From: Winogradskyella forsetii
Lineage (GTDB): Bacteria; Bacteroidota; Bacteroidia; Flavobacteriales; Flavobacteriaceae
Reading direction: 5' to 3'
Assembly (NCBI RefSeq): GCF_013394595.1
Contig: NZ_CP053348.1
Location: forward strand, 2,754,001-2,818,000
Length of the DNA stretch: 64,000 nucleotides
The notes under the pieces: generated by a model
Database searches by the model: none
What the model was told of the DNA's origin: nothing
The model's input: the letters and a program-made list of their open reading frames with translations, nothing else
Program-made: the position numbers and the translations under genes
Shown: positions 1 through 64,000 of the stretch, piece after piece
Position numbering within the stretch: the first letter of the stretch is position 1
Layout of the letters: each line of letters starts with the position of its first letter

Positions 1-267
1 CAAGGTATTCAGAGTGATTTTTATGCTGATAATATTTTTAGGTTTGGAGGCGCTTATCTTTGGACCAAGGATTTTCAGCTCGATGCCAATATCGCCTTTA
101 ATACTAAGGATACACCTTCCATTTTCAATATCGCTTTTGGAGCCTCTTATCGCTTGGATTTCCATAAGGACAAAAAGATTGATAATGGTAACTCCGCCAA
201 AGACGGAAACGGTAAAATGCGAAAAAAGAAAAAAAAGAAGAAAAAAGAAGATGATTTTGACTCCTAA
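1..267 (+). CDS. C-terminal end of an outer-membrane beta-barrel (transporter-type) protein, partial
   Basis: The frame is open from base 1 and stops with TAA at 265-267, leaving 88 residues of a protein that starts outside the window. The visible part has the alternating polar/aromatic pattern of closing barrel strands (GGAYLWTKDFQLDA, FNIAFGASYRLDF). It looks like the flavobacterial 'transporter' outer-membrane family (Phenol_MetA_deg-like), but that assignment rests on strand pattern only. After the last strand comes an unusual tail: eight lysines in a row, then EDDFDS. The next gene starts 18 bases downstream on the same strand, so the two may be co-transcribed. Confidence 0.6.
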   Translation, partial: QGIQSDFYADNIFRFGGAYLWTKDFQLDANIAFNTKDTPSIFNIAFGASYRLDFHKDKKIDNGNSAKDGNGKMRKKKKKKKKEDDFDS

Positions 268-285
268 TTTAGCTCTCCTCACTAC

Positions 286-1404
286 ATGATAACAATCAAA
301 GAAGCCACATCAAAAAAGGATTTAAAGGCATTTGTTAAGTTTCCTTTTGAATTATACAAGGACTCAAAATATTGGGTACCTCCAATTATCAAACAAGAAT
401 TAGAAACTTTTAATAAAGACAAAAATCCTATTTTCAATGATGCTGAAGCCCGTTTTTTCCTTGCATACAAGGACAGCAAAATAGTTGGTAGAATTTCTGC
501 GATTATAAATTATTTGGAAGTTGACAAAAAAGGAATCAAAAAAATGCGCTTCGGCTGGTTTGATTTTATTGACGACTTAGACGTTAGTAGACTATTATTA
601 GAAACGGTTGAAAACATTGGAAGAGAACATGGCTTGAGCTACACAGAAGGCCCTGTTGGGTTTTCCAACTTAGATAAGGTTGGTGTGATGACTGAAGGTT
701 TTGACCATTTGGCGACCATGATTACTTGGTACAATAATGCTTATTATGTGAATCATTATAACGTCCATGGTTACAAAATTGAAAAGGAGTACGCAGAAAG
801 CAGATTTCCGTTTAGCAATGTAAAGCCAGAGTTTTTTAAAAAGGCACAGGAACTTATAAAACGTCGTTACCAAGTAAAAGCTTTGTCTTTCACCAAAACT
901 GAGGAGGTAATGCCTTACGCAGACCGAATGTTCGACCTTTTTAACGAAACGTATTCTTCATTATCGTCTTTTGTGGAAATCACGGACATTCAAAAGGAAT
1001 ATTTCAAAAAGAAATTTATCAGTTTCATCAATCCGGAATACATCAAATTTATACTGGACAAAGATGACAAACTTATTGGTTTTGCCATTGTAATGCCAAG
1101 GTTTGCCCAAGCCTTACAAAAAGCTAATGGAAAACTTTTTCCTTTTGGATTTACACATATTTTAAAAGCGAAAAAAAATAGCAAAGAAGTTATTTTTTAT
1201 CTTATTGGCATACTGCCAGAGTATCAAAATAAAGGTGTACACGCCTTGATCTTCAATGAATACTATGAAACGTTTACAGCAAAAGGGATTGAAACCTGCT
1301 ACAGAACTCCCGAGCTTGAAGATAATGTGGCTATTAAACAAATATGGAAGCATTTTGATCCTAAGATATATGCCAGACGGAAAACTTTTGTGAAGGACTT
1401 ATAG
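286..1404 (+). CDS. GNAT-superfamily-like protein, 372 residues
   Basis: Cytoplasmic protein without signal peptide or membrane segment. The N-terminal third (TIKEATSKKDLKAFVKFPFELYKDSKYWVPP) and the C-terminal third (a strand ending IFYLIGILPEYQNKGVHALIFNEYYE) look like two acetyltransferase-type halves; the second contains the ILPEYQNKG stretch that resembles the acetyl-CoA-binding Q/RxxGxG/A motif of GNAT enzymes. The family is widespread in Bacteroidota and has no assigned substrate that I know of. ATG at 286 is the first start after the upstream stop and no better start is seen. A strong bidirectional hairpin follows the gene. Confidence 0.7.
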   Translation: MITIKEATSKKDLKAFVKFPFELYKDSKYWVPPIIKQELETFNKDKNPIFNDAEARFFLAYKDSKIVGRISAIINYLEVDKKGIKKMRFGWFDFIDDLDVSRLLLETVENIGREHGLSYTEGPVGFSNLDKVGVMTEGFDHLATMITWYNNAYYVNHYNVHGYKIEKEYAESRFPFSNVKPEFFKKAQELIKRRYQVKALSFTKTEEVMPYADRMFDLFNETYSSLSSFVEITDIQKEYFKKKFISFINPEYIKFILDKDDKLIGFAIVMPRFAQALQKANGKLFPFGFTHILKAKKNSKEVIFYLIGILPEYQNKGVHALIFNEYYETFTAKGIETCYRTPELEDNVAIKQIWKHFDPKIYARRKTFVKDL

Positions 1405-1424
1405 CATTTAGAAAATGAATAAAA

Positions 1425-1460
1425 AAAACGGTTATTACTTTTCTTAGTAATAACCGTTTT
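1425..1460. terminator. Bidirectional intrinsic terminator
   Basis: A 15-bp perfect stem (1425-1439 with 1446-1460, core ACGGTTATTACT) with a 6-base loop is flanked by A-tracts on the left and T-tracts on the right. It lies between two convergent genes and can end transcripts from both. Confidence 0.9.
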
Positions 1461-1483
1461 TTTATATACTAATGAGTTTCTAA

Positions 1484-2743
1484 TTATTCACCCATAGCTG
1501 CAATTAAGGCTGCAGACATTCTTTTGTAAGTTCCATTTACTAAACGCTCCCTAATGGCATCAAATGCATCAAGTGTTTCCCTTACATCTTCCAAAGTATG
1601 TGTTGCTGTAGGAATCATTCTCAACAAAATCATCCCTTTAGGTATTACAGGATAAACCACTATAGAACAGAATATTCCGTAATTTTCACGTAAATCCCTT
1701 ACTAAAGCCATCGCTTCAGGAATGCTTCCTTTTAAATATACAGGTGTTACACAACTTTGAGTTGTTCCAATATCGAAACCACGTTCTTTTAAGCCTGATT
1801 GTAAAGCATTCACAATGGTCCAAAGGTTTTGCTTTAGTTCTGGCATGGTACGTAACATGTCCAAACGTTTTAAAGCACCAACCACCAATTGCATTTGCAA
1901 TGATTTGGCAAACATTTGAGAACGTAAGTTATATTTTAAATAATCTATAATTTCTTGATCAGCTGCAATAAAAGCACCAGTACTTGCTAAAGACTTAGCA
2001 AAGGTTGCAAAATAGACATCAATATCATCTTGCACGCCTTGTTCCTCACCTGCTCCAGCACCAGTTTTCCCTAAAGTACCAAAACCATGGGCATCATCAA
2101 CAAATAATCTAAAGTTGAATTTTTCTTTAAGGGCAACAATTTCTTTAAGTCGTCCTTGCTCACCTCTCATGCCAAATACACCTTCAGAAATCACTAAAAT
2201 TCCACCACCTGTTTGTTCAGCCATTTTTGTGGCGCGCTCCAGATTTTTTTCTAGGCTTTCAATATCATTATGCTTATAGGTGAATCTTTTACCATGGTGT
2301 AATCTTACACCATCAATGATACAAGCATGTGCATCGACATCATAAACAATAATATCATCTTTACCGACTAAAGCATCTACAGTAGATACCATACCTTGAT
2401 AGCCAAAATTCAATAAGTAAGCGGCTTCTTTTTGGACAAATGCGGCAAGTTCATTTTGCAATTGCTCATGTAAATCGGTATGACCAGACATCATACGCGC
2501 ACCCATTGGGTAAGCAGAACCATAAGCTGCTGCAGCTTCGGCATCCACTTTTCTCACTTCTGGGTGATTTGCTAAACCTAAATAATCATTAATACTCCAA
2601 GTAATAACATCTTTCCCTTGAAATTTCATTCTATTAGAAATCTCACCTTCAAGTTTAGGAAACACAAAGTATCCTTCTGCTTGTGCAGCCCATTTACCCA
2701 GTGGCCCTTTATCCCTATAAATCTTTTCAAATAAATCCTTCAT
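1484..2743 (-). CDS. PLP-dependent alpha-oxoamine synthase, probable cysteate (or serine) fatty-acyltransferase
   Basis: A 419-residue fold-type I enzyme of the KBL/AONS/serine palmitoyltransferase family, which condenses an amino acid with an acyl thioester and releases CO2. Seen: the DDAHG motif at 216-220 and the PLP lysine in FATFAKS (Lys250). In flavobacteria the closest biochemically known members are the cysteate fatty-acyltransferases that start capnine/sulfonolipid synthesis, and serine palmitoyltransferases. The next gene upstream on the same strand encodes a cysteine-synthase-like enzyme that could supply cysteate, which favours the sulfonolipid reading. Substrate choice is inference. 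It has its own likely promoter (2836-2843). Confidence 0.82.
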   Translation of the reverse strand: MKDLFEKIYRDKGPLGKWAAQAEGYFVFPKLEGEISNRMKFQGKDVITWSINDYLGLANHPEVRKVDAEAAAAYGSAYPMGARMMSGHTDLHEQLQNELAAFVQKEAAYLLNFGYQGMVSTVDALVGKDDIIVYDVDAHACIIDGVRLHHGKRFTYKHNDIESLEKNLERATKMAEQTGGGILVISEGVFGMRGEQGRLKEIVALKEKFNFRLFVDDAHGFGTLGKTGAGAGEEQGVQDDIDVYFATFAKSLASTGAFIAADQEIIDYLKYNLRSQMFAKSLQMQLVVGALKRLDMLRTMPELKQNLWTIVNALQSGLKERGFDIGTTQSCVTPVYLKGSIPEAMALVRDLRENYGIFCSIVVYPVIPKGMILLRMIPTATHTLEDVRETLDAFDAIRERLVNGTYKRMSAALIAAMGE

Positions 2744-2835
2744 GCGTTAAAATTGCTATTAATCCTGTCCTAAACGTTAAAAACCCACACTTAAAACACT
2801 TTCAACATTAGTTAATTTAATTTAGTTAGTGTCTG

Positions 2836-2843
2836 CAAAATTA
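2836..2843 (-). promoter_or_regulatory. Candidate -7 promoter box for the acyltransferase
   Basis: Read on the minus strand this is TAATTTTG, a match to the Bacteroidota -7 consensus TAnnTTTG, about 93 bases upstream of the start codon. No clear -33 TTG was found. Confidence 0.4.
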
Positions 2844-2904
2844 GGCAATAATATGATGACCGCATAATTTATTTATTCTAACTATGATCAAAGTTTTAAA
2901 CAAA

Positions 2905-2940
2905 AAAAAACCTATCATAATTATATACGATAGGTTTTCT
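2905..2940 (-). terminator. Intrinsic terminator of the cysteine-synthase-like gene
   Basis: Stem AAAACCTATC (2907-2916) with GATAGGTTTT (2929-2938), followed on the minus strand by nine T. It separates the two genes of the probable sulfonolipid pair, which therefore appear to be separate transcripts. Confidence 0.8.
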
Positions 2941-2955
2941 TCTATTTTTAATCTT

Positions 2956-4017
2956 TTACTTTATATATTCTATTGTAGCTTGGACTTCAGATTTACTATC
3001 AAAAAAGCCTTGATCTTCCATCCACTTATCGTTATAGACTTTACTCATATAACGTGATCCATGATCTGGGAAAATCACTACAATTTTATCCGTTGGTTTA
3101 AATTCGCCTTCCTCTTGTAATTGTTTAATCGCTTGCATTGCCGCACCACTCGTGTAACCTACAAAAAGACCTTCAGTATTTGAAATCTCTCTCGCTGTAT
3201 GTGCACTTTCTTCGTCTGTGACTTTTACAAATCTGTCAATAACATCAAAATCCGTTGCAGAAGGGATTAAGTTTTTACCTAAACCTTCAATTCGATAAGG
3301 ATAAATTTCTTTATCATCAAACTCACGTGTCTCGTGATATTTTTGCAAAACTGAACCATAAGCATCAACACCAATGACTTTGACATTTGGGTTTTGCTCT
3401 TTTAAATACTTCGAAATTCCAGAAATAGTTCCTCCTGTACCACTACATGCAATAAGGTGTGTAATCTCGCCTTCCGTCTGATCCCAAATTTCTGGACCAG
3501 TAGTGTAGTAATGGGCATCAATATTCAATTGATTAAAATACTGATTGATATATATAGACCCTTTATTCTCTTCGTGCAAACGTTTCGCCACTTGGTAATA
3601 AGAACGAGGATCATCCGCTTTTACGTGTGCTGGACAAACATAGACTTTTGCTCCCATAGACTTTAACATGTCTATTTTATCTGCAGAAGATTTAGAGCTT
3701 ACGGCTAAAATACATTCGTACCCTTTAATAATACTTACCATAGCTATACTAAAACCAGTATTACCAGAGGTAGTTTCTATAATAGTATCACCAGGAGACA
3801 AAATACCTTGGCGTTCAGCTTCTTCAATAATATGTAATGCGATTCTGTCTTTAGAAGAATGACCTGGATTAAACGCTTCTACTTTGGCATAAAAGTCACC
3901 ATCGAAGTTAGCAGTCATTCTATTTAATTTGATTAGGGGAGTGTTACCGATTAGTTGCAACACATTATCAAATACATTTTTGTTGTTGTTCATAAAATGA
4001 AATTTTTCAGTAGTCAT
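2956..4017 (-). CDS. Cysteine-synthase-like PLP enzyme, candidate cysteate synthase
   Basis: A 353-residue fold-type II PLP enzyme of the cysteine synthase/cystathionine beta-synthase family. Seen: PLP lysine Lys56 in NPGHSSKDR and the substrate loop TSGNTG (83-88), plus a glycine-rich phosphate loop CSGTGGT. The usual sequence around the lysine is NP(L/G)GSVKDR; here it is NPGHSSKDR, which hints at a different second substrate. In sulfonolipid producers a homologue makes L-cysteate from O-phosphoserine and sulfite, and the neighbouring acyltransferase fits that pathway. A plain cysteine synthase or cystathionine beta-synthase role is not excluded. An alternative start is Met9. Candidate promoter at 4043-4050. 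Confidence 0.75.
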
Positions 4018-4042
4018 TATTTATTAGACACCTAAAACCTCG

Positions 4043-4050
4043 CAAAAGTA
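4043..4050 (-). promoter_or_regulatory. Candidate -7 promoter box
   Basis: TACTTTTG on the minus strand matches TAnnTTTG and lies 26 bases before the start codon of the cysteine-synthase-like gene. Confidence 0.45.
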
Positions 4051-4065
4051 ACATTTTTTTTTGAA

Positions 4066-6129
4066 TTAACTGGAAATTCCTTCTAAATCAAGTACAAAAG
4101 CAAACTCTTCTGCATCTTCCTTTAGGCTTTCAAAACGTCCCGAAGCTCCACCATGACCAGCATCCATATTGGTTTTTAAATATAATTTATTAGAATCTGT
4201 TTTCATATCGCGCAATTTTGCCACCCACTTTGCTGGTTCCCAATATTGCACTTGCGAATCATGAAGCCCTGTGGTAATCAGCATATTAGGATAGTCCTTA
4301 GCTTCAACATTATCGTATGGCGAATAGGATTTAATGTAATTGTAGTACAAAACATCGTTCGGATTTCCCCATTCATCATATTCACCCGTAGTTAAAGGAA
4401 TAGAATCATCTAACATGGTGGTTATAACATCGACAAAAGGAACTGCAGCAACAATACCATTGTATAGTTCAGGTGCTTGATTAATAATCGCTCCCATTAA
4501 CAAACCGCCTGCACTTCCGCCCATGGCATATAAATGCTGAGAAGATGTGTAACGCTCTTTTATTAAATGAATGGAACACGCAATAAAATCTGAAAACGTA
4601 TTTTTCTTATTCAGTAATTTACCATTTTCATACCAATCACGTCCTAAGTATTCTCCACCTCTAATATGGGTAATGACATAAATAAATCCACGATCTAACA
4701 AACTTAATCTTATCGTTGAAAAATAAGGATCTATAGTAGAGCCATAACTTCCATAAGCGTATTGCATCAAGGGGTTTGTTCCATCTTTCTTTATCCCTTT
4801 TTTATAAACCACAGACATTGGAATTTTTGTACCATCCTCTGCAGTTGCCCAAATACGTTCTGATGTATAATTGTCTTTGTCAAATTTTCCGCCTAAAACC
4901 TCTTGTTCCTTTAAGACGATTTTTGTTTTAGTGCGCATATCAAATGCAATAACAGATGATGGCGTTGTCATGGAATTGTAGCCATACCGTAAAATTTCGG
5001 TATCAAAATCTACATTGGTTCCCGTATATGCTGTGTAAGTTTCGTTATCAAATGGCAAGTAGTAATCTTCACTTCCATCCCATCGTTTTATTCGAATTTC
5101 ATTTAAACCATTGCTGCGTTCACTTATGACCAAATAGTCTTTAAAAATGTCTATACCTTCTAACAAAACATCTTTTCGGTGCGCAATGACTTCTCTCCAG
5201 TTTTCAACTTTAGTATTAGACTCTGGCGTTTTCATTAATTTAAAATTGGTCGCTTTGTCTTTATTGGTAAGTATATAAAAATGATTATCATAATGGGAAA
5301 TGCTATATTCCAAACCTCTTATTCTAGGCTGAAATACTTGAAATTTTCCTTCAGGATTATTGGCATCAAGAATATGATATTCATTGGTTAAGGTACTATA
5401 GCAAGCAATAATGAGATACTTTCTGGATTTCGATTTATAAACCGCAACGCCAAACGTATCATCGCCTTCTTGAAAAACGAGTTCGTCTTCAGTATTATCG
5501 CCCAATCGATGTTTGTAAATTTGGAAAGCTCTTAAGGTCACCTCATCCTTTTTGGTGTAAAATAAGGTTTCATTATCATTTGCCCAACTGGAAGAGCCTG
5601 TAGTGTTCAGAACTCGATCCAAGGCGACTTCATTTGTTTCTAAATTTTTAACATGAATGGTGTAGTTTCGTCTTCCCGTAGTATCAATACCATAGGACAC
5701 TAATTTATTATCTGGACTAACACTGATTCCTGCCAATTTAAAATAGCTTTCGCCTTCGGCCATCTTGTTACAGTCAAATAGCAATTCCTCAGGATTTTCT
5801 AAGCTCTCCTTTTTTCGTGTATAAATAGGATAATCTTTTCCTTTTTCGAATTTTGTAATGTACCAATACCCATTGTATTTATAAGGTACAGATTCGTCAT
5901 CTTCCTTTATTCTGGCTTTCATTTCTTCAAACAAATCCTCTTGAAACGACTTGGTATGCGCCATTTCCATATCGCAATATTCATTTTCTGCATTAAGGTA
6001 ATCTATCACTTCTGGATGCTCTCTATCTTTCATCCAAAAGTAATTATCAATGCGTATGTCGCCATGCTTTTCCAATTGATTAGGAATCTTTTTTGCTATA
6101 GGAGGTTTGATTTCTGATTTTTTTATCAT
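4066..6129 (-). CDS. ptrB: Oligopeptidase B-type prolyl oligopeptidase (S9A)
   Basis: 687 residues, the usual length for oligopeptidase B, which cuts short peptides after basic residues in the cytoplasm. An N-terminal seven-bladed propeller region (to about residue 400) is followed by an alpha/beta hydrolase domain. The catalytic triad is visible: Ser539 in GGSAGG, Asp624 in GLHDSQVQYWEP and His659 in MDAGHGG. EPAKW after the Asp loop is typical of the B type. No signal peptide. It is divergent from the ybaB-like gene, with 77 bases between them. Confidence 0.92.
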   Translation of the reverse strand: MIKKSEIKPPIAKKIPNQLEKHGDIRIDNYFWMKDREHPEVIDYLNAENEYCDMEMAHTKSFQEDLFEEMKARIKEDDESVPYKYNGYWYITKFEKGKDYPIYTRKKESLENPEELLFDCNKMAEGESYFKLAGISVSPDNKLVSYGIDTTGRRNYTIHVKNLETNEVALDRVLNTTGSSSWANDNETLFYTKKDEVTLRAFQIYKHRLGDNTEDELVFQEGDDTFGVAVYKSKSRKYLIIACYSTLTNEYHILDANNPEGKFQVFQPRIRGLEYSISHYDNHFYILTNKDKATNFKLMKTPESNTKVENWREVIAHRKDVLLEGIDIFKDYLVISERSNGLNEIRIKRWDGSEDYYLPFDNETYTAYTGTNVDFDTEILRYGYNSMTTPSSVIAFDMRTKTKIVLKEQEVLGGKFDKDNYTSERIWATAEDGTKIPMSVVYKKGIKKDGTNPLMQYAYGSYGSTIDPYFSTIRLSLLDRGFIYVITHIRGGEYLGRDWYENGKLLNKKNTFSDFIACSIHLIKERYTSSQHLYAMGGSAGGLLMGAIINQAPELYNGIVAAVPFVDVITTMLDDSIPLTTGEYDEWGNPNDVLYYNYIKSYSPYDNVEAKDYPNMLITTGLHDSQVQYWEPAKWVAKLRDMKTDSNKLYLKTNMDAGHGGASGRFESLKEDAEEFAFVLDLEGISS

Positions 6130-6206
6130 TTGTTTTAAGAAAATTTTAGTCTAAAAAGTCGAGCAATTTACTAATTTTACATCTTATAAATTTAAAACAA
6201 GAGAAT

Positions 6207-6530
6207 ATGTTTGGAGATATGATGGGAATGATGGGCAAATTAAAAGAAGCTCAAAAGAAGGTTGAAGAAACTAAAGAGCGCTTGCACACCGTTTTAATTG
6301 ACGAATCGAGTAATGATGCTAAATTAAAGGTTACCATAACCGCCAATAGAACTATTAAAACTATTCAGATTGATGACAGCCTGCTTGAAGATAAAGATAT
6401 GCTTGAAGATTATTTAATTCTTACACTTAATAAAGCCATTGAAAAAGCCACTAACGTCCATGAAGCAGAAGTTGCGGCGGTAGCTAAAGAAGGTATGCCA
6501 AATATTCCTGGTATGGATATGTTTAAATAA
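6207..6530 (+). CDS. YbaB/EbfC family nucleoid-associated protein
   Basis: A 107-residue basic/acidic protein with the short helical N-terminus ([26 protein letters not shown]) and the central beta-region ([17 protein letters not shown]) of the YbaB family, small dimeric DNA-binding proteins. In many bacteria the gene sits next to recR/dnaX; here it does not, but stands alone, divergent from oligopeptidase B. Start chosen at the first ATG. A GC-poor hairpin about 30 bases after the stop may be its terminator. Confidence 0.92.
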
Positions 6531-6556
6531 AAACCCCTTTATTAGTAAAATTTGAA

Positions 6557-6584
6557 TGGCGTTCTCAAAATTGAGGACGTTTTA
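6557..6584 (+). terminator. Probable terminator after ybaB-like gene
   Basis: CGTTCTC/GAGGACG stem (one G-U pair) around an AAAATT loop, followed by GTTTTAG. Weak T-tract. Confidence 0.5.
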
Positions 6585-6703
6585 GATTCCATAATACGTT
6601 TTGTGATGTTAATTTTGATTGTTCCAGCAGGGGAAATATCAAAAAAATTGCTTAGAAAAAAAGTCATTTACTCAATTTAATAACAATCACTAGAAAAAAA
6701 CTA

Positions 6704-7726
6704 TCAAAGTTCTAATTTATTTAATATTGTTAGCAATCTTTCGTGCATTTCATCTGTATAGTCCAAATGAGTGACCATCCGTAATTTATTGCTTCCCATA
6801 CCAATAATGCGAATATTCTTTTCAAGAAGTTGATCTATAAAAGCAGACTCGTCCACACTATTATCTAATTCGAAAATCACAATATTGGTCTCTATGGGTT
6901 CTACCTTTTCAATACATGACAAGTTAGACAAGACCACTCCTATCTCCTTGGCACGTTTATGATCATCAGCCAAGCGTTCTATGTTATTATCCAAAGCATA
7001 CAACCCTGCTGCAGCCAAATACCCAGCTTGTCTTAAATTACCACCAAATAGTTTTCTTAAACTGAGCGATGTTTTCATAATATCTTCATCGCCAATCAAT
7101 ACAGAACCTACAGGACAACCTAAACCTTTACTCAAACAAACTGAAATAGTATCAAAAATTTCCCCGTATTGAATTGGCGATTCATGCTTTGCAACCATTG
7201 CATTCCACAATCTTGCACCATCTAAATGAAGACCTAGGTCATTGGTTTTACAAACTTGTTGTATGTGTTGAAACTCCTGAAAATCCCAACATGCGCCTCC
7301 GCCTTTATTGGTTGTGTTTTCTACTTCCACCAAACTGGTTTGACTGTAATAATATTCCGAGGGATTAATCGCATCTTCAACTTGTTTTGCGGTAAACATG
7401 CCACGATTTCCATCTATCAATTTACAAGACGCTCCACTATGAAATGCTACACCTCCAACCTCATAATTATAAATATGCGCATATTTATCACAGATCACTT
7501 GCTCTCCGGGATTGGTATGTAATTTTATGGCGACTTGATTTGCCATGCTTCCAGAAGGAAAAAATAAAGCCATTTGTTTACCGAACATTTGTGCCATGCG
7601 TTCTTCCAATGCATTAACCGTTGGATCTTCCCTAAACACGTCATCTCCAACTTGGGCAGCCTGCATCGCCTCGAGCATGGCTTTTGAAGGTTTGGTAACG
7701 GTATCACTTCTTAAGTCTATTATCAT
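6704..7726 (-). CDS. ltaE: Low-specificity L-threonine aldolase
   Basis: 340 residues, normal for the GLY1/LtaE family, which cleaves L-threonine or allo-threonine to glycine and acetaldehyde with PLP. Seen: the N-terminal DLRSDTVTKP signature, the LHLDGARLWNA stretch and the PLP lysine in CLSKGLGCPVGS (Lys200). Cytoplasmic. It is a single gene here, with unrelated neighbours. The acetaldehyde it releases could feed the aldehyde dehydrogenase at about 20 kb, but nothing in the sequence links them. Confidence 0.92.
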   Translation of the reverse strand: MIIDLRSDTVTKPSKAMLEAMQAAQVGDDVFREDPTVNALEERMAQMFGKQMALFFPSGSMANQVAIKLHTNPGEQVICDKYAHIYNYEVGGVAFHSGASCKLIDGNRGMFTAKQVEDAINPSEYYYSQTSLVEVENTTNKGGGACWDFQEFQHIQQVCKTNDLGLHLDGARLWNAMVAKHESPIQYGEIFDTISVCLSKGLGCPVGSVLIGDEDIMKTSLSLRKLFGGNLRQAGYLAAAGLYALDNNIERLADDHKRAKEIGVVLSNLSCIEKVEPIETNIVIFELDNSVDESAFIDQLLEKNIRIIGMGSNKLRMVTHLDYTDEMHERLLTILNKLEL

Positions 7727-7917
7727 GAATCTATTTTTTTGATACGAATTTATAAAATATAAAACTACGCTATTTCTAAAAACAACTCAAAATTATCGTA
7801 ATCTAATAATGCATCTAAATAGGTCATATAAATTATGCTTTTCGATTTAATTCATGAAATTAGTGGTGACCTTTCTAAAAAACCCATTCAAAATTATGGC
7901 ACTTTAAATCCACATAC

Positions 7918-7925
7918 TATATTTG
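7918..7925 (+). promoter_or_regulatory. Candidate -7 promoter box of prfB
   Basis: TATATTTG, a perfect TAnnTTTG match, 19 bases before the prfB ATG, implying a very short leader. Confidence 0.5.
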
Positions 7926-7944
7926 TATAAAATTACTTCAAATC

Positions 7945-9049
7945 ATGATAACATCAGATCAAATAAAAGATCTCAATTCCCGTCTAGACATACTTAGACA
8001 ATATCTTTGACTTAGATGCTAAGCTCATAGAAATCGCCAACGAAGAAGAACAAACTTTCGACCCTAATTTCTGGAATGACTCCAAAGCCGCAGAGATGGT
8101 TATGAAATCCATTCGGGAGAAAAAGAGTTGGGTTAATGGTTATAATGCAGCTAAAACCTTATTTGAAGATTTAGAGGTCATATACGAATTCTATAAGGAA
8201 GACGAAGCTCCCATGGAAAATGTGGAGAATCGCTATGAAGCCGCAGTTAATGCTATTGAAAAACTGGAATTTAAAAACATGCTTTCTGAAGAAGGCGACA
8301 GTCTAAGTGCCGTGCTTCAAATTACAGCTGGCGCAGGCGGAACAGAATCATGCGATTGGGCAAGTATGCTGATGCGTATGTATTTAATGTATGCTGAAAA
8401 AAGCGGCTTTAAAGTCAAAGAACTCAACCTGCAAGATGGTGATGTTGCCGGCATTAAAACAGTCACCTTAGAAATTGAAGGCGATTTTGCTTTTGGTTGG
8501 CTTAAAGGTGAAAACGGCGTGCATCGTTTAGTCCGCATCTCTCCTTTTGACAGTAATGCCAAACGCCATACCAGTTTTGCTTCGGTTTATGTATATCCAT
8601 TGGTTGATGATACCATAGAAATTGACATCAATCCAGCAGATATTGAAATCACAACTGCACGATCAAGTGGCGCTGGAGGGCAAAATGTAAATAAGGTTGA
8701 AACAAAAGTCCAACTGTTACACAAACCTTCTGGTATACAAATTCAATGCTCCGAAACACGCTCACAACACGATAATCGCGCCAGAGCGCTTCAAATGTTA
8801 AAATCCCAATTATACGAGATAGAATTGCAAAAGCAAATGTCACAACGTGATGATATTGAAGCTGGGAAAATGAAGATTGAATGGGGAAGCCAAATAAGAA
8901 ATTATGTGTTGCATCCATATAAATTGATAAAAGATGTACGTTCTGCGCACGAAACCGGCAACGTTGATGCTGTTTTAGATGGCGATATAGAACCATTTTT
9001 GAAAGCGTATTTGATGCTAATGGGACAAAAAGAAGATTCGGCATTATAA
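7945..9049 (+). CDS. prfB: Peptide chain release factor 2 with programmed +1 frameshift
   Basis: RF2 recognises UGA and UAA stop codons and triggers peptide release. The gene is read as 7945-8007 joined to 8009-9049 (367 residues). The first 21 codons end at CTT followed by in-frame UGA (8008-8010); a +1 slip on CTT-T continues as GAC-TTA-GAT into the long frame. Motifs in the full protein: anticodon-like SPF at about 199-201 and the catalytic GGQ at about 244-246. The frameshift is the known autoregulatory device of prfB, not an error. Unlike the E. coli site, the internal Shine-Dalgarno AGGGGG is absent: the same place reads AGACAA. Confidence 0.96.
7996..8011 (+). promoter_or_regulatory. 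prfB recoding site without Shine-Dalgarno
   Basis: AGACAATATCTTTGAC. The TAT-CTT-TGA-C core equals that of E. coli prfB (AGGGGGTATCTTTGAC), but the upstream stimulator is replaced. UGA read slowly by RF2 lets the ribosome slip +1 at CTT. Confidence 0.9.
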
Positions 9050-9133
9050 TTGTAATAAAGAAAAACGTTACTGAAATATTGAAACAAATTTCATTTCTAA
9101 ATAAATAAGATTCCCGCTTTCTCGGGAAATGCT

Positions 9134-9475
9134 ATGATTAAAATATACCACAACCCAAGATGTTCAAAATCGAGACAGGGACTTTCCATACTTGAGGAAT
9201 CTGGTCAAAATTTTGAGACTATTAAATATCTTGAAGATCAGTTAACTTCTCAGGAAATAATCACAATCTTAGATAAACTAGGTATAAAACCTATTGATTT
9301 AGTCCGAAAGAACGAGTCCATTTGGAAATCGGATTATAAAGGAAAAAATCTTTCGGATACTGAAATCATTGCGGCAATGGTTCATTACCCCAAACTCATT
9401 GAGCGACCAATAGTTGTGAACGGAGAAAAAGCAGTAATTGGCAGACCGCCTGAATCTATTAATGACATCATATAA
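9134..9475 (+). CDS. arsC: ArsC/Spx-family reductase (arsenate reductase, glutaredoxin type)
   Basis: 113 residues, standard for the thioredoxin-fold ArsC family. Seen: active-site Cys10 in HNPRCSKSR at the end of the first strand, and the C-terminal substrate region LIERPIVVNGEKAVIGRPPE with the conserved ERP and GRP arginines. It would reduce arsenate with glutathione/glutaredoxin; members of this family without an ars operon around them, as here, may serve other thiol chemistry. It is followed after 10 bases by a small secreted protein gene. Confidence 0.85.
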   Translation: MIKIYHNPRCSKSRQGLSILEESGQNFETIKYLEDQLTSQEIITILDKLGIKPIDLVRKNESIWKSDYKGKNLSDTEIIAAMVHYPKLIERPIVVNGEKAVIGRPPESINDII

Positions 9476-9485
9476 AATAATAAAA

Positions 9486-9956
9486 ATGAAAAAAATAATT
9501 TTAATAGCTTTCGCATTGCTTTTAGGTCTAAACATCCACGCTCAAAGACGGAGAAATACCACCAATACTATTCCTCAAACCAACAGGGAACCTACTGAGG
9601 AAGAAATTGCAAAACGAGAACGGGAGATTGAAGAACGAAAGGAAGAATATGTTGACAACTTCTTAACGACTTTAGAAGCAGACGAATTTCAGAAGCATAT
9701 CATTAAACAAAAGATACTTAGCTTTTTTGATGAAAAAATGGTTATTTTCAAAACGGAGTTCAATCATAGTATCGATCGAAAAAGTGCGATAGAGAAATTA
9801 GAAAATACACATTTTAAAGAACTTGAAGACCTTATTTCTGAGGACGACATGACTAAGATCCAAGATATGATCAAAGGTGATTTTGACGAAAAAGAGGTCG
9901 TAAAAGAAAAGAAGAAAAAACGAAAAAGGAAAAAACGAAAAAAAGATAAAGACTAA
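9486..9956 (+). CDS. Secreted charged helical protein of unknown function
   Basis: 156 residues from the ATG at 9486. An open frame also extends upstream to 9438, but that part overlaps arsC and would hide the signal peptide, so the internal ATG is chosen. The first 21 residues (KKIILIAFALLLGLNIHAQ) are a signal peptide. The rest is almost all charged helix with a coiled-coil flavour (EEEIAKREREIEERKEE) and ends in a strongly basic KKKKRKRKKRKKDKD-type tail. I do not recognise a family with certainty. It probably lies in the periplasm or on the cell envelope. Confidence 0.75.
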   Translation: MKKIILIAFALLLGLNIHAQRRRNTTNTIPQTNREPTEEEIAKREREIEERKEEYVDNFLTTLEADEFQKHIIKQKILSFFDEKMVIFKTEFNHSIDRKSAIEKLENTHFKELEDLISEDDMTKIQDMIKGDFDEKEVVKEKKKKRKRKKRKKDKD

Positions 9957-10033
9957 TTTTAACATCCAAAAAAACACACTTTTCTAATAAATGTGTTTAA
10001 CAAAAGATTAACCTTATTCGGTTAAACTAAAGG

Positions 10034-10041
10034 TATTTTTG
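10034..10041 (+). promoter_or_regulatory. Candidate -7 promoter box
   Basis: TATTTTTG, a TAnnTTTG match 35 bases before the start of the large outer-membrane protein gene. Confidence 0.45.
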
Positions 10042-10076
10042 CAAGTCTAAAGCAGACTAACCTTTAAACTTTTGTA

Positions 10077-12611
10077 ATGCAATTACGTCTTTGTACTACA
10101 CTATTCTTAGTTTTCACACTAACTCTCTCTTTCGCTCAAAAAGACGTTAAAATAAAAGGAACCGTCCTTGAAAAAGATACCAACATCCCTTTAGAATATG
10201 CAACGGTTGTTGTTAAAACAAAAGAAGATAACAAAATCATAACTGGTGGCATCACAGATACCAATGGTAAATTTAATGTCGAAGTTCCTGCAGGAACTTA
10301 TATTGTTTCCGTAGAATACATATCCTACAAAACAAAGACTTTCCCAGAACAGACTATTTCAAAAGACACCGATTTGGGAACTATTTATCTTGCATTGAAT
10401 GTTGATACCTTAAATGAGGTTATGGTTGTTGCCGAACGCACAACGGTTGAAATAAAACTAGATAAAAAAGTTTATAACATAGGAAAAGATTTAACCACAG
10501 CTGGTGGAACCGTAAGTGACGCCCTTAATAATGTACCGTCTGTTGCGGTAGACATTGATGGCGCCATAAGCCTTAGAGGCAATGGTAATGTAAGAATCTT
10601 AATTAATGGTAAGCCCTCTGCCCTAGCTGGTTTTGGGGACACCAACGTGTTGAGTCAATTACCTGCAGAAGCTATTGAGCGTGTCGAGGTTATTACGTCT
10701 CCATCTGCAAGGTATGATGCCGAAGGTACAGCAGGTATCTTAAACATCATTTTACGCCAAAAAGAAACGTTGGGTTTTAATGGCTCTATTAACTCCACTA
10801 TCGGTAATCCCGATAATATTGGTTTGAATGCAAGTCTTAATTATAGAACCGAAAAATATAATTTATTCACCAATTTAGGTTGGAGGTATTTTGATGCACC
10901 TAGAAATAGTTTTAATGATGTTACCCGTTTTGACCGTGTAGAAGATGGTGAAATTATTTCGCCTACTTTCCGCAGAATTATTGAAGACGAAGAAGTTGAA
11001 CGCCTCAATAGAAACTATAATGCAAATGTGGGAATTGAATATTTCCTCAGTGACAAATCTTCCATAACAGGTAGTCTCTTTTATCGATTTGGAAGTGATG
11101 CAGATTTGGCTATAAATGAAAGTGAGCGATTTAATGATGGCATTATTGTTGAAGAAACACTACGTCGCGAAAGAGACACCGAACAGGATAATAGCTATCA
11201 AATTGCAGTTAATTTTGTTCAACGCTTTGGTGATGATGCTGACCACAAACTGACAGTAGATTTTCAATACGAAAATGATAGTGAAGAAGGGTTTACGTTT
11301 TTAAATGAAGATTATCTTTCTACCGACCAAACCGATCCTGAACCTTTTCAGATTGAACAGGAATTTACCAACGAAGATCAAAAGGAATATTTGTTTCAGG
11401 CAGATTATGTGTTACCGATTGGTGAAGATTCTCGCTTCGAAGCTGGTTTTAGAAGTAACCTGGAAAATGAAATTACCGATTACAGATTGGAACAGGAAGA
11501 TTTAGAAACGGGTCAGCTTGTTAGAAATGACACCATTACCAATATTTTTGATTATGATGAGAACGTAAATGCCATTTATAGCCAATATGGTACGAAGTTC
11601 GGGAAGTTCTCTTTTTTATTGGGATTAAGATTAGAGCACACACAACTAAAAGGAAATATTGATTCTAGACTATCTGACGAAGATTTAGAGAATGCCTACC
11701 AGTTTCCTATAAAAACCGATTTTGACAATAATTATTTAGGGTTATTTCCAACTGTTAATCTTATTTACAACTTAAGTGGAGCTGATTCTGATAGTGAAGA
11801 AAGTATTACTTTAGGTTACAACAGAAGAATCAACAGACCAAGAGGTTGGTTCATCAACCCATTCCCAACACGTTCTAGCAGAACGAATGTTTTTCAGGGA
11901 AATCCCAACATACAGCCTGCTTTTTCTAATGCTTTTGATATAGGCTATCTAAAACGTTGGGAAAAATTGACATTGACATCTTCTATTTATTATCAAGTTG
12001 AAACCAATTCCTTTGAGCGTGTAGAAGAAAATACAGGACAGCAAACCACTGACGAAATTGATATTATTAGAACCATTCCTATTAACCTTTCAACCAATAA
12101 ACGTACAGGTGCAGAATTAGGTGTTTTATATAATCCTAACAAATGGTTACGCCTCAACTCCAGTTTTAATTTTTTTCAGTTTGAAACTGATGGTGCGTTT
12201 AATGGTGTTGATTACAGCGCAAAAAATACGAGTTGGTTTGCACGTTTCAGCTCTAAAGTGACTGTACCTTGGCAAATCGATTGGCAAACAAATGCTTTTT
12301 ATAGAGGTGCTCAACAAGACGCTCAGTCAGATACTGAAGGTTTATTATCCATTGATTTAGCGCTCAGTAAAGAGATTAAGATTAAAAGCAATAGTCTCAC
12401 AGTATCCTTGAACGTAAGGGACTTACTGAATTCCAGAAAACGAAAATCTTTAACTACAACAGAATTCTTTGAGCGCTATAGCGAATCCCAATGGAGACAA
12501 CGACAAATAAATTTATCCCTGATTTACAGATTCAATCAAAAACTAAATAAACGTGAACGCTCTGGAAACGGCGAAAATGGTAATGGTGATGATATGGATT
12601 TTGAAGGGTAG
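10077..12611 (+). CDS. Outer-membrane TonB-dependent-receptor-like barrel protein
   Basis: 844 residues with a signal peptide (cut near AQ, 20-21). Order of parts: a carboxypeptidase-regulatory-like beta-sandwich (about 22-105, VKIKGTVLEKDTNIPLEYATVVV), a plug domain (about 125-220, TVSDALNNVPSVAVDIDG through EGTAGILNIILRQKE), then a 22-strand-type barrel rich in acidic extracellular loops. This architecture is the outer-membrane beta-barrel family (OMP_b-brl_3) related to SusC/TonB receptors. No SusD partner or transport genes lie next to it, so the substrate is unknown. It ends with a glycine/asparagine-rich acidic tail. Confidence 0.85.
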   Translation: MQLRLCTTLFLVFTLTLSFAQKDVKIKGTVLEKDTNIPLEYATVVVKTKEDNKIITGGITDTNGKFNVEVPAGTYIVSVEYISYKTKTFPEQTISKDTDLGTIYLALNVDTLNEVMVVAERTTVEIKLDKKVYNIGKDLTTAGGTVSDALNNVPSVAVDIDGAISLRGNGNVRILINGKPSALAGFGDTNVLSQLPAEAIERVEVITSPSARYDAEGTAGILNIILRQKETLGFNGSINSTIGNPDNIGLNASLNYRTEKYNLFTNLGWRYFDAPRNSFNDVTRFDRVEDGEIISPTFRRIIEDEEVERLNRNYNANVGIEYFLSDKSSITGSLFYRFGSDADLAINESERFNDGIIVEETLRRERDTEQDNSYQIAVNFVQRFGDDADHKLTVDFQYENDSEEGFTFLNEDYLSTDQTDPEPFQIEQEFTNEDQKEYLFQADYVLPIGEDSRFEAGFRSNLENEITDYRLEQEDLETGQLVRNDTITNIFDYDENVNAIYSQYGTKFGKFSFLLGLRLEHTQLKGNIDSRLSDEDLENAYQFPIKTDFDNNYLGLFPTVNLIYNLSGADSDSEESITLGYNRRINRPRGWFINPFPTRSSRTNVFQGNPNIQPAFSNAFDIGYLKRWEKLTLTSSIYYQVETNSFERVEENTGQQTTDEIDIIRTIPINLSTNKRTGAELGVLYNPNKWLRLNSSFNFFQFETDGAFNGVDYSAKNTSWFARFSSKVTVPWQIDWQTNAFYRGAQQDAQSDTEGLLSIDLALSKEIKIKSNSLTVSLNVRDLLNSRKRKSLTTTEFFERYSESQWRQRQINLSLIYRFNQKLNKRERSGNGENGNGDDMDFEG

Positions 12612-12692
12612 TATTTAAGTTTTATGAAGTGTTTATTTTATATTCTGTATTTTAACCGTTAAGATTAAATACGAGCTCAACTTAAACAAAGC

Positions 12693-13064
12693 ATGAAATT
12701 GCTAAGAACAATCATTTTATTTCTTACCATAAACCTAGGTTATAGCATTTCCGCTCAAACCGTTTACACCACAAAAACAGGCGAAAAATATCATCAAAGC
12801 AATTGTCGTTATCTGAAATATTCTAAGAAAGAAATAAGCTTAGAAAAATCCAAATCTTTAGGTTATCAGGCTTGTAAGACCTGTAAACCAAACACAGATA
12901 ACACAAGATTAAAATCCAAGTCAACAGCCTTAAGATCAACTCCTCAAGACACGCCGACTTCTTCTAAAAAAGTTACAGCAACACAATGTACAGGCAAAAC
13001 AAAAGCTGGTGAACGCTGTAAGCGCAAAACTAAAAACACAAACGGCAGATGTTATCAGCATTGA
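12693..13064 (+). CDS. Small secreted cysteine-rich protein with DUF5763-type C-terminus
   Basis: 123 residues. Signal peptide to about SAQ (22). Two small cysteine modules follow, joined by a Ser/Thr/Lys linker. The first (YHQSNCRYL ... GYQACKTCKP) has a H-x3-C ... C-x2-C layout that looks like a tiny metal-binding knuckle. The second (TQCTGKTKAGERCKRKTK ... GRCYQH) has the C-T-x-x-T-x-x-G-x-x-C pattern of DUF5763. Both are typical of small exported proteins of Bacteroidota with no known role. A strong terminator follows at once. Confidence 0.75.
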   Translation: MKLLRTIILFLTINLGYSISAQTVYTTKTGEKYHQSNCRYLKYSKKEISLEKSKSLGYQACKTCKPNTDNTRLKSKSTALRSTPQDTPTSSKKVTATQCTGKTKAGERCKRKTKNTNGRCYQH

Positions 13065-13071
13065 CTGACTG

Positions 13072-13109
13072 AAAAAGCACCCTTATAATTTTAAGGGTGC
13101 TTTTTTTTA
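13072..13109 (+). terminator. Intrinsic terminator
   Basis: Perfect stem AAGCACCCTTA (from 13075) with TAAGGGTGCTT, loop of 6, followed by eight T. Confidence 0.92.
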
Positions 13110-13184
13110 AATTAAGGTACTGCTCATCAATTTTGACTAAGACAAAACATTAAAATATGTGCTATCAAAATTCAATGAAATCGT

Positions 13185-14189
13185 TTATGCTTTCAATACC
13201 ACTCTAAATCGAGCTTTTCCATCATGTAAATGTTTGATGGCCTTATTAACATCTTGCATTTCAAATTCTTCAACTGTTGGATAAATATCATGTCTCACAC
13301 AGAATTCCAACATTTTTCTAGTTAGGGCTATACTTCCCAACGGACTTCCACCAACGGATTTTTCACCTGCAATCATGCTGAAGGCTGGTATTTCCATCGG
13401 TTCTAAAACCGCACCAACGGTGTGTAATTTTCCCTGTGGTGCCAATGTGGTTAAAAAGGCATTCCAATCAAGTTTCACATTTGTGGTGTTTAGGATAAAA
13501 TCCAATGTTCCTGCTATACTTTCTAAGTCGTCTGAATCTGTGGAGTCCACAACATTATGTGCTCCCATTTTCTTTAAAGCGTCCGTCTTATCTTTATTAG
13601 ACGTGAAAGCAGTAACCTCGCAACCCCAAGCTTTCAAAAACTTTAACGCCATATGACCCAAGCCACCAATACCAATAACGCCTACTTTATCTGTGGGTTG
13701 CACTCCAGACAATACAATAGGATTAAAAACGGTTATTCCTCCACAAAACAATGGACCTGCTTTAGCCATATCAATGCCATCAGGTAATTTAGTTACCCAA
13801 GACCAATGCCCACGGACATGGTCTGCAAATCCACCATGACGACCAACAATAGTTCCCTCTGTATCGCTACATAAATGTTGCTTACCATCCATGCACTGAT
13901 TGCAATGCATACAGGATTCTGAAAACCATCCCAGTCCAACTTTATCTCCTTTTTTGAGCCCTTTCACTTCGCTTCCTAAGGCGATGATCTCCCCTACAAT
14001 CTCATGACCTGGAACAAGCGGAAATTGAGAATTTCCCCAATCGTTATTAATCATGCTTAAATCGCTATGACAAAGGCCACAATAATGCACTTTGATGTCC
14101 ACATGCTCTTTACCAATGTCTGGCAAATTATAATCGAATTTTTCTAAATCTGATCCTGCCGAATTTGCTGCGTATGCGTTTACTTTCAT
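13185..14189 (-). CDS. Zinc-dependent NAD(P) alcohol dehydrogenase, cinnamyl-alcohol type
   Basis: 334 residues from the ATG at 14189; the longer frame to 14234 adds a non-conserved leader (MFLVLLKF) and is rejected. A medium-chain dehydrogenase with catalytic zinc ligands Cys40 (CGLCHSD) and His62 (GHEIVGE), and four structural zinc cysteines 93, 96, 99 and 107 (CMHCNQCMDGKQHLC). The nucleotide fold has GIGGLGHMALKF. Enzymes of this CAD/YjgB type reduce a broad range of aldehydes, usually with NADPH. It stands alone, not in an operon with the aldehyde dehydrogenase at 20 kb. Confidence 0.9.
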   Translation of the reverse strand: MKVNAYAANSAGSDLEKFDYNLPDIGKEHVDIKVHYCGLCHSDLSMINNDWGNSQFPLVPGHEIVGEIIALGSEVKGLKKGDKVGLGWFSESCMHCNQCMDGKQHLCSDTEGTIVGRHGGFADHVRGHWSWVTKLPDGIDMAKAGPLFCGGITVFNPIVLSGVQPTDKVGVIGIGGLGHMALKFLKAWGCEVTAFTSNKDKTDALKKMGAHNVVDSTDSDDLESIAGTLDFILNTTNVKLDWNAFLTTLAPQGKLHTVGAVLEPMEIPAFSMIAGEKSVGGSPLGSIALTRKMLEFCVRHDIYPTVEEFEMQDVNKAIKHLHDGKARFRVVLKA

Positions 14190-14269
14190 AAATTTATTTT
14201 TTGGTTTTCTAAATTTAAGTAAAACCAAAAACAAACTATGTTAGTCTGACGTTAATGTTTGAAAAAGTT

Positions 14270-15637
14270 TTAGTTTACTTTTTTTCCTGGCATACTTCGA
14301 CCACCTTGGTGCAAAACTAGACCAGTAGTTTCGCCACTGTCATTTGAATTAAAAGTTACGCTTGCTTCTACAACTTTAAGAAAAAATTCATTTTTTGAAG
14401 AGGCATATATCTCAAATTCTTGTTGATTGGTTGCTTGCGCCAATAATTGATTACCAACTCTTTTGATGGAAATAAAAAACTCTGGCGCTAACTGATATTT
14501 GCCTGTGTAACTTTCCAATAGGGCTTCATCAACTTCAACTATATCAGGAAATTCTCTTTTCTTCGGCAATTCTAATTTTACATCCTGACCCAATACCTTT
14601 AACCCAATAGCATCTACCAAAAAAGTTGAATTGGTCAAAACCACAACACCTTCATCCGTATTTTTATTAAATCCAATAAAAGCTCTGTAACCTCCTGTGC
14701 CTCCATTATGCCAAATTATGGAGTCATTTTTGGCAAAATGCCATCCCAAACCAATATTAAAATTTTTAGTGGCGTCGGAAAATGCAATTTGATGACTCAA
14801 TTTCATAGCTTTGTTCAAACTTGAATTGTTAGTTTCCATATTGGCTTTAATAAAATTTACCATATCTCTTGTGCTAGACCTTATGGCGCCAGCGCCTGCC
14901 AATGACGTTATATCCCAATTGTTCGTTTGTTTGAGCTCATCATTATAACCGTAAGCCAGCCTTTCTTTCATTCTATCCGTAAATACAATTCGGGTGTCAT
15001 CCATGTCTAATCGCTTTGCAATTTTTTCAATAACCAAATCCTCGTAGCTTTTGCCAGAATGCAATTCGAGAATATGTCCCAGTAAACCCATTCCAAAATT
15101 AGAATATTCATATAAACTGCCAATATCTCTAGTTAACTCGAAAGATGATAAAAATTCATAAATCTGATTTATAGTGTAATCTGCGAATGGATTACTCCTA
15201 TCTTTAGGCTTAAAATTATCTGGCATTCTTGGCAATCCCGAAGTATGTGATGCCAAATCCTTCAACGTAATTGCTTTCTCATTTCCAGTTGGCACATTCA
15301 CAAATGAAGGTAAATATTTTGAAATTGGATCTGTTAGTTTCATGTTGCCCTTTAGGACTTCATCAGCCAGCATGATTGTCGTAAATACTTTTGATATCGA
15401 ACCTATTTCATATATCGTATTTTCATCAACAGGTTGTCCGTTTTCCAATAATGTATTGCCATAATTGAAATAAACAACCTTTTCGCCTTTAATATAGGCC
15501 ATGGCAATACTTGGATTAAACCCTTGGTCAACTCGTTCTTGAATATGAGTTTTAACATCTGCTGGGATCGTTAAATCTTGTGCAATCGTAAATTGAAATG
15601 CGGTTAATGCAATGAAGAATAGATATAAATTTTTCAT
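14270..15637 (-). CDS. Class C beta-lactamase-related serine hydrolase, exported
   Basis: 455 residues. Signal peptide to about AQ (20). The beta-lactamase/DD-peptidase domain fills about 30-360 with the nucleophile motif SISK (Ser80, Lys83), the Y-S-N motif in YEYSNFGMG and HNGGTGG in place of the third KTG box. A C-terminal beta-rich part (about 375-455, YTGKYQLAPEFFISI) looks like the DUF3471/lipocalin-like tail of this family. Such proteins are peptidases or esterases; true beta-lactamase action is unlikely and cannot be read from sequence. Confidence 0.88.
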   Translation of the reverse strand: MKNLYLFFIALTAFQFTIAQDLTIPADVKTHIQERVDQGFNPSIAMAYIKGEKVVYFNYGNTLLENGQPVDENTIYEIGSISKVFTTIMLADEVLKGNMKLTDPISKYLPSFVNVPTGNEKAITLKDLASHTSGLPRMPDNFKPKDRSNPFADYTINQIYEFLSSFELTRDIGSLYEYSNFGMGLLGHILELHSGKSYEDLVIEKIAKRLDMDDTRIVFTDRMKERLAYGYNDELKQTNNWDITSLAGAGAIRSSTRDMVNFIKANMETNNSSLNKAMKLSHQIAFSDATKNFNIGLGWHFAKNDSIIWHNGGTGGYRAFIGFNKNTDEGVVVLTNSTFLVDAIGLKVLGQDVKLELPKKREFPDIVEVDEALLESYTGKYQLAPEFFISIKRVGNQLLAQATNQQEFEIYASSKNEFFLKVVEASVTFNSNDSGETTGLVLHQGGRSMPGKKVN

Positions 15638-15703
15638 GATGTGAAGGTTTAGTTATAAGACTACAAAGCTATTTTTAAGTTACATTATTCTTAGTATTTA
15701 AGA

Positions 15704-16366
15704 CTACGATTTAAAAAACTTGTCCTGTTTAGAATATGCTATCTCATTAAAGTCTAAAACTACTATGCTCGCCAAGGTATAATCTTGACCAGTTGAATGT
15801 TCGCTTTTAAATCCCACACAAAAAATTCCTGCTGAATGTGCGGCTTTTATGCCATTAGTTGAATCCTCAATAACCATACATTCCGATTCATCAAAACCAG
15901 TATGCTTTGCGGCTTTGATAAAGATTTCCGGATGTGGTTTAGACTTCTTTAGATCTGCTCCACTAAATTTTCCAACGAAGTATTGATTCAAATCAAAACG
16001 ATCAAAAATGCGCTCTATATTTGGCATGGAAGCTGAAGACGCCACAACCAATTTTAAACCGTTGGCATGATAATCTTTAATACGCTCTAAAACGCCATCA
16101 ATTAAAACCAAACCAGAATCATTTTCAAATAAATATTTAAAGTGTTTTCTTTTAATATTGACTAAAGTTTCAGGTGCTTCAGTCAAACTAAAATGATCGA
16201 CTAAGCGCTTGCAGATATTGATAGTGGATTGCCCAGTAAAGGATTCGTAAAGTGTATCATTGACTTCAATATTTACATCCTCAAACATTTGATAGTAGGC
16301 TTTGCGATGCAATGGTTCTGTGTCCACAATGACACCATCCATATCAAATAAAACGGCTTTTAGCAT
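15704..16366 (-). CDS. HAD-family phosphatase, beta-phosphoglucomutase-like
   Basis: 220 residues. Motif I is DMDGVIVDTEPLH with the nucleophile Asp8 and acid/base Asp10, motif II is the serine in VVASSAS, motif III is the lysine in KKSKPHPE and motif IV is the acidic MVIEDSTNG. The cap sits between motifs I and II as in beta-phosphoglucomutase and DOG phosphatases. It acts on a small phosphorylated metabolite in the cytoplasm; the substrate is not predictable. Single gene. Confidence 0.9.
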   Translation of the reverse strand: MLKAVLFDMDGVIVDTEPLHRKAYYQMFEDVNIEVNDTLYESFTGQSTINICKRLVDHFSLTEAPETLVNIKRKHFKYLFENDSGLVLIDGVLERIKDYHANGLKLVVASSASMPNIERIFDRFDLNQYFVGKFSGADLKKSKPHPEIFIKAAKHTGFDESECMVIEDSTNGIKAAHSAGIFCVGFKSEHSTGQDYTLASIVVLDFNEIAYSKQDKFFKS

Positions 16367-16494
16367 AGGTTTTTTTTGTTTTAGCGAAATTAAAAAAGTA
16401 TATGCTTAAACCTATTCAAATCCAAAAAAATAAAATCCCAAAATCCAATAATGGGTTAAGGAGTCATAATTGAATTCTTGATTATAATAATGCT

Positions 16495-16502
16495 TAGCTT
16501 TG
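16495..16502 (+). promoter_or_regulatory. Candidate -7 promoter box for the small basic protein
   Basis: TAGCTTTG, a TAnnTTTG match, with a TTG 14 bases upstream (16478-16480; shorter than the usual spacing). It lies 53 bases before the ATG of the 54-residue gene. Confidence 0.4.
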
Positions 16503-16554
16503 CATTGTACATATTTATTAACAAATAAAAAGATTACCGCTTTTGCGGCAACTA

Positions 16555-16719
16555 ATGATGGCAAAAAAGGGAAAAGAGAAAAATACCAATAACAAAGCCA
16601 AACACAGTAAACTAATCGCTCAGAAAAAGAATAAGATAAAATCAAAAGATGCTGAGCGCAAAGCGCGTTTGAAGGCTATTGTTGAATTGGCTAATGCTAA
16701 AAAAGAAAACGGTAATTAG
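16555..16719 (+). CDS. Small very basic protein, 54 residues
   Basis: Runs from ATG at 16555 (a second ATG follows directly at 16558) to TAG at 16717. The product is soluble, lysine-rich (about a third of residues) and has an N-terminal disordered KKGKEKNTNNKAKHSK stretch followed by a helix DAERKARLKAIVELANAKK. Such a composition suits an RNA- or ribosome-binding protein, but I do not recognise the family. A frame on the other strand (16412-16645) overlaps it; that one has an implausible composition. A promoter-like box precedes it. Confidence 0.6.
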   Translation: MMAKKGKEKNTNNKAKHSKLIAQKKNKIKSKDAERKARLKAIVELANAKKENGN

Positions 16720-17179
16720 AGTTTCAAAACCCCGTGTTTTTGACTTCGTTATAGCTTAGTTTTTTTTCCTATGTTCATTTTGTGTTGATACAAAACGAAC
16801 CAAAAAATCAAAACGATTTGTTAGGAAATTGCAAAGCACCATTCGCTAATACTTTAATAATCAGGATTCTTTATAGAATTACTTATCCATTCCTAGATTT
16901 AGTAAATCAACACTATTCATTGCTCATTATTTCTGAAAATCGTTGAGTCCGACTTTGTCGGAACTAGGTGCGCGATAGAACCTAAAAATTTGTGAGTACC
17001 TTTTTAATATCGCACGAAACTGAAACATTCGTCATTGCCATTGAAGAAGATTCTCTAAGTTGAAGTAAACATAAAAAATGCAAAAATCATAAATCTCAAT
17101 CAGTTAATACAACATACTAATTTATACTGTTTTGGAATTTAGTTGTTGTAATTTGGAATTTTTGTCTATAGTCTTTATT
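16720..17179. other. 460-base region without a gene; two small hairpins
   Basis: No open frame of plausible composition on either strand. It holds an imperfect hairpin at 16773-16800 (GTTCATTTTGT with ACAAAACGAAC, one mismatch), a short perfect hairpin TCCGAC-TTT-GTCGGA at 16948-16962, and then AT-rich sequence that runs into the heptamer array. Confidence 0.5.
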
Positions 17180-17239
17180 CAATTCTCTTAATTCTTAATT
17201 CTTCATTTTTAATTATTCATTATTCATTTTAATTCTTAG
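17180..17239. repeat. Imperfect 7-bp tandem array (NTTAATT/NTTCATT)
   Basis: Successive units from 17187 are CTTAATT, CTTAATT, CTTCATT, TTTAATT, ATTCATT, ATTCATT, then a six-base TTAATT before CTTAG. The first base of each unit varies while the rest is nearly constant. It lies just after the acetyl-CoA synthetase stop codon and is one of five such arrays in the window. Confidence 0.7.
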
Positions 17240-17244
17240 TTTCT

Positions 17245-19152
17245 TTACAAAACATTATCCATAATATCCTGAACCACTTCAGGATTCAACAAAGTACTGG
17301 TATCACCCAGTTGATCAGTTTCATTCGCCGCAATTTTTCTTAAAATTCGACGCATAATCTTACCTGATCTTGTTTTTGGCAAACCTTCCGTAAACTGAAT
17401 TTTATCGAGTTTGGCAATTGGACCAATTCGGTCCGTGATGAGCTGGTTGATTTCTTTTCTAAGATTGTCATGATTTCTACTTTCCCCAACATCCTTCAAC
17501 GTGACATAACCATATAGTGCATTTCCTTTGACGTCATGTGGAAATCCAACGATGGCAGATTCCGAAACTGCTGGATGCTCGTTAATAGCATCTTCAATTG
17601 GTGCGGTTCCTAAATTATGTCCAGAAACAATAATGACATCATCTACTCTACCTGTGATTCTGTAATAACCAACTTCATCTCGCAACGCGCCATCTCCTGT
17701 AAAATACATATTTTCGTACGCCGAAAAATAGGTGTCAATATAGCGCTGATGATTTCCCCAAATCGTTCTTGCCATTGAAGGCCAAGGAAATTTAATACAT
17801 AATCGTCCTTCTACTTGATTGCCTTTCAGCTCTTTTCCATTTTCGTCCATTAAAGCCGGTTGAATTCCTATAAAAGGCAGCGTAGCATAAGTCGGTTTCG
17901 TTGGTGTTGAAAACGGAATTGGAGTAATCATAATCCCTCCTGTTTCGGTTTGCCACCACGTATCTACTATCGGACTTTTCTTTTTTCCTATGTTTTCATC
18001 GTACCAATGCCAAGCTTCTTCATTGATGGGTTCTCCAACCGATCCTAAAACTTTTAGTGAGGATAAATCATATTTTTCAACAAATTCCGATCCTTGTTTT
18101 GCTAAAGCTCTAATCGCTGTTGGTGCGGTATAAAATTGTGTTATTTTATGTTTTTCAACAATATCCCAAAAACGTCCGTAATCAGGATAACTCGGTACAC
18201 CTTCGAACATTACAGAGGTTGCTCCATTCACTAAAGGCCCATAAACTATATAGCTGTGACCTGTAATCCAACCAATATCGGCCGTACACCAATAGATATC
18301 ATCCTCTCGATATTGAAACACATTTTTAAAGGTGTAAGCGGTATAGACCATATATCCTCCAACGGTATGAACCATACCTTTTGGTTTTCCTGTGGAACCA
18401 GAGGTATAAAGAATAAATAAAGGATCTTCTGCATCCATAATTTCAGCAACACAATCTGAATAAGCCTCTTCCATTAGTGGCTCTAACCAATGATCACGTC
18501 CTACTTTCATGCGGATTTCTGAATTGATTCTTTTCACGACCAAAACAGATTCAATACCTGGTGTATCATTTAAAGCGTCATCCACAATACCTTTTAAATC
18601 AATGGTTTTTGCACCACGATAAGACCCATCTGACGTTATGACCATTTTGGCATTACAATCATTAATTCTTGAAGAAACGGCCGTTGAGGAAAAACCAGCA
18701 AAAACAACCGAATGAATCGCTCCAATGCGAGCACATGCCAAAACTGAAATTGCCAATTCTGGAATCATAGGTAAATAAATACAAACGACATCGTCTTTTT
18801 TTATGCCTTTATCTTTTAACACATTGGCTAACTTGCATACACGTTCATGCAATTGTTTGTAAGAAATATGTTCCGCTTCTTCTTCCGGATTGTTGGGTTC
18901 AAACAAGATTGCCGTTTTATCTCTTCTGGTGTGCAAGTGTCTATCCAAACAATTTTCGGTAATGTTGACTTTAGCATCTTCAAACCATTTGAATTTGGCA
19001 TTTTTGAAATCGTAACTCAACACATTAGACCATTTTTTTCGCCATACAAAATGTTCTTCAGCTATTTCTTCCCAGAATTGTTCTGGATTTCGCACTGATT
19101 TTCTATAGACTTGAAAATATTCTTCAAACTGTTTGATGTGATAATTACTCAT
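17245..19152 (-). CDS. acs: Acetyl-CoA synthetase (acetate--CoA ligase)
   Basis: 635 residues, the normal length. It activates acetate to acetyl-CoA through acetyl-AMP. Seen: the P-loop YTSGSTGKPKG, the WWQTETGG stretch that shapes the acetate pocket, YFTGDGA and the C-terminal PKTRSGKIMRR, whose lysine is the usual acetylation switch. It closes a block with DUF779, aldehyde dehydrogenase, an AraC regulator and an acetate-type symporter, so acetate made from aldehydes or imported can enter central metabolism. Confidence 0.95.
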   Translation of the reverse strand: MSNYHIKQFEEYFQVYRKSVRNPEQFWEEIAEEHFVWRKKWSNVLSYDFKNAKFKWFEDAKVNITENCLDRHLHTRRDKTAILFEPNNPEEEAEHISYKQLHERVCKLANVLKDKGIKKDDVVCIYLPMIPELAISVLACARIGAIHSVVFAGFSSTAVSSRINDCNAKMVITSDGSYRGAKTIDLKGIVDDALNDTPGIESVLVVKRINSEIRMKVGRDHWLEPLMEEAYSDCVAEIMDAEDPLFILYTSGSTGKPKGMVHTVGGYMVYTAYTFKNVFQYREDDIYWCTADIGWITGHSYIVYGPLVNGATSVMFEGVPSYPDYGRFWDIVEKHKITQFYTAPTAIRALAKQGSEFVEKYDLSSLKVLGSVGEPINEEAWHWYDENIGKKKSPIVDTWWQTETGGIMITPIPFSTPTKPTYATLPFIGIQPALMDENGKELKGNQVEGRLCIKFPWPSMARTIWGNHQRYIDTYFSAYENMYFTGDGALRDEVGYYRITGRVDDVIIVSGHNLGTAPIEDAINEHPAVSESAIVGFPHDVKGNALYGYVTLKDVGESRNHDNLRKEINQLITDRIGPIAKLDKIQFTEGLPKTRSGKIMRRILRKIAANETDQLGDTSTLLNPEVVQDIMDNVL

Positions 19153-19187
19153 TTTTTGGATGTTGTTTTTTGAGCTGAAAAAGGTAG

Positions 19188-19544
19188 TTATTTTGAATTA
19201 AAAAAAGAAGCTTCTTCCTCAGTTAATAACCGAGAATGAATCAAAAATCGAAGTCCAAGTGGAATCTCCAATGAAAAGCTCGCACCTCGACCTTCTGTTA
19301 TATCTACGGTTAAGTGCGTGTGTTTCCAATATTCAAACTGATCTTGGTTCATATAAAAATTCACACCTTCAACTTCCCCTAAAAGAATATCACTTTCATC
19401 TAAATACATATCGTCTTTTTCAAAAATCATAGGTGAAGAACCATCGCAACACCCTCCACTTTGATGAAAAATTAAATCGCCGTGCTTTGCTTTTAGTTGC
19501 TTAACTATTTCTGCCGCTCTATCTGTAATTTCTACTCGCTTCAT
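19188..19544 (-). CDS. DUF779 domain protein
   Basis: 118 residues covering the whole DUF779 family: VEITDRAAEIVKQLKAKHG at the start, the FHQSGGCCDGSSPM motif (two adjacent cysteines, possible metal or redox site) and VDITEGRGASFSLE. The family is known mainly for lying beside aldehyde or alcohol dehydrogenase genes, as here (69 bases after aldehyde dehydrogenase, 35 before acs). Its role is unknown. A hairpin between aldehyde dehydrogenase and this gene could reduce its expression relative to the enzyme. Confidence 0.9.
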   Translation of the reverse strand: MKRVEITDRAAEIVKQLKAKHGDLIFHQSGGCCDGSSPMIFEKDDMYLDESDILLGEVEGVNFYMNQDQFEYWKHTHLTVDITEGRGASFSLEIPLGLRFLIHSRLLTEEEASFFNSK

Positions 19545-19557
19545 AATACAATGTATT

Positions 19558-19596
19558 AAAAAAAGGTTGAATCAAAAAAAATCAATTCAACCTTAA
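19558..19596 (-). terminator. Terminator or attenuating hairpin after aldehyde dehydrogenase
   Basis: Stem AAGGTTGAAT (19563-19572) with ATTCAACCTT (19585-19594), followed on the minus strand by a T-tract. It sits inside the presumed operon. Confidence 0.75.
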
Positions 19597-19613
19597 TCCG
19601 TTATTTCTAGTTT

Positions 19614-21113
19614 CTAAAAGAAGCCCAACTTATTCTTGTCATAAGAGATAAGCATATTTTTGGTCTGTCGGTAATGGCTCATCATCATAAGATGGTTTTC
19701 CCTACCAAATCCAGATTTTTTATAACCTCCAAATGGTGCGTGAGCTGGATAGGCATGGTAGCAATTTACCCAAACACGGCCTGCTTTTATAGCTCTAGGC
19801 ATTTGATATAATTGATGTGCATCTCGTGTCCAGACGCCAGCTCCAAGACCGTACATAGTATCGTTGGCAATATCTATGGCTTCAGCTTCATCCTTAAATT
19901 TAGTAACACAAACTACGGGTCCAAAAATCTCTTCTTGAAATACACGCATTTTATTATGACCTTCCAAAATAGTTGGCTTAATGTAATAGCCATTGGCTAA
20001 ATCGCCATCCAATTTGTTCGCTTCACCTCCTGTTAAGACCTTTGCACCTTCATCTTTTCCAATTTTGAAATAGGATTGAATTTTTTCATATTGATCGTTA
20101 GAGGCTTGTGCTCCAACCATAGTATTGACATCGTAAGGGCTTTTTTGAACGATAGCTTCTGTTCTCGCCACAACAAGTTCCATAAATTTGTCATAGATAT
20201 CTTCTTGCACTAAAATCCTGGAAGGACACGTACAAACTTCTCCTTGATTAAAGGCAAATAAAACAGCGCCTTCAATAGCTTTGTCCAAAAATGCATCGTC
20301 TTCATCCATCACACTGTTAAAAAACACATTTGGAGACTTTCCTCCTAATTCCATGGTTACAGGATTCAGGTTTTTTGAGGCATACTGCATAATTAATTGT
20401 CCTGTTGTGGTTTCGCCCGTAAACGCCACTTTATCCACTTTAGAGCTTGATGCTAGCGGTTTCCCTGCTTCTGGACCGAAGCCGTGAATAATATTTAGAA
20501 CACCTGGAGGAAATACATCAGCAATTTTTTCCATTAATAAGGTTGCAGATGATGGCGTTTGCTCAGCCGGTTTTAAGACCACGCAATTACCCGTTGCTAA
20601 AGCCGGAGGCAATTTCCATGATAACATTAACAAGGGAAAATTCCACGGAATAATCTGGCCAATTACACCAAGTGGCTCCTTAATATTCATGGACAACGTG
20701 TTCTCGTCCAATTCCGTAGCACTACCTTCTTCTGCTCTAATACAAGCTGCAAAATAACGCCAATGATCTACGGCTAATGGTATATCTGCATTTAAGGTTT
20801 CACGAATTGGCTTCCCATTATCACAGGTTTCTACCAATGCAAATTCTTCTAAATTCTCTTCTATAATATCCGCGACTTTATACAGAAGGGCAGCACGCTC
20901 AGCAGCAGACGTATTTCCCCAAGCCTCTTTTGCAGCATTTGCTGCATCAAGCGCATTTTCTACATCTTCCTTCTGAGATCTTGGATATTTTGCAATGAGA
21001 GTTCCATCTATAGGAGATGTGTTTTCAAAATAATCTCCACCAACAGGTGGTACAAATTTTCCATTTATAAAATTGGAATATTTCTCTTTAAATTTTGGCT
21101 TAGAATAGCTCAT
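19614..21113 (-). CDS. NAD-dependent aldehyde dehydrogenase, ExaC/AldB type
   Basis: 499 residues. It oxidises acetaldehyde and related aldehydes to acids. Catalytic Cys294 lies in [12 protein letters not shown] (the VCTC form typical of the AldB/ExaC group) and the general base Glu255 in [11 protein letters not shown]. The cofactor loop is FTGETTTG. Cytoplasmic. DUF779 and acetyl-CoA synthetase follow on the same strand and an AraC regulator is divergent, which fits an aldehyde-to-acetyl-CoA route under its control. Confidence 0.95.
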
Positions 21114-21279
21114 ATCTTCATGTATTTTATTGTTAATTATTCATTTATATAGCTTAAAATTTAACTATATTGTAATTTTGATAAAGTTATTTTATCATAT
21201 CCCAAACAAATAGAACATATTGCTTATATTATTGAACATATCTATTATTAACTATTTTTAAGACTATTTTTTCGTAATA

Positions 21280-22200
21280 TTGAATATGAGCAGTTTATTA
21301 ACGCAGCATAAAAGCCACAGAAAACTATCTACTTTAGTAGAAAATAGGACAACCTATAATGCTGAATATGCAGAGCTCAATATTTATGAAACCCATGCTT
21401 TTGCAGAAAAAGTGTCTTTGACGTTCGACTTTCCTATTATTGCAAGTATGCTTTCTGGAAAAAAAGTAATGCACCTTGAGGGTTTTGAAGCTTTTGATTT
21501 TTTTCCTGGGGAATCTGTTGTGATGCCAACGAATAAAGAAATGGTTATTGATTTTCCATTGGCCACCAAAGATAAGCCTACCCAATGTCTGGCTTTGGGA
21601 ATTGATGCTTTTAAGATTGAAGAAGTTGTGGCGAAGTTTAACCATAATGTCGCCATAGAAAATGAAAATAACAATTGGGACTTAGACAAAACTACATCAC
21701 ATCTTATAAATAACGTCGATGTTAATCATTTGATTGAAAGGCTGACTTACACCTTTACAAATAACAATAAATCTAAAGATGTGTTGCTGGATTTAATGAT
21801 TCAAGAATTAATTGTACGATTACTTCAAACTAAAGCAAAATCTCTAATAATAAATGACGCCAATACTTTTAATGATACCAGAATAGGAACGGTCATCAAA
21901 TTTATTAAAGATAATTTAACTAATAAAGACATCTCTGTAGATCTATTAGCAAAGAAAGCCTACATGAGTACCTCTCATTTTCACAAACAATTTAAAGACA
22001 CCTTAGGCATCTCTCCTATTGATTATATTAATTCTGAAAAAATTAAGTTTTCCAAAAAGCTTATTAAACAATACAAAAACTTACGAATGTCTGAAGTAGC
22101 CTATAAATCTGGATTCAACAATACAAGTTATTTTAACAGGCAATTCAAAAAAATGGAGATGATGACGCCTCAACAGTTCAAACTTTCTGTAAGTAAATAA
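21280..22200 (+). CDS. AraC-family transcriptional regulator
   Basis: 306 residues. The N-terminal part (about 15-190) matches the AraC_N effector domain found in regulators beside dehydrogenases; the C-terminal part (about 205-303) holds the two helix-turn-helix units, ISVDLLAKKAYMSTSHFHKQFK and MSEVAYKSGFNNTSYFNRQFKK, and the final GISPIDYINSEKI linker. Divergent from aldehyde dehydrogenase with a 166-base shared control region, so it likely activates that operon in response to an aldehyde or alcohol. This is inferred from position. Confidence 0.9.
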   Translation: MNMSSLLTQHKSHRKLSTLVENRTTYNAEYAELNIYETHAFAEKVSLTFDFPIIASMLSGKKVMHLEGFEAFDFFPGESVVMPTNKEMVIDFPLATKDKPTQCLALGIDAFKIEEVVAKFNHNVAIENENNNWDLDKTTSHLINNVDVNHLIERLTYTFTNNNKSKDVLLDLMIQELIVRLLQTKAKSLIINDANTFNDTRIGTVIKFIKDNLTNKDISVDLLAKKAYMSTSHFHKQFKDTLGISPIDYINSEKIKFSKKLIKQYKNLRMSEVAYKSGFNNTSYFNRQFKKMEMMTPQQFKLSVSK

Positions 22201-22224
22201 TACGATTACACGCTTCGTTTACTA

Positions 22225-23955
22225 TTAATGATCAACAGCCTCGCCTGCGCCACTAGGAATTCTAATATTTTCCACCAACTCCTGAACATCTTGAGGAGGC
22301 GCCTTAGTAAATTTCATTATCGTTATTGACACTATAAAATTGAATAGCATTGCTATGGTTCCAAAACCTTCGGGTGAAATCCCGAACCACCAATCGGCTT
22401 TTTCTCCACCTCCAAACCAGCCAAACTTAAATTTTGTCATGTAAAACAACATGGTGGTTATACCGACAACCATACCAGCTATAGCACCTTCTTTATTCAT
22501 TTTTTTATAAAATATGCCTAAAATAATAGCCGGAAAGAATGAGGCTGCAGCCAAACCAAAAGCTAAAGCCACAGTCGCTGCGACAAAACCTGGAGGGTTA
22601 ATACCAAAATAACCAGCCACACAAACGGCAACAACCGCTGATAAACGTGCGGCAATTAATTCACCTTTTTCTGTAATATTAGGATTTATAATTTTCTTGA
22701 TTAAATCGTGAGAAACTGATGACGAAATAACCAATAGCAGACCAGCTGCAGTAGATAATGCTGCTGCCAATGCGCCTGCGGCCACCAAAGCAATAACCCA
22801 ATTGGGAAGTTGGGCAATTTCTGGATTCGCCAAAACCATAATGTCATTGTCTACAACCAATTCGTTTTTAGATGTATCCGCTACATACTGAATGATACCG
22901 TCATTATTCTTATCTGTAAATGCAATTAATCCTGTAGTTTCCCATTTCTTAAACCATATTGGCATTTCTACATACGGTTGATTTGATACAGTTTCAATCA
23001 TATTTGTTCTCGCAAAAACTGAAACAGCTGGTGCTGTGGAATATAAAATAACAATAAGCAATAAGGCTAATCCTGCAGATTTCCTAGCATCTTTAACACG
23101 TTTTACGGTAAAGAATCGCACAATGACATGTGGCAATCCTGCGGTTCCGACCATTAAAGCTAAAGTGATAGCAAAAATATCTATCGTAGATTTTGATCCC
23201 TCCGTATATTCCGAAAAACCAAGATCCGTACTTAATCCATCCAATTTATCCAATAAATACGTTCCTGAGCCATCAGACAAAGTACTTCCAAATCCCAATT
23301 GTGGAATCGGATTACCTGTCATTTGAATGGATATAAAAATCGCTGGTACCATAAAGGCAAATATGAGCACACAATATTGCGCCACTTGTGTATAGGTAAT
23401 ACCTTTCATACCTCCCAAAACCGCATAAAACAACACGATTATCATTCCTATAATCACGCCAGTATTAATATCAACTTCTAAAAACCGTGAAAACACCAGA
23501 CCTACACCTCGCATTTGTCCCGCGACATACGTAAACGACACGATGAGCGCACAAATAACGCCAACTAAACGTGCGGTGTTAGAATAGTAACGATCACCAA
23601 TAAAATCTGGAACCGTAAACTTTCCGAACTTACGCAAATAGGGCGCTAAGAGTAATGCCAAAAGTACATAGCCACCAGTCCAACCCATTAAATAAACGGC
23701 ACCATCATAACCTGCAAAGGAGATAATGCCAGCCATGGAAATAAACGACGCAGCACTCATCCAATCGGCAGCCGTAGCCATACCATTGGCCAATGGAGAA
23801 ACGCCTCCGCCAGCCACGTAAAATTCTTTTGTAGAACCAGCTCTGGACCAAATCGCAATGCCGATATAAAGTGTAAACGTAATGCCAACTAAAACATAAG
23901 TCCAAGTTTGAACATCCAATGCGGCTAAGAGTAGTGAATTATTCATCATAACCAT
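22225..23955 (-). CDS. actP: Sodium:solute symporter, acetate permease (ActP) type
   Basis: 576 residues with about 13-14 membrane segments, in the SSS family. The GVSPLANGMATAADWMSAASFISMAG region and AGALAAALSTAAGLLLVISSSVSHDL are the sodium-site helices of the acetate/glycolate permease branch. It imports short carboxylates with sodium. The gene overlaps the DUF4212 gene upstream by 17 bases. The first ATG (23955) is followed by two more at codons 3 and 4, any of which could be the real start. It fits the neighbouring acetate-using genes. Confidence 0.9.
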   Translation of the reverse strand: MVMMNNSLLLAALDVQTWTYVLVGITFTLYIGIAIWSRAGSTKEFYVAGGGVSPLANGMATAADWMSAASFISMAGIISFAGYDGAVYLMGWTGGYVLLALLLAPYLRKFGKFTVPDFIGDRYYSNTARLVGVICALIVSFTYVAGQMRGVGLVFSRFLEVDINTGVIIGMIIVLFYAVLGGMKGITYTQVAQYCVLIFAFMVPAIFISIQMTGNPIPQLGFGSTLSDGSGTYLLDKLDGLSTDLGFSEYTEGSKSTIDIFAITLALMVGTAGLPHVIVRFFTVKRVKDARKSAGLALLLIVILYSTAPAVSVFARTNMIETVSNQPYVEMPIWFKKWETTGLIAFTDKNNDGIIQYVADTSKNELVVDNDIMVLANPEIAQLPNWVIALVAAGALAAALSTAAGLLLVISSSVSHDLIKKIINPNITEKGELIAARLSAVVAVCVAGYFGINPPGFVAATVALAFGLAAASFFPAIILGIFYKKMNKEGAIAGMVVGITTMLFYMTKFKFGWFGGGEKADWWFGISPEGFGTIAMLFNFIVSITIMKFTKAPPQDVQELVENIRIPSGAGEAVDH

Positions 23956-24193
23956 ATTTTTTATCTAGGTTATTCATCAACTTCACATAAACAAAAATAA
24001 GTACAACAAACACATACATGGATCCTTGTTGCGCAAACCAAAAACCAAGTTTAAAGCCGCCAATCTTAATGGTATTTAATTCGTCTTTAAACAATATTCC
24101 TGCACCATATGAGACTGCAAACCATATGAGCAGAAGAATTAAAACGTACTTTATATTTTCGCGCCAATAGGCTTTCGCATTATTAGTTTTCAT
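23939..24193 (-). CDS. DUF4212 small membrane subunit of the symporter
   Basis: 84 residues with two membrane helices (KYVLILLLIWFAVSYGAGILF and MYVFVVLIFVYVKLMNNL) and the N-terminal AYWRENIKY motif of DUF4212. Genes of this family are found directly before SSS symporter genes, as here, and the protein is taken to be an accessory subunit. The 17-base overlap with the symporter gene points to coupled translation. Confidence 0.92.
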   Translation of the reverse strand: MKTNNAKAYWRENIKYVLILLLIWFAVSYGAGILFKDELNTIKIGGFKLGFWFAQQGSMYVFVVLIFVYVKLMNNLDKKYGYDE

Positions 24194-24463
24194 CTATTTT
24201 AATTTATAGTAGTTACCTGAATTATACTCGAAATATACAAATAATAGTAAAAGAACTCAGTTTGAATTTTTCTTTTACATCATTGCGTAATGTTATGGAC
24301 CAATTTTAAGCATAAAAAAATTCTCCGTTCAAAATTGAGAAGATCGAGGCTATTAAATTGAAATTACTTAAAAATAGATTTATAAACACCTAGGCAAAAC
24401 TGCTTAGAATAAGGTTGGTATACCTCTTGTGTCCAAGAATAGCGCATGGTCTTCAAAAATAGC

Positions 24464-25864
24464 TTAAGATGGTTTATTAGCATCTTGGTTATTCTCCTTT
24501 AGTCTTTTGGTATAACCTTTTAACTCATTTATCACTTTTGGTGCTAAAATAATGGTGGCCAACATAGTCGGAATGGCCATCAATGCAAACACACCATCAA
24601 TGAGATTAATCATCATGCTTAAACTTGTGGTTGCTCCAATTAGAATACTTAAAATATAGAAATAATTGTAGTAATGTTTTTTATCATCACCAAATAGAAA
24701 AGACATGCATTTTGTTCCATAATAGGAATATGAGAACAAGGAGCTCATACTAAAAACCGCAATACAAATCAGCAATAAATACTTACCATAATTAGGCATT
24801 ACATCTGCAAAAGCAGAAGCCGTAAGACTGACACCATTGTTTGAAGTCGTTTCCCAAACACCAGTGACCAAAATTGCCAAAGCCGTCAATGTACATACAA
24901 TTAGTGTATCTATGGCTGGTCCAAGCATAGCCACCAAACCTTCACGAATTGGTTCATCTGTTTTTGCAGCGCCATGCGCCATTGGTGCTGTACCGATTCC
25001 AGCTTCATTTGAGAACGCGCCACGTTTAATACCATGAAGCATCAACGCACCTAAGACACCTCCTAAAAATGTATCATCCTTTGGATAATAGTTAGCGGCA
25101 AAAGCATCCGTAAAAATCAATTGAAGATAATAGACCAATACATCGCTATGTGCGACCAAGATAATAATGATCAACACAAAATATAAGGCGACCATACTTG
25201 GCACTAATCGTGAGGCTACAGAACCAATCCTTTTGATGCCACCTAAAATGACCAAAGCTGTTATACCTATCAAAACAACACCTATAATGAGATTTGTTTT
25301 TAGGCTTACTTCCACGCCATTCGGAATTAATAAAATATCATTTAAAGCCTGAGTTAACTGATTGACATTGAAAACAGGCAAAGCTCCAATAAGTCCACAA
25401 AGACTAAAAAAGACAGCCAATGGTTTCCAAGACTTCCCTAAGCCTTCCATAATAAAATACATTGGACCACCTTGAACTTCGCCGGCACTATCTTGACCTC
25501 TATACATAATTGCCAATGTAGATGTAAAGAATTTTGTGGACATGCCAACCACAGCACTAATCCACATCCAAAAAACGGCTCCAGGACCACCAATCGAAAT
25601 GGCTACCGCAACGCCTGCGATATTACCCATACCAACCGTTGCTGACAAAGCCGTTGTCAAGGCCTGAAAATGGGAAATCTGACCAGGATCATTGGGATCA
25701 TCATATTTTCCTCGAAGCACATTTATAGCATGACCTAAATATCGAAATGGTAAAAAATGGGAACGAATCAATAAATACAAACCGCCTCCAATCAATAAAA
25801 CAAGCAAAGGCAAACCCCATGCTAAAGATGAAAAATCGCTGAGTATTTGGTTTAAAAATTCCAT
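24464..25864 (-). CDS. Alanine/glycine:cation symporter (AGCS family)
   Basis: 466 residues, about 11 membrane helices. Seen: the AGCS hallmark around residue 75-110 (TALSATVGMGNIAGVAVAISIGGPGAVFWMW, broken here only for naming) and the FSNEAGIGTAPMAHGAAKT loop. It takes up alanine or glycine with sodium. Upstream is a 306-base gap shared with the divergent helicase; no clear promoter box was seen on the minus strand. About 270 bases downstream to the DUF4212 gene hold nothing recognisable. Confidence 0.92.
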   Translation of the reverse strand: MEFLNQILSDFSSLAWGLPLLVLLIGGGLYLLIRSHFLPFRYLGHAINVLRGKYDDPNDPGQISHFQALTTALSATVGMGNIAGVAVAISIGGPGAVFWMWISAVVGMSTKFFTSTLAIMYRGQDSAGEVQGGPMYFIMEGLGKSWKPLAVFFSLCGLIGALPVFNVNQLTQALNDILLIPNGVEVSLKTNLIIGVVLIGITALVILGGIKRIGSVASRLVPSMVALYFVLIIIILVAHSDVLVYYLQLIFTDAFAANYYPKDDTFLGGVLGALMLHGIKRGAFSNEAGIGTAPMAHGAAKTDEPIREGLVAMLGPAIDTLIVCTLTALAILVTGVWETTSNNGVSLTASAFADVMPNYGKYLLLICIAVFSMSSLFSYSYYGTKCMSFLFGDDKKHYYNYFYILSILIGATTSLSMMINLIDGVFALMAIPTMLATIILAPKVINELKGYTKRLKENNQDANKPS

Positions 25865-26022
25865 AGATTATAAATGTAGTGAATGGATTGAATTTATGGC
25901 GACATGTTTATAATTAATTTCTAAATTGGTATTTGGTTGTTGATTTTGAGTTAGAAAGATGTTAAGAATGTCCATCATTTAATATCAATTATTAAAACAA
26001 TCAATTATCCAATTAAATACCT

Positions 26023-26030
26023 TACCTTTG
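26023..26030 (+). promoter_or_regulatory. Candidate -7 promoter box of the DEAD-box helicase
   Basis: TACCTTTG, a TAnnTTTG match, implying a start of transcription near 26036 and a leader of about 135 bases. Confidence 0.5.
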
Positions 26031-26035
26031 CAGCT

Positions 26036-26170
26036 TGAAAAAATCCACAGTTAGGATTTAGTAAATTCCTCAGAGTGAGGATGTGTTACCTAGAAGTTTA
26101 AGTGTTTAGTATGTCGATTCGCTTCTTTTGTAACACCAAAAGCACATAATCGAATACATAACACTCAAGA
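26036..26170 (+). promoter_or_regulatory. Long structured 5' leader of the DEAD-box helicase with a 12-codon upstream ORF
   Basis: Three possible hairpins: AAATCC/GGATTT (26041-26059), CCTCA/TGAGG (26068-26080) and GTGTTAC/GTAACAC (26083-26136). An upstream reading frame of 12 codons (26111-26149, MSIRFFCNTKST) ends 21 bases before the helicase ATG. Long leaders are typical of cold-regulated helicase genes; the regulatory role here is inference. Confidence 0.4.
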
Positions 26171-28072
26171 ATGAGCACATTCCAAGAACTAGGTCTTAAT
26201 GAAGACCTTTTACGCGCTATTACGGATTTAGGTTTTGAAAGCCCTAGTGAAGTCCAAGAAAAAGCCATCCCAATTTTATTAGAAGAAGACAAAGACTTAG
26301 TAGCTTTGGCACAAACTGGTACTGGGAAAACCGCAGCCTTCGGATTTCCGATGTTGCAAAAAATAGATATCGATAGCAGAACCACACAAGGTCTCATCTT
26401 ATCGCCTACTCGCGAACTTTGTTTACAAATTACCAACGAACTAAAGCTTTATGGTAAATACTGCAACGGTTTAAATGTGACTGCAATTTATGGTGGTGCG
26501 AGTATATCTGACCAAGCCAGATCTGTAAAACGTGGCGCACAAATTATTGTGGCGACACCTGGTCGTATGAAAGATATGATTAAACGTAACATGGTTGATA
26601 TTTCTAAAATACAATATGCTGTTTTAGATGAAGCCGATGAAATGTTGAACATGGGCTTCTTTGAAGATATCACTGATATCCTATCGCATACTCCAGAAGA
26701 TAAAAGCACATGGTTGTTCTCTGCAACTATGCCAAAAGAAGTATCGGTTATCGCCAAAAAATTCATGTATGATCCTACTGAAATTACGGTAGGTAACAAA
26801 AATGAAAGTACAAGCAACGTATCCCACGAGTATTATTTAGTTAATGCAAGAGATCGTTATCAAGCTTTAAAACGTTTGTCTGATGCCAATCCAGATATTT
26901 TTTCAGTGATTTTCTGTCGTACAAAACGCGATACACAAAAAGTGGCCGAAAATTTAATTGAAGATGGTTACTCTGCTGGAGCCTTACATGGCGATTTAAG
27001 TCAGAACCAACGCGATTTGGTGATGAAATCTTTTAGAAATCAGCAAATACAAATGTTGGTAGCCACAGACGTTGCTGCTCGAGGTATTGATGTTGATGAT
27101 ATTACGCACGTTATTAATTACCAATTACCAGATGAAGCGGAAATTTACACACACCGTTCTGGTAGAACGGGACGTGCCGGCAAAACAGGCATCTCAATGG
27201 TTATTGTTTCTAAAAGTGAAGTTAGAAAGATTAAAAGTATAGAGCGCATTATTAAAAAGCAGTTCGAAAAGAAAGAAATTCCTTCTGCCAGTGATATTGT
27301 CGAAGTGCAATTAATGTCTTTAGCCAATAAAATCCATACCACAGAAACCAACCATGAAATCGATAAGCACCTTGAAAGTATCAATGAATTATTTGTAGAT
27401 ACTGACAAGGAAGAATTAATCAAAAAGTTCTTTTCAGTAGAATTTAACCGTTTCTTTAACTATTATCAAAAATCAAAAGATTTAAGTGTAGTTGAGTCCC
27501 GTGGAAGTGATAGAGACAGCGAACGCGATTACAGCAAACAATCTAATGATTCACGTTACTTTATAAACGTGGGTAGCAAAGATGGTTTTGATTGGATGAA
27601 GTTAAAAGATTTCTTAAAAGAACAATTAGAATTGGGTCGTGATGACGTCTTTAAGGTTGATGTAAAAGATAGCTTTTCATTCTTTAATACTGAAAAATCC
27701 TTGCAGGAAAAAGTATTGGCATTCTTTACGGACTTTAAACATGAAGGCCGTTTTGTAAATGTTGAAGTCAGCGAAGATAAAGGCCGAAGTCGTGGTGGTC
27801 GAAGTGGCGGAAGAAGTCGTGGAGGCAACGATAGACGTTCTGGCGGTAAAGGTCGTAGAAGAGACGATAAACCAAGAGGAGAAAGACGCTCTAGTGGCCG
27901 ACGCTCTGAAGGAGGCGGTAGCGGAAACAGAAGCGATAGACGCAGCAAAAGATCGGACGGTTCAGGAAGCGATCGAAGCGATAGAAAATTCAATGATTCC
28001 AGAGGCGATAGACGACCAGAATCAAGTGGATCTGGTTCGGATAGACCCAGACGATCTAGAAGAAGGGATTAA
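26171..28072 (+). CDS. DEAD-box ATP-dependent RNA helicase with DbpA-type RNA-binding domain
   Basis: 633 residues. Core helicase motifs in order: Q motif (ESPSEVQEKAIP), Walker A AQTGTGKT (47-54), PTREL, TPGR, DEAD, SAT, then HGDLSQNQRD, ATDVAARGIDV and HRSGRTGRAG. A DbpA-type RNA-binding domain follows (about 490-565, RYFINVGSKDGFDWMKLKDFLKE). The tail (about 570-633) is Arg/Gly/Ser-rich, disordered and likely binds RNA. This is the CsdA/DeaD type that remodels structured RNA and ribosome intermediates, often at low temperature. Several overlapping frames in the Arg/Gly tail are composition artefacts. Confidence 0.95.
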   Translation: MSTFQELGLNEDLLRAITDLGFESPSEVQEKAIPILLEEDKDLVALAQTGTGKTAAFGFPMLQKIDIDSRTTQGLILSPTRELCLQITNELKLYGKYCNGLNVTAIYGGASISDQARSVKRGAQIIVATPGRMKDMIKRNMVDISKIQYAVLDEADEMLNMGFFEDITDILSHTPEDKSTWLFSATMPKEVSVIAKKFMYDPTEITVGNKNESTSNVSHEYYLVNARDRYQALKRLSDANPDIFSVIFCRTKRDTQKVAENLIEDGYSAGALHGDLSQNQRDLVMKSFRNQQIQMLVATDVAARGIDVDDITHVINYQLPDEAEIYTHRSGRTGRAGKTGISMVIVSKSEVRKIKSIERIIKKQFEKKEIPSASDIVEVQLMSLANKIHTTETNHEIDKHLESINELFVDTDKEELIKKFFSVEFNRFFNYYQKSKDLSVVESRGSDRDSERDYSKQSNDSRYFINVGSKDGFDWMKLKDFLKEQLELGRDDVFKVDVKDSFSFFNTEKSLQEKVLAFFTDFKHEGRFVNVEVSEDKGRSRGGRSGGRSRGGNDRRSGGKGRRRDDKPRGERRSSGRRSEGGGSGNRSDRRSKRSDGSGSDRSDRKFNDSRGDRRPESSGSGSDRPRRSRRRD

Positions 28073-28110
28073 ACTGCTAAAAAGCTATAAATTCCAATAA
28101 ATAAAATAAC

Positions 28111-28156
28111 AAATTCCAAAACTTGAAGTGATACTTTAGGTTTTGGAATTTTTCAT
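28111..28156 (+). terminator. Terminator of the helicase gene
   Basis: Stem AAATTCCAAAAC (28111-28122) with GTTTTGGAATTT (28140-28151), followed by TTTCATTT. Confidence 0.75.
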
Positions 28157-28201
28157 TTAAAGACTATTGAAACCAATAAATACAAAATACTTCAAACTAA
28201 A

Positions 28202-28240
28202 GACTGAACACTGAATACTGAATACTGAATACTGAATACT
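28202..28240. repeat. 7-bp tandem array NACTGAA
   Basis: Units GACTGAA, CACTGAA, TACTGAA x3, then TACT. The first base varies and the other six are fixed. Intergenic, between the helicase terminator and the next gene. Confidence 0.9.
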
Positions 28241-28324
28241 TTAAAAGTTAATATTTAGTCAAAAACAAACCTGCCATATGTTAAATCCTTTTTGTTTATT
28301 ACCTTTACGACGTAACACAAGTAC

Positions 28325-29122
28325 ATGCGCCATTTATTAATCTTATTGTTATGTTTAACTACAGTAAATAGCTATAGTCAAGACAGTACCGCCACAAAAA
28401 CGCCTACCACAGTTAAAGGAACGCTAGTTAGTGCTTCAACGGATCTTCCTTTAAGTCAAGCTAATATTGTCAATATCAATCAAGTTGTCGGGACGGCAAC
28501 CAACGATGAAGGTGAGTTTGAAATTAAAGCAAAAGTCAACGACACGTTACATTTATCCTATTTGGGTTATAAATCCATTAGAGTGAGAGTGACCAATGAC
28601 TGGTTGAAATTTGGAGATACCGAAATACAAATGACAGAATTAGCTTTAGCACTTGAAGAAGTGACTGTAAAGCAACTTAGATTAACCGGTTATTTGGAAG
28701 TTGATATGGAGCAGATTCCAATAACTTCGAATAATCGTTACCGTATTTCTGGATTACCAGGTCAAGCCTACGAAGCTGGAAAACCTAATATTGCCACCAA
28801 AGTTTTGGGCGCTATTTTCAATCCTGCAGATTTCTTGTATAATATGTTTGGTAGGAAGCCGAACGAGATGCATAAGCTGAAGAAAATGAAGGAAGATGAT
28901 GAGATTAGAAACCAATTAGCCAAGCGCTTTGATCGGGAAATGCTGCTCGTTTTACTTCAAGTGACAAAATACGATTTGGATGAAATAGTCAATCAATGCA
29001 ACTATTCAAAAGACTTTATAAACACAGCAAATGATCTTCAGATTTTAGATGCCATAAGTGAATGTTATGAAGAGTACAAAGTGATCAATCGCAGTAAGGA
29101 TCGAAAGAGTAAGAAGGACTAG
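28325..29122 (+). CDS. Exported protein with carboxypeptidase-regulatory-like domain
   Basis: 265 residues, signal peptide to about YSQ (19). A regulatory-like beta-sandwich follows (about 29-110: TVKGTLVSASTDLPLSQANIVNINQVVGTATNDEGEF, then LHLSYLGYKSIRV), as in the N-terminal extension of SusC-type receptors, but no plug or barrel comes after it. The C-terminal half is helical and charged (RKPNEMHKLKKMKEDDEIRNQLAKRF) and ends in a lysine-rich tail. These stand-alone proteins are common in flavobacteria; their role in the periplasm is unknown. Confidence 0.8.
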   Translation: MRHLLILLLCLTTVNSYSQDSTATKTPTTVKGTLVSASTDLPLSQANIVNINQVVGTATNDEGEFEIKAKVNDTLHLSYLGYKSIRVRVTNDWLKFGDTEIQMTELALALEEVTVKQLRLTGYLEVDMEQIPITSNNRYRISGLPGQAYEAGKPNIATKVLGAIFNPADFLYNMFGRKPNEMHKLKKMKEDDEIRNQLAKRFDREMLLVLLQVTKYDLDEIVNQCNYSKDFINTANDLQILDAISECYEEYKVINRSKDRKSKKD

Positions 29123-29259
29123 TAGAATTCAATTACTTTGTCATTTTTTACTATAGCGCTTTGTAATTAATCTATCAAATAAAGAAAAAAGATTATTGTG
29201 CTTAAAATTGCGATATAGACCAAATTCTTTGGTGAGTATTAAAAAACACAAATTATATT

Positions 29260-29919
29260 TTATAGGTCCTCAAGTTCAAATCGATCTACAATAGCATCAT
29301 AATCCTTAAGCGTTTTTTTAATCCAATCAAATCGTTTTTCAATAATTTCTTTTTCGGTTAATTGCCACTTTATACTTGATTTTCGTAATTGCGAAGTGAC
29401 ATGTTGCAGAATAATAGCCGCAGAAACCGAAATATTGAGACTTTCCGTAAATCCTACCATCGGGATTTTCAAAAAGCAATCCGCTTCATCGATGACTTGT
29501 TGTGACAAACCCTCAGTTTCCCTTCCAAAGAAAAAACAGGATTTTGCTGTAATATCAAAATCGAGTAACTCACAATCATTAGCATGAGGTGTCGTTGCCA
29601 CAATTTGGTAGCCTTTTGACTTTAAATCCTTGATACAATCCGTAACTGAATTATAACGATTCAAGTCCACCCACTTTTGCGCACCCATTGCAATTTCCCT
29701 ATCGATATCTTTAGAATTGACTTCTTCTACAATATTCAATTCCTGAACACCAAACACATCACAAGTTCGCATAACAGCACTGGTATTATGCAATTGGTAC
29801 ACGTCTTCAGTAGCCACTGTGAAATGCTTAGTTCGTTTATATAAAACTTTTTTAATACGTTCTGTTCGGTTTTCGGTTAAGAACGTTTCTAAATATTCTA
29901 ATAATTCCAAATTCGCCAT
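29260..29919 (-). CDS. trmH: TrmH-type tRNA/rRNA 2'-O-methyltransferase (SpoU family)
   Basis: 219 residues. The SPOUT knot is seen in the C-terminal part: FFGRETEGLSQQVIDEAD, IPMVGFTESLNISVSAAIIL, with the N-x-S-V-S-A-A motif III. An N-terminal Arg in HNTSAVMRTCDVFGV is the motif I catalytic region of TrmH (Gm18) and related enzymes. It transfers a methyl group from SAM to a ribose in RNA. This is the intact outer copy of a gene whose decayed second copy lies at 31022-31494. Its C-terminal end (29260 to about 29397) is not in the duplication. Confidence 0.9.
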   Translation of the reverse strand: MANLELLEYLETFLTENRTERIKKVLYKRTKHFTVATEDVYQLHNTSAVMRTCDVFGVQELNIVEEVNSKDIDREIAMGAQKWVDLNRYNSVTDCIKDLKSKGYQIVATTPHANDCELLDFDITAKSCFFFGRETEGLSQQVIDEADCFLKIPMVGFTESLNISVSAAIILQHVTSQLRKSSIKWQLTEKEIIEKRFDWIKKTLKDYDAIVDRFELEDL

Positions 29920-29929
29920 AGGCTAAAAA

Positions 29930-29960
29930 TAAAAAAACCTGATGACATCATCAGGCTTTT
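29930..29960 (-). terminator. Terminator of the two-domain CHRD gene
   Basis: Stem CCTGATGA with TCATCAGG around a short loop (29938-29954), T-tract on the minus strand. A diverged copy of the same terminator is at 31511-31540. Confidence 0.85.
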
Positions 29961-29982
29961 CTAAATTGTATAATATTAAATT

Positions 29983-30819
29983 TTAGATATTACTTCCAGC
30001 ATTTCCTTGTGCTACAAGTGTACCCAATTCATTAGCGCTCAAATGTACATTGATATAACCATCTACAGAAAGTACATCGTCATAATTAAATGCAGATTCG
30101 TCGTCTAACATAGATACATTCGTTTTACTCATTCCGCTTGTACCATCTACAGGGTTAAATGTAAATATAATACCGCCAGGTGCAGTGGCTACACTACCTG
30201 CATGAATGTGAGCTGGGTGCATACCACCATCTGGTGTACCCACTAATGATAATGTGGCTAAAGCTTCACCATTAACGCGTTTTGTAAATTCAGCGGTACC
30301 ACTAATACCTGCAACATCAACCGTGGCCAATGGATAGGTAACTGAATCATCAGTTAACTCGTTTTGTCCAATATCGCCTTGAGCTACAAGTGTTCCCAGA
30401 TCGTCTGCACTTAAGTGTACATTAATATAACCGTCATAGTCTAATAATTGCTCGTAGCTAATAACACTACCACCATTTAAGGTATTTGTTGTTATTGAAC
30501 TAAAACCTGTGTTACCATCAACTGTACCTAAGGTTAAGGCTATATCACCACCTTCGGCAGCAGTATTAAAATGAATATGCGCAGGATGCATTCCTCCGTC
30601 TGGTGTACCATTAAGATCTAATTCAATAGTAACCGAATTATCTGTGTTCTCAATAAATGTTGCAGTTCCTGAAATACTAGGATCGGCAACGGAACCCAAT
30701 GTATATATTTTACTTTCACCTGTTGGTCCAATTAATAGTCCTAAATCATCATCGTCGCTACAATTTACCAGTGCAACAGAAATAAATAACATTAAAACTA
30801 ATTTGAATGTCTTTGTCAT
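29983..30819 (-). CDS. CHRD-domain lipoprotein with two CHRD repeats
   Basis: 278 residues. Lipoprotein signal ends at VNC-SDDDD; the acidic SDDDD directly after the cysteine matches the surface-export signal described for Bacteroidota lipoproteins. Two CHRD domains follow (about 35-150 and 160-275), each with GGMHPAHIH, a His-rich motif that may bind metal, and DGYINVHLS. The family is extracellular, and related to chordin repeats; biochemical role unknown. A paralogue with one domain is at 31645-32115; the first domain here resembles it most, so the second is either a gain here or a loss there. Confidence 0.88.
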   Translation of the reverse strand: MTKTFKLVLMLFISVALVNCSDDDDLGLLIGPTGESKIYTLGSVADPSISGTATFIENTDNSVTIELDLNGTPDGGMHPAHIHFNTAAEGGDIALTLGTVDGNTGFSSITTNTLNGGSVISYEQLLDYDGYINVHLSADDLGTLVAQGDIGQNELTDDSVTYPLATVDVAGISGTAEFTKRVNGEALATLSLVGTPDGGMHPAHIHAGSVATAPGGIIFTFNPVDGTSGMSKTNVSMLDDESAFNYDDVLSVDGYINVHLSANELGTLVAQGNAGSNI

Positions 30820-30933
30820 ATTTTTTTATTTTTTAAATTAGACTTGCAATCTAAAAAAATCATTAATTTACGATTTGCTTAAACAGAATTGATCTTAACG
30901 CATATACAATAGGAGTTTAAAGAAGACTGATAA

Positions 30934-31017
30934 ATGAAACACATCGTCGTATTAACAGGAGCTGGAATGAGCGCCGAAAGTGGTATAAAAACATTTAGGG
31001 ATGCAGACGGACTTTAG
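30934..31017 (+). pseudogene. 5' fragment of a second sir2 gene
   Basis: ATG at 30934 opens 27 codons (MKHIVVLTGAGMSAESGIKTF...) that match the start of the sir2 gene at 33440-34162 codon for codon, then TAG at 31015. Four differences from the intact gene, all synonymous, plus TGG to TAG at the end. Just after, the sequence runs into the decayed trmH copy, with a short shared ACATG near the join. It shows what the native sir2 N-terminus looked like before the IS insertion. Confidence 0.85.
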
Positions 31018-31021
31018 AAAA

Positions 31022-31494
31022 AGGACATGTTGAAGAATAATAGCTACTGAAACCGAAATATTGGGTCTTTCAATAAACCCTCCCATCGGGATTTTAAAAA
31101 AGTAATCAGCTTCCTCCATGACTTGTTGTGACAGACCGTCAGTTTCCCTTCCAAAGAAAAAACAGGATTTTGCTGTATTGTTAAAATTTATTACCTCACA
31201 ATCATTAGCATGAGATGTTGTTACCACAATTTGGTAGCCTTTTGACTTAAAATCTTTAATGCCATCCGTAACTGAACTATAATGATTCAAGTCCACCTAA
31301 TTTTGTTTACCCATTGCGATTTCCCTATCGGTATCTTTAGAATTGATTTCTTCTATAATATTCAATTTCTGAACTCCAAACATATCATAAGTTCGCCTAA
31401 CAACACTAGTAACATGCAATTAGTACGTGTCTACACTGTCAACTGTTTTTAGTTAAGAAAGTTTCTCAGTACTTTCAAGTTTTAAATCTCGCAT
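31022..31494 (-). pseudogene. Decayed copy of trmH
   Basis: Clearly homologous along its length to 29397-29919 on the same strand, roughly four bases in five identical by eye. The C-terminal end is missing where it joins the sir2 fragment. The copy has lost function: the tryptophan of AQKWVDLN is a TAG stop, and there are frame-breaking deletions near the 5' end. One open stretch (30952-31296) is a remnant, not a gene. Confidence 0.9.
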
Positions 31495-31510
31495 AGTCTA
31501 AAAATAGAAA

Positions 31511-31540
31511 AACCTGATGAAATCATCAGATTTTTTCTCT
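31511..31540 (-). terminator. Terminator of the one-domain CHRD gene (duplicated copy)
   Basis: CCTGATGA with TCATCAG around AA, flanked by A and T tracts; same layout as the terminator at 29930-29960. It lies about 105 bases beyond the CHRD stop codon. Confidence 0.6.
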
Positions 31541-31644
31541 AAATGCATTGCAAATTCTTAATACTTTCAAAAATTAGATTTTACAATTAATGAAAAAGCT
31601 CGATGAAAAAGTCACTAAAGCCTTTTTTAAATCGAGGAAAATCT

Positions 31645-32115
31645 TTAATCTATTCCTAACTCATTCTGCCCAATATTCCCCTGTGCTACGATTGTTTCTA
31701 AGTCATTTGCGCTTAAATGGACATTGATATATCCGTCGAAATCTAAAAATTCCTCATAATTAATTGGTGTTCCATCATCTAAAGTACTTGTAGTTATAGA
31801 ACTAAAACCTGTTGCCCCATCAACAGTTCCTAAAGTTAGAGCAATAGCACCACCTTCAAAAGCTGTATTAAAATGAATATGAGCAGGATGCATACCTCCA
31901 CTAGAGGTCCCACTTAAGTCTAATTCAATTGTTGTTGAATTGTCAAAGTTCTTTATAAATTCTGCAGTTCCAATGATATTTGAATCATTTAATGATCCTA
32001 AATTATAGGTTTTACTTTCTCCAGTTGGACCTGTTGCTCCATCATCATCACTACTGCAATTAAATAGAGTCGCAGTTATAAACATTAAAAGAACTAATTT
32101 GATAATCTTTTTCAT
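31645..32115 (-). CDS. CHRD-domain lipoprotein, single repeat
   Basis: 156 residues. Lipoprotein signal ending FNC-SSDDD, a likely surface-export signal. One CHRD domain (about 35-152) with GGMHPAHIHFNT and FDGYINVHLS. Strongly similar to the first CHRD domain of the gene at 29983-30819, of which it is a duplicate. It keeps an open frame and a normal signal, so it is probably functional although the neighbouring trmH copy has decayed. Confidence 0.87.
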   Translation of the reverse strand: MKKIIKLVLLMFITATLFNCSSDDDGATGPTGESKTYNLGSLNDSNIIGTAEFIKNFDNSTTIELDLSGTSSGGMHPAHIHFNTAFEGGAIALTLGTVDGATGFSSITTSTLDDGTPINYEEFLDFDGYINVHLSANDLETIVAQGNIGQNELGID

Positions 32116-32275
32116 ATATTTTAAGTTTTTAATTACGACCTTAATCTAAAATAATTTCTAAAATCTATCTTGCTTTTTCAAAACTTATATTAACTCATTT
32201 ACATTAAACACTTTTAAATAATGAAACACTGGAATGTCTAGTTTAGCTGGGACGAATTTTTACGGTCATAAATTA

Positions 32276-32283
32276 TATATTTG
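32276..32283 (+). promoter_or_regulatory. Candidate -7 promoter box of the IS element
   Basis: TATATTTG, a perfect TAnnTTTG match just 4 bases before the orfA ATG, so the leader would be very short or absent. Confidence 0.45.
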
Positions 32284-32287
32284 AATT

Positions 32288-32569
32288 ATGGCAAAAAGAT
32301 ATGACAATGAATTAAAGGTTACAATAGTAGAACTATTGCAATCAGGAATGAAAGCAAAACAAATAAGTGAGGATTATGGTGTTGCTACCAGCCTTATAAG
32401 TCGCTGGAAAAAGGATTACGAGGCTAAATCTGGAGACTTTTCCAAGAAAAGAGAACTTACTATGGAAGAGCAAGAACTTAAATCGTTACGTAAAGAATTA
32501 CGAGATGTAAAAATGGAGCGTGATATCTTAAAAAAGGCAGTAAGCATCTTTTCCAAGAGCGACCACTAA
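32288..32569 (+). CDS. IS3-family transposase OrfA (HTH protein)
   Basis: 93 residues. An IS3/IS911-type helix-turn-helix (YDNELKVTIVELLQSGMKAKQISEDYGVATSLISRWKKD) is followed by a leucine-zipper-like coiled coil (MEEQELKSLRKELRDVKMERDILKKAV). It binds the IS ends and regulates transposition. Near its 3' end the sequence A-AAA-AAG (32530-32536) is a classic -1 slippery heptamer in the right frame; slipping leads into the OrfB frame and gives the OrfAB transposase. Confidence 0.95.
   Translation: MAKRYDNELKVTIVELLQSGMKAKQISEDYGVATSLISRWKKDYEAKSGDFSKKRELTMEEQELKSLRKELRDVKMERDILKKAVSIFSKSDH
32530..32536 (+). promoter_or_regulatory. -1 frameshift slippery site of the IS element
   Basis: A-AAA-AAG in the orfA frame. 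After slipping, reading continues GGC-AGT-AAG and runs without a stop through KYQFILSNESDF into orfB at 32605. Confidence 0.85.
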
Positions 32570-32604
32570 AATATCAATTCATTTTATCAAATGAATCAGA
32601 TTTT

Positions 32605-33450
32605 GTGGTTGAGAAGATGTGTAAATGTATGCATGTCAGTAAAAACGCATATTACAATTGGCGTAAGAATAGGGATTTAGTAAGGACTAAAGACTCTGTA
32701 ATATTACTAAAGGAAAGGATTAGAGCTATTTTTGAAGATAGTAAAGAGATTTATGGAAGCTGTAGAATACAGAAAATGTTAGAACGAGAAAACTTGAATT
32801 ATTGCCGTTCCTATATTGCAATATTGATGAAAGAAATGGGGTTAAAAAGTGTTTTAAAAAGAAAGTTTGTAAATACAACAGATTCCAAGCATAACTTTCC
32901 ATTGGCTAAAAATGAGCTAGATAGAGAATTTTCAAGTTCAACAATAGGAGAAAAATGGGTGTCTGACATCACTTACATTAGAGTAAATGACAACTGGAAT
33001 TATCTAACAACTATTATAGATTTAGCAGACAGAAAGGTTGTAGGATGGGCGTTAAGCGAAGATATGACTGTACAGAATACGGTGTTAAAAGCTTGGATTC
33101 ATGCCAGAAGAAATCGAACTATTTCAAATAATTTCATATTTCATTCCGATAGAGGCGTTCAGTATGCAGCCAATACAATGACAAGTATTTTTTCTTTCAA
33201 TAGCAATATAACACAATCCATGAGTAGAAAAGGGAACTGTTGGGATAATGCAGTAGCAGAAAGCTTTTTTAAGACCATTAAGCACGAATGGCTATATCGG
33301 TTTAAGTTTACGTCATACTTACAGTTATTTGACAAAATAAGCCAGTACATTACTTGGTATAATACTAAAAGAATTCATTCAAGCTTAGATTACTTAACAC
33401 CACTTGAAATGGAACTTAAATTAAAACGAATTATTAACAATGCGGCCTAA
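32605..33450 (+). CDS. IS3-family transposase OrfB (DDE integrase domain)
   Basis: 281 residues from the ATG at 32605; the frame is open further upstream to the slippery site, so the natural product is probably an OrfAB fusion of about 385 residues. The integrase core has all three acidic residues: Asp121 (WVSDITY), Asp182 (FHSDRGVQY) and Glu219 (NCWDNAVAESFF), with the HTH_21 helix before it. The stop codon overlaps the new start of sir2 (ATGCGGCCTAA, 33440-33450). Confidence 0.95.
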   Translation: MVEKMCKCMHVSKNAYYNWRKNRDLVRTKDSVILLKERIRAIFEDSKEIYGSCRIQKMLERENLNYCRSYIAILMKEMGLKSVLKRKFVNTTDSKHNFPLAKNELDREFSSSTIGEKWVSDITYIRVNDNWNYLTTIIDLADRKVVGWALSEDMTVQNTVLKAWIHARRNRTISNNFIFHSDRGVQYAANTMTSIFSFNSNITQSMSRKGNCWDNAVAESFFKTIKHEWLYRFKFTSYLQLFDKISQYITWYNTKRIHSSLDYLTPLEMELKLKRIINNAA

Positions 33451-34162
33451 AAAATTAGTCCCATTTTTATTAGGTAGTCCACACATCGTCGTATTAACAG
33501 GAGCTGGCATGAGTGCCGAAAGTGGTATAAAAACATTTAGGGATGCGGATGGACTTTGGGAAGGCCATGATGTTTTGGAAGTCGCTTCTCCAGAAGGTTT
33601 TGCGAGAAACCCTGAATTGGTCCTAAATTTTTATAACGAAAGACGACAACAATTAAATGAGGTAGAGCCCAACCAAGCACATAGAGATTTAGCTCAACTT
33701 GAAAATGATTATAAAGTCACAATTATAACCCAAAATGTTGATGACTTGCACGAAAGAGCTGGTAGCTCTGATGTTGTACATCTTCATGGTGAATTAAGAA
33801 AAATACGAAGTACAGTAAACCACAATGACATCCAAGACTGGACAGAGGATATTAATCTTGGTGACTTGTGCGACAATGGCCATCAATTACGTCCGCATAT
33901 TGTGTGGTTCGGAGAAGCCGTTCCTGAAATTGAAACCGCTATTAAAATTTGCTATGCCGCAGATATTTTAGTCATTATAGGTACAAGTATGCAGGTCTAT
34001 CCTGCGGCAAGCTTAATTGATTACGTGCAACCAGACACTCCGGTTTATTATATAGATCCTAAACCAGCTATTGGCAGTGGTGGCATGATAACCGTTATTG
34101 CCAAATCTGCTACGGAAGGCATGAAGGAACTCTTAAATATTTTCCAACGAAAAAAGCCATAA
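33440..34162 (+). CDS. Sir2-family NAD-dependent protein deacylase with an IS-derived N-terminus
   Basis: 240 residues as read now. Residues 1-14 come from the right end of the IS element; native sequence resumes at His15 (HIVVLTGAGMSAESG), and the original start, MK before that His, is stranded left of the IS at 32221. The NAD site is GAGMSAESGIKTFRDADG, then TQNVDDLHERAG; catalytic His is His116 (HLHGE). Tyr65 and Arg68 (FYNERR) are the pair that marks class III sirtuins able to remove succinyl/malonyl groups. The zinc ribbon is nearly gone: one cysteine (Cys144) is left where CobB has several. The start overlaps orfB by 11 bases. Confidence 0.88.
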   Translation: MRPKKLVPFLLGSPHIVVLTGAGMSAESGIKTFRDADGLWEGHDVLEVASPEGFARNPELVLNFYNERRQQLNEVEPNQAHRDLAQLENDYKVTIITQNVDDLHERAGSSDVVHLHGELRKIRSTVNHNDIQDWTEDINLGDLCDNGHQLRPHIVWFGEAVPEIETAIKICYAADILVIIGTSMQVYPAASLIDYVQPDTPVYYIDPKPAIGSGGMITVIAKSATEGMKELLNIFQRKKP

Positions 34163-34205
34163 GGCTAAACTAGTCTACGGCTTTTCAACTAACTAATTAA
34201 AATAA

Positions 34206-34724
34206 TCAACTTTTTATATAAACTAAGGTCACATCCTCTGCAACATCAAAATAGTCTGTACCATTATACATTTCTATTTCAAACAAATCAGGAATAACAA
34301 CAGTCAATGTATTGCCAGAAATTGTGCCTACAGCCGTTCTACCTTGTAATTCTAAGGACAATTGACTTCCGTTTTGAGTAAATGTTGTCTGTGTATCAAA
34401 ACCATTAAGGCATTGGTACTGATAGCTATAATCGGTTGGACTATTGACCTCTGCTGAAATATAAGTCAATGCACTAACTAATCTAGCACTACCATCAGCG
34501 TCGAAACTTACATAATCGTCATCATAACATGGTGTTTCTTTAAATAAATTTTGGGTTGCAATTCCGTCTTCATTGAAATCGAATGCAGTTTCTATACTCA
34601 GTGTTGTTAATGTCCATATACCTTCAGGATTTGCATTTGAGCTAGAACCATCATCATCCGATGAACAAGACAGCAGATATAAGGCACAAGCGATAACAAG
34701 AATGTTTTTAATTTTTGTTTTCAT
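34206..34724 (-). CDS. Lipocalin-like surface lipoprotein
   Basis: 172 residues. Signal peptide ends LSC-SSDDDG, a likely surface-export lipoprotein signal. The mature part is a beta-rich lipocalin-like domain (EGIWTLTTLSIETAFDFNEDGIATQNLF, then TQNGSQLSLELQGRTAVGTISGNTLTV), with two cysteines in ETPCYDDDYV and YQCLNGF that may form a disulphide. It is related to the lipoprotein at 60116-60661 (same order EG-W-T ... DLN-DG-T--NL-E--CY). Function unknown. Confidence 0.82.
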   Translation of the reverse strand: MKTKIKNILVIACALYLLSCSSDDDGSSSNANPEGIWTLTTLSIETAFDFNEDGIATQNLFKETPCYDDDYVSFDADGSARLVSALTYISAEVNSPTDYSYQYQCLNGFDTQTTFTQNGSQLSLELQGRTAVGTISGNTLTVVIPDLFEIEMYNGTDYFDVAEDVTLVYIKS

Positions 34725-34918
34725 AATAGTGTTGATTTTTATAGTTCACTATTATATCGAAGAACAGTTAAAATGTCAGCAAAAAGATTAAAATACGAGA
34801 TGAATTATAATAATTATGAGTTGGAGTCCTCATTAATTATATGCACTTAAACACTTAATTAACAAAAGTCTTAAAAGGTTTTCTATATACATAAGAAAGC
34901 TTTAAGGCCAACTCCAGA

Positions 34919-36151
34919 TCACCTATTCTTTGCCTCAATCCACTTACTCATATATTTTGAACTTTGCATACTTTGATGCATCAATAACTGACCAATAAAG
35001 TTATTTTCACGATAGGCTTTTAAATTCTTTAAAAGTTCAGACATGTGAAGAGCAAAATCAGATTCAAATTCAGTTTTCTCAAAACGTTTTCTCAAAACTT
35101 CAAAACCATTTTGTTGTTTTTGTTCCCAGATTTCAGAATTGTTATACAACAAAATGACTTTCTCAACAAAAGCTTCAGCATCAACATTCACAAACCCATT
35201 GGTTTCCAATTCACCAAAAATACCTTCAGCGGCTATCTCAGTCATTACGCAAGGTGTTCCATTTTGCATGGCATCAATTAGCTTACCTTTTAATCCTGCA
35301 CCAAAACGCAAAGGAGCCAAACAGACTTTTGCATTTTGCATTACTTCGTTCACATCTTGCGCAAAGCCTTTAATGAAAAAGCCTTCTTTTTTATTATTGA
35401 GTTGTGATACTTTTTGAGATTCGTAAGCACCATATATGTGTATTTCAGTTTTAGGTAATTGTTTTCTAATCAATGGCCAAATGGTTTGCTTCAAATATAA
35501 AATGGCATCGTAGTTTGGTGCATGAAGAAAATTACCTATGGTTATAAAATGCTGTCGGTTTTCAAAATTTGGTAGTTTTTCTATGTTATCTTCAGAAATG
35601 GGATCCAGCAAAAAAGGCAAATAATAAAGTAAGCTTTTATCGATTTTAAACTGACTTATTAAAATATCCATTTCAGCCTCAGAAATAATTAAGCTCAAAT
35701 CGCAACGATATATACTTGCTATTTCGCGTTTGGTAATAGCGTTCTGTAAGTGTGCTGTGGAAACAACTTCATTTTGTTTTAATGCCACTTCCCTAGCCTT
35801 GCGTAACCCATGAAAATCTTCGGTATCTAAAATTCTTAAAGCGTCCGGACAATGTTCTGCTGCGCGCCAACCATATTGTTCTTCGGTCATAAAACGATCA
35901 AACAATACCGCATCTGGACCCAAGTCTTTTATAAATACATCGAAAGAGGAATCATTTAACAGAATAGGCTGTTTTTCAACATTAATTGAGCTTAAATCAT
36001 AGGTATTAGGCGAAGTTTTAGCAGCCGAAGAAAACGTAATTACATATCCCTGATTTTGAAATTGTTCTACCAACTGAAGCATACGACTACCAGCTGCAGA
36101 ACTTTTAGGCTCTGGCCAAACTAGACCAATAATTAATAATTTTTTTTTCAT
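34919..36151 (-). CDS. Glycosyltransferase, GT-B fold (family 4-like)
   Basis: 410 residues, no signal peptide. N-terminal half opens with KKLLIIGLVWPEPKSSAAGSRMLQLV, the glycine-rich acceptor loop of GT-B enzymes. The C-terminal half has HAPNYDAILYLK, HIYGAY and the sugar-nucleotide site FGAGLKGKLIDAMQNGTPCVMTEIAAEGI. It probably acts on a cell-surface polysaccharide or glycoprotein. No other polysaccharide genes are near, so acceptor and sugar are unknown. Confidence 0.85.
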   Translation of the reverse strand: MKKKLLIIGLVWPEPKSSAAGSRMLQLVEQFQNQGYVITFSSAAKTSPNTYDLSSINVEKQPILLNDSSFDVFIKDLGPDAVLFDRFMTEEQYGWRAAEHCPDALRILDTEDFHGLRKAREVALKQNEVVSTAHLQNAITKREIASIYRCDLSLIISEAEMDILISQFKIDKSLLYYLPFLLDPISEDNIEKLPNFENRQHFITIGNFLHAPNYDAILYLKQTIWPLIRKQLPKTEIHIYGAYESQKVSQLNNKKEGFFIKGFAQDVNEVMQNAKVCLAPLRFGAGLKGKLIDAMQNGTPCVMTEIAAEGIFGELETNGFVNVDAEAFVEKVILLYNNSEIWEQKQQNGFEVLRKRFEKTEFESDFALHMSELLKNLKAYRENNFIGQLLMHQSMQSSKYMSKWIEAKNR

Positions 36152-36167
36152 TCAAAAATAAAAAATC

Positions 36168-36222
36168 TCAAAAATTTAAATCCCAAATTCCATTGAGCAT
36201 CTTTTTGGAATTTGGGATTTAG
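36168..36222 (-). terminator. Terminator of the heme-binding-domain gene
   Basis: A perfect 15-bp stem, AAATCCCAAATTCCA (36178-36192) with its complement at 36206-36220, followed on the minus strand by interrupted T-runs. Confidence 0.65.
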
Positions 36223-36240
36223 AGATTGACAATTGCTTTT

Positions 36241-36714
36241 TTACTGAGGTTCTTTTAAAAATGCATATTTCAAACGCACCGTTTTTGCCCAAGAAACCAC
36301 AGCATCAATTTGCTCTTGCGACAGATCTGCATCTCCATGTGTCCATGTGTAACTTGGTAATGGCATTTCTTTTTCTTCAACCATTTCAATTAACTCGTCC
36401 AGTTTATGGTCTTTTTTCTTGTCGGAATAGTCATTCCATTTGGAGATATTAAAATGTTTCTTTCCATCTTCCACATGTTCTGCCAACCAATAATTGACTG
36501 GTGTAATTTTATCGTACCAAGGATAACGCGTATGGTCACTATGGCAATCATTGCAGGTGTTTTTTAGAACTAACTTTACGTCTTCCGGCGGATTTGTATC
36601 TGCATAAAAAGCTTCAACTGAAGTTACATCACCATCGTTTTTCTCTGGCCCAAAAAACTGGGCAATAATAAATACCACTAAAAGTAAAAGTCCTATTTTT
36701 TTTAAAATCTTCAT
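36241..36714 (-). CDS. Heme-binding-domain (cytochrome c-like) envelope protein
   Basis: 157 residues. One N-terminal membrane helix or uncleaved signal (ILKKIGLLLLVVFIIAQFFG). The CxxCH heme site is Cys54-Asn-Asp-Cys57-His58 (NTCNDCHSDHTRYPWYDKITP). The following W-L-A-E-H-V-x-x-G-K-K-H-F-N-x-S-x-W stretch is characteristic of the Haem_bd family, and EKEMPLPSYTWTH holds the distal methionine candidate. It probably carries electrons in the periplasm. Not in an operon with an oxidase. Confidence 0.88.
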   Translation of the reverse strand: MKILKKIGLLLLVVFIIAQFFGPEKNDGDVTSVEAFYADTNPPEDVKLVLKNTCNDCHSDHTRYPWYDKITPVNYWLAEHVEDGKKHFNISKWNDYSDKKKDHKLDELIEMVEEKEMPLPSYTWTHGDADLSQEQIDAVVSWAKTVRLKYAFLKEPQ

Positions 36715-36753
36715 TTTTATTTAATTTTAGACCTCTAAATTAATCATTTTCCA

Positions 36754-37314
36754 TTGACCAAGGCAGAACTCTACCAAGAATTAAGTTACGTGAATCATTC
36801 ACGCGAAAAACGATTGCAATATGCCAAGCTGGTTATTGATAATCCTGAATTGATTCCAACTCTTTTAGACATTCTTTTTGATGTGGATGATAAAATTTCG
36901 TGCAGAGCGGCATGGGTTTTCGAATTTATGTGTGGCGAAAAACTCGAAGCTATTGTTCCATATCTTAACACATTTACCGAAAACCTTTCAAAAGTTCATT
37001 TAGATTCTGCGGTTAGACCTGTGGCAAAGGTTTGCGAATATCTCGTTAAAGCCAATTATTCCAAAACAGACAATGCTATTAAAACACATCTTACAGAAAC
37101 ACATAAAGAAAAAATTATAGAAGCTTGTTTCGATTGGATGATTAATGATGAAAAGATTGCTCCCAAAGCCTACGCCATGAACGCTTTGTTTTTATTGGGA
37201 CATGAATATGACTGGATTCACCCTGAATTAGCCATTATTTTAGAACGCGACTTTCAGATGCAGAGTTCTGGGTTTAAGGCCCGTGCTCGACATATTTTGA
37301 AGAAGATAAAATAA
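36754..37314 (+). CDS. Helical-repeat (HEAT-like) cytoplasmic protein, TTG start
   Basis: 186 residues, all alpha-helical. Pairs of helices (LIPTLLDILFDVDDKISCRAAWVFEFMCGEKL; APKAYAMNALFLLGHEYDW; KARARHILKKI) resemble HEAT/armadillo repeats, suggesting a protein- or RNA-binding scaffold. Close flavobacterial homologues are, as I recall, often labelled adenylosuccinate lyase, which nothing in the sequence supports; the true purB is at 47075. The start is TTG at 36754: no ATG lies between the upstream in-frame stop and residue 35. Confidence 0.7.
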   Translation: MTKAELYQELSYVNHSREKRLQYAKLVIDNPELIPTLLDILFDVDDKISCRAAWVFEFMCGEKLEAIVPYLNTFTENLSKVHLDSAVRPVAKVCEYLVKANYSKTDNAIKTHLTETHKEKIIEACFDWMINDEKIAPKAYAMNALFLLGHEYDWIHPELAIILERDFQMQSSGFKARARHILKKIK

Positions 37315-37467
37315 GCACGATGACTGAAGAATTAAGATATAAAGCCTCATGAAAAATATCATCACGCAAAGACGTAAATCAGGATTCGTATTAAAAAAAT
37401 AATTTTCAAATTCTTACTTCACATTTACCTTACGCTAACTACTTTACACTTCTTCCTAAATAATGCC

Positions 37468-37500
37468 AACTGTGTACTGTGGACTGTGGACTGTGGACTA
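37468..37500. repeat. 7-bp tandem array NACTGTG
   Basis: Units AACTGTG, TACTGTG, GACTGTG, GACTGTG, then GACTA. First base varies, the rest is constant. It ends 11 bases before the stop codon of the ABC ATPase gene. Confidence 0.9.
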
Positions 37501-37511
37501 AACAATAAACG

Positions 37512-38306
37512 CTATTTCGTAACTCTAAAACTTCCTGTAGAATTATCAAAAGCAATCAAATCCTTTGGAAAAAGGGAATCAAAAATACCTTTGGAAATTA
37601 AATTACAAGGTTGGTCACAAACCGTTTTATCTTTTTGCATCACAATCATGGTGTCACACAGTTGAATTGCCAAATCTATTTCATGGGAAGAAAACAGAAT
37701 GGTTTTACCCGTCTCCTTAGTTAATTTTTGAAGTAACTTTAATATGTAAGCTTTATGATACATATCGAGATGCGTAGTGGGTTCGTCTAACACAATAATG
37801 GCTGTATCTTGGGCTAAAGCGCGTGCTATCATTACTTTTTGTAATTGGCCATCACTAAGTTGATAACATCTTTTATCCTTTAATTCTGAAATATTAACCT
37901 GGTTTAATGATCTATTTACTATGCCAATATCATCATTTGTAAGATTTCCAATCCAATTGGTGTAAGGATGTCTCCCTAAAGCTACCAACTCAAAAACTGA
38001 AAGGTTTTTAGAAATTAAAGGTTCAGTTAAAACAATACTTAACTGTTTGGCAAGTTCTAAATTTGAAATTGAATTTATAACCTTTCCATTAAGTAATATA
38101 TGACCCGATAAAGCGGATTGCACATTAATCAATGTTCGCAATAAAGTGGATTTCCCGATGCCATTAGCGCCAACCAATCCGATTAATTGTCCTTTTTGTA
38201 ATTCAAAATTAATGTTTGAAGCTACAACAGTTTCAACTTTTTTGGTTTTGTAACCAATGGAAAGTTGCGTTGCTTTTAGTATGGTATGTAAGTTATTTTC
38301 TTTCAT
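37512..38306 (-). CDS. ABC transporter ATP-binding protein, probable vitamin B12 importer (BtuD-like)
   Basis: 264 residues. Walker A GANGIGKST, signature LSDGQLQKV, Walker B IIVLDEPTTHLD and H-loop SSHE are intact. The FecE/BtuD subfamily powers uptake of cobalamin, heme or siderophores. It is third in a minus-strand run with a FecCD-type permease and a binding protein, divergent from a riboswitch-controlled BtuB, which points to vitamin B12. The 110-base gap before it holds a palindromic repeat (38319-38382). Confidence 0.85.
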   Translation of the reverse strand: MKENNLHTILKATQLSIGYKTKKVETVVASNINFELQKGQLIGLVGANGIGKSTLLRTLINVQSALSGHILLNGKVINSISNLELAKQLSIVLTEPLISKNLSVFELVALGRHPYTNWIGNLTNDDIGIVNRSLNQVNISELKDKRCYQLSDGQLQKVMIARALAQDTAIIVLDEPTTHLDMYHKAYILKLLQKLTKETGKTILFSSHEIDLAIQLCDTMIVMQKDKTVCDQPCNLISKGIFDSLFPKDLIAFDNSTGSFRVTK

Positions 38307-38318
38307 TAATTAATTTTC

Positions 38319-38382
38319 AGACCTGTCAGGTTTTGACTTCGACTCACTTCGACTTCGCTCAGTGACCAAAACCATTTAGTCT
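38319..38382. repeat. Palindromic intergenic repeat, copy 1
   Basis: About 64 bp bounded by imperfect inverted arms (AGACCTGTCAGGTTTT and AAAACCATTTAGTCT) around CTTCGACTTCGCTCAGTGACC. A relative is at 39448-39505, on the other side of the permease gene. Such ACTTCGCTCAGTGACC elements are common between genes in Bacteroidota. Confidence 0.65.
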
Positions 38383-38416
38383 CCACTTTGCAAACTTAAC
38401 TTCGTGTTTCCTATTT

Positions 38417-39439
38417 CTAAAACATCATTTTTCGTTGTCTAACTAACAACCAAATAACAACAGGAGCACCTACTAATGCCGTAATCGCATTAATTGGTAA
38501 TGTATAGTCACTTGTCGGTACTTGTGCAATACTATCGCAAACCAACATCACTATGGCGCCAAATAAAAATACGGCAGGCAATAATATTTTATGGTTAGAG
38601 GTTTTAAAAATCTGGCGTGTTAAATGCGGAATTGCCAAACCAATAAAAGCAATTGGTCCTGCAAAAGCGGTAATAGTTCCGGCAATTAAACTTGTTGCCA
38701 AAATAATTATGAATCGGCTTTGTTTCAAATTTAATCCCAAACTTTTAGCATAATTATCGCCAAGTAATAAACTATTCAATCCTTTTATTGAAGCTATGCT
38801 TAATAATAATCCCACAGCATAAATTCCGAAGAAAATCAATAGCTCTTCCCAAGATAAATTGCTCAAACTTCCAAATCCCCAAAAGATATATTGCTGTAAT
38901 TGTTCTGCGGAACTAAAATAAGATAGTACGCTCACAACAGCAGCTGTAATACTTCCGAACATAAGTCCTATAATCAGAATAGCCATAGTATCTCGCACTT
39001 TACTAGAAACCGCTAAAACAGCCAAAAGCACTAAAAAACTGCCCAAACTTGCGGCAATCACTATACTCCATTTTGAAATTAAAGCCGTTGCAAAAAAGCC
39101 ACCAAACAGGCCTGAACCTAAAATGACTATGGCAACGCCCAAACTAGCACCAGAACTTATTCCTAAGACAAAAGGACCAGCCAATGGGTTTCTAAATAAG
39201 GTTTGCATCAATAAACCTGAAATTCCCAGACCAGAACCAACCATTATCGCGGTAACAGCCTTTGGTAATCTAACCTTTGTAATTATAATTTCCCAAGTTT
39301 CGTTTTTACTAGTTCCAAATAGGATTTCAAACACTTCAGAAAACGGAATGTTTATAGAACCCAAACTAATGTTAGTCACAAAACATAGCAACAAAATTAC
39401 CGTTAGAATTATAAATGAATATGTGTGATTGGTTTTCAT
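38417..39439 (-). CDS. FecCD/BtuC-type ABC transporter permease
   Basis: 340 residues with about 10 membrane helices. Seen: the GLGISGLLMQTLFRNPLAGPFVLGISSGASLG motif of the FecCD family (residues about 65-97) and GPIAFIGLAIPHLTRQ, the loop that docks on the ATPase. It forms the channel for cobalamin or a similar large chelate. It lies between the binding protein (81 bases upstream) and the ATPase (110 bases downstream); both gaps hold a copy of the same palindromic repeat. Confidence 0.9.
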   Translation of the reverse strand: MKTNHTYSFIILTVILLLCFVTNISLGSINIPFSEVFEILFGTSKNETWEIIITKVRLPKAVTAIMVGSGLGISGLLMQTLFRNPLAGPFVLGISSGASLGVAIVILGSGLFGGFFATALISKWSIVIAASLGSFLVLLAVLAVSSKVRDTMAILIIGLMFGSITAAVVSVLSYFSSAEQLQQYIFWGFGSLSNLSWEELLIFFGIYAVGLLLSIASIKGLNSLLLGDNYAKSLGLNLKQSRFIIILATSLIAGTITAFAGPIAFIGLAIPHLTRQIFKTSNHKILLPAVFLFGAIVMLVCDSIAQVPTSDYTLPINAITALVGAPVVIWLLVRQRKMMF

Positions 39440-39447
39440 TTGAAATC

Positions 39448-39505
39448 AGATCCTTCAGGGTTTTGACTTCGACTACGCTTAGCCACCAAGAAACCTAAAG
39501 GGTCT
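39448..39505. repeat. Palindromic intergenic repeat, copy 2
   Basis: About 58 bp; arms AGATCCTTCAGGGTTTT and AAACCTAAAGGGTCT around GACTTCGACTACGCTTAGCCACC. Same plan as the repeat at 38319-38382. Confidence 0.6.
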
Positions 39506-39520
39506 AGGTAAATTATATGA

Positions 39521-40663
39521 TTATTTTAATTTTTCAAAAAAATACGGTTCATGTGCCGGCAACAATTCGGGATGTGCAATTTTAATCAAATCTTTCAATA
39601 CCAAATCTGGTCTTGTTGTGCCTAATTCATAATACAAAACACCTCCTGTTGCTCCAGTTTTATTGGCAAATGTATAGATGCTTTTGTCTTTAAAAGCCTG
39701 GAAATTAGTATACAGTGAATTGGCTTTTTCTAATTGGTCTAAACTACTATAATATGATGGACTTAGCCAAAGCTCGGCATCTTTGGCTTTTACCAATACC
39801 GCTTCAAAGCTTAATGCCAAGCTTCCATGGCCTGTGGTTTCGCTCCACAGATAATTGACATTGGCATCTTTTAAAAACTGGGCTTCTGCGCTAGAACCAT
39901 TTGGTAAATACCACACATCTTTTTCCATGGCACCACTTAAAACTGTGGGTTTACTTTCCGCTTTTTTGGCCATCGTTTTTGCAGCCAAATAATCGGATTC
40001 AATTTGATTAAAAATAGAATCGGCTTCCTTCTCCTTATTAAATAATACGCCAAAAAATTTAATCCATTCCGCCTTTGCCAAAGCCGAGGATTCTACCCAA
40101 TCGCCATTATAAATTACGGGAATACCAGCCTTTTTAATAACTTCAAAAGTTTTATTTACGCCATCCACGCCAAAACCAACTACCACATCTGGATTGAGGT
40201 CAAGTAAAACTTCTGTATTAATACCTTCATTTTGCCCAAGATCCCTAACCTTTTTTTGGTCAATTCGAAGTCTCGTTTTTTCGGAAGAAATATAATCTGT
40301 ACCAGGAAAACCGACTAAAGTTTCTTCAACATTCAATAATTCCAAGGCAGGAATATGAGTCGTTGACGTCACAACAATAGTTTCAACCGGATTCACAATG
40401 ATGGCATCATACTCATTTCTAGCAAACGTAGTTTTTGCCATGTTTTCTTTTGAAATAAGAACGTAGCGGTAAGATTTTTCAGCTTTTGGCCATGGTTTTG
40501 TGATGTTCAAAACTTTATAGTTTTCATAATAATCTACCGAAAAACCTTCAGCATATTTTAATGCCATCTGATTGACTTCAATAGTCTCGGGCAATTTAGA
40601 CTTTGGTTCATTTTTACAAGAAACAAAAGTAAGTATCAATAAAAAGTAAATAGATAATTTCAT
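39521..40663 (-). CDS. Periplasmic binding lipoprotein of the B12-type ABC transporter (BtuF-like)
   Basis: 380 residues. Lipoprotein signal ending FVSC (residue 16) followed by KNEPKSK, so no surface-export motif: a periplasm-facing lipoprotein. The two lobes of a class III binding protein are seen: DAIIVNPVETIVVTSTTHIPALELL with LNPDVVVGFGVD, and the second lobe from about residue 240 (TVLSGAMEKDVWYLPNGSS). It captures the ligand behind BtuB and hands it to the permease. The BtuF assignment rests on the riboswitch next door; heme or siderophore binding proteins look alike. Confidence 0.85.
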   Translation of the reverse strand: MKLSIYFLLILTFVSCKNEPKSKLPETIEVNQMALKYAEGFSVDYYENYKVLNITKPWPKAEKSYRYVLISKENMAKTTFARNEYDAIIVNPVETIVVTSTTHIPALELLNVEETLVGFPGTDYISSEKTRLRIDQKKVRDLGQNEGINTEVLLDLNPDVVVGFGVDGVNKTFEVIKKAGIPVIYNGDWVESSALAKAEWIKFFGVLFNKEKEADSIFNQIESDYLAAKTMAKKAESKPTVLSGAMEKDVWYLPNGSSAEAQFLKDANVNYLWSETTGHGSLALSFEAVLVKAKDAELWLSPSYYSSLDQLEKANSLYTNFQAFKDKSIYTFANKTGATGGVLYYELGTTRPDLVLKDLIKIAHPELLPAHEPYFFEKLK

Positions 40664-40693
40664 TTTTAATTTTTTAAATGCCCATTATGAGCT

Positions 40694-40701
40694 CAAAAGT
40701 A
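40694..40701 (-). promoter_or_regulatory. Candidate -7 promoter box of the binding-protein gene
   Basis: TACTTTTG on the minus strand, 31 bases before the start codon of the binding-protein gene and outside the riboswitch. Confidence 0.45.
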
Positions 40702-40755
40702 ATATTATTTAAAGTTTTGAATGAATCATTAAACAAAATGTTTAGTTTTGCGCTC

Positions 40756-40974
40756 GAAATTAGGTTTCATTCGTTTAACCGAATGGATTAAAAGGGAATC
40801 TGGTGCAAATCCAGAGCTGTTCCCGCAACTGTAAGTTTTATGCTCTTCCGATAACTATCGGAATTAATTGGGCATCTCTTAAAAAAGTTGTTACTCACTT
40901 CAAAACCACTGTCCCGTCAATTCGGGATGGGAAGGTAGTGTAACAAAAAACGAGTCAGGAGACCTGCCAATTTC
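40756..40974 (+). ncRNA. Cobalamin riboswitch upstream of btuB
   Basis: Has the conserved B12 core: AAGGGAATCTGGTGCAAATC, AGAGCTGTTCCCGCAACTGTAA and, at the 3' side, GAGTCAGGAGACCTGCC (40953-40967). Closing stem arms are AAATTAGGT and ACCTGCCAATTT. When adenosylcobalamin binds, expression of the downstream receptor is expected to fall. Two peripheral hairpins look like genomic palindromic repeats: TTCCGATAACTATCGGAA (40846-40863) and TCCCGTCAATTCGGGA (40912-40927). Confidence 0.95.
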
Positions 40975-41050
40975 AACATAGAAGTCAAACTTTCGGGATA
41001 AAAGTTTACATACTAAATTACGGTGTGTTCTCGAGCAATTAAAAATTAAA

Positions 41051-42982
41051 ATGAACAAAACAAAACTGTTTTGTAGCATCCTTTGTACTGGTATGCTATG
41101 TGTTGGTAATGCGCAAAAAAAACAAGATTCGCTTACCACAGAACAATTAGATGAAGTTGTAGTAACAGATTCTAGATTCTATCTTAAACGTGAAAATTCA
41201 GGTAAAGTAATTACCAAGATTACATCCAAAGATTTAGAAAAACTACAAGGGCAATCCATTGCAGAAATCATTGGTAGAACGGCTGGAATTGAAATCAATG
41301 GTGTACGAAGTAATGCCGGTCAAAATTTAAGTTATTTTATTCGTGGTGGTCGTAATCGTCAGGTTTTGGTGATGATTGACGGCATTCAGGTCACAGATGC
41401 CTCCCAAATTGCGAATGATTATGATTTGCGATTATTGAACCCAGACCAAGTTGAATCCATTGCAATTTTAAAAGGTGCATCGAGCACACTTTATGGCACT
41501 GGTGCCGCAACGGCTGTGATTAATATTAAATTGAAGGAAGCTTCAAAAAAAGCATTTAATTTGAATTTAAGAAGTACACTCGGCACCAATCAGTCTTCAG
41601 ATGAAAATAACTATGCCTTTGAAAATTTTAGAAATAGTATTTCCGTGAACGGAAGTACTGGCAACTTTAATTATTTGGCCAGTTTTGGACAGCAATTTAC
41701 GGATGGTTTGTCTGCAATTGAAGCCGGAACTGAATCTGATACTTACAATAGCTACAATACAAATATTAAATTGGGATATAAATTCAGTAATGCGTTCAAA
41801 CTTAATGCTTATGCCAATTATGATAATTTTAAAGCCGACTTTGATGATAGTTTTGCCATGCTTGATGCTGATAATGTGTCGTATTCAAACCAATATAGAA
41901 TCGGATTGTCGCCAGAGTTTAATTATAAAAATGGAAGTTTAACTATTAATGCTGCTTATAGTGATGTGGAGCGTGAGATAGCGTCTAGCTTTCCAACTCA
42001 GTTCAATGCGCAAAATATTGTGATAGATGCTTTCAACCGTTATAATTTTAATGATAAATTTTATACGGTATTGGGTGTTAATTATCAAGATAATCAGATG
42101 GAAAGTTTTACTATCCCTTTTGGCGAGTCGGGCTTTAGCCAAGCTATAAACCCTGAAAATGCACAATTTACAATTACAGACCCTTATGCGAATGTAGTTT
42201 ATAAGTCAGATTTTGGATTCAACCTTAATGCCGGAATACGTCTGAATAACCACAGTGAATATGGCAGTCATTTTGTATATGGTGTGAATCCTTCTTATAA
42301 AGTGGATTTTGATTTTGGTTATCTGAAAGGTTTAACAAGTTATAGCACAGCATTTATTACGCCATCGCTTTATCAATTATTCGAACCTAATTACGGAAAT
42401 TCCGATCTACAACCGGAAGAAAATGCAACCATAGAAGTTGGTGCAGAGATTTTGTTAAAAAATAGAGCCACTTTTAGTTTGGTTTATTTCAACCGAAAAG
42501 AAACTAATTTTATTGATTTTGTCGATACTGGAAATTTTGTGTTCCAATACCAAAATACGGCATCATCCTTTACAGCAAGTGGTTTAGAATTTGTGGCACA
42601 GGCGAAACTTTTAGAAAAATTAAACCTGAATCTCAATGCGACTTACACATCGGTTGATGAAGATTTAAGTTTAAGAATTCCAGAAATTAAGATAAATACC
42701 AGATTGGATTATGATCTATCTGATGCTACAATTCTAAGTTTATCCTATCAATATAATGACGATAGAGAAGATTCTGTTTACAATCCTGACACCTTTCAGA
42801 ACGATAAAATCACATTAGAATCTTATGGATTACTTGATTTTTACATTAGCCATAACATCATTAATAACAGAATGACTGTTTTTGGAAATGTTACTAATAT
42901 TTTTAATGAAGACTACCAGGAACTTTTTGGTTTTACTACCAGAGGGCGAGGTGTTAATATTGGGTTTAATTTGAATTTGTAA
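41051..42982 (+). CDS. btuB: TonB-dependent vitamin B12 receptor BtuB
   Basis: 643 residues. Signal peptide to about NAQ (22), TonB box region LDEVVVTDSR, plug domain (about 45-150, GQSIAEIIGRTAGIEINGVRSNAG, GASSTLYGTGAATAVINI) and a 22-strand barrel ending NIGFNLNL. It imports cobalamin through the outer membrane using TonB energy. The assignment comes from the cobalamin riboswitch directly upstream and the divergent ABC importer genes. A bidirectional terminator follows. Confidence 0.93.
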   Translation: MNKTKLFCSILCTGMLCVGNAQKKQDSLTTEQLDEVVVTDSRFYLKRENSGKVITKITSKDLEKLQGQSIAEIIGRTAGIEINGVRSNAGQNLSYFIRGGRNRQVLVMIDGIQVTDASQIANDYDLRLLNPDQVESIAILKGASSTLYGTGAATAVINIKLKEASKKAFNLNLRSTLGTNQSSDENNYAFENFRNSISVNGSTGNFNYLASFGQQFTDGLSAIEAGTESDTYNSYNTNIKLGYKFSNAFKLNAYANYDNFKADFDDSFAMLDADNVSYSNQYRIGLSPEFNYKNGSLTINAAYSDVEREIASSFPTQFNAQNIVIDAFNRYNFNDKFYTVLGVNYQDNQMESFTIPFGESGFSQAINPENAQFTITDPYANVVYKSDFGFNLNAGIRLNNHSEYGSHFVYGVNPSYKVDFDFGYLKGLTSYSTAFITPSLYQLFEPNYGNSDLQPEENATIEVGAEILLKNRATFSLVYFNRKETNFIDFVDTGNFVFQYQNTASSFTASGLEFVAQAKLLEKLNLNLNATYTSVDEDLSLRIPEIKINTRLDYDLSDATILSLSYQYNDDREDSVYNPDTFQNDKITLESYGLLDFYISHNIINNRMTVFGNVTNIFNEDYQELFGFTTRGRGVNIGFNLNL

Positions 42983-43004
42983 TGATTCAAATTAATATAG
43001 TTAT

Positions 43005-43041
43005 AAAAGCCGCTCAATACATTTAGTATAAAGCGGCTTTT
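43005..43041. terminator. Bidirectional terminator
   Basis: Stem AAAAGCCGCT (43005-43014) with AGCGGCTTTT (43032-43041), between the convergent btuB and S41 peptidase genes. Confidence 0.88.
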
Positions 43042-43062
43042 CTCATTAAATCTTCAAATTTG

Positions 43063-44496
43063 TTAGTCGATAAACATATCTTGCTCCAAAGGTGAAATTA
43101 TAGTTGGTAATGGCCTGGATACAATCTCTTCATTTGGTAAATTAACTGAACGATCTGACAGTGTAATATTCGCAATAGCAGCAGCCAATAAAGGCTCATT
43201 TACATCTCCTAAAGTACCTAAAGTATGCGCTCTTTCTGTCAATTGAATATCTGGTTGCAAACCATTTGACGGCACCAATTGGTCATTTACATTCGTTGAA
43301 TTTGCAATTAAGGGTTGCATGGCGTAATTATGACTAGGATTCGCATTTTCAAAAGAAAAATCGGGCGAATCGTATATGGTTCGTGATGCTTGAGTTTTCC
43401 CAACGGTATTTTCCCCAATTACAACCACATCTATATATGAACTTAAACTATTAATAACCAATTCACTCGCAGAGGCTGTTCGTCTCTCAGTCGTTAAAAC
43501 ATAAACTTTAGAAAGATTAAGACTGTTAATGGCACCAACACCTTCAATTGAATTGGTAAACAAAAAGTCTTGATTATTGTTACTTAGATTTTCATTATAA
43601 AATAGTTTTGAATAGATTTCTCCAGTAAACTGACCCGTAACCATACTTCCCAAATAAGCTGCAGTCTGCACAGAGCCACCGCCATTATAACGTAAATCTA
43701 TGACCAATTCAGAAACTCCTGCAGCCTGAAATTGTGCAAAAGCATCATTTAATGCCGCATCAAAATCCCTATTGAATCCGTTATACATTAAATAACCAAT
43801 ATTATCATTACTAACATTTAAAACTTGGCTAATATGAACTGGATTTTCGGTATAAACAACTTTAGTTAAATCTGCGCTTTCTCCATTTAGAGTTATCGTG
43901 TCATCTGTAGATTCTGGGGTGTTATTATCGTTATAATCTGCAAAATTCAATGTATAAGAATCTTGATAAATCGGGTCACTTAAATCATCTATGCTAGAGT
44001 CATTTAAGGGTTCACCGTTTACAGCTCTAAAAATCATACCACGCTGTAAACCTAAATTATCTGCAACACTATTATTGAGAACTAGAGTAATAGCACCATA
44101 AACTTCAGTTTGACTTCCTGGTACTCTATACAAATTGAATTCGATTCCATTATTTAAAGTCGTACCCGATAATTGATTTAGTAAATCAAAATAGTTATCA
44201 TAGATTCTACTAAATCTATCAACAGTTTCTGGGTTATGCTTTAGGGATTCGAATAACTGCTCAGGACTGTCAAAATCATTTAAGTAGTTATTGTATTCTT
44301 CATCTGTGGCAAATCTATTATCCGCTAAATCAGGAATTTCGGACTTATATAAATAGAAAACATTCATCCCTTTCCATACAAAATCATTAATTTCTAAAGT
44401 GGAAGCTGGAATGATATTATCATCCATATCATCAAAACAGCTTGTTAATGCCAAAGCAGCAAAACAAGCAAACAGTAAAACCTTAATATTCTTCAT
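43063..44496 (-). CDS. S41-family (C-terminal processing) peptidase, lipoprotein
   Basis: 477 residues from the ATG at 44496; the frame is open to 44523, but the added MFCNKKKYT has no signal character. Lipoprotein signal ends LTSC followed by FDDMDD, an acidic run that may direct it to the surface. Order: N-terminal helical part, PDZ-like region (LGLQRGMIFRAVNGEPL) and the peptidase core LVIDLRYNGGGSV, with nucleophile Ser in RTASASELV and Lys in GENTVGKTQAS. It degrades or trims exported proteins. Function beyond that is unknown. Confidence 0.9.
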   Translation of the reverse strand: MKNIKVLLFACFAALALTSCFDDMDDNIIPASTLEINDFVWKGMNVFYLYKSEIPDLADNRFATDEEYNNYLNDFDSPEQLFESLKHNPETVDRFSRIYDNYFDLLNQLSGTTLNNGIEFNLYRVPGSQTEVYGAITLVLNNSVADNLGLQRGMIFRAVNGEPLNDSSIDDLSDPIYQDSYTLNFADYNDNNTPESTDDTITLNGESADLTKVVYTENPVHISQVLNVSNDNIGYLMYNGFNRDFDAALNDAFAQFQAAGVSELVIDLRYNGGGSVQTAAYLGSMVTGQFTGEIYSKLFYNENLSNNNQDFLFTNSIEGVGAINSLNLSKVYVLTTERRTASASELVINSLSSYIDVVVIGENTVGKTQASRTIYDSPDFSFENANPSHNYAMQPLIANSTNVNDQLVPSNGLQPDIQLTERAHTLGTLGDVNEPLLAAAIANITLSDRSVNLPNEEIVSRPLPTIISPLEQDMFID

Positions 44497-44661
44497 AGTA
44501 TATTTTTTCTTATTGCAGAACAATTTCTTTCTTTAGTCAGTAAAACTCTAAATTTACTTACATTATTGTGAAAAATAAAAATCTTTGTAACAAAATGTAA
44601 AGTGTATCGTCGTAATAATAGAAGGCAGTAATATTGTTTTCGCCAACCAATCAAAAAAGTA

Positions 44662-45171
44662 ATGAAACAGGCAGATTTTGTAGATATCGTGATGCCGTTT
44701 AAGGATAAAGTATTTCGTTTAGCAAAACGATTATTAGTGTCTCGTGAAGAAGCGGAAGATGCTACCCAAGAAATACTATTGAAATTATGGAAGAATAATA
44801 AAAAGATTGGTGACTATAAAAATGTAGAGGCGTTTTCAATGACCATGACCAAGAATTTTTGCTTGGATCGTTTAAAATCGAAACAAGCCCAAAATTTAAA
44901 AATTGTTCATAGTAATTATACGGATAACAATGCGTCATTACAAAAACAAGTTGAGGCAAAAGATAGTGTGGATTGGGTGTCTAGAATAATGGAAGACCTA
45001 CCAGAGCAACAAAAAATAATAGTGCAATTAAGAGATATTGAAGAATATGATTTCGCAGAAATCGCCAAGATGCTAGACATGAATGAAACAGCGGTACGCG
45101 TCAACTTATCAAGAGCAAGAAAAACAATAAGAGAAAAATTAACTAATACACATCGACATGGTATTAAATAA
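44662..45171 (+). CDS. ECF-type RNA polymerase sigma factor
   Basis: 169 residues. Region 2 (about 10-78: VFRLAKRLLVSREEAEDATQEILLKLWKN) contains the -10-binding helix, and region 4 (about 110-160: LPEQQKIIVQLRDIEEYDFAEIAKMLDMNETAVRVNLSRARKTIREKL) the -35 helix-turn-helix. It is the first gene of a four-gene run. The next gene overlaps it by 14 bases and has a single membrane helix, as expected of its anti-sigma factor. Such units usually control their own operon. Confidence 0.93.
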   Translation: MKQADFVDIVMPFKDKVFRLAKRLLVSREEAEDATQEILLKLWKNNKKIGDYKNVEAFSMTMTKNFCLDRLKSKQAQNLKIVHSNYTDNNASLQKQVEAKDSVDWVSRIMEDLPEQQKIIVQLRDIEEYDFAEIAKMLDMNETAVRVNLSRARKTIREKLTNTHRHGIK

Positions 45172-45643
45172 TATAGAAAAATTAATAGAAAAGTATAACA
45201 ATGCGGAGACAACGCTACAGGAGGAAGCGCAATTAAAAGCGTATTTCCTAAGTGATGAAGTAGCACCACATTTAGAGCATTACAAACCGATGTTCCAATA
45301 CTTTTCGCAATCAAAAAAAGAGCAGTACACCAAAGACGTTCCATTAAAAACTAAAAACACAAAATTGTATCAATGGATTTCTGTCGCAGCTGTTGCCGTT
45401 CTTATGCTTGGTTTAATTGTACCAACTTTTATCGGTCCTACGGAAGAAGAAAAGCAAGAAGCACTATTGGCTTATAACCAAACCATAGATGCTTTTAATT
45501 TAATCTCTATAGGTATGAATGAAGGCAAACAACAACTTAATTCGCTGATTTTAGTTTCGGATAATTTAAATGAAGGCATTGAAGAAGCCGGAAGATTAAG
45601 TGAATTTACAGAAACAACAAACAAAATTTTTAAAAACAAGTAA
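45158..45643 (+). CDS. Membrane-bound probable anti-sigma factor
   Basis: 161 residues. A cytoplasmic helical part (about 1-68: LNNIEKLIEKYNNAETTLQEEAQLKAYF) precedes one membrane helix (about 70-90, WISVAAVAVLMLGLIVPTF), and then a periplasmic helical domain. It has no zinc-finger motif of the classic anti-sigma type, but the layout and the 14-base overlap with the sigma gene point to that role. How it senses a signal is not visible. Confidence 0.75.
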   Translation: MVLNNIEKLIEKYNNAETTLQEEAQLKAYFLSDEVAPHLEHYKPMFQYFSQSKKEQYTKDVPLKTKNTKLYQWISVAAVAVLMLGLIVPTFIGPTEEEKQEALLAYNQTIDAFNLISIGMNEGKQQLNSLILVSDNLNEGIEEAGRLSEFTETTNKIFKNK

Positions 45644-45664
45644 CACACAAAAAATTAAGAAATT

Positions 45665-46237
45665 ATGAAAAATTTAATTGTAATAATCGCGCTAATTGTA
45701 GCACCATTTATGTCTGGAGCACAGAGTATTTTTGATAAATACGAAGATATGTCTGAGGTCGCCTCTGTAATTGTTAATCAGAAAATGTTCAGCATGATTG
45801 CCAGCATAGATATTGACATGGACGATCCTGAAGCTCAAGAATATATGAATATGGTTAAAAAAATCACTGGACTTAAAGTTTTCACAACTGGTGACAGTAA
45901 AGTTTCAGCAGATATGAAAGCAACCGTTGATAAATATTTGAAATCATCTCAACTTGAAGAGCTCATGCGTATCAAAGATGGCGAACAAACCGTAAAATTC
46001 TATGTCAAAGAAGGCAGTGACGATAACCATGTAAAAGAATTATTAATGTTTGTTAGTGGTCTTAAGGAATTAACAAAGGATCAAAACATTGAAATCAATG
46101 GAAAAAAACGCGAGTTTGAAACCGTATTGCTATCATTAACAGGTGATATAGATTTAAGACAAGTTTCTAAAATCACTAACCAAATGGATATTCCAGGTGG
46201 TGAGCAGTTAAAGAAAGCTGGAGATAAAAAACAATAG
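45665..46237 (+). CDS. DUF4252 exported protein
   Basis: 190 residues, signal peptide to about GAQ (20). The DUF4252 domain fills the rest: SIFDKYEDMSEVASVIVNQKMFSMIAS, KKITGLKVFTTGD, LSLTGDIDLRQVSKIT. Function unknown. It is usually found with an ECF sigma factor and a second DUF4252 gene, as here. Probably periplasmic. Confidence 0.9.
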   Translation: MKNLIVIIALIVAPFMSGAQSIFDKYEDMSEVASVIVNQKMFSMIASIDIDMDDPEAQEYMNMVKKITGLKVFTTGDSKVSADMKATVDKYLKSSQLEELMRIKDGEQTVKFYVKEGSDDNHVKELLMFVSGLKELTKDQNIEINGKKREFETVLLSLTGDIDLRQVSKITNQMDIPGGEQLKKAGDKKQ

Positions 46238-46241
46238 AATC

Positions 46242-46787
46242 ATGATACAATCAATCAAAAAATCAATAGTAGTGTTGTTTTTGGTTGCCGCTTTTACTAG
46301 CTGCAACCAAGGACCAACATTGCAAACCTATTATGTAGACAACGAGTTAAAACCTGGTTTTGCTTCGTTTGATGTCCCAACCAGTTTTGTTAATGTTGAA
46401 AACATTGATATGACTGAAGAACAGAAAGAAGCTTATAATTCTGTTGATAAGTTGAATGTACTCACTTTTATGAAAGAAGATACAGAAGCTGAAGATTATA
46501 AATTAGAACTAGAAAAGGTGAAAACCATTCTAAAAGATCCTAAATACGAAGAGTTAATGCGAGGCGGCAACTCTACCGATGGAAAATTTGTCATTAAATT
46601 TTTGGGTGATGTAGACAACATTGACGAACTCGTCATCTTTGGAAATGCCAACAATAAAGGCTTTATGATCGCAAGAATTTTAGGCGATGATATGAATGCC
46701 GGTAAATTGATGTCTTTGAGTTCTGTATTACAAAACGCAAAATTTGAAGATACCAATCTTGATGGTCTCACAGATTTTTTTAAATAA
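46242..46787 (+). CDS. DUF4252 lipoprotein
   Basis: 181 residues. Lipoprotein signal ending FTSC, then NQGPT (no acidic surface signal). DUF4252-like with VDKLNVLTFMKEDTE, EELMRGGNSTDGKFVIKFLG. It starts 4 bases after its paralogue and ends the sigma-factor operon. The pair may act together in the envelope, possibly as targets or sensors of the sigma system. That is inference from gene order. Confidence 0.87.
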   Translation: MIQSIKKSIVVLFLVAAFTSCNQGPTLQTYYVDNELKPGFASFDVPTSFVNVENIDMTEEQKEAYNSVDKLNVLTFMKEDTEAEDYKLELEKVKTILKDPKYEELMRGGNSTDGKFVIKFLGDVDNIDELVIFGNANNKGFMIARILGDDMNAGKLMSLSSVLQNAKFEDTNLDGLTDFFK

Positions 46788-46831
46788 AAAAGACGCAATG
46801 AAATTTAAATAAACTGACAGTTATTTAAATG

Positions 46832-47062
46832 TTAATATGAATCGTCTTGAAGCTTGTCTTCAGGACGATTTTTTTTAGCATCATTCCTTAAACCGTATAT
46901 TAGTGCTAAAACAAATAAAACTCCAAAACCTAAGAACAAAACACCTTTTATAATAATGTAATCGAGCACATCACACAAACCTGCAATGAACCAAGTTAAG
47001 GCTATGGTAACGGCACTTGAAAGTGCTATAGCGTCTTTGGTTTTCGGAATGAATTGTTTCAA
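46832..47062 (-). CDS. Small two-helix membrane protein
   Basis: 76 residues, with helices at about 12-32 (IALSSAVTIALTWFIAGLCDV) and 36-58 (IIIKGVLFLGFGVLFVLALIYGL) and a charged tail. I do not recognise a family. It starts 12 bases after purB on the same strand and is probably co-transcribed with it. Confidence 0.7.
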   Translation of the reverse strand: MKQFIPKTKDAIALSSAVTIALTWFIAGLCDVLDYIIIKGVLFLGFGVLFVLALIYGLRNDAKKNRPEDKLQDDSY

Positions 47063-47074
47063 GTTTTGAAAATT

Positions 47075-48418
47075 TTATATTCCTGTATAATTACTTGGTG
47101 TAATCTTTTTAAGTTCAGATTTAATAGCATCAGAAACATCCAAGGTATCAATAAAATTTGAAATCGAACTTTGTGTAATCGCTTCGTTGGTTCTTGTCAA
47201 TCCTTTTAGGGCTTCATAAGGATTGGGATAACTTTCGCGTCTTAAAATGGTTTGGATCGCTTCTGCGACCACAGCCCAATTGTTCTCTAAATCTTGTGCA
47301 AATTTAGGCTCATTCAACAATAATTTACCTAAACCTTTTACTGTAGATTTAAATCCAATTATGGTATGTCCAAAAGGTACACCAACATTTCTTAAAACGG
47401 TACTATCGGTTAAATCGCGCTGTAATCTTGAAATTGGCAATTTAGCAGACAGGTGCTCAAAGATCGCATTGGCAATACCTAAATTACCTTCACTATTTTC
47501 AAAATCGATAGGATTTACTTTATGGGGCATCGCAGAACTACCAACTTCGCCCGCTTTAATTTTTTGCTTAAAATAATCCATAGATACATAGGTCCAAATG
47601 TCCCTATCCAAATCAATGATAATGGTGTTGATGCGTTTTAAAGCATCAAACAGGGCAGCTGCATGATCGTAATGTTCTATTTGCGTCGTTGGAAACGAAT
47701 GTTGTAAACCTAATTTTTCTTGAACGAATTGGGTTCCAAAAGCCTTCCAGTCAATATTTGGATAAGCGACTTTATGGGCATTAAAATTTCCTGTTGCTCC
47801 ACCAAATTTTGCAGCACTTGGCACATCATTTAATAAGTTAAACTGCTCTTTTAATCTTACTGCAAAGACCTGTATCTCTTTTCCTAACCGTGTTGGTGAC
47901 GCTGGTTGTCCATGCGTTCTAGCCAACATTGGGATATCTACCCAATCCTTTGCCAAGCCTTCAATCTTTTCTAAAAGTGACACATATTCTGGCATATAAA
48001 CATCATTCATCGCTTCCTTAATACTTAAAGGAATTGCCGTATTGTTAATATCTTGGGAAGTAAGTCCAAAATGGATAAATTCTTTATAAGCCGATAACTC
48101 TAAAGCATCAAATTTTTCTTTAATGAAATATTCAACTGCTTTTACGTCGTGATTGGTCACTTTTTCAATCTCCTTTATGGCAGAAGCATCCACAGCCGTA
48201 AAGTTTTTGTAAATCGCTCTTAAATCCTCAAACACGGAACTTGAGACAGATTCTAATTGTGGCAATGGCAATTCACATAAGGCAATAAAATATTCAATTT
48301 CTACTAAAACACGATATTTAATCAGTGCTTCTTCCGAAAAATAATCTTTTAATTTTTCGACTTTAGATCTATATCTACCATCAATTGGTGAAATTGCATT
48401 AAGAGGAGAAAGTGCCAT
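47075..48418 (-). CDS. purB: Adenylosuccinate lyase
   Basis: 447 residues, standard for PurB. It releases fumarate from SAICAR and adenylosuccinate in purine synthesis. The signature loop of the fumarase/aspartase superfamily is seen as GSSAMPHKVNPIDFENSEGN, with the catalytic Ser in GSSAMPHK and the general acid His in ARTHGQPA. Homotetrameric and cytoplasmic. It is followed at once by a small membrane protein gene, and a good promoter box lies 24 bases upstream. Confidence 0.96.
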   Translation of the reverse strand: MALSPLNAISPIDGRYRSKVEKLKDYFSEEALIKYRVLVEIEYFIALCELPLPQLESVSSSVFEDLRAIYKNFTAVDASAIKEIEKVTNHDVKAVEYFIKEKFDALELSAYKEFIHFGLTSQDINNTAIPLSIKEAMNDVYMPEYVSLLEKIEGLAKDWVDIPMLARTHGQPASPTRLGKEIQVFAVRLKEQFNLLNDVPSAAKFGGATGNFNAHKVAYPNIDWKAFGTQFVQEKLGLQHSFPTTQIEHYDHAAALFDALKRINTIIIDLDRDIWTYVSMDYFKQKIKAGEVGSSAMPHKVNPIDFENSEGNLGIANAIFEHLSAKLPISRLQRDLTDSTVLRNVGVPFGHTIIGFKSTVKGLGKLLLNEPKFAQDLENNWAVVAEAIQTILRRESYPNPYEALKGLTRTNEAITQSSISNFIDTLDVSDAIKSELKKITPSNYTGI

Positions 48419-48441
48419 TTATATTGGTTTTTTTGAAGCAT

Positions 48442-48449
48442 CAAATATA
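48442..48449 (-). promoter_or_regulatory. Candidate -7 promoter box of purB
   Basis: TATATTTG on the minus strand, 24 bases before the purB start. Confidence 0.5.
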
Positions 48450-48563
48450 CTGATAAGTTAAGAGTTTAGGGTTATGGATTCAAGGTTTTTAAAGTTTTGT
48501 CCTAAGTCCAACTTTACACCTTTACAACGTTAGGAGAAAACTTCAAGTTTCAAGCTAAAAATG

Positions 48564-48571
48564 TATCTTTG
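48564..48571 (+). promoter_or_regulatory. Candidate -7 promoter box of rmuC
   Basis: TATCTTTG, a TAnnTTTG match 20 bases before the rmuC ATG. Confidence 0.45.
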
Positions 48572-48590
48572 ATAAATTTCTCTTTTCAAT

Positions 48591-49979
48591 ATGAACGACA
48601 CTATAATTCTATTCATTTCCATTATCATTTCGGCAGCTATTGGGGCTTTTATCGGACTAAAATTTGCACAACTAAAAAGTAAAAGTGATAAAAGCACTTT
48701 AGAGGAGCGCAATGCTAATTTGCAACAACAGTTTCATGAATTCAAACAATTTTCTGAAGCTGAAAACCAGAAACAAGATCAGTACTTTAATCAGCAATTA
48801 CAGGACTTGAAAGAAAACATTTCTAAAATTGAAACGGAACGTGAAGCCATAAGACGAGAAAAAGACTTATTAAACTCAGAATTGTCGAGACGTAATTCCG
48901 AATACGAAAATCTTGAAAAGGCAAACTTAAAGCGTGATGAAGAATTAGCTCAACAACAAATTCAACTTCGAAAAGATTTTGAATTGATGGCGTCAAAAAT
49001 ATTGGATGAAAAGTCCGAAAAATTCACGCTTCAGAATAAAGAGAACATCAAGAATATTTTAAATCCGCTTGAAGAGAAAATAAAAACTTTTGAGAAGAAA
49101 GTTGAAGACACCCAAAAGGAAAGCATCAGTATGCACTCGGCTTTAAAAGAGCAATTATTAGGCTTAAAAGACCTGAACCAACAAATGGCATTGGAAGCCA
49201 CAAACTTAACTAGAGCCTTAAAGGGCGATAGTAAAATCCAAGGTAATTGGGGCGAATTGGTTTTGGAGCGTGTGCTAGAAAAATCTGGTCTAGAAAAAGA
49301 TAGGGAGTATTTTGTACAACAAAACTTTCAACGTGAAGATGGTTCGCGTGTGATGCCAGATGTGGTGTTGCACCTTCCAGATTCCAAGAAAATGATTATT
49401 GATGCTAAAGTCTCATTGACCGCTTATGAACAATTTGTCAATGCCGAAGAGGAACAACGACCGTTATTTCTAAAGGCACATGTCAATTCTATCAAAAAAC
49501 ACGTGGATCAATTATCTGCCAAGAATTATCAAGATTTATATGATATTGAGTCACCAGATTTTGTATTGATGTTTATTCCTATTGAGCCTGCTTTTGCGGT
49601 GGCGATTAATGAAGATAACTCGCTTTACAATAAAGCTTTTGAACAGAACATAGTTATCGTCACACCTTCTACCCTTTTAGCTACATTACGCACTATAGAT
49701 TCTATGTGGAATAACGAAAAACAACAACAGAATGCCTTGGAAATTGCAAAGCAAGCTGGAGCACTCTATGATAAATTTGAAGGTTTAGTAACCGATTTAA
49801 CTGGTGTTGGCAAAAAAATAGATGCCGCGAAAAGTGATTATTCGTCTGCTATGAACAAGTTGGTTGACGGTAAGGGTAATTTGATTTCACGTGTTGAAAA
49901 GATTAAAAAAATGGGTGCGAAAGCAAAAAAAGCACTTCCGGAAAGTATTATCAAACGTGCAAATGACGATGATCTCTAA
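48591..49979 (+). CDS. rmuC: DNA recombination protein RmuC
   Basis: 462 residues. One N-terminal membrane helix (IILFISIIISAAIGAFIGLKFA), a long coiled coil (about 30-190) and the RmuC nuclease-like domain (about 215-420: GNWGELVLERVLEKSGLEKDREYF, DVVLHLPDSKKMIIDAKVSLTAYE, ESPDFVLMFIPIEPAF). RmuC limits DNA inversions and rearrangements. The acidic/K residues of the DAKVS stretch suit a PD-(D/E)xK-type core. The downstream operon promoter begins directly after its stop codon. Confidence 0.93.
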   Translation: MNDTIILFISIIISAAIGAFIGLKFAQLKSKSDKSTLEERNANLQQQFHEFKQFSEAENQKQDQYFNQQLQDLKENISKIETEREAIRREKDLLNSELSRRNSEYENLEKANLKRDEELAQQQIQLRKDFELMASKILDEKSEKFTLQNKENIKNILNPLEEKIKTFEKKVEDTQKESISMHSALKEQLLGLKDLNQQMALEATNLTRALKGDSKIQGNWGELVLERVLEKSGLEKDREYFVQQNFQREDGSRVMPDVVLHLPDSKKMIIDAKVSLTAYEQFVNAEEEQRPLFLKAHVNSIKKHVDQLSAKNYQDLYDIESPDFVLMFIPIEPAFAVAINEDNSLYNKAFEQNIVIVTPSTLLATLRTIDSMWNNEKQQQNALEIAKQAGALYDKFEGLVTDLTGVGKKIDAAKSDYSSAMNKLVDGKGNLISRVEKIKKMGAKAKKALPESIIKRANDDDL

Positions 49980-49982
49980 CAT

Positions 49983-50066
49983 ATTCCATAAAAAAGGCAT
50001 AATTAATAATATTCCGTTTTAAAGGCATATATTTGGTTATTCCGTTTTAAAGGCATATATTTGTAA
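49983..50066 (+). promoter_or_regulatory. Three 28-bp direct repeats forming the promoter of the satD operon
   Basis: Copies begin with ATTCC at 49983, 50011 and 50039, exactly 28 bases apart. Copies 2 and 3 share 25 identical bases (ATTCCGTTTTAAAGGCATAT, then ATTTG); copy 1 is diverged (ATTCCATAAAAAAGGCATAA). Copies 2 and 3 each contain the -7 box TATATTTG (50028-50035, 50056-50063). The last one lies 18 bases before the satD ATG. The repeats look like an operator, perhaps for the helix-turn-helix of SatD itself. Confidence 0.75.
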
Positions 50067-50081
50067 TGAAATATAAATGCT

Positions 50082-50696
50082 ATGACCAGCGTAATAACAG
50101 GCGACATTATAAAATCTAGAGAAGCCATCAGTGAAGATTCATGGCTTATTCCCTTAAAATCGGCATTATCTAAATTATCCAATGATGCCTCATTTTATGA
50201 TATCTATAGAGGAGATAGCTTTCAATTAGAGTCTAATTCCATTGAGGACAGCTTTAGAACATCTGTATATATTAAAGCATTTTTAAAATCCATTAAAGGT
50301 ATAGATGTCCGAATGTCAATTGGCATTGGCACAAAAGATTATGAAGGCAATTCTGTAAGTGAGTCTAATGGTGAAGCCTATATATTTTCTGGAGAAACCT
50401 TTGATAACCTCAAAAAAGAAAAACAAAATCTAAAAATAAAAACCAGCAACAATACACTAAATGAAGAATTAAATCTATATTTTAGGTTGGCATTAATTGC
50501 AATGGATAATTGGACGGTTAATTCAGCAGAAATTGTAAAATTAAGTTTAGAATATCCTGATATGATTCAATCTCAATTGGCTAAAATAATCGGCATTAAT
50601 CAAGATGCTGTAAGCAAAAGGCAAAAACGTGCTTACTTAGATGAAATTTTAGAATTAGATGCCCTTTTCAGAAAAAAAATAGCCACACTACTATGA
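50082..50696 (+). CDS. SatD-family protein (cyclase-like motifs plus helix-turn-helix)
   Basis: 204 residues, soluble. The N-terminal two thirds carry TGDIIKSRE (Asp8), IYRGDSFQLE (Asp45) and DVRMSIGIGT (75-84), in the order and spacing of the metal-binding strand, the G-D hairpin and the R-x-G-x-x-x-G strand of class III nucleotide cyclases and GGDEF-like palm domains. The Asn/Arg helix of true cyclases is not matched (SNGEAYIFSGETFD instead). The C-terminus (about 161-185, MIQSQLAKIIGINQDAVSKRQKRA) is a helix-turn-helix. SatD genes commonly precede DUF3307 genes; function unknown. The cyclase likeness is my reading. Confidence 0.8.
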   Translation: MTSVITGDIIKSREAISEDSWLIPLKSALSKLSNDASFYDIYRGDSFQLESNSIEDSFRTSVYIKAFLKSIKGIDVRMSIGIGTKDYEGNSVSESNGEAYIFSGETFDNLKKEKQNLKIKTSNNTLNEELNLYFRLALIAMDNWTVNSAEIVKLSLEYPDMIQSQLAKIIGINQDAVSKRQKRAYLDEILELDALFRKKIATLL

Positions 50697-51409
50697 CCCT
50701 TATTATTTTAAAACTCATTTTGGCGCATCTTATAGGTGATTTCTTTCTACAACCTCACCAATGGGTTAAGCATAAAGAAAAAAAGAAACTAAAATCAGTT
50801 TGGCTTTATGTGCACGTTGCTCTGCATATTGCATTGATGTTTTTGCTGATTTGGGATTTATCTTATACGCCGTTAATATTAGGAATTGGTCTATTACATC
50901 TTATCATTGATGGTTTAAAACTTATTTTACAGCGCAAAAAAACAAAACGATTGTTCTTTTTTATAGATCAGGTATTGCACATTATTTCCATAATAGGATT
51001 AACGATTATTCTTTATGGTACTGATTTCAATTTTACTGTAGATTTAAGTGACCACTTTATCTTATTGATTATTTGTGTGGCATTTCTAACACAGCCAACT
51101 TCCATTTTCATGAAAACTATTTTTTCTAAATGGAACATTTCTAAGCTTACAAAAGACAACGAATCGCTAAAAGATGCCGGTAAATATATTGGGATTTTAG
51201 AGCGTCTTTTGGTATTTATATTTATCATTGCAGGCCATTGGGAAGCTGTTGGTTTTTTAATAACAGCAAAATCCGTTTTTCGATTTGGTGACTTAACTGC
51301 TTCCAAAGAACGAAAATTAACGGAATACATATTAATAGGCACATTAATCAGTTTTGGTATTGCTATAATTACTAGTTTACTATATTTAAATCTTTTAACA
51401 TATGTTTAA
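50693..51409 (+). CDS. DUF3307 polytopic membrane protein
   Basis: 238 residues, about 6 membrane helices. Seen: AHLIGDFFLQPHQW at the N-terminus, VHVALHIALM, LLHLIIDGLKL, DQVLHI and the C-terminal GKYIGILERLLV and TAKSVFRFGDL. The many conserved-looking His and Asp residues inside or next to helices suggest a metal site in the membrane, an enzyme or a channel. Start ATGA overlaps the satD stop by 4 bases, so translation is coupled. The pairing with SatD recurs in other bacteria. Confidence 0.87.
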   Translation: MTLIILKLILAHLIGDFFLQPHQWVKHKEKKKLKSVWLYVHVALHIALMFLLIWDLSYTPLILGIGLLHLIIDGLKLILQRKKTKRLFFFIDQVLHIISIIGLTIILYGTDFNFTVDLSDHFILLIICVAFLTQPTSIFMKTIFSKWNISKLTKDNESLKDAGKYIGILERLLVFIFIIAGHWEAVGFLITAKSVFRFGDLTASKERKLTEYILIGTLISFGIAIITSLLYLNLLTYV

Positions 51410-51941
51410 AACCACTGAAGATTCCAGAATTCAGATTTCAGAATTAATGAAACCACATCATGCCAATTTCGGTGGAAAAATCCATGGTGGTTATATTTTA
51501 AGTTTAATGGATAATGTGGCTTTTGCTTGTGCTTCAAAACATTCCCGTAGTTATTGTGTCACGGCATCCGTGAATAAGGTCAACTTCTTAAATCCTATTG
51601 AAGTTGGTGAATTGGTGACCATGAAAGCTTCGGTTAATTATGTTGGTAAGTCGTCCATGGTTGTTGGTATTAGAGTGGAGTCTGAAAATATAACAACAGG
51701 CGAAAAGAAACATTGCAATTCGTCTTATTTTATAATGGTCGCAGTGGATGAAGCTGGGAATACTTTAACGGTTCCAGGTTTAATATTAACCAATAAGTTA
51801 GCTGCAAAGCGTTTTATTAAATCCATAATCAGAAAAGAAAGTGATAATAAGCGAAGTGAAGATCTAGAAAGTCTTTATAAAAATGTAGATGAGCATTTGG
51901 AACAGCTTAAAAACTATAATGTAAAAATTGACTTTAAGTAA
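51402..51941 (+). CDS. Acyl-CoA thioesterase, hotdog fold
   Basis: 179 residues. Hotdog domain (about 8-125) with HANFGGKIHGGYILSLMDNVAFACASKHS, the long helix and catalytic acid region of the YciA/BFIT-type thioesterases; the NFGGxIHGG loop binds the CoA. A charged helical tail follows. It hydrolyses acyl-CoA. It overlaps the DUF3307 gene by 8 bases and so is the third gene of the SatD operon; a lipid link for that pair is possible but not shown. Confidence 0.9.
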   Translation: MFKTTEDSRIQISELMKPHHANFGGKIHGGYILSLMDNVAFACASKHSRSYCVTASVNKVNFLNPIEVGELVTMKASVNYVGKSSMVVGIRVESENITTGEKKHCNSSYFIMVAVDEAGNTLTVPGLILTNKLAAKRFIKSIIRKESDNKRSEDLESLYKNVDEHLEQLKNYNVKIDFK

Positions 51942-51943
51942 AA

Positions 51944-51983
51944 AAAGTCATTTCTAACGATAGCTATCGCAAGAAATGACTTT
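51944..51983. terminator. Bidirectional terminator with nested palindrome
   Basis: Stem AAAGTCATTTCT (51944-51955) with AGAAATGACTTT (51972-51983), and inside it CGATAGCTATCG (51958-51969), a palindrome of the type scattered through flavobacterial genomes. T-tract on the minus strand. Confidence 0.82.
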
Positions 51984-52006
51984 AACTTAAAATATATTAA
52001 ATGTCT

Positions 52007-52423
52007 TTATTGTTTAATAAATCGTTTGGTCTGTGATTCGTTTTCGTCCGAAACTTTAACCAGATACACGCCAGTTTTCCAACCGGATACATCTATAGAA
52101 GCTTCCAACTGTGAAATGGTACTTTTATGAATTCGCTTTCCTAAAACATCAAAAACTTCAAGTGTCATATTATCAGATGACCTTGGTAATTTAATGTTTA
52201 ACTTGTTTTTCGATGGATTTGGCGAAATCTTAAAACTTTCATCTTGAAACAAATCATCATTCAATTCAAGATTTAAAAAACATTCAGCATTCTCTGTTAC
52301 CGAAGAACCAATAATATCTTTGTTTTCTATAATATCAATAGCACTATTTTGATACGAAGCCGTATGGGCAATCAAAGTACCAAAGGTAAATATTGATGTA
52401 AGACTGAGTAATATTTTTTTCAT
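52007..52423 (-). CDS. Short T9SS-secreted protein with type A sorting domain
   Basis: 138 residues. Signal peptide (to about AHT, 21), a short linker of about 40 residues (with one Cys), and a complete T9SS type A C-terminal sorting domain: ISPNPSKNKLNIKLPR, LEVFDVLGKRIHKS, IDVSGWKTGVYLVKVSDENESQTKRFIKQ. The sorting domain is normally cut off on export to the surface, so little cargo would be left. It is either a very short secreted peptide or the remnant of a larger gene. Upstream is carB on the same strand. Confidence 0.88.
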   Translation of the reverse strand: MKKILLSLTSIFTFGTLIAHTASYQNSAIDIIENKDIIGSSVTENAECFLNLELNDDLFQDESFKISPNPSKNKLNIKLPRSSDNMTLEVFDVLGKRIHKSTISQLEASIDVSGWKTGVYLVKVSDENESQTKRFIKQ

Positions 52424-52499
52424 ACAATTTGGGTATTGTTATAGCTAAGTTAGTAAATATTAATGAATAACACTTACACTTCATCGAAAACTATGCCAA

Positions 52500-55355
52500 T
52501 TATCTACTCAAATACATTTTTCTTCTCGCATACAAATCGTAAAACTGATCGTCCTTTAAACTATCGATAAATAAAATACTTTCCCCAGTACTTTTCATTT
52601 CTGGTCCTAATTGTTTATTTACATTAGGGAACTTGTTAAATGAAAATACCGGTTGTTTTATCGCATAACCTTCTAACTGAGGATTAAAGTCAAAATCAGT
52701 CACTTTTTTATCGCCCAACATCACTTTGGTTGCATAGTTTACATAAGGTTCTTTATAGGCTTTTGCTATAAATGGAACGGTTCGGGATGCTCTTGGATTG
52801 GCTTCAATGATATAAACAATATCATCTTTTATAGCAAACTGTATATTTATTAAACCAACGGTATCTAAAGCTCTAGCGATTGTATGGGTGTGGTCTATGA
52901 TTTGCTGCATTACTAAATCACCTAAGTTAAAAGCAGGTAACGTCGCGTTACTATCACCTGAGTGAATACCACATGGCTCAATATGCTCCATAATCCCAAT
53001 GATATAAACATTTCCATCTGCATCACAAATCGCATCAGCTTCGGCTTCAATGGCACCATCTAAATAATGATCCAATAACAATTTATTGCCAGGAATGGAT
53101 TTCAATAAATCAATAACATGAGATTCCAGCTCTTGCTTATTAATTACGATTTTCATCCCTTGACCACCTAACACATACGAAGGTCGTACTAAGATTGGAA
53201 AGTCCAAAACGTCCGCAATCGCTAAAGCTTCATCCGCAGATTCTGCTACATCGAATTCTGGATAAGGAATATTATTTTCTTTCAATATGTTTGAAAAACT
53301 TCCTCTATCCTCAGCTAAATCGAGGGATTTGAAGCTGGTTCCCATAATCTTAACGCCCCATTTTTCTAATTTTTCGGCCAATTTTAAAGCCGTCTGCCCT
53401 CCTAATTGAACGATGACACCTTCTGGTTTTTCATGTTGAATAATATCATAGATATGTTCCCAGAACACAGGTTCAAAATAAAGTTTGTCTGCAATGTCAA
53501 AATCGGTAGAAACGGTTTCAGGATTACAGTTAATCATGATGGTTTCGTATCCACATTCGGCTGCAGCTAAAACGCCGTGCACACAGCAATAATCAAATTC
53601 AATACCTTGACCAATTCGGTTTGGCCCAGAGCCTAGAACGATAATTTTCTTCTTATCGGTTACGACACTTTCATTATGTACATACCGTTTTCCGTCTGGC
53701 GTCTCAACTTCACTTTCAAAGGTTGAATAATAATATGGTGTTTGTGCTTTAAACTCTGCAGCGCACGTATCTACTAACTTAAAAACACGGTTAATATTAA
53801 GTTCCATTCGTTTATTGCGAACCTCACTTTCCAAACAACGCAGCATGTGCGCGATTTGCCGATCTCCATACCCTTTTTGTTTTGCTTCAAGTAATAATTC
53901 GCGCTCAATAGTATCAATCGAATATGTAGAAATTTCTTTTTCAAGTTGAAATAATTCCTCATACTGTCTTAAATACCACATGTCAATTTTTGTAATCTCG
54001 TGAATTCGGCTCAACGGTATTCCCATTGCAACAGCATCATATATTACAAATACGCGGTCCCAACTTGCGTGGGTCAATTTCTCAATTACGGTGTCATAAT
54101 CTTTATAACCTTTACCGTCGGCACCAAGTCCATTACGCTTAATTTCTAGTGACTGTGTGGCTTTATGCAAGGCTTCTTGAAACGAACGACCAATGGCCAT
54201 CACTTCACCAACAGCTTTCATTTGAAGGCCCAATGTTCTGTCAGAGCCTTCGAATTTATCGAAATTCCAACGTGGAATCTTAACTACTACGTAATCCAAG
54301 GTTGGTTCGAATAATGCCGAAGTAGATTTTGTGATCTGGTTATTTAATTCATCTAAGGTATAACCCAACGCTAATTTCGCTGCTATCTTCGCAATAGGAT
54401 AACCTGTCGCTTTACTTGCCAAAGCAGAAGAACGGGACACACGAGGGTTGATTTCAATAGCTATAATATCTTCCTCTTCATCTGGACTCACTGCGAACTG
54501 AACATTACAACCACCTGCAAAATCACCGATACTGCGCATCATATGAATGGCCATATCCCGCATTTTTTGCTGCGTTTTATCAGATAAAGTCATAGCTGGT
54601 GCTACAGTTATGGAATCACCCGTATGAATTCCCATCGGATCCATATTCTCAATGGTACAGATGATTACAACATTGTCGTTTTTATCTCTTAATAATTCTA
54701 GTTCGTATTCTTTCCATCCTAATAATGCTTTATCAATCATTACCTCGTGGATAGGGGAAATTTCCAATCCTCGTGTTAAGGATTCATCAAATTCTTCTTC
54801 ATTATATACAATAGCCGCTCCTGCTCCACCTAAAGTAAAGGATGCCCTGATACATAAAGGAAAGCCGAATTCTTGAGCTATTTCCTTTCCTCTTAAAAAT
54901 GAGGTTGCCGTTGCTTGAGGTGCCATACCAACACCTATTTTTAGCATCAACTCCCTAAATTTTTCTCTATCCTCAGTGATATTTATTGCATCAATATCAA
55001 CACCGATGATATCCACACCAAAATCTTCCCAAATGCCTTTCTCATCAGCTTCGATACAAAGATTCAAGGCTGTTTGTCCTCCCATTGTTGGTAGAACCGC
55101 ATCAATTTGAGGATGCTCTTTTAAAATCTGAATTAACGATTTAGTTGTCAATGGCAGCAAATACACATGATCTGCCATTTGTGGATCCGTCATTATGGTT
55201 GCAGGATTGGAATTGATTAAAATAGTTTCAATTCCATCTTCCCGTAAAGATCGTAAAGCTTGAGATCCTGAGTAATCAAATTCACAGGCCTGCCCAATAA
55301 CGATAGGCCCTGAACCGATTAGCAAAATAGACTTTAAGTTTTTATTTTTTGGCAT
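52500..55355 (-). CDS. carB: Carbamoyl-phosphate synthase large subunit lacking the MGS domain
   Basis: 951 residues against about 1070 in E. coli. Two ATP-grasp halves are seen (LLIGSGPIVIGQACEFDYSGSQALRSL and ILVRPSYVLGGQGM; the second half begins IVLGSGPNRIGQGIEFDYCCVH), with the oligomerisation region between them. The sequence stops after GPEMKSTGESILFIDSL, where other bacteria continue into the MGS allosteric domain that binds UMP and ornithine. The enzyme makes carbamoyl phosphate for pyrimidine and arginine synthesis. carA is not in the window. Confidence 0.95.
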   Translation of the reverse strand: MPKNKNLKSILLIGSGPIVIGQACEFDYSGSQALRSLREDGIETILINSNPATIMTDPQMADHVYLLPLTTKSLIQILKEHPQIDAVLPTMGGQTALNLCIEADEKGIWEDFGVDIIGVDIDAINITEDREKFRELMLKIGVGMAPQATATSFLRGKEIAQEFGFPLCIRASFTLGGAGAAIVYNEEEFDESLTRGLEISPIHEVMIDKALLGWKEYELELLRDKNDNVVIICTIENMDPMGIHTGDSITVAPAMTLSDKTQQKMRDMAIHMMRSIGDFAGGCNVQFAVSPDEEEDIIAIEINPRVSRSSALASKATGYPIAKIAAKLALGYTLDELNNQITKSTSALFEPTLDYVVVKIPRWNFDKFEGSDRTLGLQMKAVGEVMAIGRSFQEALHKATQSLEIKRNGLGADGKGYKDYDTVIEKLTHASWDRVFVIYDAVAMGIPLSRIHEITKIDMWYLRQYEELFQLEKEISTYSIDTIERELLLEAKQKGYGDRQIAHMLRCLESEVRNKRMELNINRVFKLVDTCAAEFKAQTPYYYSTFESEVETPDGKRYVHNESVVTDKKKIIVLGSGPNRIGQGIEFDYCCVHGVLAAAECGYETIMINCNPETVSTDFDIADKLYFEPVFWEHIYDIIQHEKPEGVIVQLGGQTALKLAEKLEKWGVKIMGTSFKSLDLAEDRGSFSNILKENNIPYPEFDVAESADEALAIADVLDFPILVRPSYVLGGQGMKIVINKQELESHVIDLLKSIPGNKLLLDHYLDGAIEAEADAICDADGNVYIIGIMEHIEPCGIHSGDSNATLPAFNLGDLVMQQIIDHTHTIARALDTVGLINIQFAIKDDIVYIIEANPRASRTVPFIAKAYKEPYVNYATKVMLGDKKVTDFDFNPQLEGYAIKQPVFSFNKFPNVNKQLGPEMKSTGESILFIDSLKDDQFYDLYARRKMYLSR

Positions 55356-55406
55356 GAGTCGTTCTATTTAGTATTATGCGATTTTATTTTTATTGATTTG
55401 GCTGTG

Positions 55407-55414
55407 CAAAAATA
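55407..55414 (-). promoter_or_regulatory. Candidate -7 promoter box of carB
   Basis: TATTTTTG on the minus strand, 52 bases before the carB ATG, just after the rpmH terminator; a TTG lies 15 bases further upstream. Confidence 0.45.
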
Positions 55415-55430
55415 AGTAACAATAGGATAC

Positions 55431-55461
55431 AAAAAAAGGCGTTACACCTAAGTAACGCCCT
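55431..55461 (-). terminator. Terminator of rpmH
   Basis: Stem GGCGTTAC (55438-55445) with GTAACGCC (55452-55459), followed on the minus strand by seven or more T. Confidence 0.9.
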
Positions 55462-55485
55462 TAATATATTAACAATTGTTAATCA

Positions 55486-55647
55486 TTATTTTTTATGTCT
55501 TGATTCCGTTGAAACTGACAATTTTTTCCTTCCTTTAGCTCTTCTACGTGCTAAAACTTTTCTTCCGTTAACAGAAGCCATTCTTTCTCTGAAACCGTGT
55601 TTGTTTCTTCTCTTTCTTTTTGACGGTTGAAACGTTCTTTTTGGCAT
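55486..55647 (-). CDS. rpmH: 50S ribosomal protein L34
   Basis: 53 residues: [20 protein letters not shown], then [20 protein letters not shown], an unmistakable L34. It is a small basic protein of the large ribosomal subunit. It has its own promoter box (55711-55718) and terminator. No dnaA/rnpA neighbours, so the usual rpmH-rnpA-oriC arrangement is absent here. Confidence 0.98.
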
Positions 55648-55710
55648 GTCTTATATTTTTAAAAACTAATATTCTTTTTAATGGGTTTAGAGCTATCTCA
55701 AAACTGCGTG

Positions 55711-55718
55711 CAAATATA
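55711..55718 (-). promoter_or_regulatory. Candidate -7 promoter box of rpmH
   Basis: TATATTTG on the minus strand, 64 bases before the rpmH ATG. Confidence 0.5.
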
Positions 55719-55774
55719 CAACAAGTTTTTACTTTAGCAAATAGCAAAAAGAAAAAAATTATAATTGTTTTTAT

Positions 55775-55782
55775 TACCTTTG
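55775..55782 (+). promoter_or_regulatory. Candidate -7 promoter box
   Basis: TACCTTTG, 25 bases before the start of the membrane/TPR protein gene; the same octamer precedes the helicase gene at 26023. Confidence 0.5.
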
Positions 55783-55806
55783 CGCTCTGCAAAAATACAC
55801 AGAAAT

Positions 55807-56385
55807 ATGTTTCATAAAAATATAAAATTAGTCATTGCTGCTTTAATTATTGGTTTTGGTATCTATCAATTCACAGAAGGTTATATTGGTAACGGCATTA
55901 TGTATATCCTACTTTCTACCATTTTTATTTTCCTTTATTTTAAAAATGAGTTTATCTTATTGGCTTTTTTAAGATTAAGAAAGCAAGATTTCGAAGGTGC
56001 TAAAAAATGGCTTGATAAAATAAAGAATCCTGAAGGTGCTTTGGTAAAAAAACAGCAAGGGTATTTGAATTACCTCAATGGTATTATGGTCTCCCAAACC
56101 AATATGAATGAAGCTGAGGGTTACTTTAAAAAAGCGATTAATTTAGGATTATCAATGGATCATGATTTGGCCATGGCAAAATTAAATTTAGCAGGCATCG
56201 CATTCTCTAAGCGACGAAAGCCTGAAGCCATGAAATTATTAGCTGAAGCTGAAAAACTGGACAAAAGAGACATGCTTAAAGATCAGATAAAAATGATGAA
56301 GCAACAGATGAAAAAAGCTGTAATTCCTAAACAACAGTATGGACAGCCAACTTCGGCGCGACAGAATCGTAGAAGTAGACGATAA
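55807..56385 (+). CDS. Membrane protein with TPR-like helices
   Basis: 192 residues from the ATG at 55807; the frame is open to 55765, but that region is the promoter. Two N-terminal membrane helices (IKLVIAALIIGFGIYQFTEGYI and IMYILLSTIFIFLYF) precede a TPR-like helical domain (about 65-155: EGALVKKQQGYLNYLNGIMVSQTN, AKLNLAGIAFSKRRKPEAMKLLAEAEKL) and a basic tail. Probably a scaffold at the inner membrane. Its stop codon is directly adjacent to that of the convergent cls gene. Confidence 0.75.
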   Translation: MFHKNIKLVIAALIIGFGIYQFTEGYIGNGIMYILLSTIFIFLYFKNEFILLAFLRLRKQDFEGAKKWLDKIKNPEGALVKKQQGYLNYLNGIMVSQTNMNEAEGYFKKAINLGLSMDHDLAMAKLNLAGIAFSKRRKPEAMKLLAEAEKLDKRDMLKDQIKMMKQQMKKAVIPKQQYGQPTSARQNRRSRR

Positions 56386-57834
56386 TTAGAGTAATGGCGC
56401 CATTAGACGTGCAACGGCTTCAATAAATTTCGTGCGTTTAGAACGGTTTTGCCAAGATTCTAAATCTAACTGTTCGCAATCTTTTAAGTCATCATTAAAA
56501 AACCCTGTGAGTTGACCGCTAATTTCTTTATCGTAGATTAAAGCGTTCACTTCAAAATTAATATTGAAACTTCTATAATCCATATTGGTCGTTCCCACTG
56601 TGCTAAAAACTCCATCGACCACCATAGTTTTAGCATGAATAAATCCTTTTGTATAATGATATACCTCAACGCCTGCTTCTAATAACATTTCCAAATATGA
56701 ATTGGTTGCATATTCCGCAATCCAAGAATCTGACTTTTTTGGGACTATAATTTTAACATCCTTGTTACTTCTGGCGATGACTTGAAGCGCTGTTATAATC
56801 TCACTATTAGGTATAAAATAAGGTGTTGTAATATACACATGATCATCTGCATTGGTAATGGCTACAAATATGGCTTCCATTATATTAGACCAATCAGTAT
56901 CTGGGCCGCTTGCCGCAATCTGAACTGGAATGTTTTCTTTACAATTATGTTCAGGAAAATATGTTTTTGTTATTTCTAATTCTGAGCCACTCACAAAATC
57001 CCAAGATGTAAAAAATAAAATCTGCAGCGGTTTTACAGCTTCACCAACGATACGAATGTGTGTATCTCTCCAATATCTATCATTATTTGCATTGACATAG
57101 TCGTCTGAAACGTTAACACCTCCAACATAGCCAATTTTCCCATCAATAACCACGATTTTTCGATGGTCGCGATAATTCATTTTACCTGTTGAATTTGAAA
57201 ACCAAACAGGCATAAAGGGATACATTTCTATGCCACAATCTTTTAATTGGCGTTTCATTTTAGAAGATATTGAACTCCCTACATCATCAATTACAATTCT
57301 AATCTCTAAACCCTCTTTTGCTTTTTTACACAATAGGTTAAGTAATTCTGTCCCAATTTTATCATCATTAATTATAAAATACTCAAGATGAATGTGATTT
57401 TTTGCTTCCTCTATATCTTTAAAAAGCATTTTAAACTTTGCGTCACCATTTTTAATGAGTTTCACATCGTTATTAATAGTCAGTTTCGATTTTTCATTAT
57501 TATAAAGTAAAGGAATGAGTTTTGATTTTTCTTCAAGAAGATCATCAATTTCTTCAATCTTTTTGGTGTTGAGTTCTAACTGATCTTGAATTTTTTTTAC
57601 CCTAGATTGATTTAAAACATTTTTCCTGCTAAATAGTTTTGTCTTTCTATATTCTTGACCAAAAAGATAGTAAAAGATTAAGCCCAAGAATGGCAAAGCC
57701 AACATCCCAATAATGTAACTTAAAGTCTTAGTAGGGTGTAATTTTTTATGCAAAATTGTGACAACCGCAGACAATGCGATCGTATAATTGAGCACAAATA
57801 AAATTTGCCAGATATGGTTTCTAACAAATTCCAA
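56386..57834 (-). CDS. cls: Cardiolipin synthase
   Basis: 482 residues, usual length. Two N-terminal membrane helices, then two phospholipase D domains, each with an HKD motif: HRKIVVIDG in the first and HAKTMVVDG in the second. It joins two phosphatidylglycerol molecules to cardiolipin and glycerol. The gene begins 3 bases after the lytic transglycosylase gene ends, so the two are probably in one transcript. Confidence 0.94.
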   Translation of the reverse strand: MEFVRNHIWQILFVLNYTIALSAVVTILHKKLHPTKTLSYIIGMLALPFLGLIFYYLFGQEYRKTKLFSRKNVLNQSRVKKIQDQLELNTKKIEEIDDLLEEKSKLIPLLYNNEKSKLTINNDVKLIKNGDAKFKMLFKDIEEAKNHIHLEYFIINDDKIGTELLNLLCKKAKEGLEIRIVIDDVGSSISSKMKRQLKDCGIEMYPFMPVWFSNSTGKMNYRDHRKIVVIDGKIGYVGGVNVSDDYVNANNDRYWRDTHIRIVGEAVKPLQILFFTSWDFVSGSELEITKTYFPEHNCKENIPVQIAASGPDTDWSNIMEAIFVAITNADDHVYITTPYFIPNSEIITALQVIARSNKDVKIIVPKKSDSWIAEYATNSYLEMLLEAGVEVYHYTKGFIHAKTMVVDGVFSTVGTTNMDYRSFNINFEVNALIYDKEISGQLTGFFNDDLKDCEQLDLESWQNRSKRTKFIEAVARLMAPLL

Positions 57835-57837
57835 ATA

Positions 57838-58791
57838 TTAAGGGGCAGAACTGTAATATCCTTTTTCAGGAATATCAATTACATACGTTTTACGAGTTTT
57901 ATTATTTAAATGTGGCTCTCTTAACCAAGGATTATGAAGTTTTAAAATTTTATAGTTTATTCCGAAGTGTTTTGCAAACTGTGCAAAATTAGTAACTGCT
58001 GTATCCACTTCCACTTTATGGGTTGGCACTGGTTTATACAAATGACTTTTGTTAAAGTTGAATCCATATTTACTTGGATTTGAGAGAATTTCTTTTAATG
58101 CTACAATTCTGAACACATAACGGCCAGTTTCCTCTCCTAATAACAAATCGTAATACCCAGTAACATCCTGTTCCTTCAATCGTCTGGAAACACCATAGTT
58201 GCCAGCGTTGTAAGCTGCTGCTGCTTTAGTCCATGATCCTAAACTTTCTTTTGCTTTCTTTAAATAATCACAGGCGACTTCTGTAGCTTTTTCTAAATTA
58301 TAGCGTTCATCCACATTATCATTGACCTCTAAACCATTTTCTCTTCCCGTAGCAGACATAATTTGCCAAACTCCACTTGCGCCTGCAGGCGATTTTGCCG
58401 TTTGGACTAATCCACTTTCAATTACTGCTAAATATTTAAAATCATCTGGAACTCCGTTTTTTTTCAAAATTGGTTCTATAATCGGAAAGTACTTTTGAGC
58501 ACGTTTAAACATCAACAAGCCATTTGATTGCCAATAAGTATTAACCAATAACTCTCGATCCATACGTTCGTAGATGTCTGGATTTTCGATCGGCACGGGC
58601 TCACCTGCAAAATTCAAATTTTCTGGCATTTCAAGAGCATACACATTGTAGTTATTCACCATCGGCTCTTCTTTTCCTAATAAATTATCTGAAGGTGCTT
58701 TTTCTTCTGGCGATTTTTGCATCGAGAAGATAAACAAGCCTGATATACAGATCACTCCTATTAGTGCTAAACTATTTTTTATGATTTTCAT
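57838..58791 (-). CDS. Lytic transglycosylase (MltD-like, SLT domain)
   Basis: 317 residues, N-terminal membrane anchor or signal (LALIGVICISGLFIFSM). The SLT domain (about 100-230) has the catalytic Glu in LAVIESGLVQTAKSPAGASGVWQ-type sequence, AAAAYNAGNYGV and ETGRYVFRIVALK. It cleaves peptidoglycan with formation of anhydro-muramic acid. LysM repeats found in E. coli MltD are missing; a short C-terminal domain ends it. Same strand as the cls gene, 3 bases away. Confidence 0.9.
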   Translation of the reverse strand: MKIIKNSLALIGVICISGLFIFSMQKSPEEKAPSDNLLGKEEPMVNNYNVYALEMPENLNFAGEPVPIENPDIYERMDRELLVNTYWQSNGLLMFKRAQKYFPIIEPILKKNGVPDDFKYLAVIESGLVQTAKSPAGASGVWQIMSATGRENGLEVNDNVDERYNLEKATEVACDYLKKAKESLGSWTKAAAAYNAGNYGVSRRLKEQDVTGYYDLLLGEETGRYVFRIVALKEILSNPSKYGFNFNKSHLYKPVPTHKVEVDTAVTNFAQFAKHFGINYKILKLHNPWLREPHLNNKTRKTYVIDIPEKGYYSSAP

Positions 58792-58855
58792 AATTCTATT
58801 TTTTTAATTCTTTTTCTTTTTATAAATGTAATCAATATACGGACAAGTTTCAAGT

Positions 58856-59518
58856 TCAACTTTCAATAAGTTTTGGTAAATTTTCGTTAAACCATTTGTA
58901 CTTATTAATCACCATAATGTGTGTTCCGCCTTCAACAACGATACAATTTCCTTCACAAGAATAGGGGAAAATAGCGTCATTGTCTCCATGAATATATATG
59001 GCTTCTGGGTGTGCTTCTTCTTGATCCCAACAAACCACTTGCTTTATGGCCCAATCGAGATAGGTTTTATCATTTACGGAAAGATATTTTTTGTAGAGAT
59101 CCACACGTTTTTTTATGGTTTCCCCAAAAGCATATTTAGCCAATAAATCAATATTACTTACTAATTGGGTAGGTAAAATCTTATAAGCTTTGGTTACTTT
59201 AAGTAATTTTAACCGTTTTGGTAATTCGTGATGTGATTTTACACTAGAGACCACAAACAATTTTTTAAGCTTTACATATTTACTCATTTCCTGAACCAAA
59301 ATACCACCGAACGAAACGCCTAAAAGTACCACATTATTGTGCTCAATAAATGTACACATACGTTGGGCATATGCGCTAAGCGTTTCCGTTTTATCAGGAA
59401 TTTGCCATTCCAACCAATGGATTTTGTATTTATCTTCAGGTAGTTTGATATGCTCAAATATAGAGGGATTGGCAGCCATGCCAGGCATTAAATATACATG
59501 AGTCAACTTGGGATTCAT
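58856..59518 (-). CDS. Alpha/beta hydrolase
   Basis: 220 residues, no signal. The nucleophile elbow is GVSFGG (VVLLGVSFGGILVQEM), the acid is likely in HGDNDAIFPYSCEG and the base in EGGTHIMVINKY. It begins with VYLMPGMAANPSIFEHI, the oxyanion strand. It hydrolyses an ester or thioester of unknown identity. Single gene, 64 bases upstream of the transglycosylase on the same strand. Confidence 0.88.
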   Translation of the reverse strand: MNPKLTHVYLMPGMAANPSIFEHIKLPEDKYKIHWLEWQIPDKTETLSAYAQRMCTFIEHNNVVLLGVSFGGILVQEMSKYVKLKKLFVVSSVKSHHELPKRLKLLKVTKAYKILPTQLVSNIDLLAKYAFGETIKKRVDLYKKYLSVNDKTYLDWAIKQVVCWDQEEAHPEAIYIHGDNDAIFPYSCEGNCIVVEGGTHIMVINKYKWFNENLPKLIES

Positions 59519-59680
59519 AGGTCATTAAACTTTTTAATCGGGACGTCTTAAAGATTTACAATTTAAGGTTTTAACAATAATATCCTAATTTTTTGGATGA
59601 TTTTTTGTACCTTCGCACAGCAAAACTATATAAATTATAGTATCTACCCTACCGACCGCTGAATTTAATAAAGAAAAATT

Positions 59681-59977
59681 ATGACAGAAACTGCTGAACT
59701 AATTGACAATGATTTTCTACGTCAATTTGAATTTAAGGTTGAAAACGACATGGCTATTATTGAGTATTCTTTACAGGAACGTAAGATATTCTTAACAAAG
59801 ATGATTATTCCTGACGCCTTAAGAACAGACGAATTTGAATTGGATTTTATTGATTTGGTATTCTCAAACATTAAGGAACGAAACATTAGTGTGGTACCAA
59901 CAAGCCCTGAAATCGCAAAATTTGTAAGACGAAACAGAAAGTATAAACGAATGTTGCCTGTAGGTATTCGTATATAA
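59681..59977 (+). CDS. Short GNAT-family acetyltransferase-like protein
   Basis: 98 residues, the size of the YjdJ-type mini-GNAT family. Seen: DMAIIEYSLQERKIFLTKMIIPDALR (core strands) and VPTSPEIAKFVRRNRKYKRML (C-terminal helix). The acetyl-CoA loop is not well conserved, as is usual in this subfamily. Substrate unknown. Right after its stop codon the heptamer array begins. Confidence 0.78.
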   Translation: MTETAELIDNDFLRQFEFKVENDMAIIEYSLQERKIFLTKMIIPDALRTDEFELDFIDLVFSNIKERNISVVPTSPEIAKFVRRNRKYKRMLPVGIRI

Positions 59978-59980
59978 TTT

Positions 59981-60054
59981 TAGACGTTAGACGTTAGACG
60001 TTAGACGTTAGACGTTAGACGTTAGACGTTAGACGTTAGACGTTAGACGTTAGA
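59981..60054. repeat. 7-bp tandem array GACGTTA, 10 perfect copies
   Basis: Ten perfect copies of GACGTTA (59983-60052) with partial units at both ends. It starts 5 bases after the stop codon of the mini-GNAT gene and ends 6 bases before the terminator. The longest and cleanest of the five arrays in the window. Confidence 0.97.
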
Positions 60055-60060
60055 AAAATA

Positions 60061-60097
60061 AAAAATCCGAAACTTTGAAAGCTTCGGATTTTTTTTG
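60061..60097. terminator. Bidirectional terminator
   Basis: Stem AAAAATCCGAA (60061-60071) with TTCGGATTTTT (60083-60093), followed by further T on the plus strand and by a T-tract on the minus strand. Between convergent genes. Confidence 0.9.
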
Positions 60098-60115
60098 TTT
60101 TAGAGAATGTAGGAT

Positions 60116-60661
60116 TTATATTTTAGTATAAACAAATGTAAGATCTTGAGCTACGACGGCATCAAAATTACTATCGGTAATATACAATCCTTCTTCTATG
60201 ACAAATGACATCGAATTACCGTTTAATGTACCTACTACATTATCCTCGTAAACCGTACCATCTTCTTCGTATGTTGAAGTGACTGTAATGGTATTTCCAT
60301 TTACTGAATAAGTGGCAACATCAGTACTTACTTCATTTTCACACTCTATTGTATACATATACTCTGAGGTAGATCCCACTTCCAATTCAGCATAAATATC
60401 AGCATAAGAGGTAGACATAATTGTTGCAACGTTATTATTAAAAACAATGGTTTCATTATTATAACAATTCATTTCCTCTAATAAATTAGTACTCACTGTA
60501 CCATCGTTATTTAAATCATAGGAAGTCCCTGAAACATTCCAAGCTGTGAGTTTCCAAGTACCTTCAATATTACTAGACGTGTTATCATCATCGTCACTAG
60601 AACATGAGGTTGTTACAGATAAACTGGTTAAAATAAATAAACCTAGGATAATTTTTTTCAT
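60116..60661 (-). CDS. Lipocalin-like surface lipoprotein
   Basis: 181 residues. Signal peptide ends TSC-SSDDDD, the acidic surface-export signal. The mature domain has EGTWKLTAWNVSGTSYDLNNDGT, ECENEVSTDVATYSVNGNTIT and GTLNGNSMSFVIEEG, the same plan as the lipoprotein at 34206-34724; both contain an EF-hand-like DxNxDG stretch after the first strand. The two are paralogues. Function unknown. Confidence 0.82.
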   Translation of the reverse strand: MKKIILGLFILTSLSVTTSCSSDDDDNTSSNIEGTWKLTAWNVSGTSYDLNNDGTVSTNLLEEMNCYNNETIVFNNNVATIMSTSYADIYAELEVGSTSEYMYTIECENEVSTDVATYSVNGNTITVTSTYEEDGTVYEDNVVGTLNGNSMSFVIEEGLYITDSNFDAVVAQDLTFVYTKI

Positions 60662-60725
60662 AATTAATATAATTTTTTTGAATTTAGCTGCAAATATAAC
60701 AGAAGAAACAGATTACACAATCAAA

Positions 60726-62057
60726 TTAGTGTACGAGATGATTTATAAACTCAAACCGAACCAAACCATCTTCATCTATGCTGGTAAGACTCACATTATG
60801 AAGCGTATTTACCAATTCCGGGTTCCAAGGTGCCTTTACTTTAACGTAGTTCTCCGTAAATCCATGAATGTACCCCTCTTTGTTCTCGCCTTCAAACAAT
60901 ACAGTTCTTTCCGTGTTTAATTGCTTTTCATAAAACGCACGACGCTTTTTAGCCGATAATCCTCTCAGCATCTTACTGCGCTTGGCTCGTACATTCTTAT
61001 AAACCGCACCTTTCATTTCTGCCGCTTCTGTATTGTCACGTTCAGAATATTGGAACACATGTAAATATGAAATATCCAAATCATTCAAAAAATTGTAAGT
61101 TTCTAAGAAATGCTCATCAGTTTCTCCTGGGAAACCAACTATGACATCCACACCAATACAAGCATGAGGCATCACTTCCTTTATTTTTGACACTCGATCG
61201 GCATACAATTCCTTCATGTAACGACGTTTCATTTTTTTTAAGATGTCATTGCTTCCGCTTTGCAATGGAATATGAAAATGTGGTACAAATGCTCTAGATT
61301 TTGAGACCAAATCTATGGTTTCGTTTTTTAATAAATTGGGCTCTATGGATGAAATTCTTAGTCGTTCTATGCCATCCACTTTATCAAGTTCAGTAACTAA
61401 ATCTAAAAACGTATGTTCGTGTTTTTTATTCCCGAATTCCCCTTTTCCGTAATCGCCAATGTTCACTCCCGTTAATACTATTTCCTTAATATTCTGTTCT
61501 GAAATTTCTCTGGCATTCTTAAGAACATTCGCCATAGTATCACTTCGGGAAATACCTCTCGCCAACGGAATAGTGCAGTAGGTGCATTTATAATCACAAC
61601 CATCTTGAACCTTCAAAAACGCTCTGGTTCTATCACCAACGGAGTAACTGCCAACATAGAAATCAGCTTCTTCAATTTCACATGAGTGCACTTCTCCGAA
61701 GTCATTTTTCGTTAAGTCGTTTAGATAATCTGTAATCTTGAATTTCTCTGTCGCTCCCAAAACCAAATCTACGCCGTTAACATCTGCTAATTCTTCTGGT
61801 TTTAATTGGGCATAGCAACCAATGGCGGCGACAAATGCATCAGAATTATTTTTTTGAGCTTGTTTTACAATGGACTTAAAACGTTTATCCGCATTTTCGG
61901 TTACGGAACAGGTATTAATTACATAAATATCTGCCTTTTCCTTAAAATCCACACGGTCAAAACCTTCATCTGTAAAACCTCTGGCAATTGTTGAAGTTTC
62001 AGAAAAATTAAGTTTACAACCTAGTGTATAAAATGCGACTTTTTTTGTTGGATTCAT
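60726..62057 (-). CDS. mtaB: tRNA t6A37 methylthiotransferase MtaB
   Basis: 443 residues. The N-terminal UPF0004 domain has its three cluster cysteines (Cys14, Cys50, Cys81); the radical SAM CxxxCxxC is Cys154, Cys158, Cys161 (CDYKCTYCTIPLARG); a C-terminal TRAM-like domain ends it (about 375-440). The TLGCKLNFSET start and the MtaB-type spacing separate it from MiaB and RimO. It adds a methylthio group to t6A at position 37 of tRNAs reading ANN codons. Confidence 0.93.
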   Translation of the reverse strand: MNPTKKVAFYTLGCKLNFSETSTIARGFTDEGFDRVDFKEKADIYVINTCSVTENADKRFKSIVKQAQKNNSDAFVAAIGCYAQLKPEELADVNGVDLVLGATEKFKITDYLNDLTKNDFGEVHSCEIEEADFYVGSYSVGDRTRAFLKVQDGCDYKCTYCTIPLARGISRSDTMANVLKNAREISEQNIKEIVLTGVNIGDYGKGEFGNKKHEHTFLDLVTELDKVDGIERLRISSIEPNLLKNETIDLVSKSRAFVPHFHIPLQSGSNDILKKMKRRYMKELYADRVSKIKEVMPHACIGVDVIVGFPGETDEHFLETYNFLNDLDISYLHVFQYSERDNTEAAEMKGAVYKNVRAKRSKMLRGLSAKKRRAFYEKQLNTERTVLFEGENKEGYIHGFTENYVKVKAPWNPELVNTLHNVSLTSIDEDGLVRFEFINHLVH

Positions 62058-62102
62058 TCTTGTACTTTTACCAAGTTGGCAAATTTACAACATATAAGTT
62101 AT

Positions 62103-63740
62103 ATGCTAAAACTCGCACCATTCTCATTCCATAGATTTCTTTTTGGTACATTACTTTTGATAATATGTTCTTGTACGTCTATAGATAACATTCAAAACGA
62201 TGATCTCGTTTTTAGATATAACGAACACAAAAACATCGGCTCACTCGATCCTGCCTTCTCAAAAGACCTGGCTGATATTTGGGGAACACATCAGTTATTT
62301 AACGGGTTGGTGCAGATGGACGACGCATTAAACGTTAAGCCGTGTATTGCCAAAAATTGGACGATAACCGATAGTGCAAAGACCTACACATTCAACTTGA
62401 GAAAAGATGTTCTATTCCATAAGCATGAATTGTTCGGACAAGATTCCACAAGAAAAACAACTGCTTCAGACTTTGAATATAGTTTCAACCGATTGAGAGA
62501 CAAATCCATTGCATCGCCTGGAAGTTGGGTTTTAAATAAGGTGGACGATTTCTCAGCCCTCAATGATTCAACATTTCAAATTAAATTGAAACAACCTTTT
62601 CCTGCATTTCTGGGATTGTTGACCATGAAATATTGTTCCGTCGTGCCAAAAGAGATTGTAGAACATTATGGCACCGATTTTAGGTCGAATCCAATTGGAA
62701 CAGGCCCTTTTAAATTTAAGCGTTGGGAGGAAAATCTGAAATTGGTCTTTAGACGCAACAATCATTATTTTGAAACCGATTCAACAGGCCAACCACTGCC
62801 CTATCTTGAAGCAATTTCAATTACATTTTTACCAGACAAGCAGAGTGAATTTCTTCAGTTTGCACAAGGTAATATTGATTTTGTTTCGGGTTTGGACGGT
62901 TCCTATAAGGATGAAATTTTAACGGCTGAAGGAAAATTGAGAGCAAGCTATTCAAATAATGTAAAAATGATTCGTGGGCCATATCTCAACACGGAATATT
63001 TGGCGTTTTTTATGGAAACTGAAATAAACACCATTCAATCCAAAAAATTGAGAAAGGCCATTAACGTTGGTTTTGATAAAAGTAAAATGATGACGTATTT
63101 AAGAAACGGCATCGGCATTCCTGCATATGGCGGTTTTATCCCAAAAGGATTACCAGGTTTTGATGCTTCTATAGGTTTTACATATCAACCCGAACTAGCC
63201 AAACAATTAGTATCTGAATTTAAATCTGAAACGGGCATACAAAACCCTGAAATTACCTTAACCACAACAAGCAATTATTTAAGTTTTTGTGAATTTATTC
63301 AGCGTGAGCTTCAAAAAACAGGATTAAACGTTAATGTTGATGTGATACCAGCTTCAAGTTTAAAAGATGCCAAAGCGAATGGCCAGCTCGATTTTTTTAG
63401 AGCGAGTTGGATTGCAGATTACCCTGATGCTGAAAATTATTTATCCTTATATTATAGCAAGAATTTTGCACCAAACGGCCCAAATTATACGCATTTTCAA
63501 AGCGAAGCCTTCGACCAAATGTATGAAGCTGCATATTTAGAAACTGATCCGCAAGTGAGAGCGCAACTTTATACCAAAATGGATGCTCTAATTATGGACG
63601 CTGCACCAATCGTGCCTTTATTTTATGATGAAGTTGTTCGGTTTACGAGAAAGAATGTAGAAGGCTTGGGAATTAATGCTACTAATTTATTGGAATTGAA
63701 ATTTGTAAGAAAATCAGTTAATATGACGGAAGTTGAATGA
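62103..63740 (+). CDS. Peptide/dipeptide-type ABC substrate-binding lipoprotein (OppA/DppA family)
   Basis: 545 residues from the ATG at 62103; a TTG at 62076 would add nine residues before the signal and is less likely. Lipoprotein signal ends IICSC; no acidic surface motif, so periplasm-facing. Family 5 binding-protein features: NIGSLDPAFSKDLADIWGTHQLFNGLVQ, GTGPFKFKRWEENLKLVFRRN and DAENYLSLYYSKNFAPNG. It binds peptides or nickel chelates. The rest of the transporter is not in the window. The last codons lie within the heptamer array. Confidence 0.9.
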   Translation: MLKLAPFSFHRFLFGTLLLIICSCTSIDNIQNDDLVFRYNEHKNIGSLDPAFSKDLADIWGTHQLFNGLVQMDDALNVKPCIAKNWTITDSAKTYTFNLRKDVLFHKHELFGQDSTRKTTASDFEYSFNRLRDKSIASPGSWVLNKVDDFSALNDSTFQIKLKQPFPAFLGLLTMKYCSVVPKEIVEHYGTDFRSNPIGTGPFKFKRWEENLKLVFRRNNHYFETDSTGQPLPYLEAISITFLPDKQSEFLQFAQGNIDFVSGLDGSYKDEILTAEGKLRASYSNNVKMIRGPYLNTEYLAFFMETEINTIQSKKLRKAINVGFDKSKMMTYLRNGIGIPAYGGFIPKGLPGFDASIGFTYQPELAKQLVSEFKSETGIQNPEITLTTTSNYLSFCEFIQRELQKTGLNVNVDVIPASSLKDAKANGQLDFFRASWIADYPDAENYLSLYYSKNFAPNGPNYTHFQSEAFDQMYEAAYLETDPQVRAQLYTKMDALIMDAAPIVPLFYDEVVRFTRKNVEGLGINATNLLELKFVRKSVNMTEVE

Positions 63741-63773
63741 CGGAAGACGGAAGACGGAATACGGAATACGGAA
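63725..63773. repeat. 7-bp tandem array GACGGAA/TACGGAA running out of a coding region
   Basis: From 63739: GACGGAA x3, TACGGAA x2. Two further units in the same 7-bp register lie inside the upstream gene: GACGGAA at 63725 and the diverged GTTGAAT at 63732. The stop codon TGA (63738-63740) is part of the array, so the last residues of the binding protein (TEVE) are repeat-derived. Confidence 0.9.
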
Positions 63774-63896
63774 TAGCTAATAGCTTGGGCACAAAGTTCC
63801 ACAACAAAGGCATAAAGATTCACAAAGAAATGAAGAATTCACTTAACAAATAAATTCTTTTATGTATGGTTAAGTCGAGACGTGACCCTAAAATAA
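63774..63896. other. Intergenic stretch, no gene seen
   Basis: AT-rich with a few diverged CACAAAG-type short repeats (63788-63827). No gene or clear signal. Confidence 0.4.
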
Positions 63897-63998
63897 TCAT
63901 TTACCAGAAAATCCCGAGAAATAATACAAATCATCACCACCTTCTCCTCTCAATCGTCTTGAGGATAAATAGCCTGTTGTTAAATCTTCATTTAAGAA
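63897..63998 (-). CDS. C-terminal end of an unrecognised protein, partial
   Basis: On the minus strand a frame enters from the right edge and ends at TGA (63897-63899) after 33 codons: ...EDLTTGYLSSRRLRGEGGDDLYYFSG and a final FSGK. The other two frames are closed. Nothing in it identifies a family. The gene starts outside the window. Confidence 0.45.
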   Translation of the reverse strand, partial: FLNEDLTTGYLSSRRLRGEGGDDLYYFSGFSGK

Positions 63999-64000
63999 AA

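Follow-up and report, generated by a model that had tools for sequence, protein, structure and literature searches.

Within the window (the whole 64,000-nucleotide stretch of Winogradskyella forsetii DNA analysed here), a SatD-like gene and the membrane-protein gene that overlaps its end form a widespread two-gene unit, and the SatD-like protein very probably binds an array of regularly spaced palindromes upstream of its own gene. We consider it fairly probable that SatD is a one-component autoregulator, presumably a nucleotide-sensing repressor of its own operon, a reading in which we infer the dimer, the ligand, the direction of control and the action of the membrane protein. The reading is built on computed results, namely the two-gene unit, the array, the coupling of a DNA-binding helix to the array, the overlap of the array with -7 boxes, the presence of a single such array in the genome, the fold and the conservation of two Asp residues. 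The features concerned are the following.

49982-50001, no strand: candidate operator palindrome 1 (distal), TATTCC-N8-GGCATA, 28-bp spacing
50010-50029, no strand: candidate operator palindrome 2, from the palindrome search
50028-50035, + strand: TATATTTG, fits the flavobacterial -7 box TAnnTTTG, overlaps the last two bases of palindrome 2
50038-50057, no strand: candidate operator palindrome 3 (proximal), from the palindrome search
50056-50063, + strand: TATATTTG, likely -7 box of the operon promoter, overlaps palindrome 3
50082-50696, + strand: SatD-like gene, 204 aa (ORF list, predicted structure, structure and profile comparison); palm/cyclase-like N-domain at about residues 1-144, C-terminal helix-turn-helix at about 146-203
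50601-50630, + strand: predicted recognition helix, SatD residues 174-183, in which residues 179 and 175 track the operator half-site
50616-50618, + strand: codon of residue 179, within the recognition helix
50693-51409, + strand: membrane partner gene, 238 aa, its start overlapping the satD stop (ATGA)
50702-51019, + strand: DUF3307 domain, partner residues 4-109, the apparently replaceable N-terminal half
51059-51400, + strand: C-terminal membrane domain, partner residues 123-236, no Pfam name
51402-51941: thioesterase ORF, 179 aa, a 4HBT thioesterase by Pfam

A conserved two-gene unit

The three open reading frames of the locus (50082-50696, 50693-51409 and 51402-51941) overlap one another, as the first-pass annotation had stated. 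The genome itself, one contig of 4.5 Mb, holds a single SatD-like copy, whose closest named relatives among the matches listed belong to Winogradskyella, at no more than 83% identity. Within the family, a SatD-like match is present in 107 of 199 genomes and absent from the only other member of the genus sampled; all matched genomes have one copy each, that of G051 lying in two pieces. Two sets of loci underlie most of what follows: 106 family loci, which are the 107 matched genomes minus the fragment genome G088 and with the second piece in G051 dropped as belonging to the same locus, and the best 80 named loci of at least 549 confirmed relatives from a collection scan, the two sets having seven genomes in common.

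A DUF3307 gene lies directly downstream on the same strand in 104 of the 106 family loci, the exceptions being L084 and L096, and in 80/80 of those best named loci. Among 296 Bacteroidota genomes, SatD-like genes occur in 81, DUF3307 genes in 77 and both in 73, a co-occurrence with a Fisher p of about 1e-54 with relatedness uncorrected. By matched coordinates (within about 300 bp), 73 of the 77 DUF3307 genes stand directly behind a SatD-like gene, which bears out the earlier remark that the two are often found together. The unit is the SatD-like and membrane-partner pair, and it is widespread. L084 has a SatD-like gene with an array and DUF3307 undetected within 3 kb, and for four of the 77 Bacteroidota DUF3307 genes (L250, L251, L252 and L253) a nearby SatD-like gene was undetected. 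L096 and L238 hold degenerate SatD-like copies in which the two conserved Asp residues discussed below, the array and the DUF3307 neighbour have all been lost.

The thioesterase does not share this constancy of placement. It lies directly after DUF3307 in 7/106 and 32/80 loci and upstream in 11/106 and 24/80, and from this variable position it is taken as a lineage neighbour and rejected as a member of the unit; the suggested link through it to lipids is thus unsupported.

The name SatD-like is used with some care. The window protein has no match to the Pfam SatD model (PF16264, the family of the Streptococcus mutans sat locus) at E<=1, its weak Pfam matches being mostly to DNA-binding domains, nor does that model match anywhere in its own genome. 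On the other hand, 19 of 27 relatives of the protein match the model at E<=1 (best 1.7e-10), and a profile of the window family aligns with a profile of proteins carrying the canonical SatD motif over their full length at 99.4%. Given this profile similarity and the absence of a Pfam match of its own, the protein is called SatD-like rather than a Pfam member. Matches of the single sequence to SOX/HMG-box proteins were rejected as chance-level.

The membrane partner

The DUF3307 domain (PF11750) is recognised in the partner at 88.1 bits over residues 4-109, above the gathering score of 23 bits, and across 46 sequences this half keeps invariant Asp16, His41, His45, His69, Asp73, Asp92 and His96. 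The description of DUF3307 as a six-helix protein was off, in that the predicted structure of the window partner (pLDDT 90, pTM 0.66) consists entirely of helices, in 11 segments, and DUF3307 accounts for only its N-terminal half.

The remaining half has no naming Pfam family and carries the motif IGxLER..AxGFL.xAKSxxRF..EYxxIGT, which is found also in partners without DUF3307. Thus nine of 12 SatD-like genes without an adjoining DUF3307 (L238-L249) have another membrane protein in its place (L239-L242 and L244-L248, that of L247 split in two frames) with the same C-terminal motif and with an N-terminal half that is different or missing; beside the other three (L238, L243 and L249) no substitute membrane partner was recognised. 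Profiles of DUF3307-type and DUF3307-less partners align over residues 123-236 at 99.5%, and the motif recurs in the partners from Vibrio, Salinivibrio, Sphingomonas, Pseudomonas, Agrobacterium, Segatella and two haloarchaea. The constant part of the partner therefore appears, from these alignments, to be the C-terminal membrane domain, with DUF3307 as a replaceable N-terminal part. In four loci (L239, L240, L256 and L257) a short partner of about 120-150 aa consists of the C-terminal membrane domain without DUF3307.

Comparison of the partner model with the PDB gave no convincing match (best Foldseek E 0.75, VIA Z 6.1). Pfam recognised no nucleotide-binding domain in it, neither Pfam nor PADLOC a cyclic pyrimidine receptor domain, and the partner has no PADLOC match and no match to a known effector.

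The palindrome array

Upstream of satD, three imperfect 20-bp palindromes of the form TATTCC-N8-GGCATA follow one another in exact 28-bp steps from 49982 to 50057, an array that the first-pass annotation had missed. The 26 bases at 50038-50063 are an exact repeat of 50010-50035, such that the last two units look as they would after a recent duplication of the 28-bp unit. The exact pattern TATKCC-N8-GGMATA occurs three times in the 4.5 Mb of the genome, each time within this array. A wider regulon was rejected: with up to one mismatch allowed, the pattern finds 46 sites and its reverse 34, and there is no further array. Control by SatD would, on this count of sites, be limited to its own operon.

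The same architecture is found in relatives. In the 106 family loci, palindrome centres recur at 14, 28, 42 and 56 bp in 125, 78, 55 and 35 pairs respectively, where 20 shuffles gave maxima of 6, 4, 3 and 2 and means of 0.7-2.2; the array is a series of half-sites 14 bp apart that alternate in direction. With identical proteins counted once, 179 of the 186 loci were kept, and in 175 of these distinct upstreams the best of 15 candidate pitches is 28 bp (159) or 29 bp (16), shuffles being flat over all 15. L096, L105, L144 and L201 are the four upstreams without such an array. As a control, 12 of 96 upstreams of flanking genes choose 28 or 29, and in the part of the 96 that was rechecked one high-scoring control among the 12 is a satD array read from the divergent gene.

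Further afield, a broader set of 23 loci (including L238-L249, and with the start codons of L202, L203, L236 and L240 chosen by hand) has arrays scoring above all 20 shuffles at a pitch of 28 in Vibrio, two Salinivibrio, Pseudoalteromonas, Agrobacterium, Sphingomonas parapaucimobilis and a Segatella plasmid, and at a pitch of 29 in two haloarchaea; in Sphingomonas insulae (L205) and Pseudomonas fragi (L204) no 28/29 array was found upstream of satD. The 12 loci L238-L249, mostly canonical SatD, are less regular. Only L243 (29) and L249 (28) pass all shuffles at 28 or 29; L242, L244, L246 and L247 choose 28/29 but not above shuffles, L241, L245 and L248 pass at other pitches (27, 30 and 27), and in L238-L240 no pitch was found. 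Set against 175 of 179, this means that the SatD-DUF3307 branch has a firm pitch and that the result for canonical SatD is mixed.

The flavobacterial -7 box is given as TAnnTTTG in the part of the source available (PMC9723704). In 161 Bacteroidota upstreams there are 147 such boxes, against 25.5 in shuffles, with at least one exact box in 104 upstreams and none in 57; 118 of the 147 share one phase, starting at the last two bases of a palindrome, and thus the -7 box, where present, mostly touches a palindrome.

Coupling of the recognition helix to the half-site

Half-sites vary by lineage (TATTCC or TATGCC, TATCAC, TATCG, TATCTG, TATTAG, TATTACC, TATAAGTC and others), and this variation can be compared with that of the protein. 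For this purpose 161 proteins were used, namely the 179 less 18 whose array call was weak or off register. At matched N-domain identity, residue 179 ranks first of 204 columns in tracking operator change (log odds 3.58). Ranks 2 and 3 fall to columns that vary in one sequence, after which come A167 (4th), F58 (5th), 175 (6th) and 176 (7th); because F58 of the N-domain and A167 rank as they do, the signal does not lie purely in the recognition helix. In near pairs, which are disjoint but not tree-corrected, residue 179 differs in 54 of 61 pairs with different operators and in 10 of 66 with the same operator, and residue 175 in 44 of 61 and 6 of 66, where the mean difference over all columns is 0.38 and 0.29, respectively.

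The pairings amount to a readable code, with K179 accompanying CC at half-site positions 5-6, Q179 an A at position 5 and E179 a C at position 4, all of which fit common helix-base contacts. Mapped on a quickly built tree that used only the N-domain, operator class changes 19 times or more. Independent contrasts on this tree gave, among the residue-179 tests listed, 3-5 strictly supported pairs, which on average go in the expected direction with none significant, and the three control residues listed showed weaker or opposite trends; the tree-based contrasts are underpowered for this residue. The earlier suggestion that the DNA-binding tail marks SatD as a regulator gains support from the helix-turn-helix and from the covariation of residue 179 with the putative operator across the 161 proteins.

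Two operator types coexist in 14 of the 186 arrays, 13 of them distinct, since L007 and L141 are one genome. With the exception of L195, the two types occupy separate blocks of a single unbroken 28-bp lattice and are never interleaved (L004, L007, L009, L148, L150, L154, L162, L168, L170, L172, L174 and L193, one site of the last being untyped). The promoter-proximal block fits the present recognition helix in 10 of the 13; in the other three (L009, L148 and L154) the helix carries Asn175 alongside Lys179, and the proximal block is not of the type that goes with Lys179. Such arrays are possibly fossils of a change in specificity, in which duplication of 28-bp units would have shifted the older sites further upstream.

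The N-terminal domain

A palm/cyclase fold for SatD had been predicted beforehand, in a form open to refutation, from the order of its motifs: T-G-D-I (Asp8), R-G-D-S-F (Asp45) and V-R-M-S-I-G-I-G are indeed present in that order and are followed by a helix-turn-helix. The AlphaFold2 model (54 sequences, pLDDT 95.3) agrees with the prediction, having a beta-alpha-beta-beta-alpha-beta core and then the helix-turn-helix, with VIA Z scores of up to 9.9. The matches, which cover SatD residues 1-144, are nearly tied:

GTP cyclohydrolase III: Z 9.9, 3.2 A, 112 residues
GGDEF domains: Z 9.9, 2.8 A, 118 residues
adenylyl cyclases: Z 9.7, 3.4 A, 138 residues
Cmr2/Cas10: Z 9.0, 3.7 A, 130 residues
Y-family polymerases: Z 9.0, 2.5 A, 104 residues

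Foldseek places the adenylyl cyclase MA1120 first at E 0.0016, with none under 0.001, and a profile of the N-domain against PDB sequences likewise has MA1120 at the top (E 0.0023), with Asp8 opposite its FTD and Asp45 opposite its QGD. Compared by hhalign with Bacteroidota class III cyclases, the N-domain profile gave 58% and others 17, 6 and 0.4%, and the full-length profile retrieved mainly helix-turn-helix proteins from the solved structures, together with weak cyclase matches. Sequence matches to cyclases being suggestive, it is the fold that carries the palm/cyclase claim.

Both Asp residues are highly conserved, Asp8 in 105 and Asp45 in 104 of 106 relatives, the check proposed beforehand, and both in 161/161 proteins of the array analysis. 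The class III cyclase motif G-D-A-V-N-L-A-A-R carries the transition-state Asn and Arg; by-eye alignment of the motif places Ile101 and Glu105 of GEAYIFSGE at these positions in SatD, as expected from the first-pass annotation, which had noted that the pair is lacking. In other words, of the hallmarks of class III cyclases, SatD has the palm fold and the two metal-type Asp and lacks the transition-state Asn/Arg. The N-domain is, as modelled, a palm/class III cyclase-like fold with two metal-type Asp residues.

Proposed mechanism and its alternatives

In the mechanism that we favour, one SatD dimer would sit on each 20-bp palindrome of the 28-bp-pitch array before its own gene. Since the array covers the promoter, SatD bound there would most likely repress satD and the membrane-partner gene; repression is the probable outcome of binding, with activation of the operon as the alternative. 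The N-domain, with an intact two-Asp site and no cyclase transition-state pair, would most likely bind a nucleotide and a metal, the ligand setting DNA binding; that this ligand is a nucleotide is, on balance, what the model favours. A change in ligand would then release the operon, allowing the membrane protein to act.

Any reading in which the array belongs to some other factor, or is a mere tandem promoter, and in which the helix covaries by shared descent, is very improbable. It could appeal to the outer TAT of the Bacteroidota half-site, which overlaps the -7 box, to the inflation of covariation by related sequences with few strict tree contrasts, and to the high rank of F58 outside the helix. 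Yet arrays that keep the pitch but have different half-sites precede satD in haloarchaea and Proteobacteria, which are not known to use the TAnnTTTG -7 box, and at matched identity the score of residue 179 greatly exceeds those of the other variable columns, 175 and 176 scoring high as well. An addiction unit of toxin-antitoxin type, with a toxic membrane protein and SatD as both antitoxin and autorepressor, would account for two overlapping genes behind an apparently autoregulatory operator array and for two plasmid copies near toxin-antitoxin genes, but the finding of just one copy in each matched genome of the family and the presence of rmuC beside some loci (6/98 flanking ORFs) make it quite improbable.

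An active nucleotidyl cyclase or oligonucleotide synthetase, the product of which controls the membrane partner in a Pycsar- or Panoptes-like manner while the array tunes dosage only, is a less remote but still unlikely alternative. In its favour are the palm fold, the conserved Asp pair and the match, within about one Z unit, to structures of Cas10/Cmr2 and GGDEF proteins, which are not known to have the Asn/Arg pair. Moreover, one plasmid copy adjoins a Pycsar system, and a soluble palm protein encoded with a membrane protein is what the available part of the Panoptes report describes (PMC12657230). Against this stand a partner without a recognised nucleotide-binding domain, the lack of a clear defence signal in the flanks of 20 Bacteroidota loci, and the presence of the unit in 107/199 family genomes, though not in the one other same-genus genome sampled. 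Beyond the autoregulator reading that we prefer lies a broader and doubtful one, namely an undescribed nucleotide-signalling unit of Bacteroidota, Proteobacteria and haloarchaea, in which the palm protein would make or sense a nucleotide and, as a row of dimers on the 28-bp ladder, would silence a membrane effector gene, with varied N-terminal domains (DUF3307 among them) set on a constant IGxLER-type partner.

Relation to known systems

Autorepressors of toxin-antitoxin systems and phages have their own promoters covered by repeated palindromes; SatD differs from these in its 28-29 bp pitch, in its lineage-specific half-sites in bacteria and archaea, and in its enzyme-fold sensor. With class III nucleotidyl cyclases such as MA1120 it has in common the fold and two metal-type Asp in register, from which it departs in its fusion to a helix-turn-helix as well as in the missing Asn/Arg, by motif reading. 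In Panoptes (mCpol/OptS with 2TMbeta/OptE) a small palm-type enzyme is likewise encoded with a membrane protein, according to the available parts of the reports (PMC12657218, PMC12657230), which mention for mCpol neither a role as DNA-binding regulator nor an operator array, both of which are predicted for SatD. Furthermore, the modelled SatD partner is all helical, and PADLOC matched it to no effector of the S-2TMbeta type known from Panoptes. Pycsar also joins a cyclase-like protein, PycC, to an effector, and PycC has two metal Asp in the part of the account available (PMC11224242); the SatD unit differs from it in having no canonical catalytic pair and no cyclic-nucleotide-binding domain found in the partner. 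A literature search, for which most subscription papers were out of reach, found no description of the array, the SatD fold or the SatD-DUF3307 pair.

Two widespread families of unknown function are thereby brought into one testable module, and a binding site can be predicted in almost all of the close relatives examined. With what seems to be a single target, the regulator may be free to drift in its specificity, and the residue-179 code together with the two-block arrays would then be a natural record of a transcription factor and its sites changing together. Should a nucleotide prove to be made or sensed by the palm domain, the cyclase/Cas10 signalling enzymes would gain a DNA-bound relative.

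Genomic neighbourhood

Defence islands had been put forward as a place to look for the pair. The flanks of 20 of the 80 named loci were surveyed, with at most three ORFs per side of at least 110 aa and ORFs over 600 aa excluded. In the 98 ORFs obtained, PADLOC labels 11 families with 1-6 members each, RmuC having the most, and Pfam returns mainly housekeeping domains (RmuC 6, thioesterase 5, AAA_21 3); on these raw counts there is no clear defence signal around the 20 Bacteroidota loci, and the defence-island reading in Bacteroidota was set aside as lacking clear support.

On plasmids, 4 of 11 loci examined lie near Pycsar/TIR, HipA/HEPN, Rpn or RelE-type genes. The SatD-DUF3307 pair of the Sphingomonas insulae plasmid (L205, 4986-9437) adjoins a Pycsar system with a TIR-domain gene near it, toxin-antitoxin genes are found near the Pseudomonas fragi and Agrobacterium loci, and an Rpn gene near that of Vibrio lentus. 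No defence-labelled gene was seen at the plasmid loci of Segatella, two Salinivibrio, Halorientalis, Sphingomonas parapaucimobilis and Natronosalvus; the region of the Pseudoalteromonas locus is unannotated, and plasmid matches H4, H17 and H19-H21 lie outside the survey. A Pycsar-type defence role is, at most, hinted at by these few plasmid neighbourhoods.

Searches for phage homologues with the SatD and DUF3307 queries, and with the Sphingomonas DUF3307 half, found none. Nevertheless, one PHROGs family matches the DUF3307 half, and a DUF3307 gene is present in a jumbo phage, according to the available part of its description (PMC8504454).
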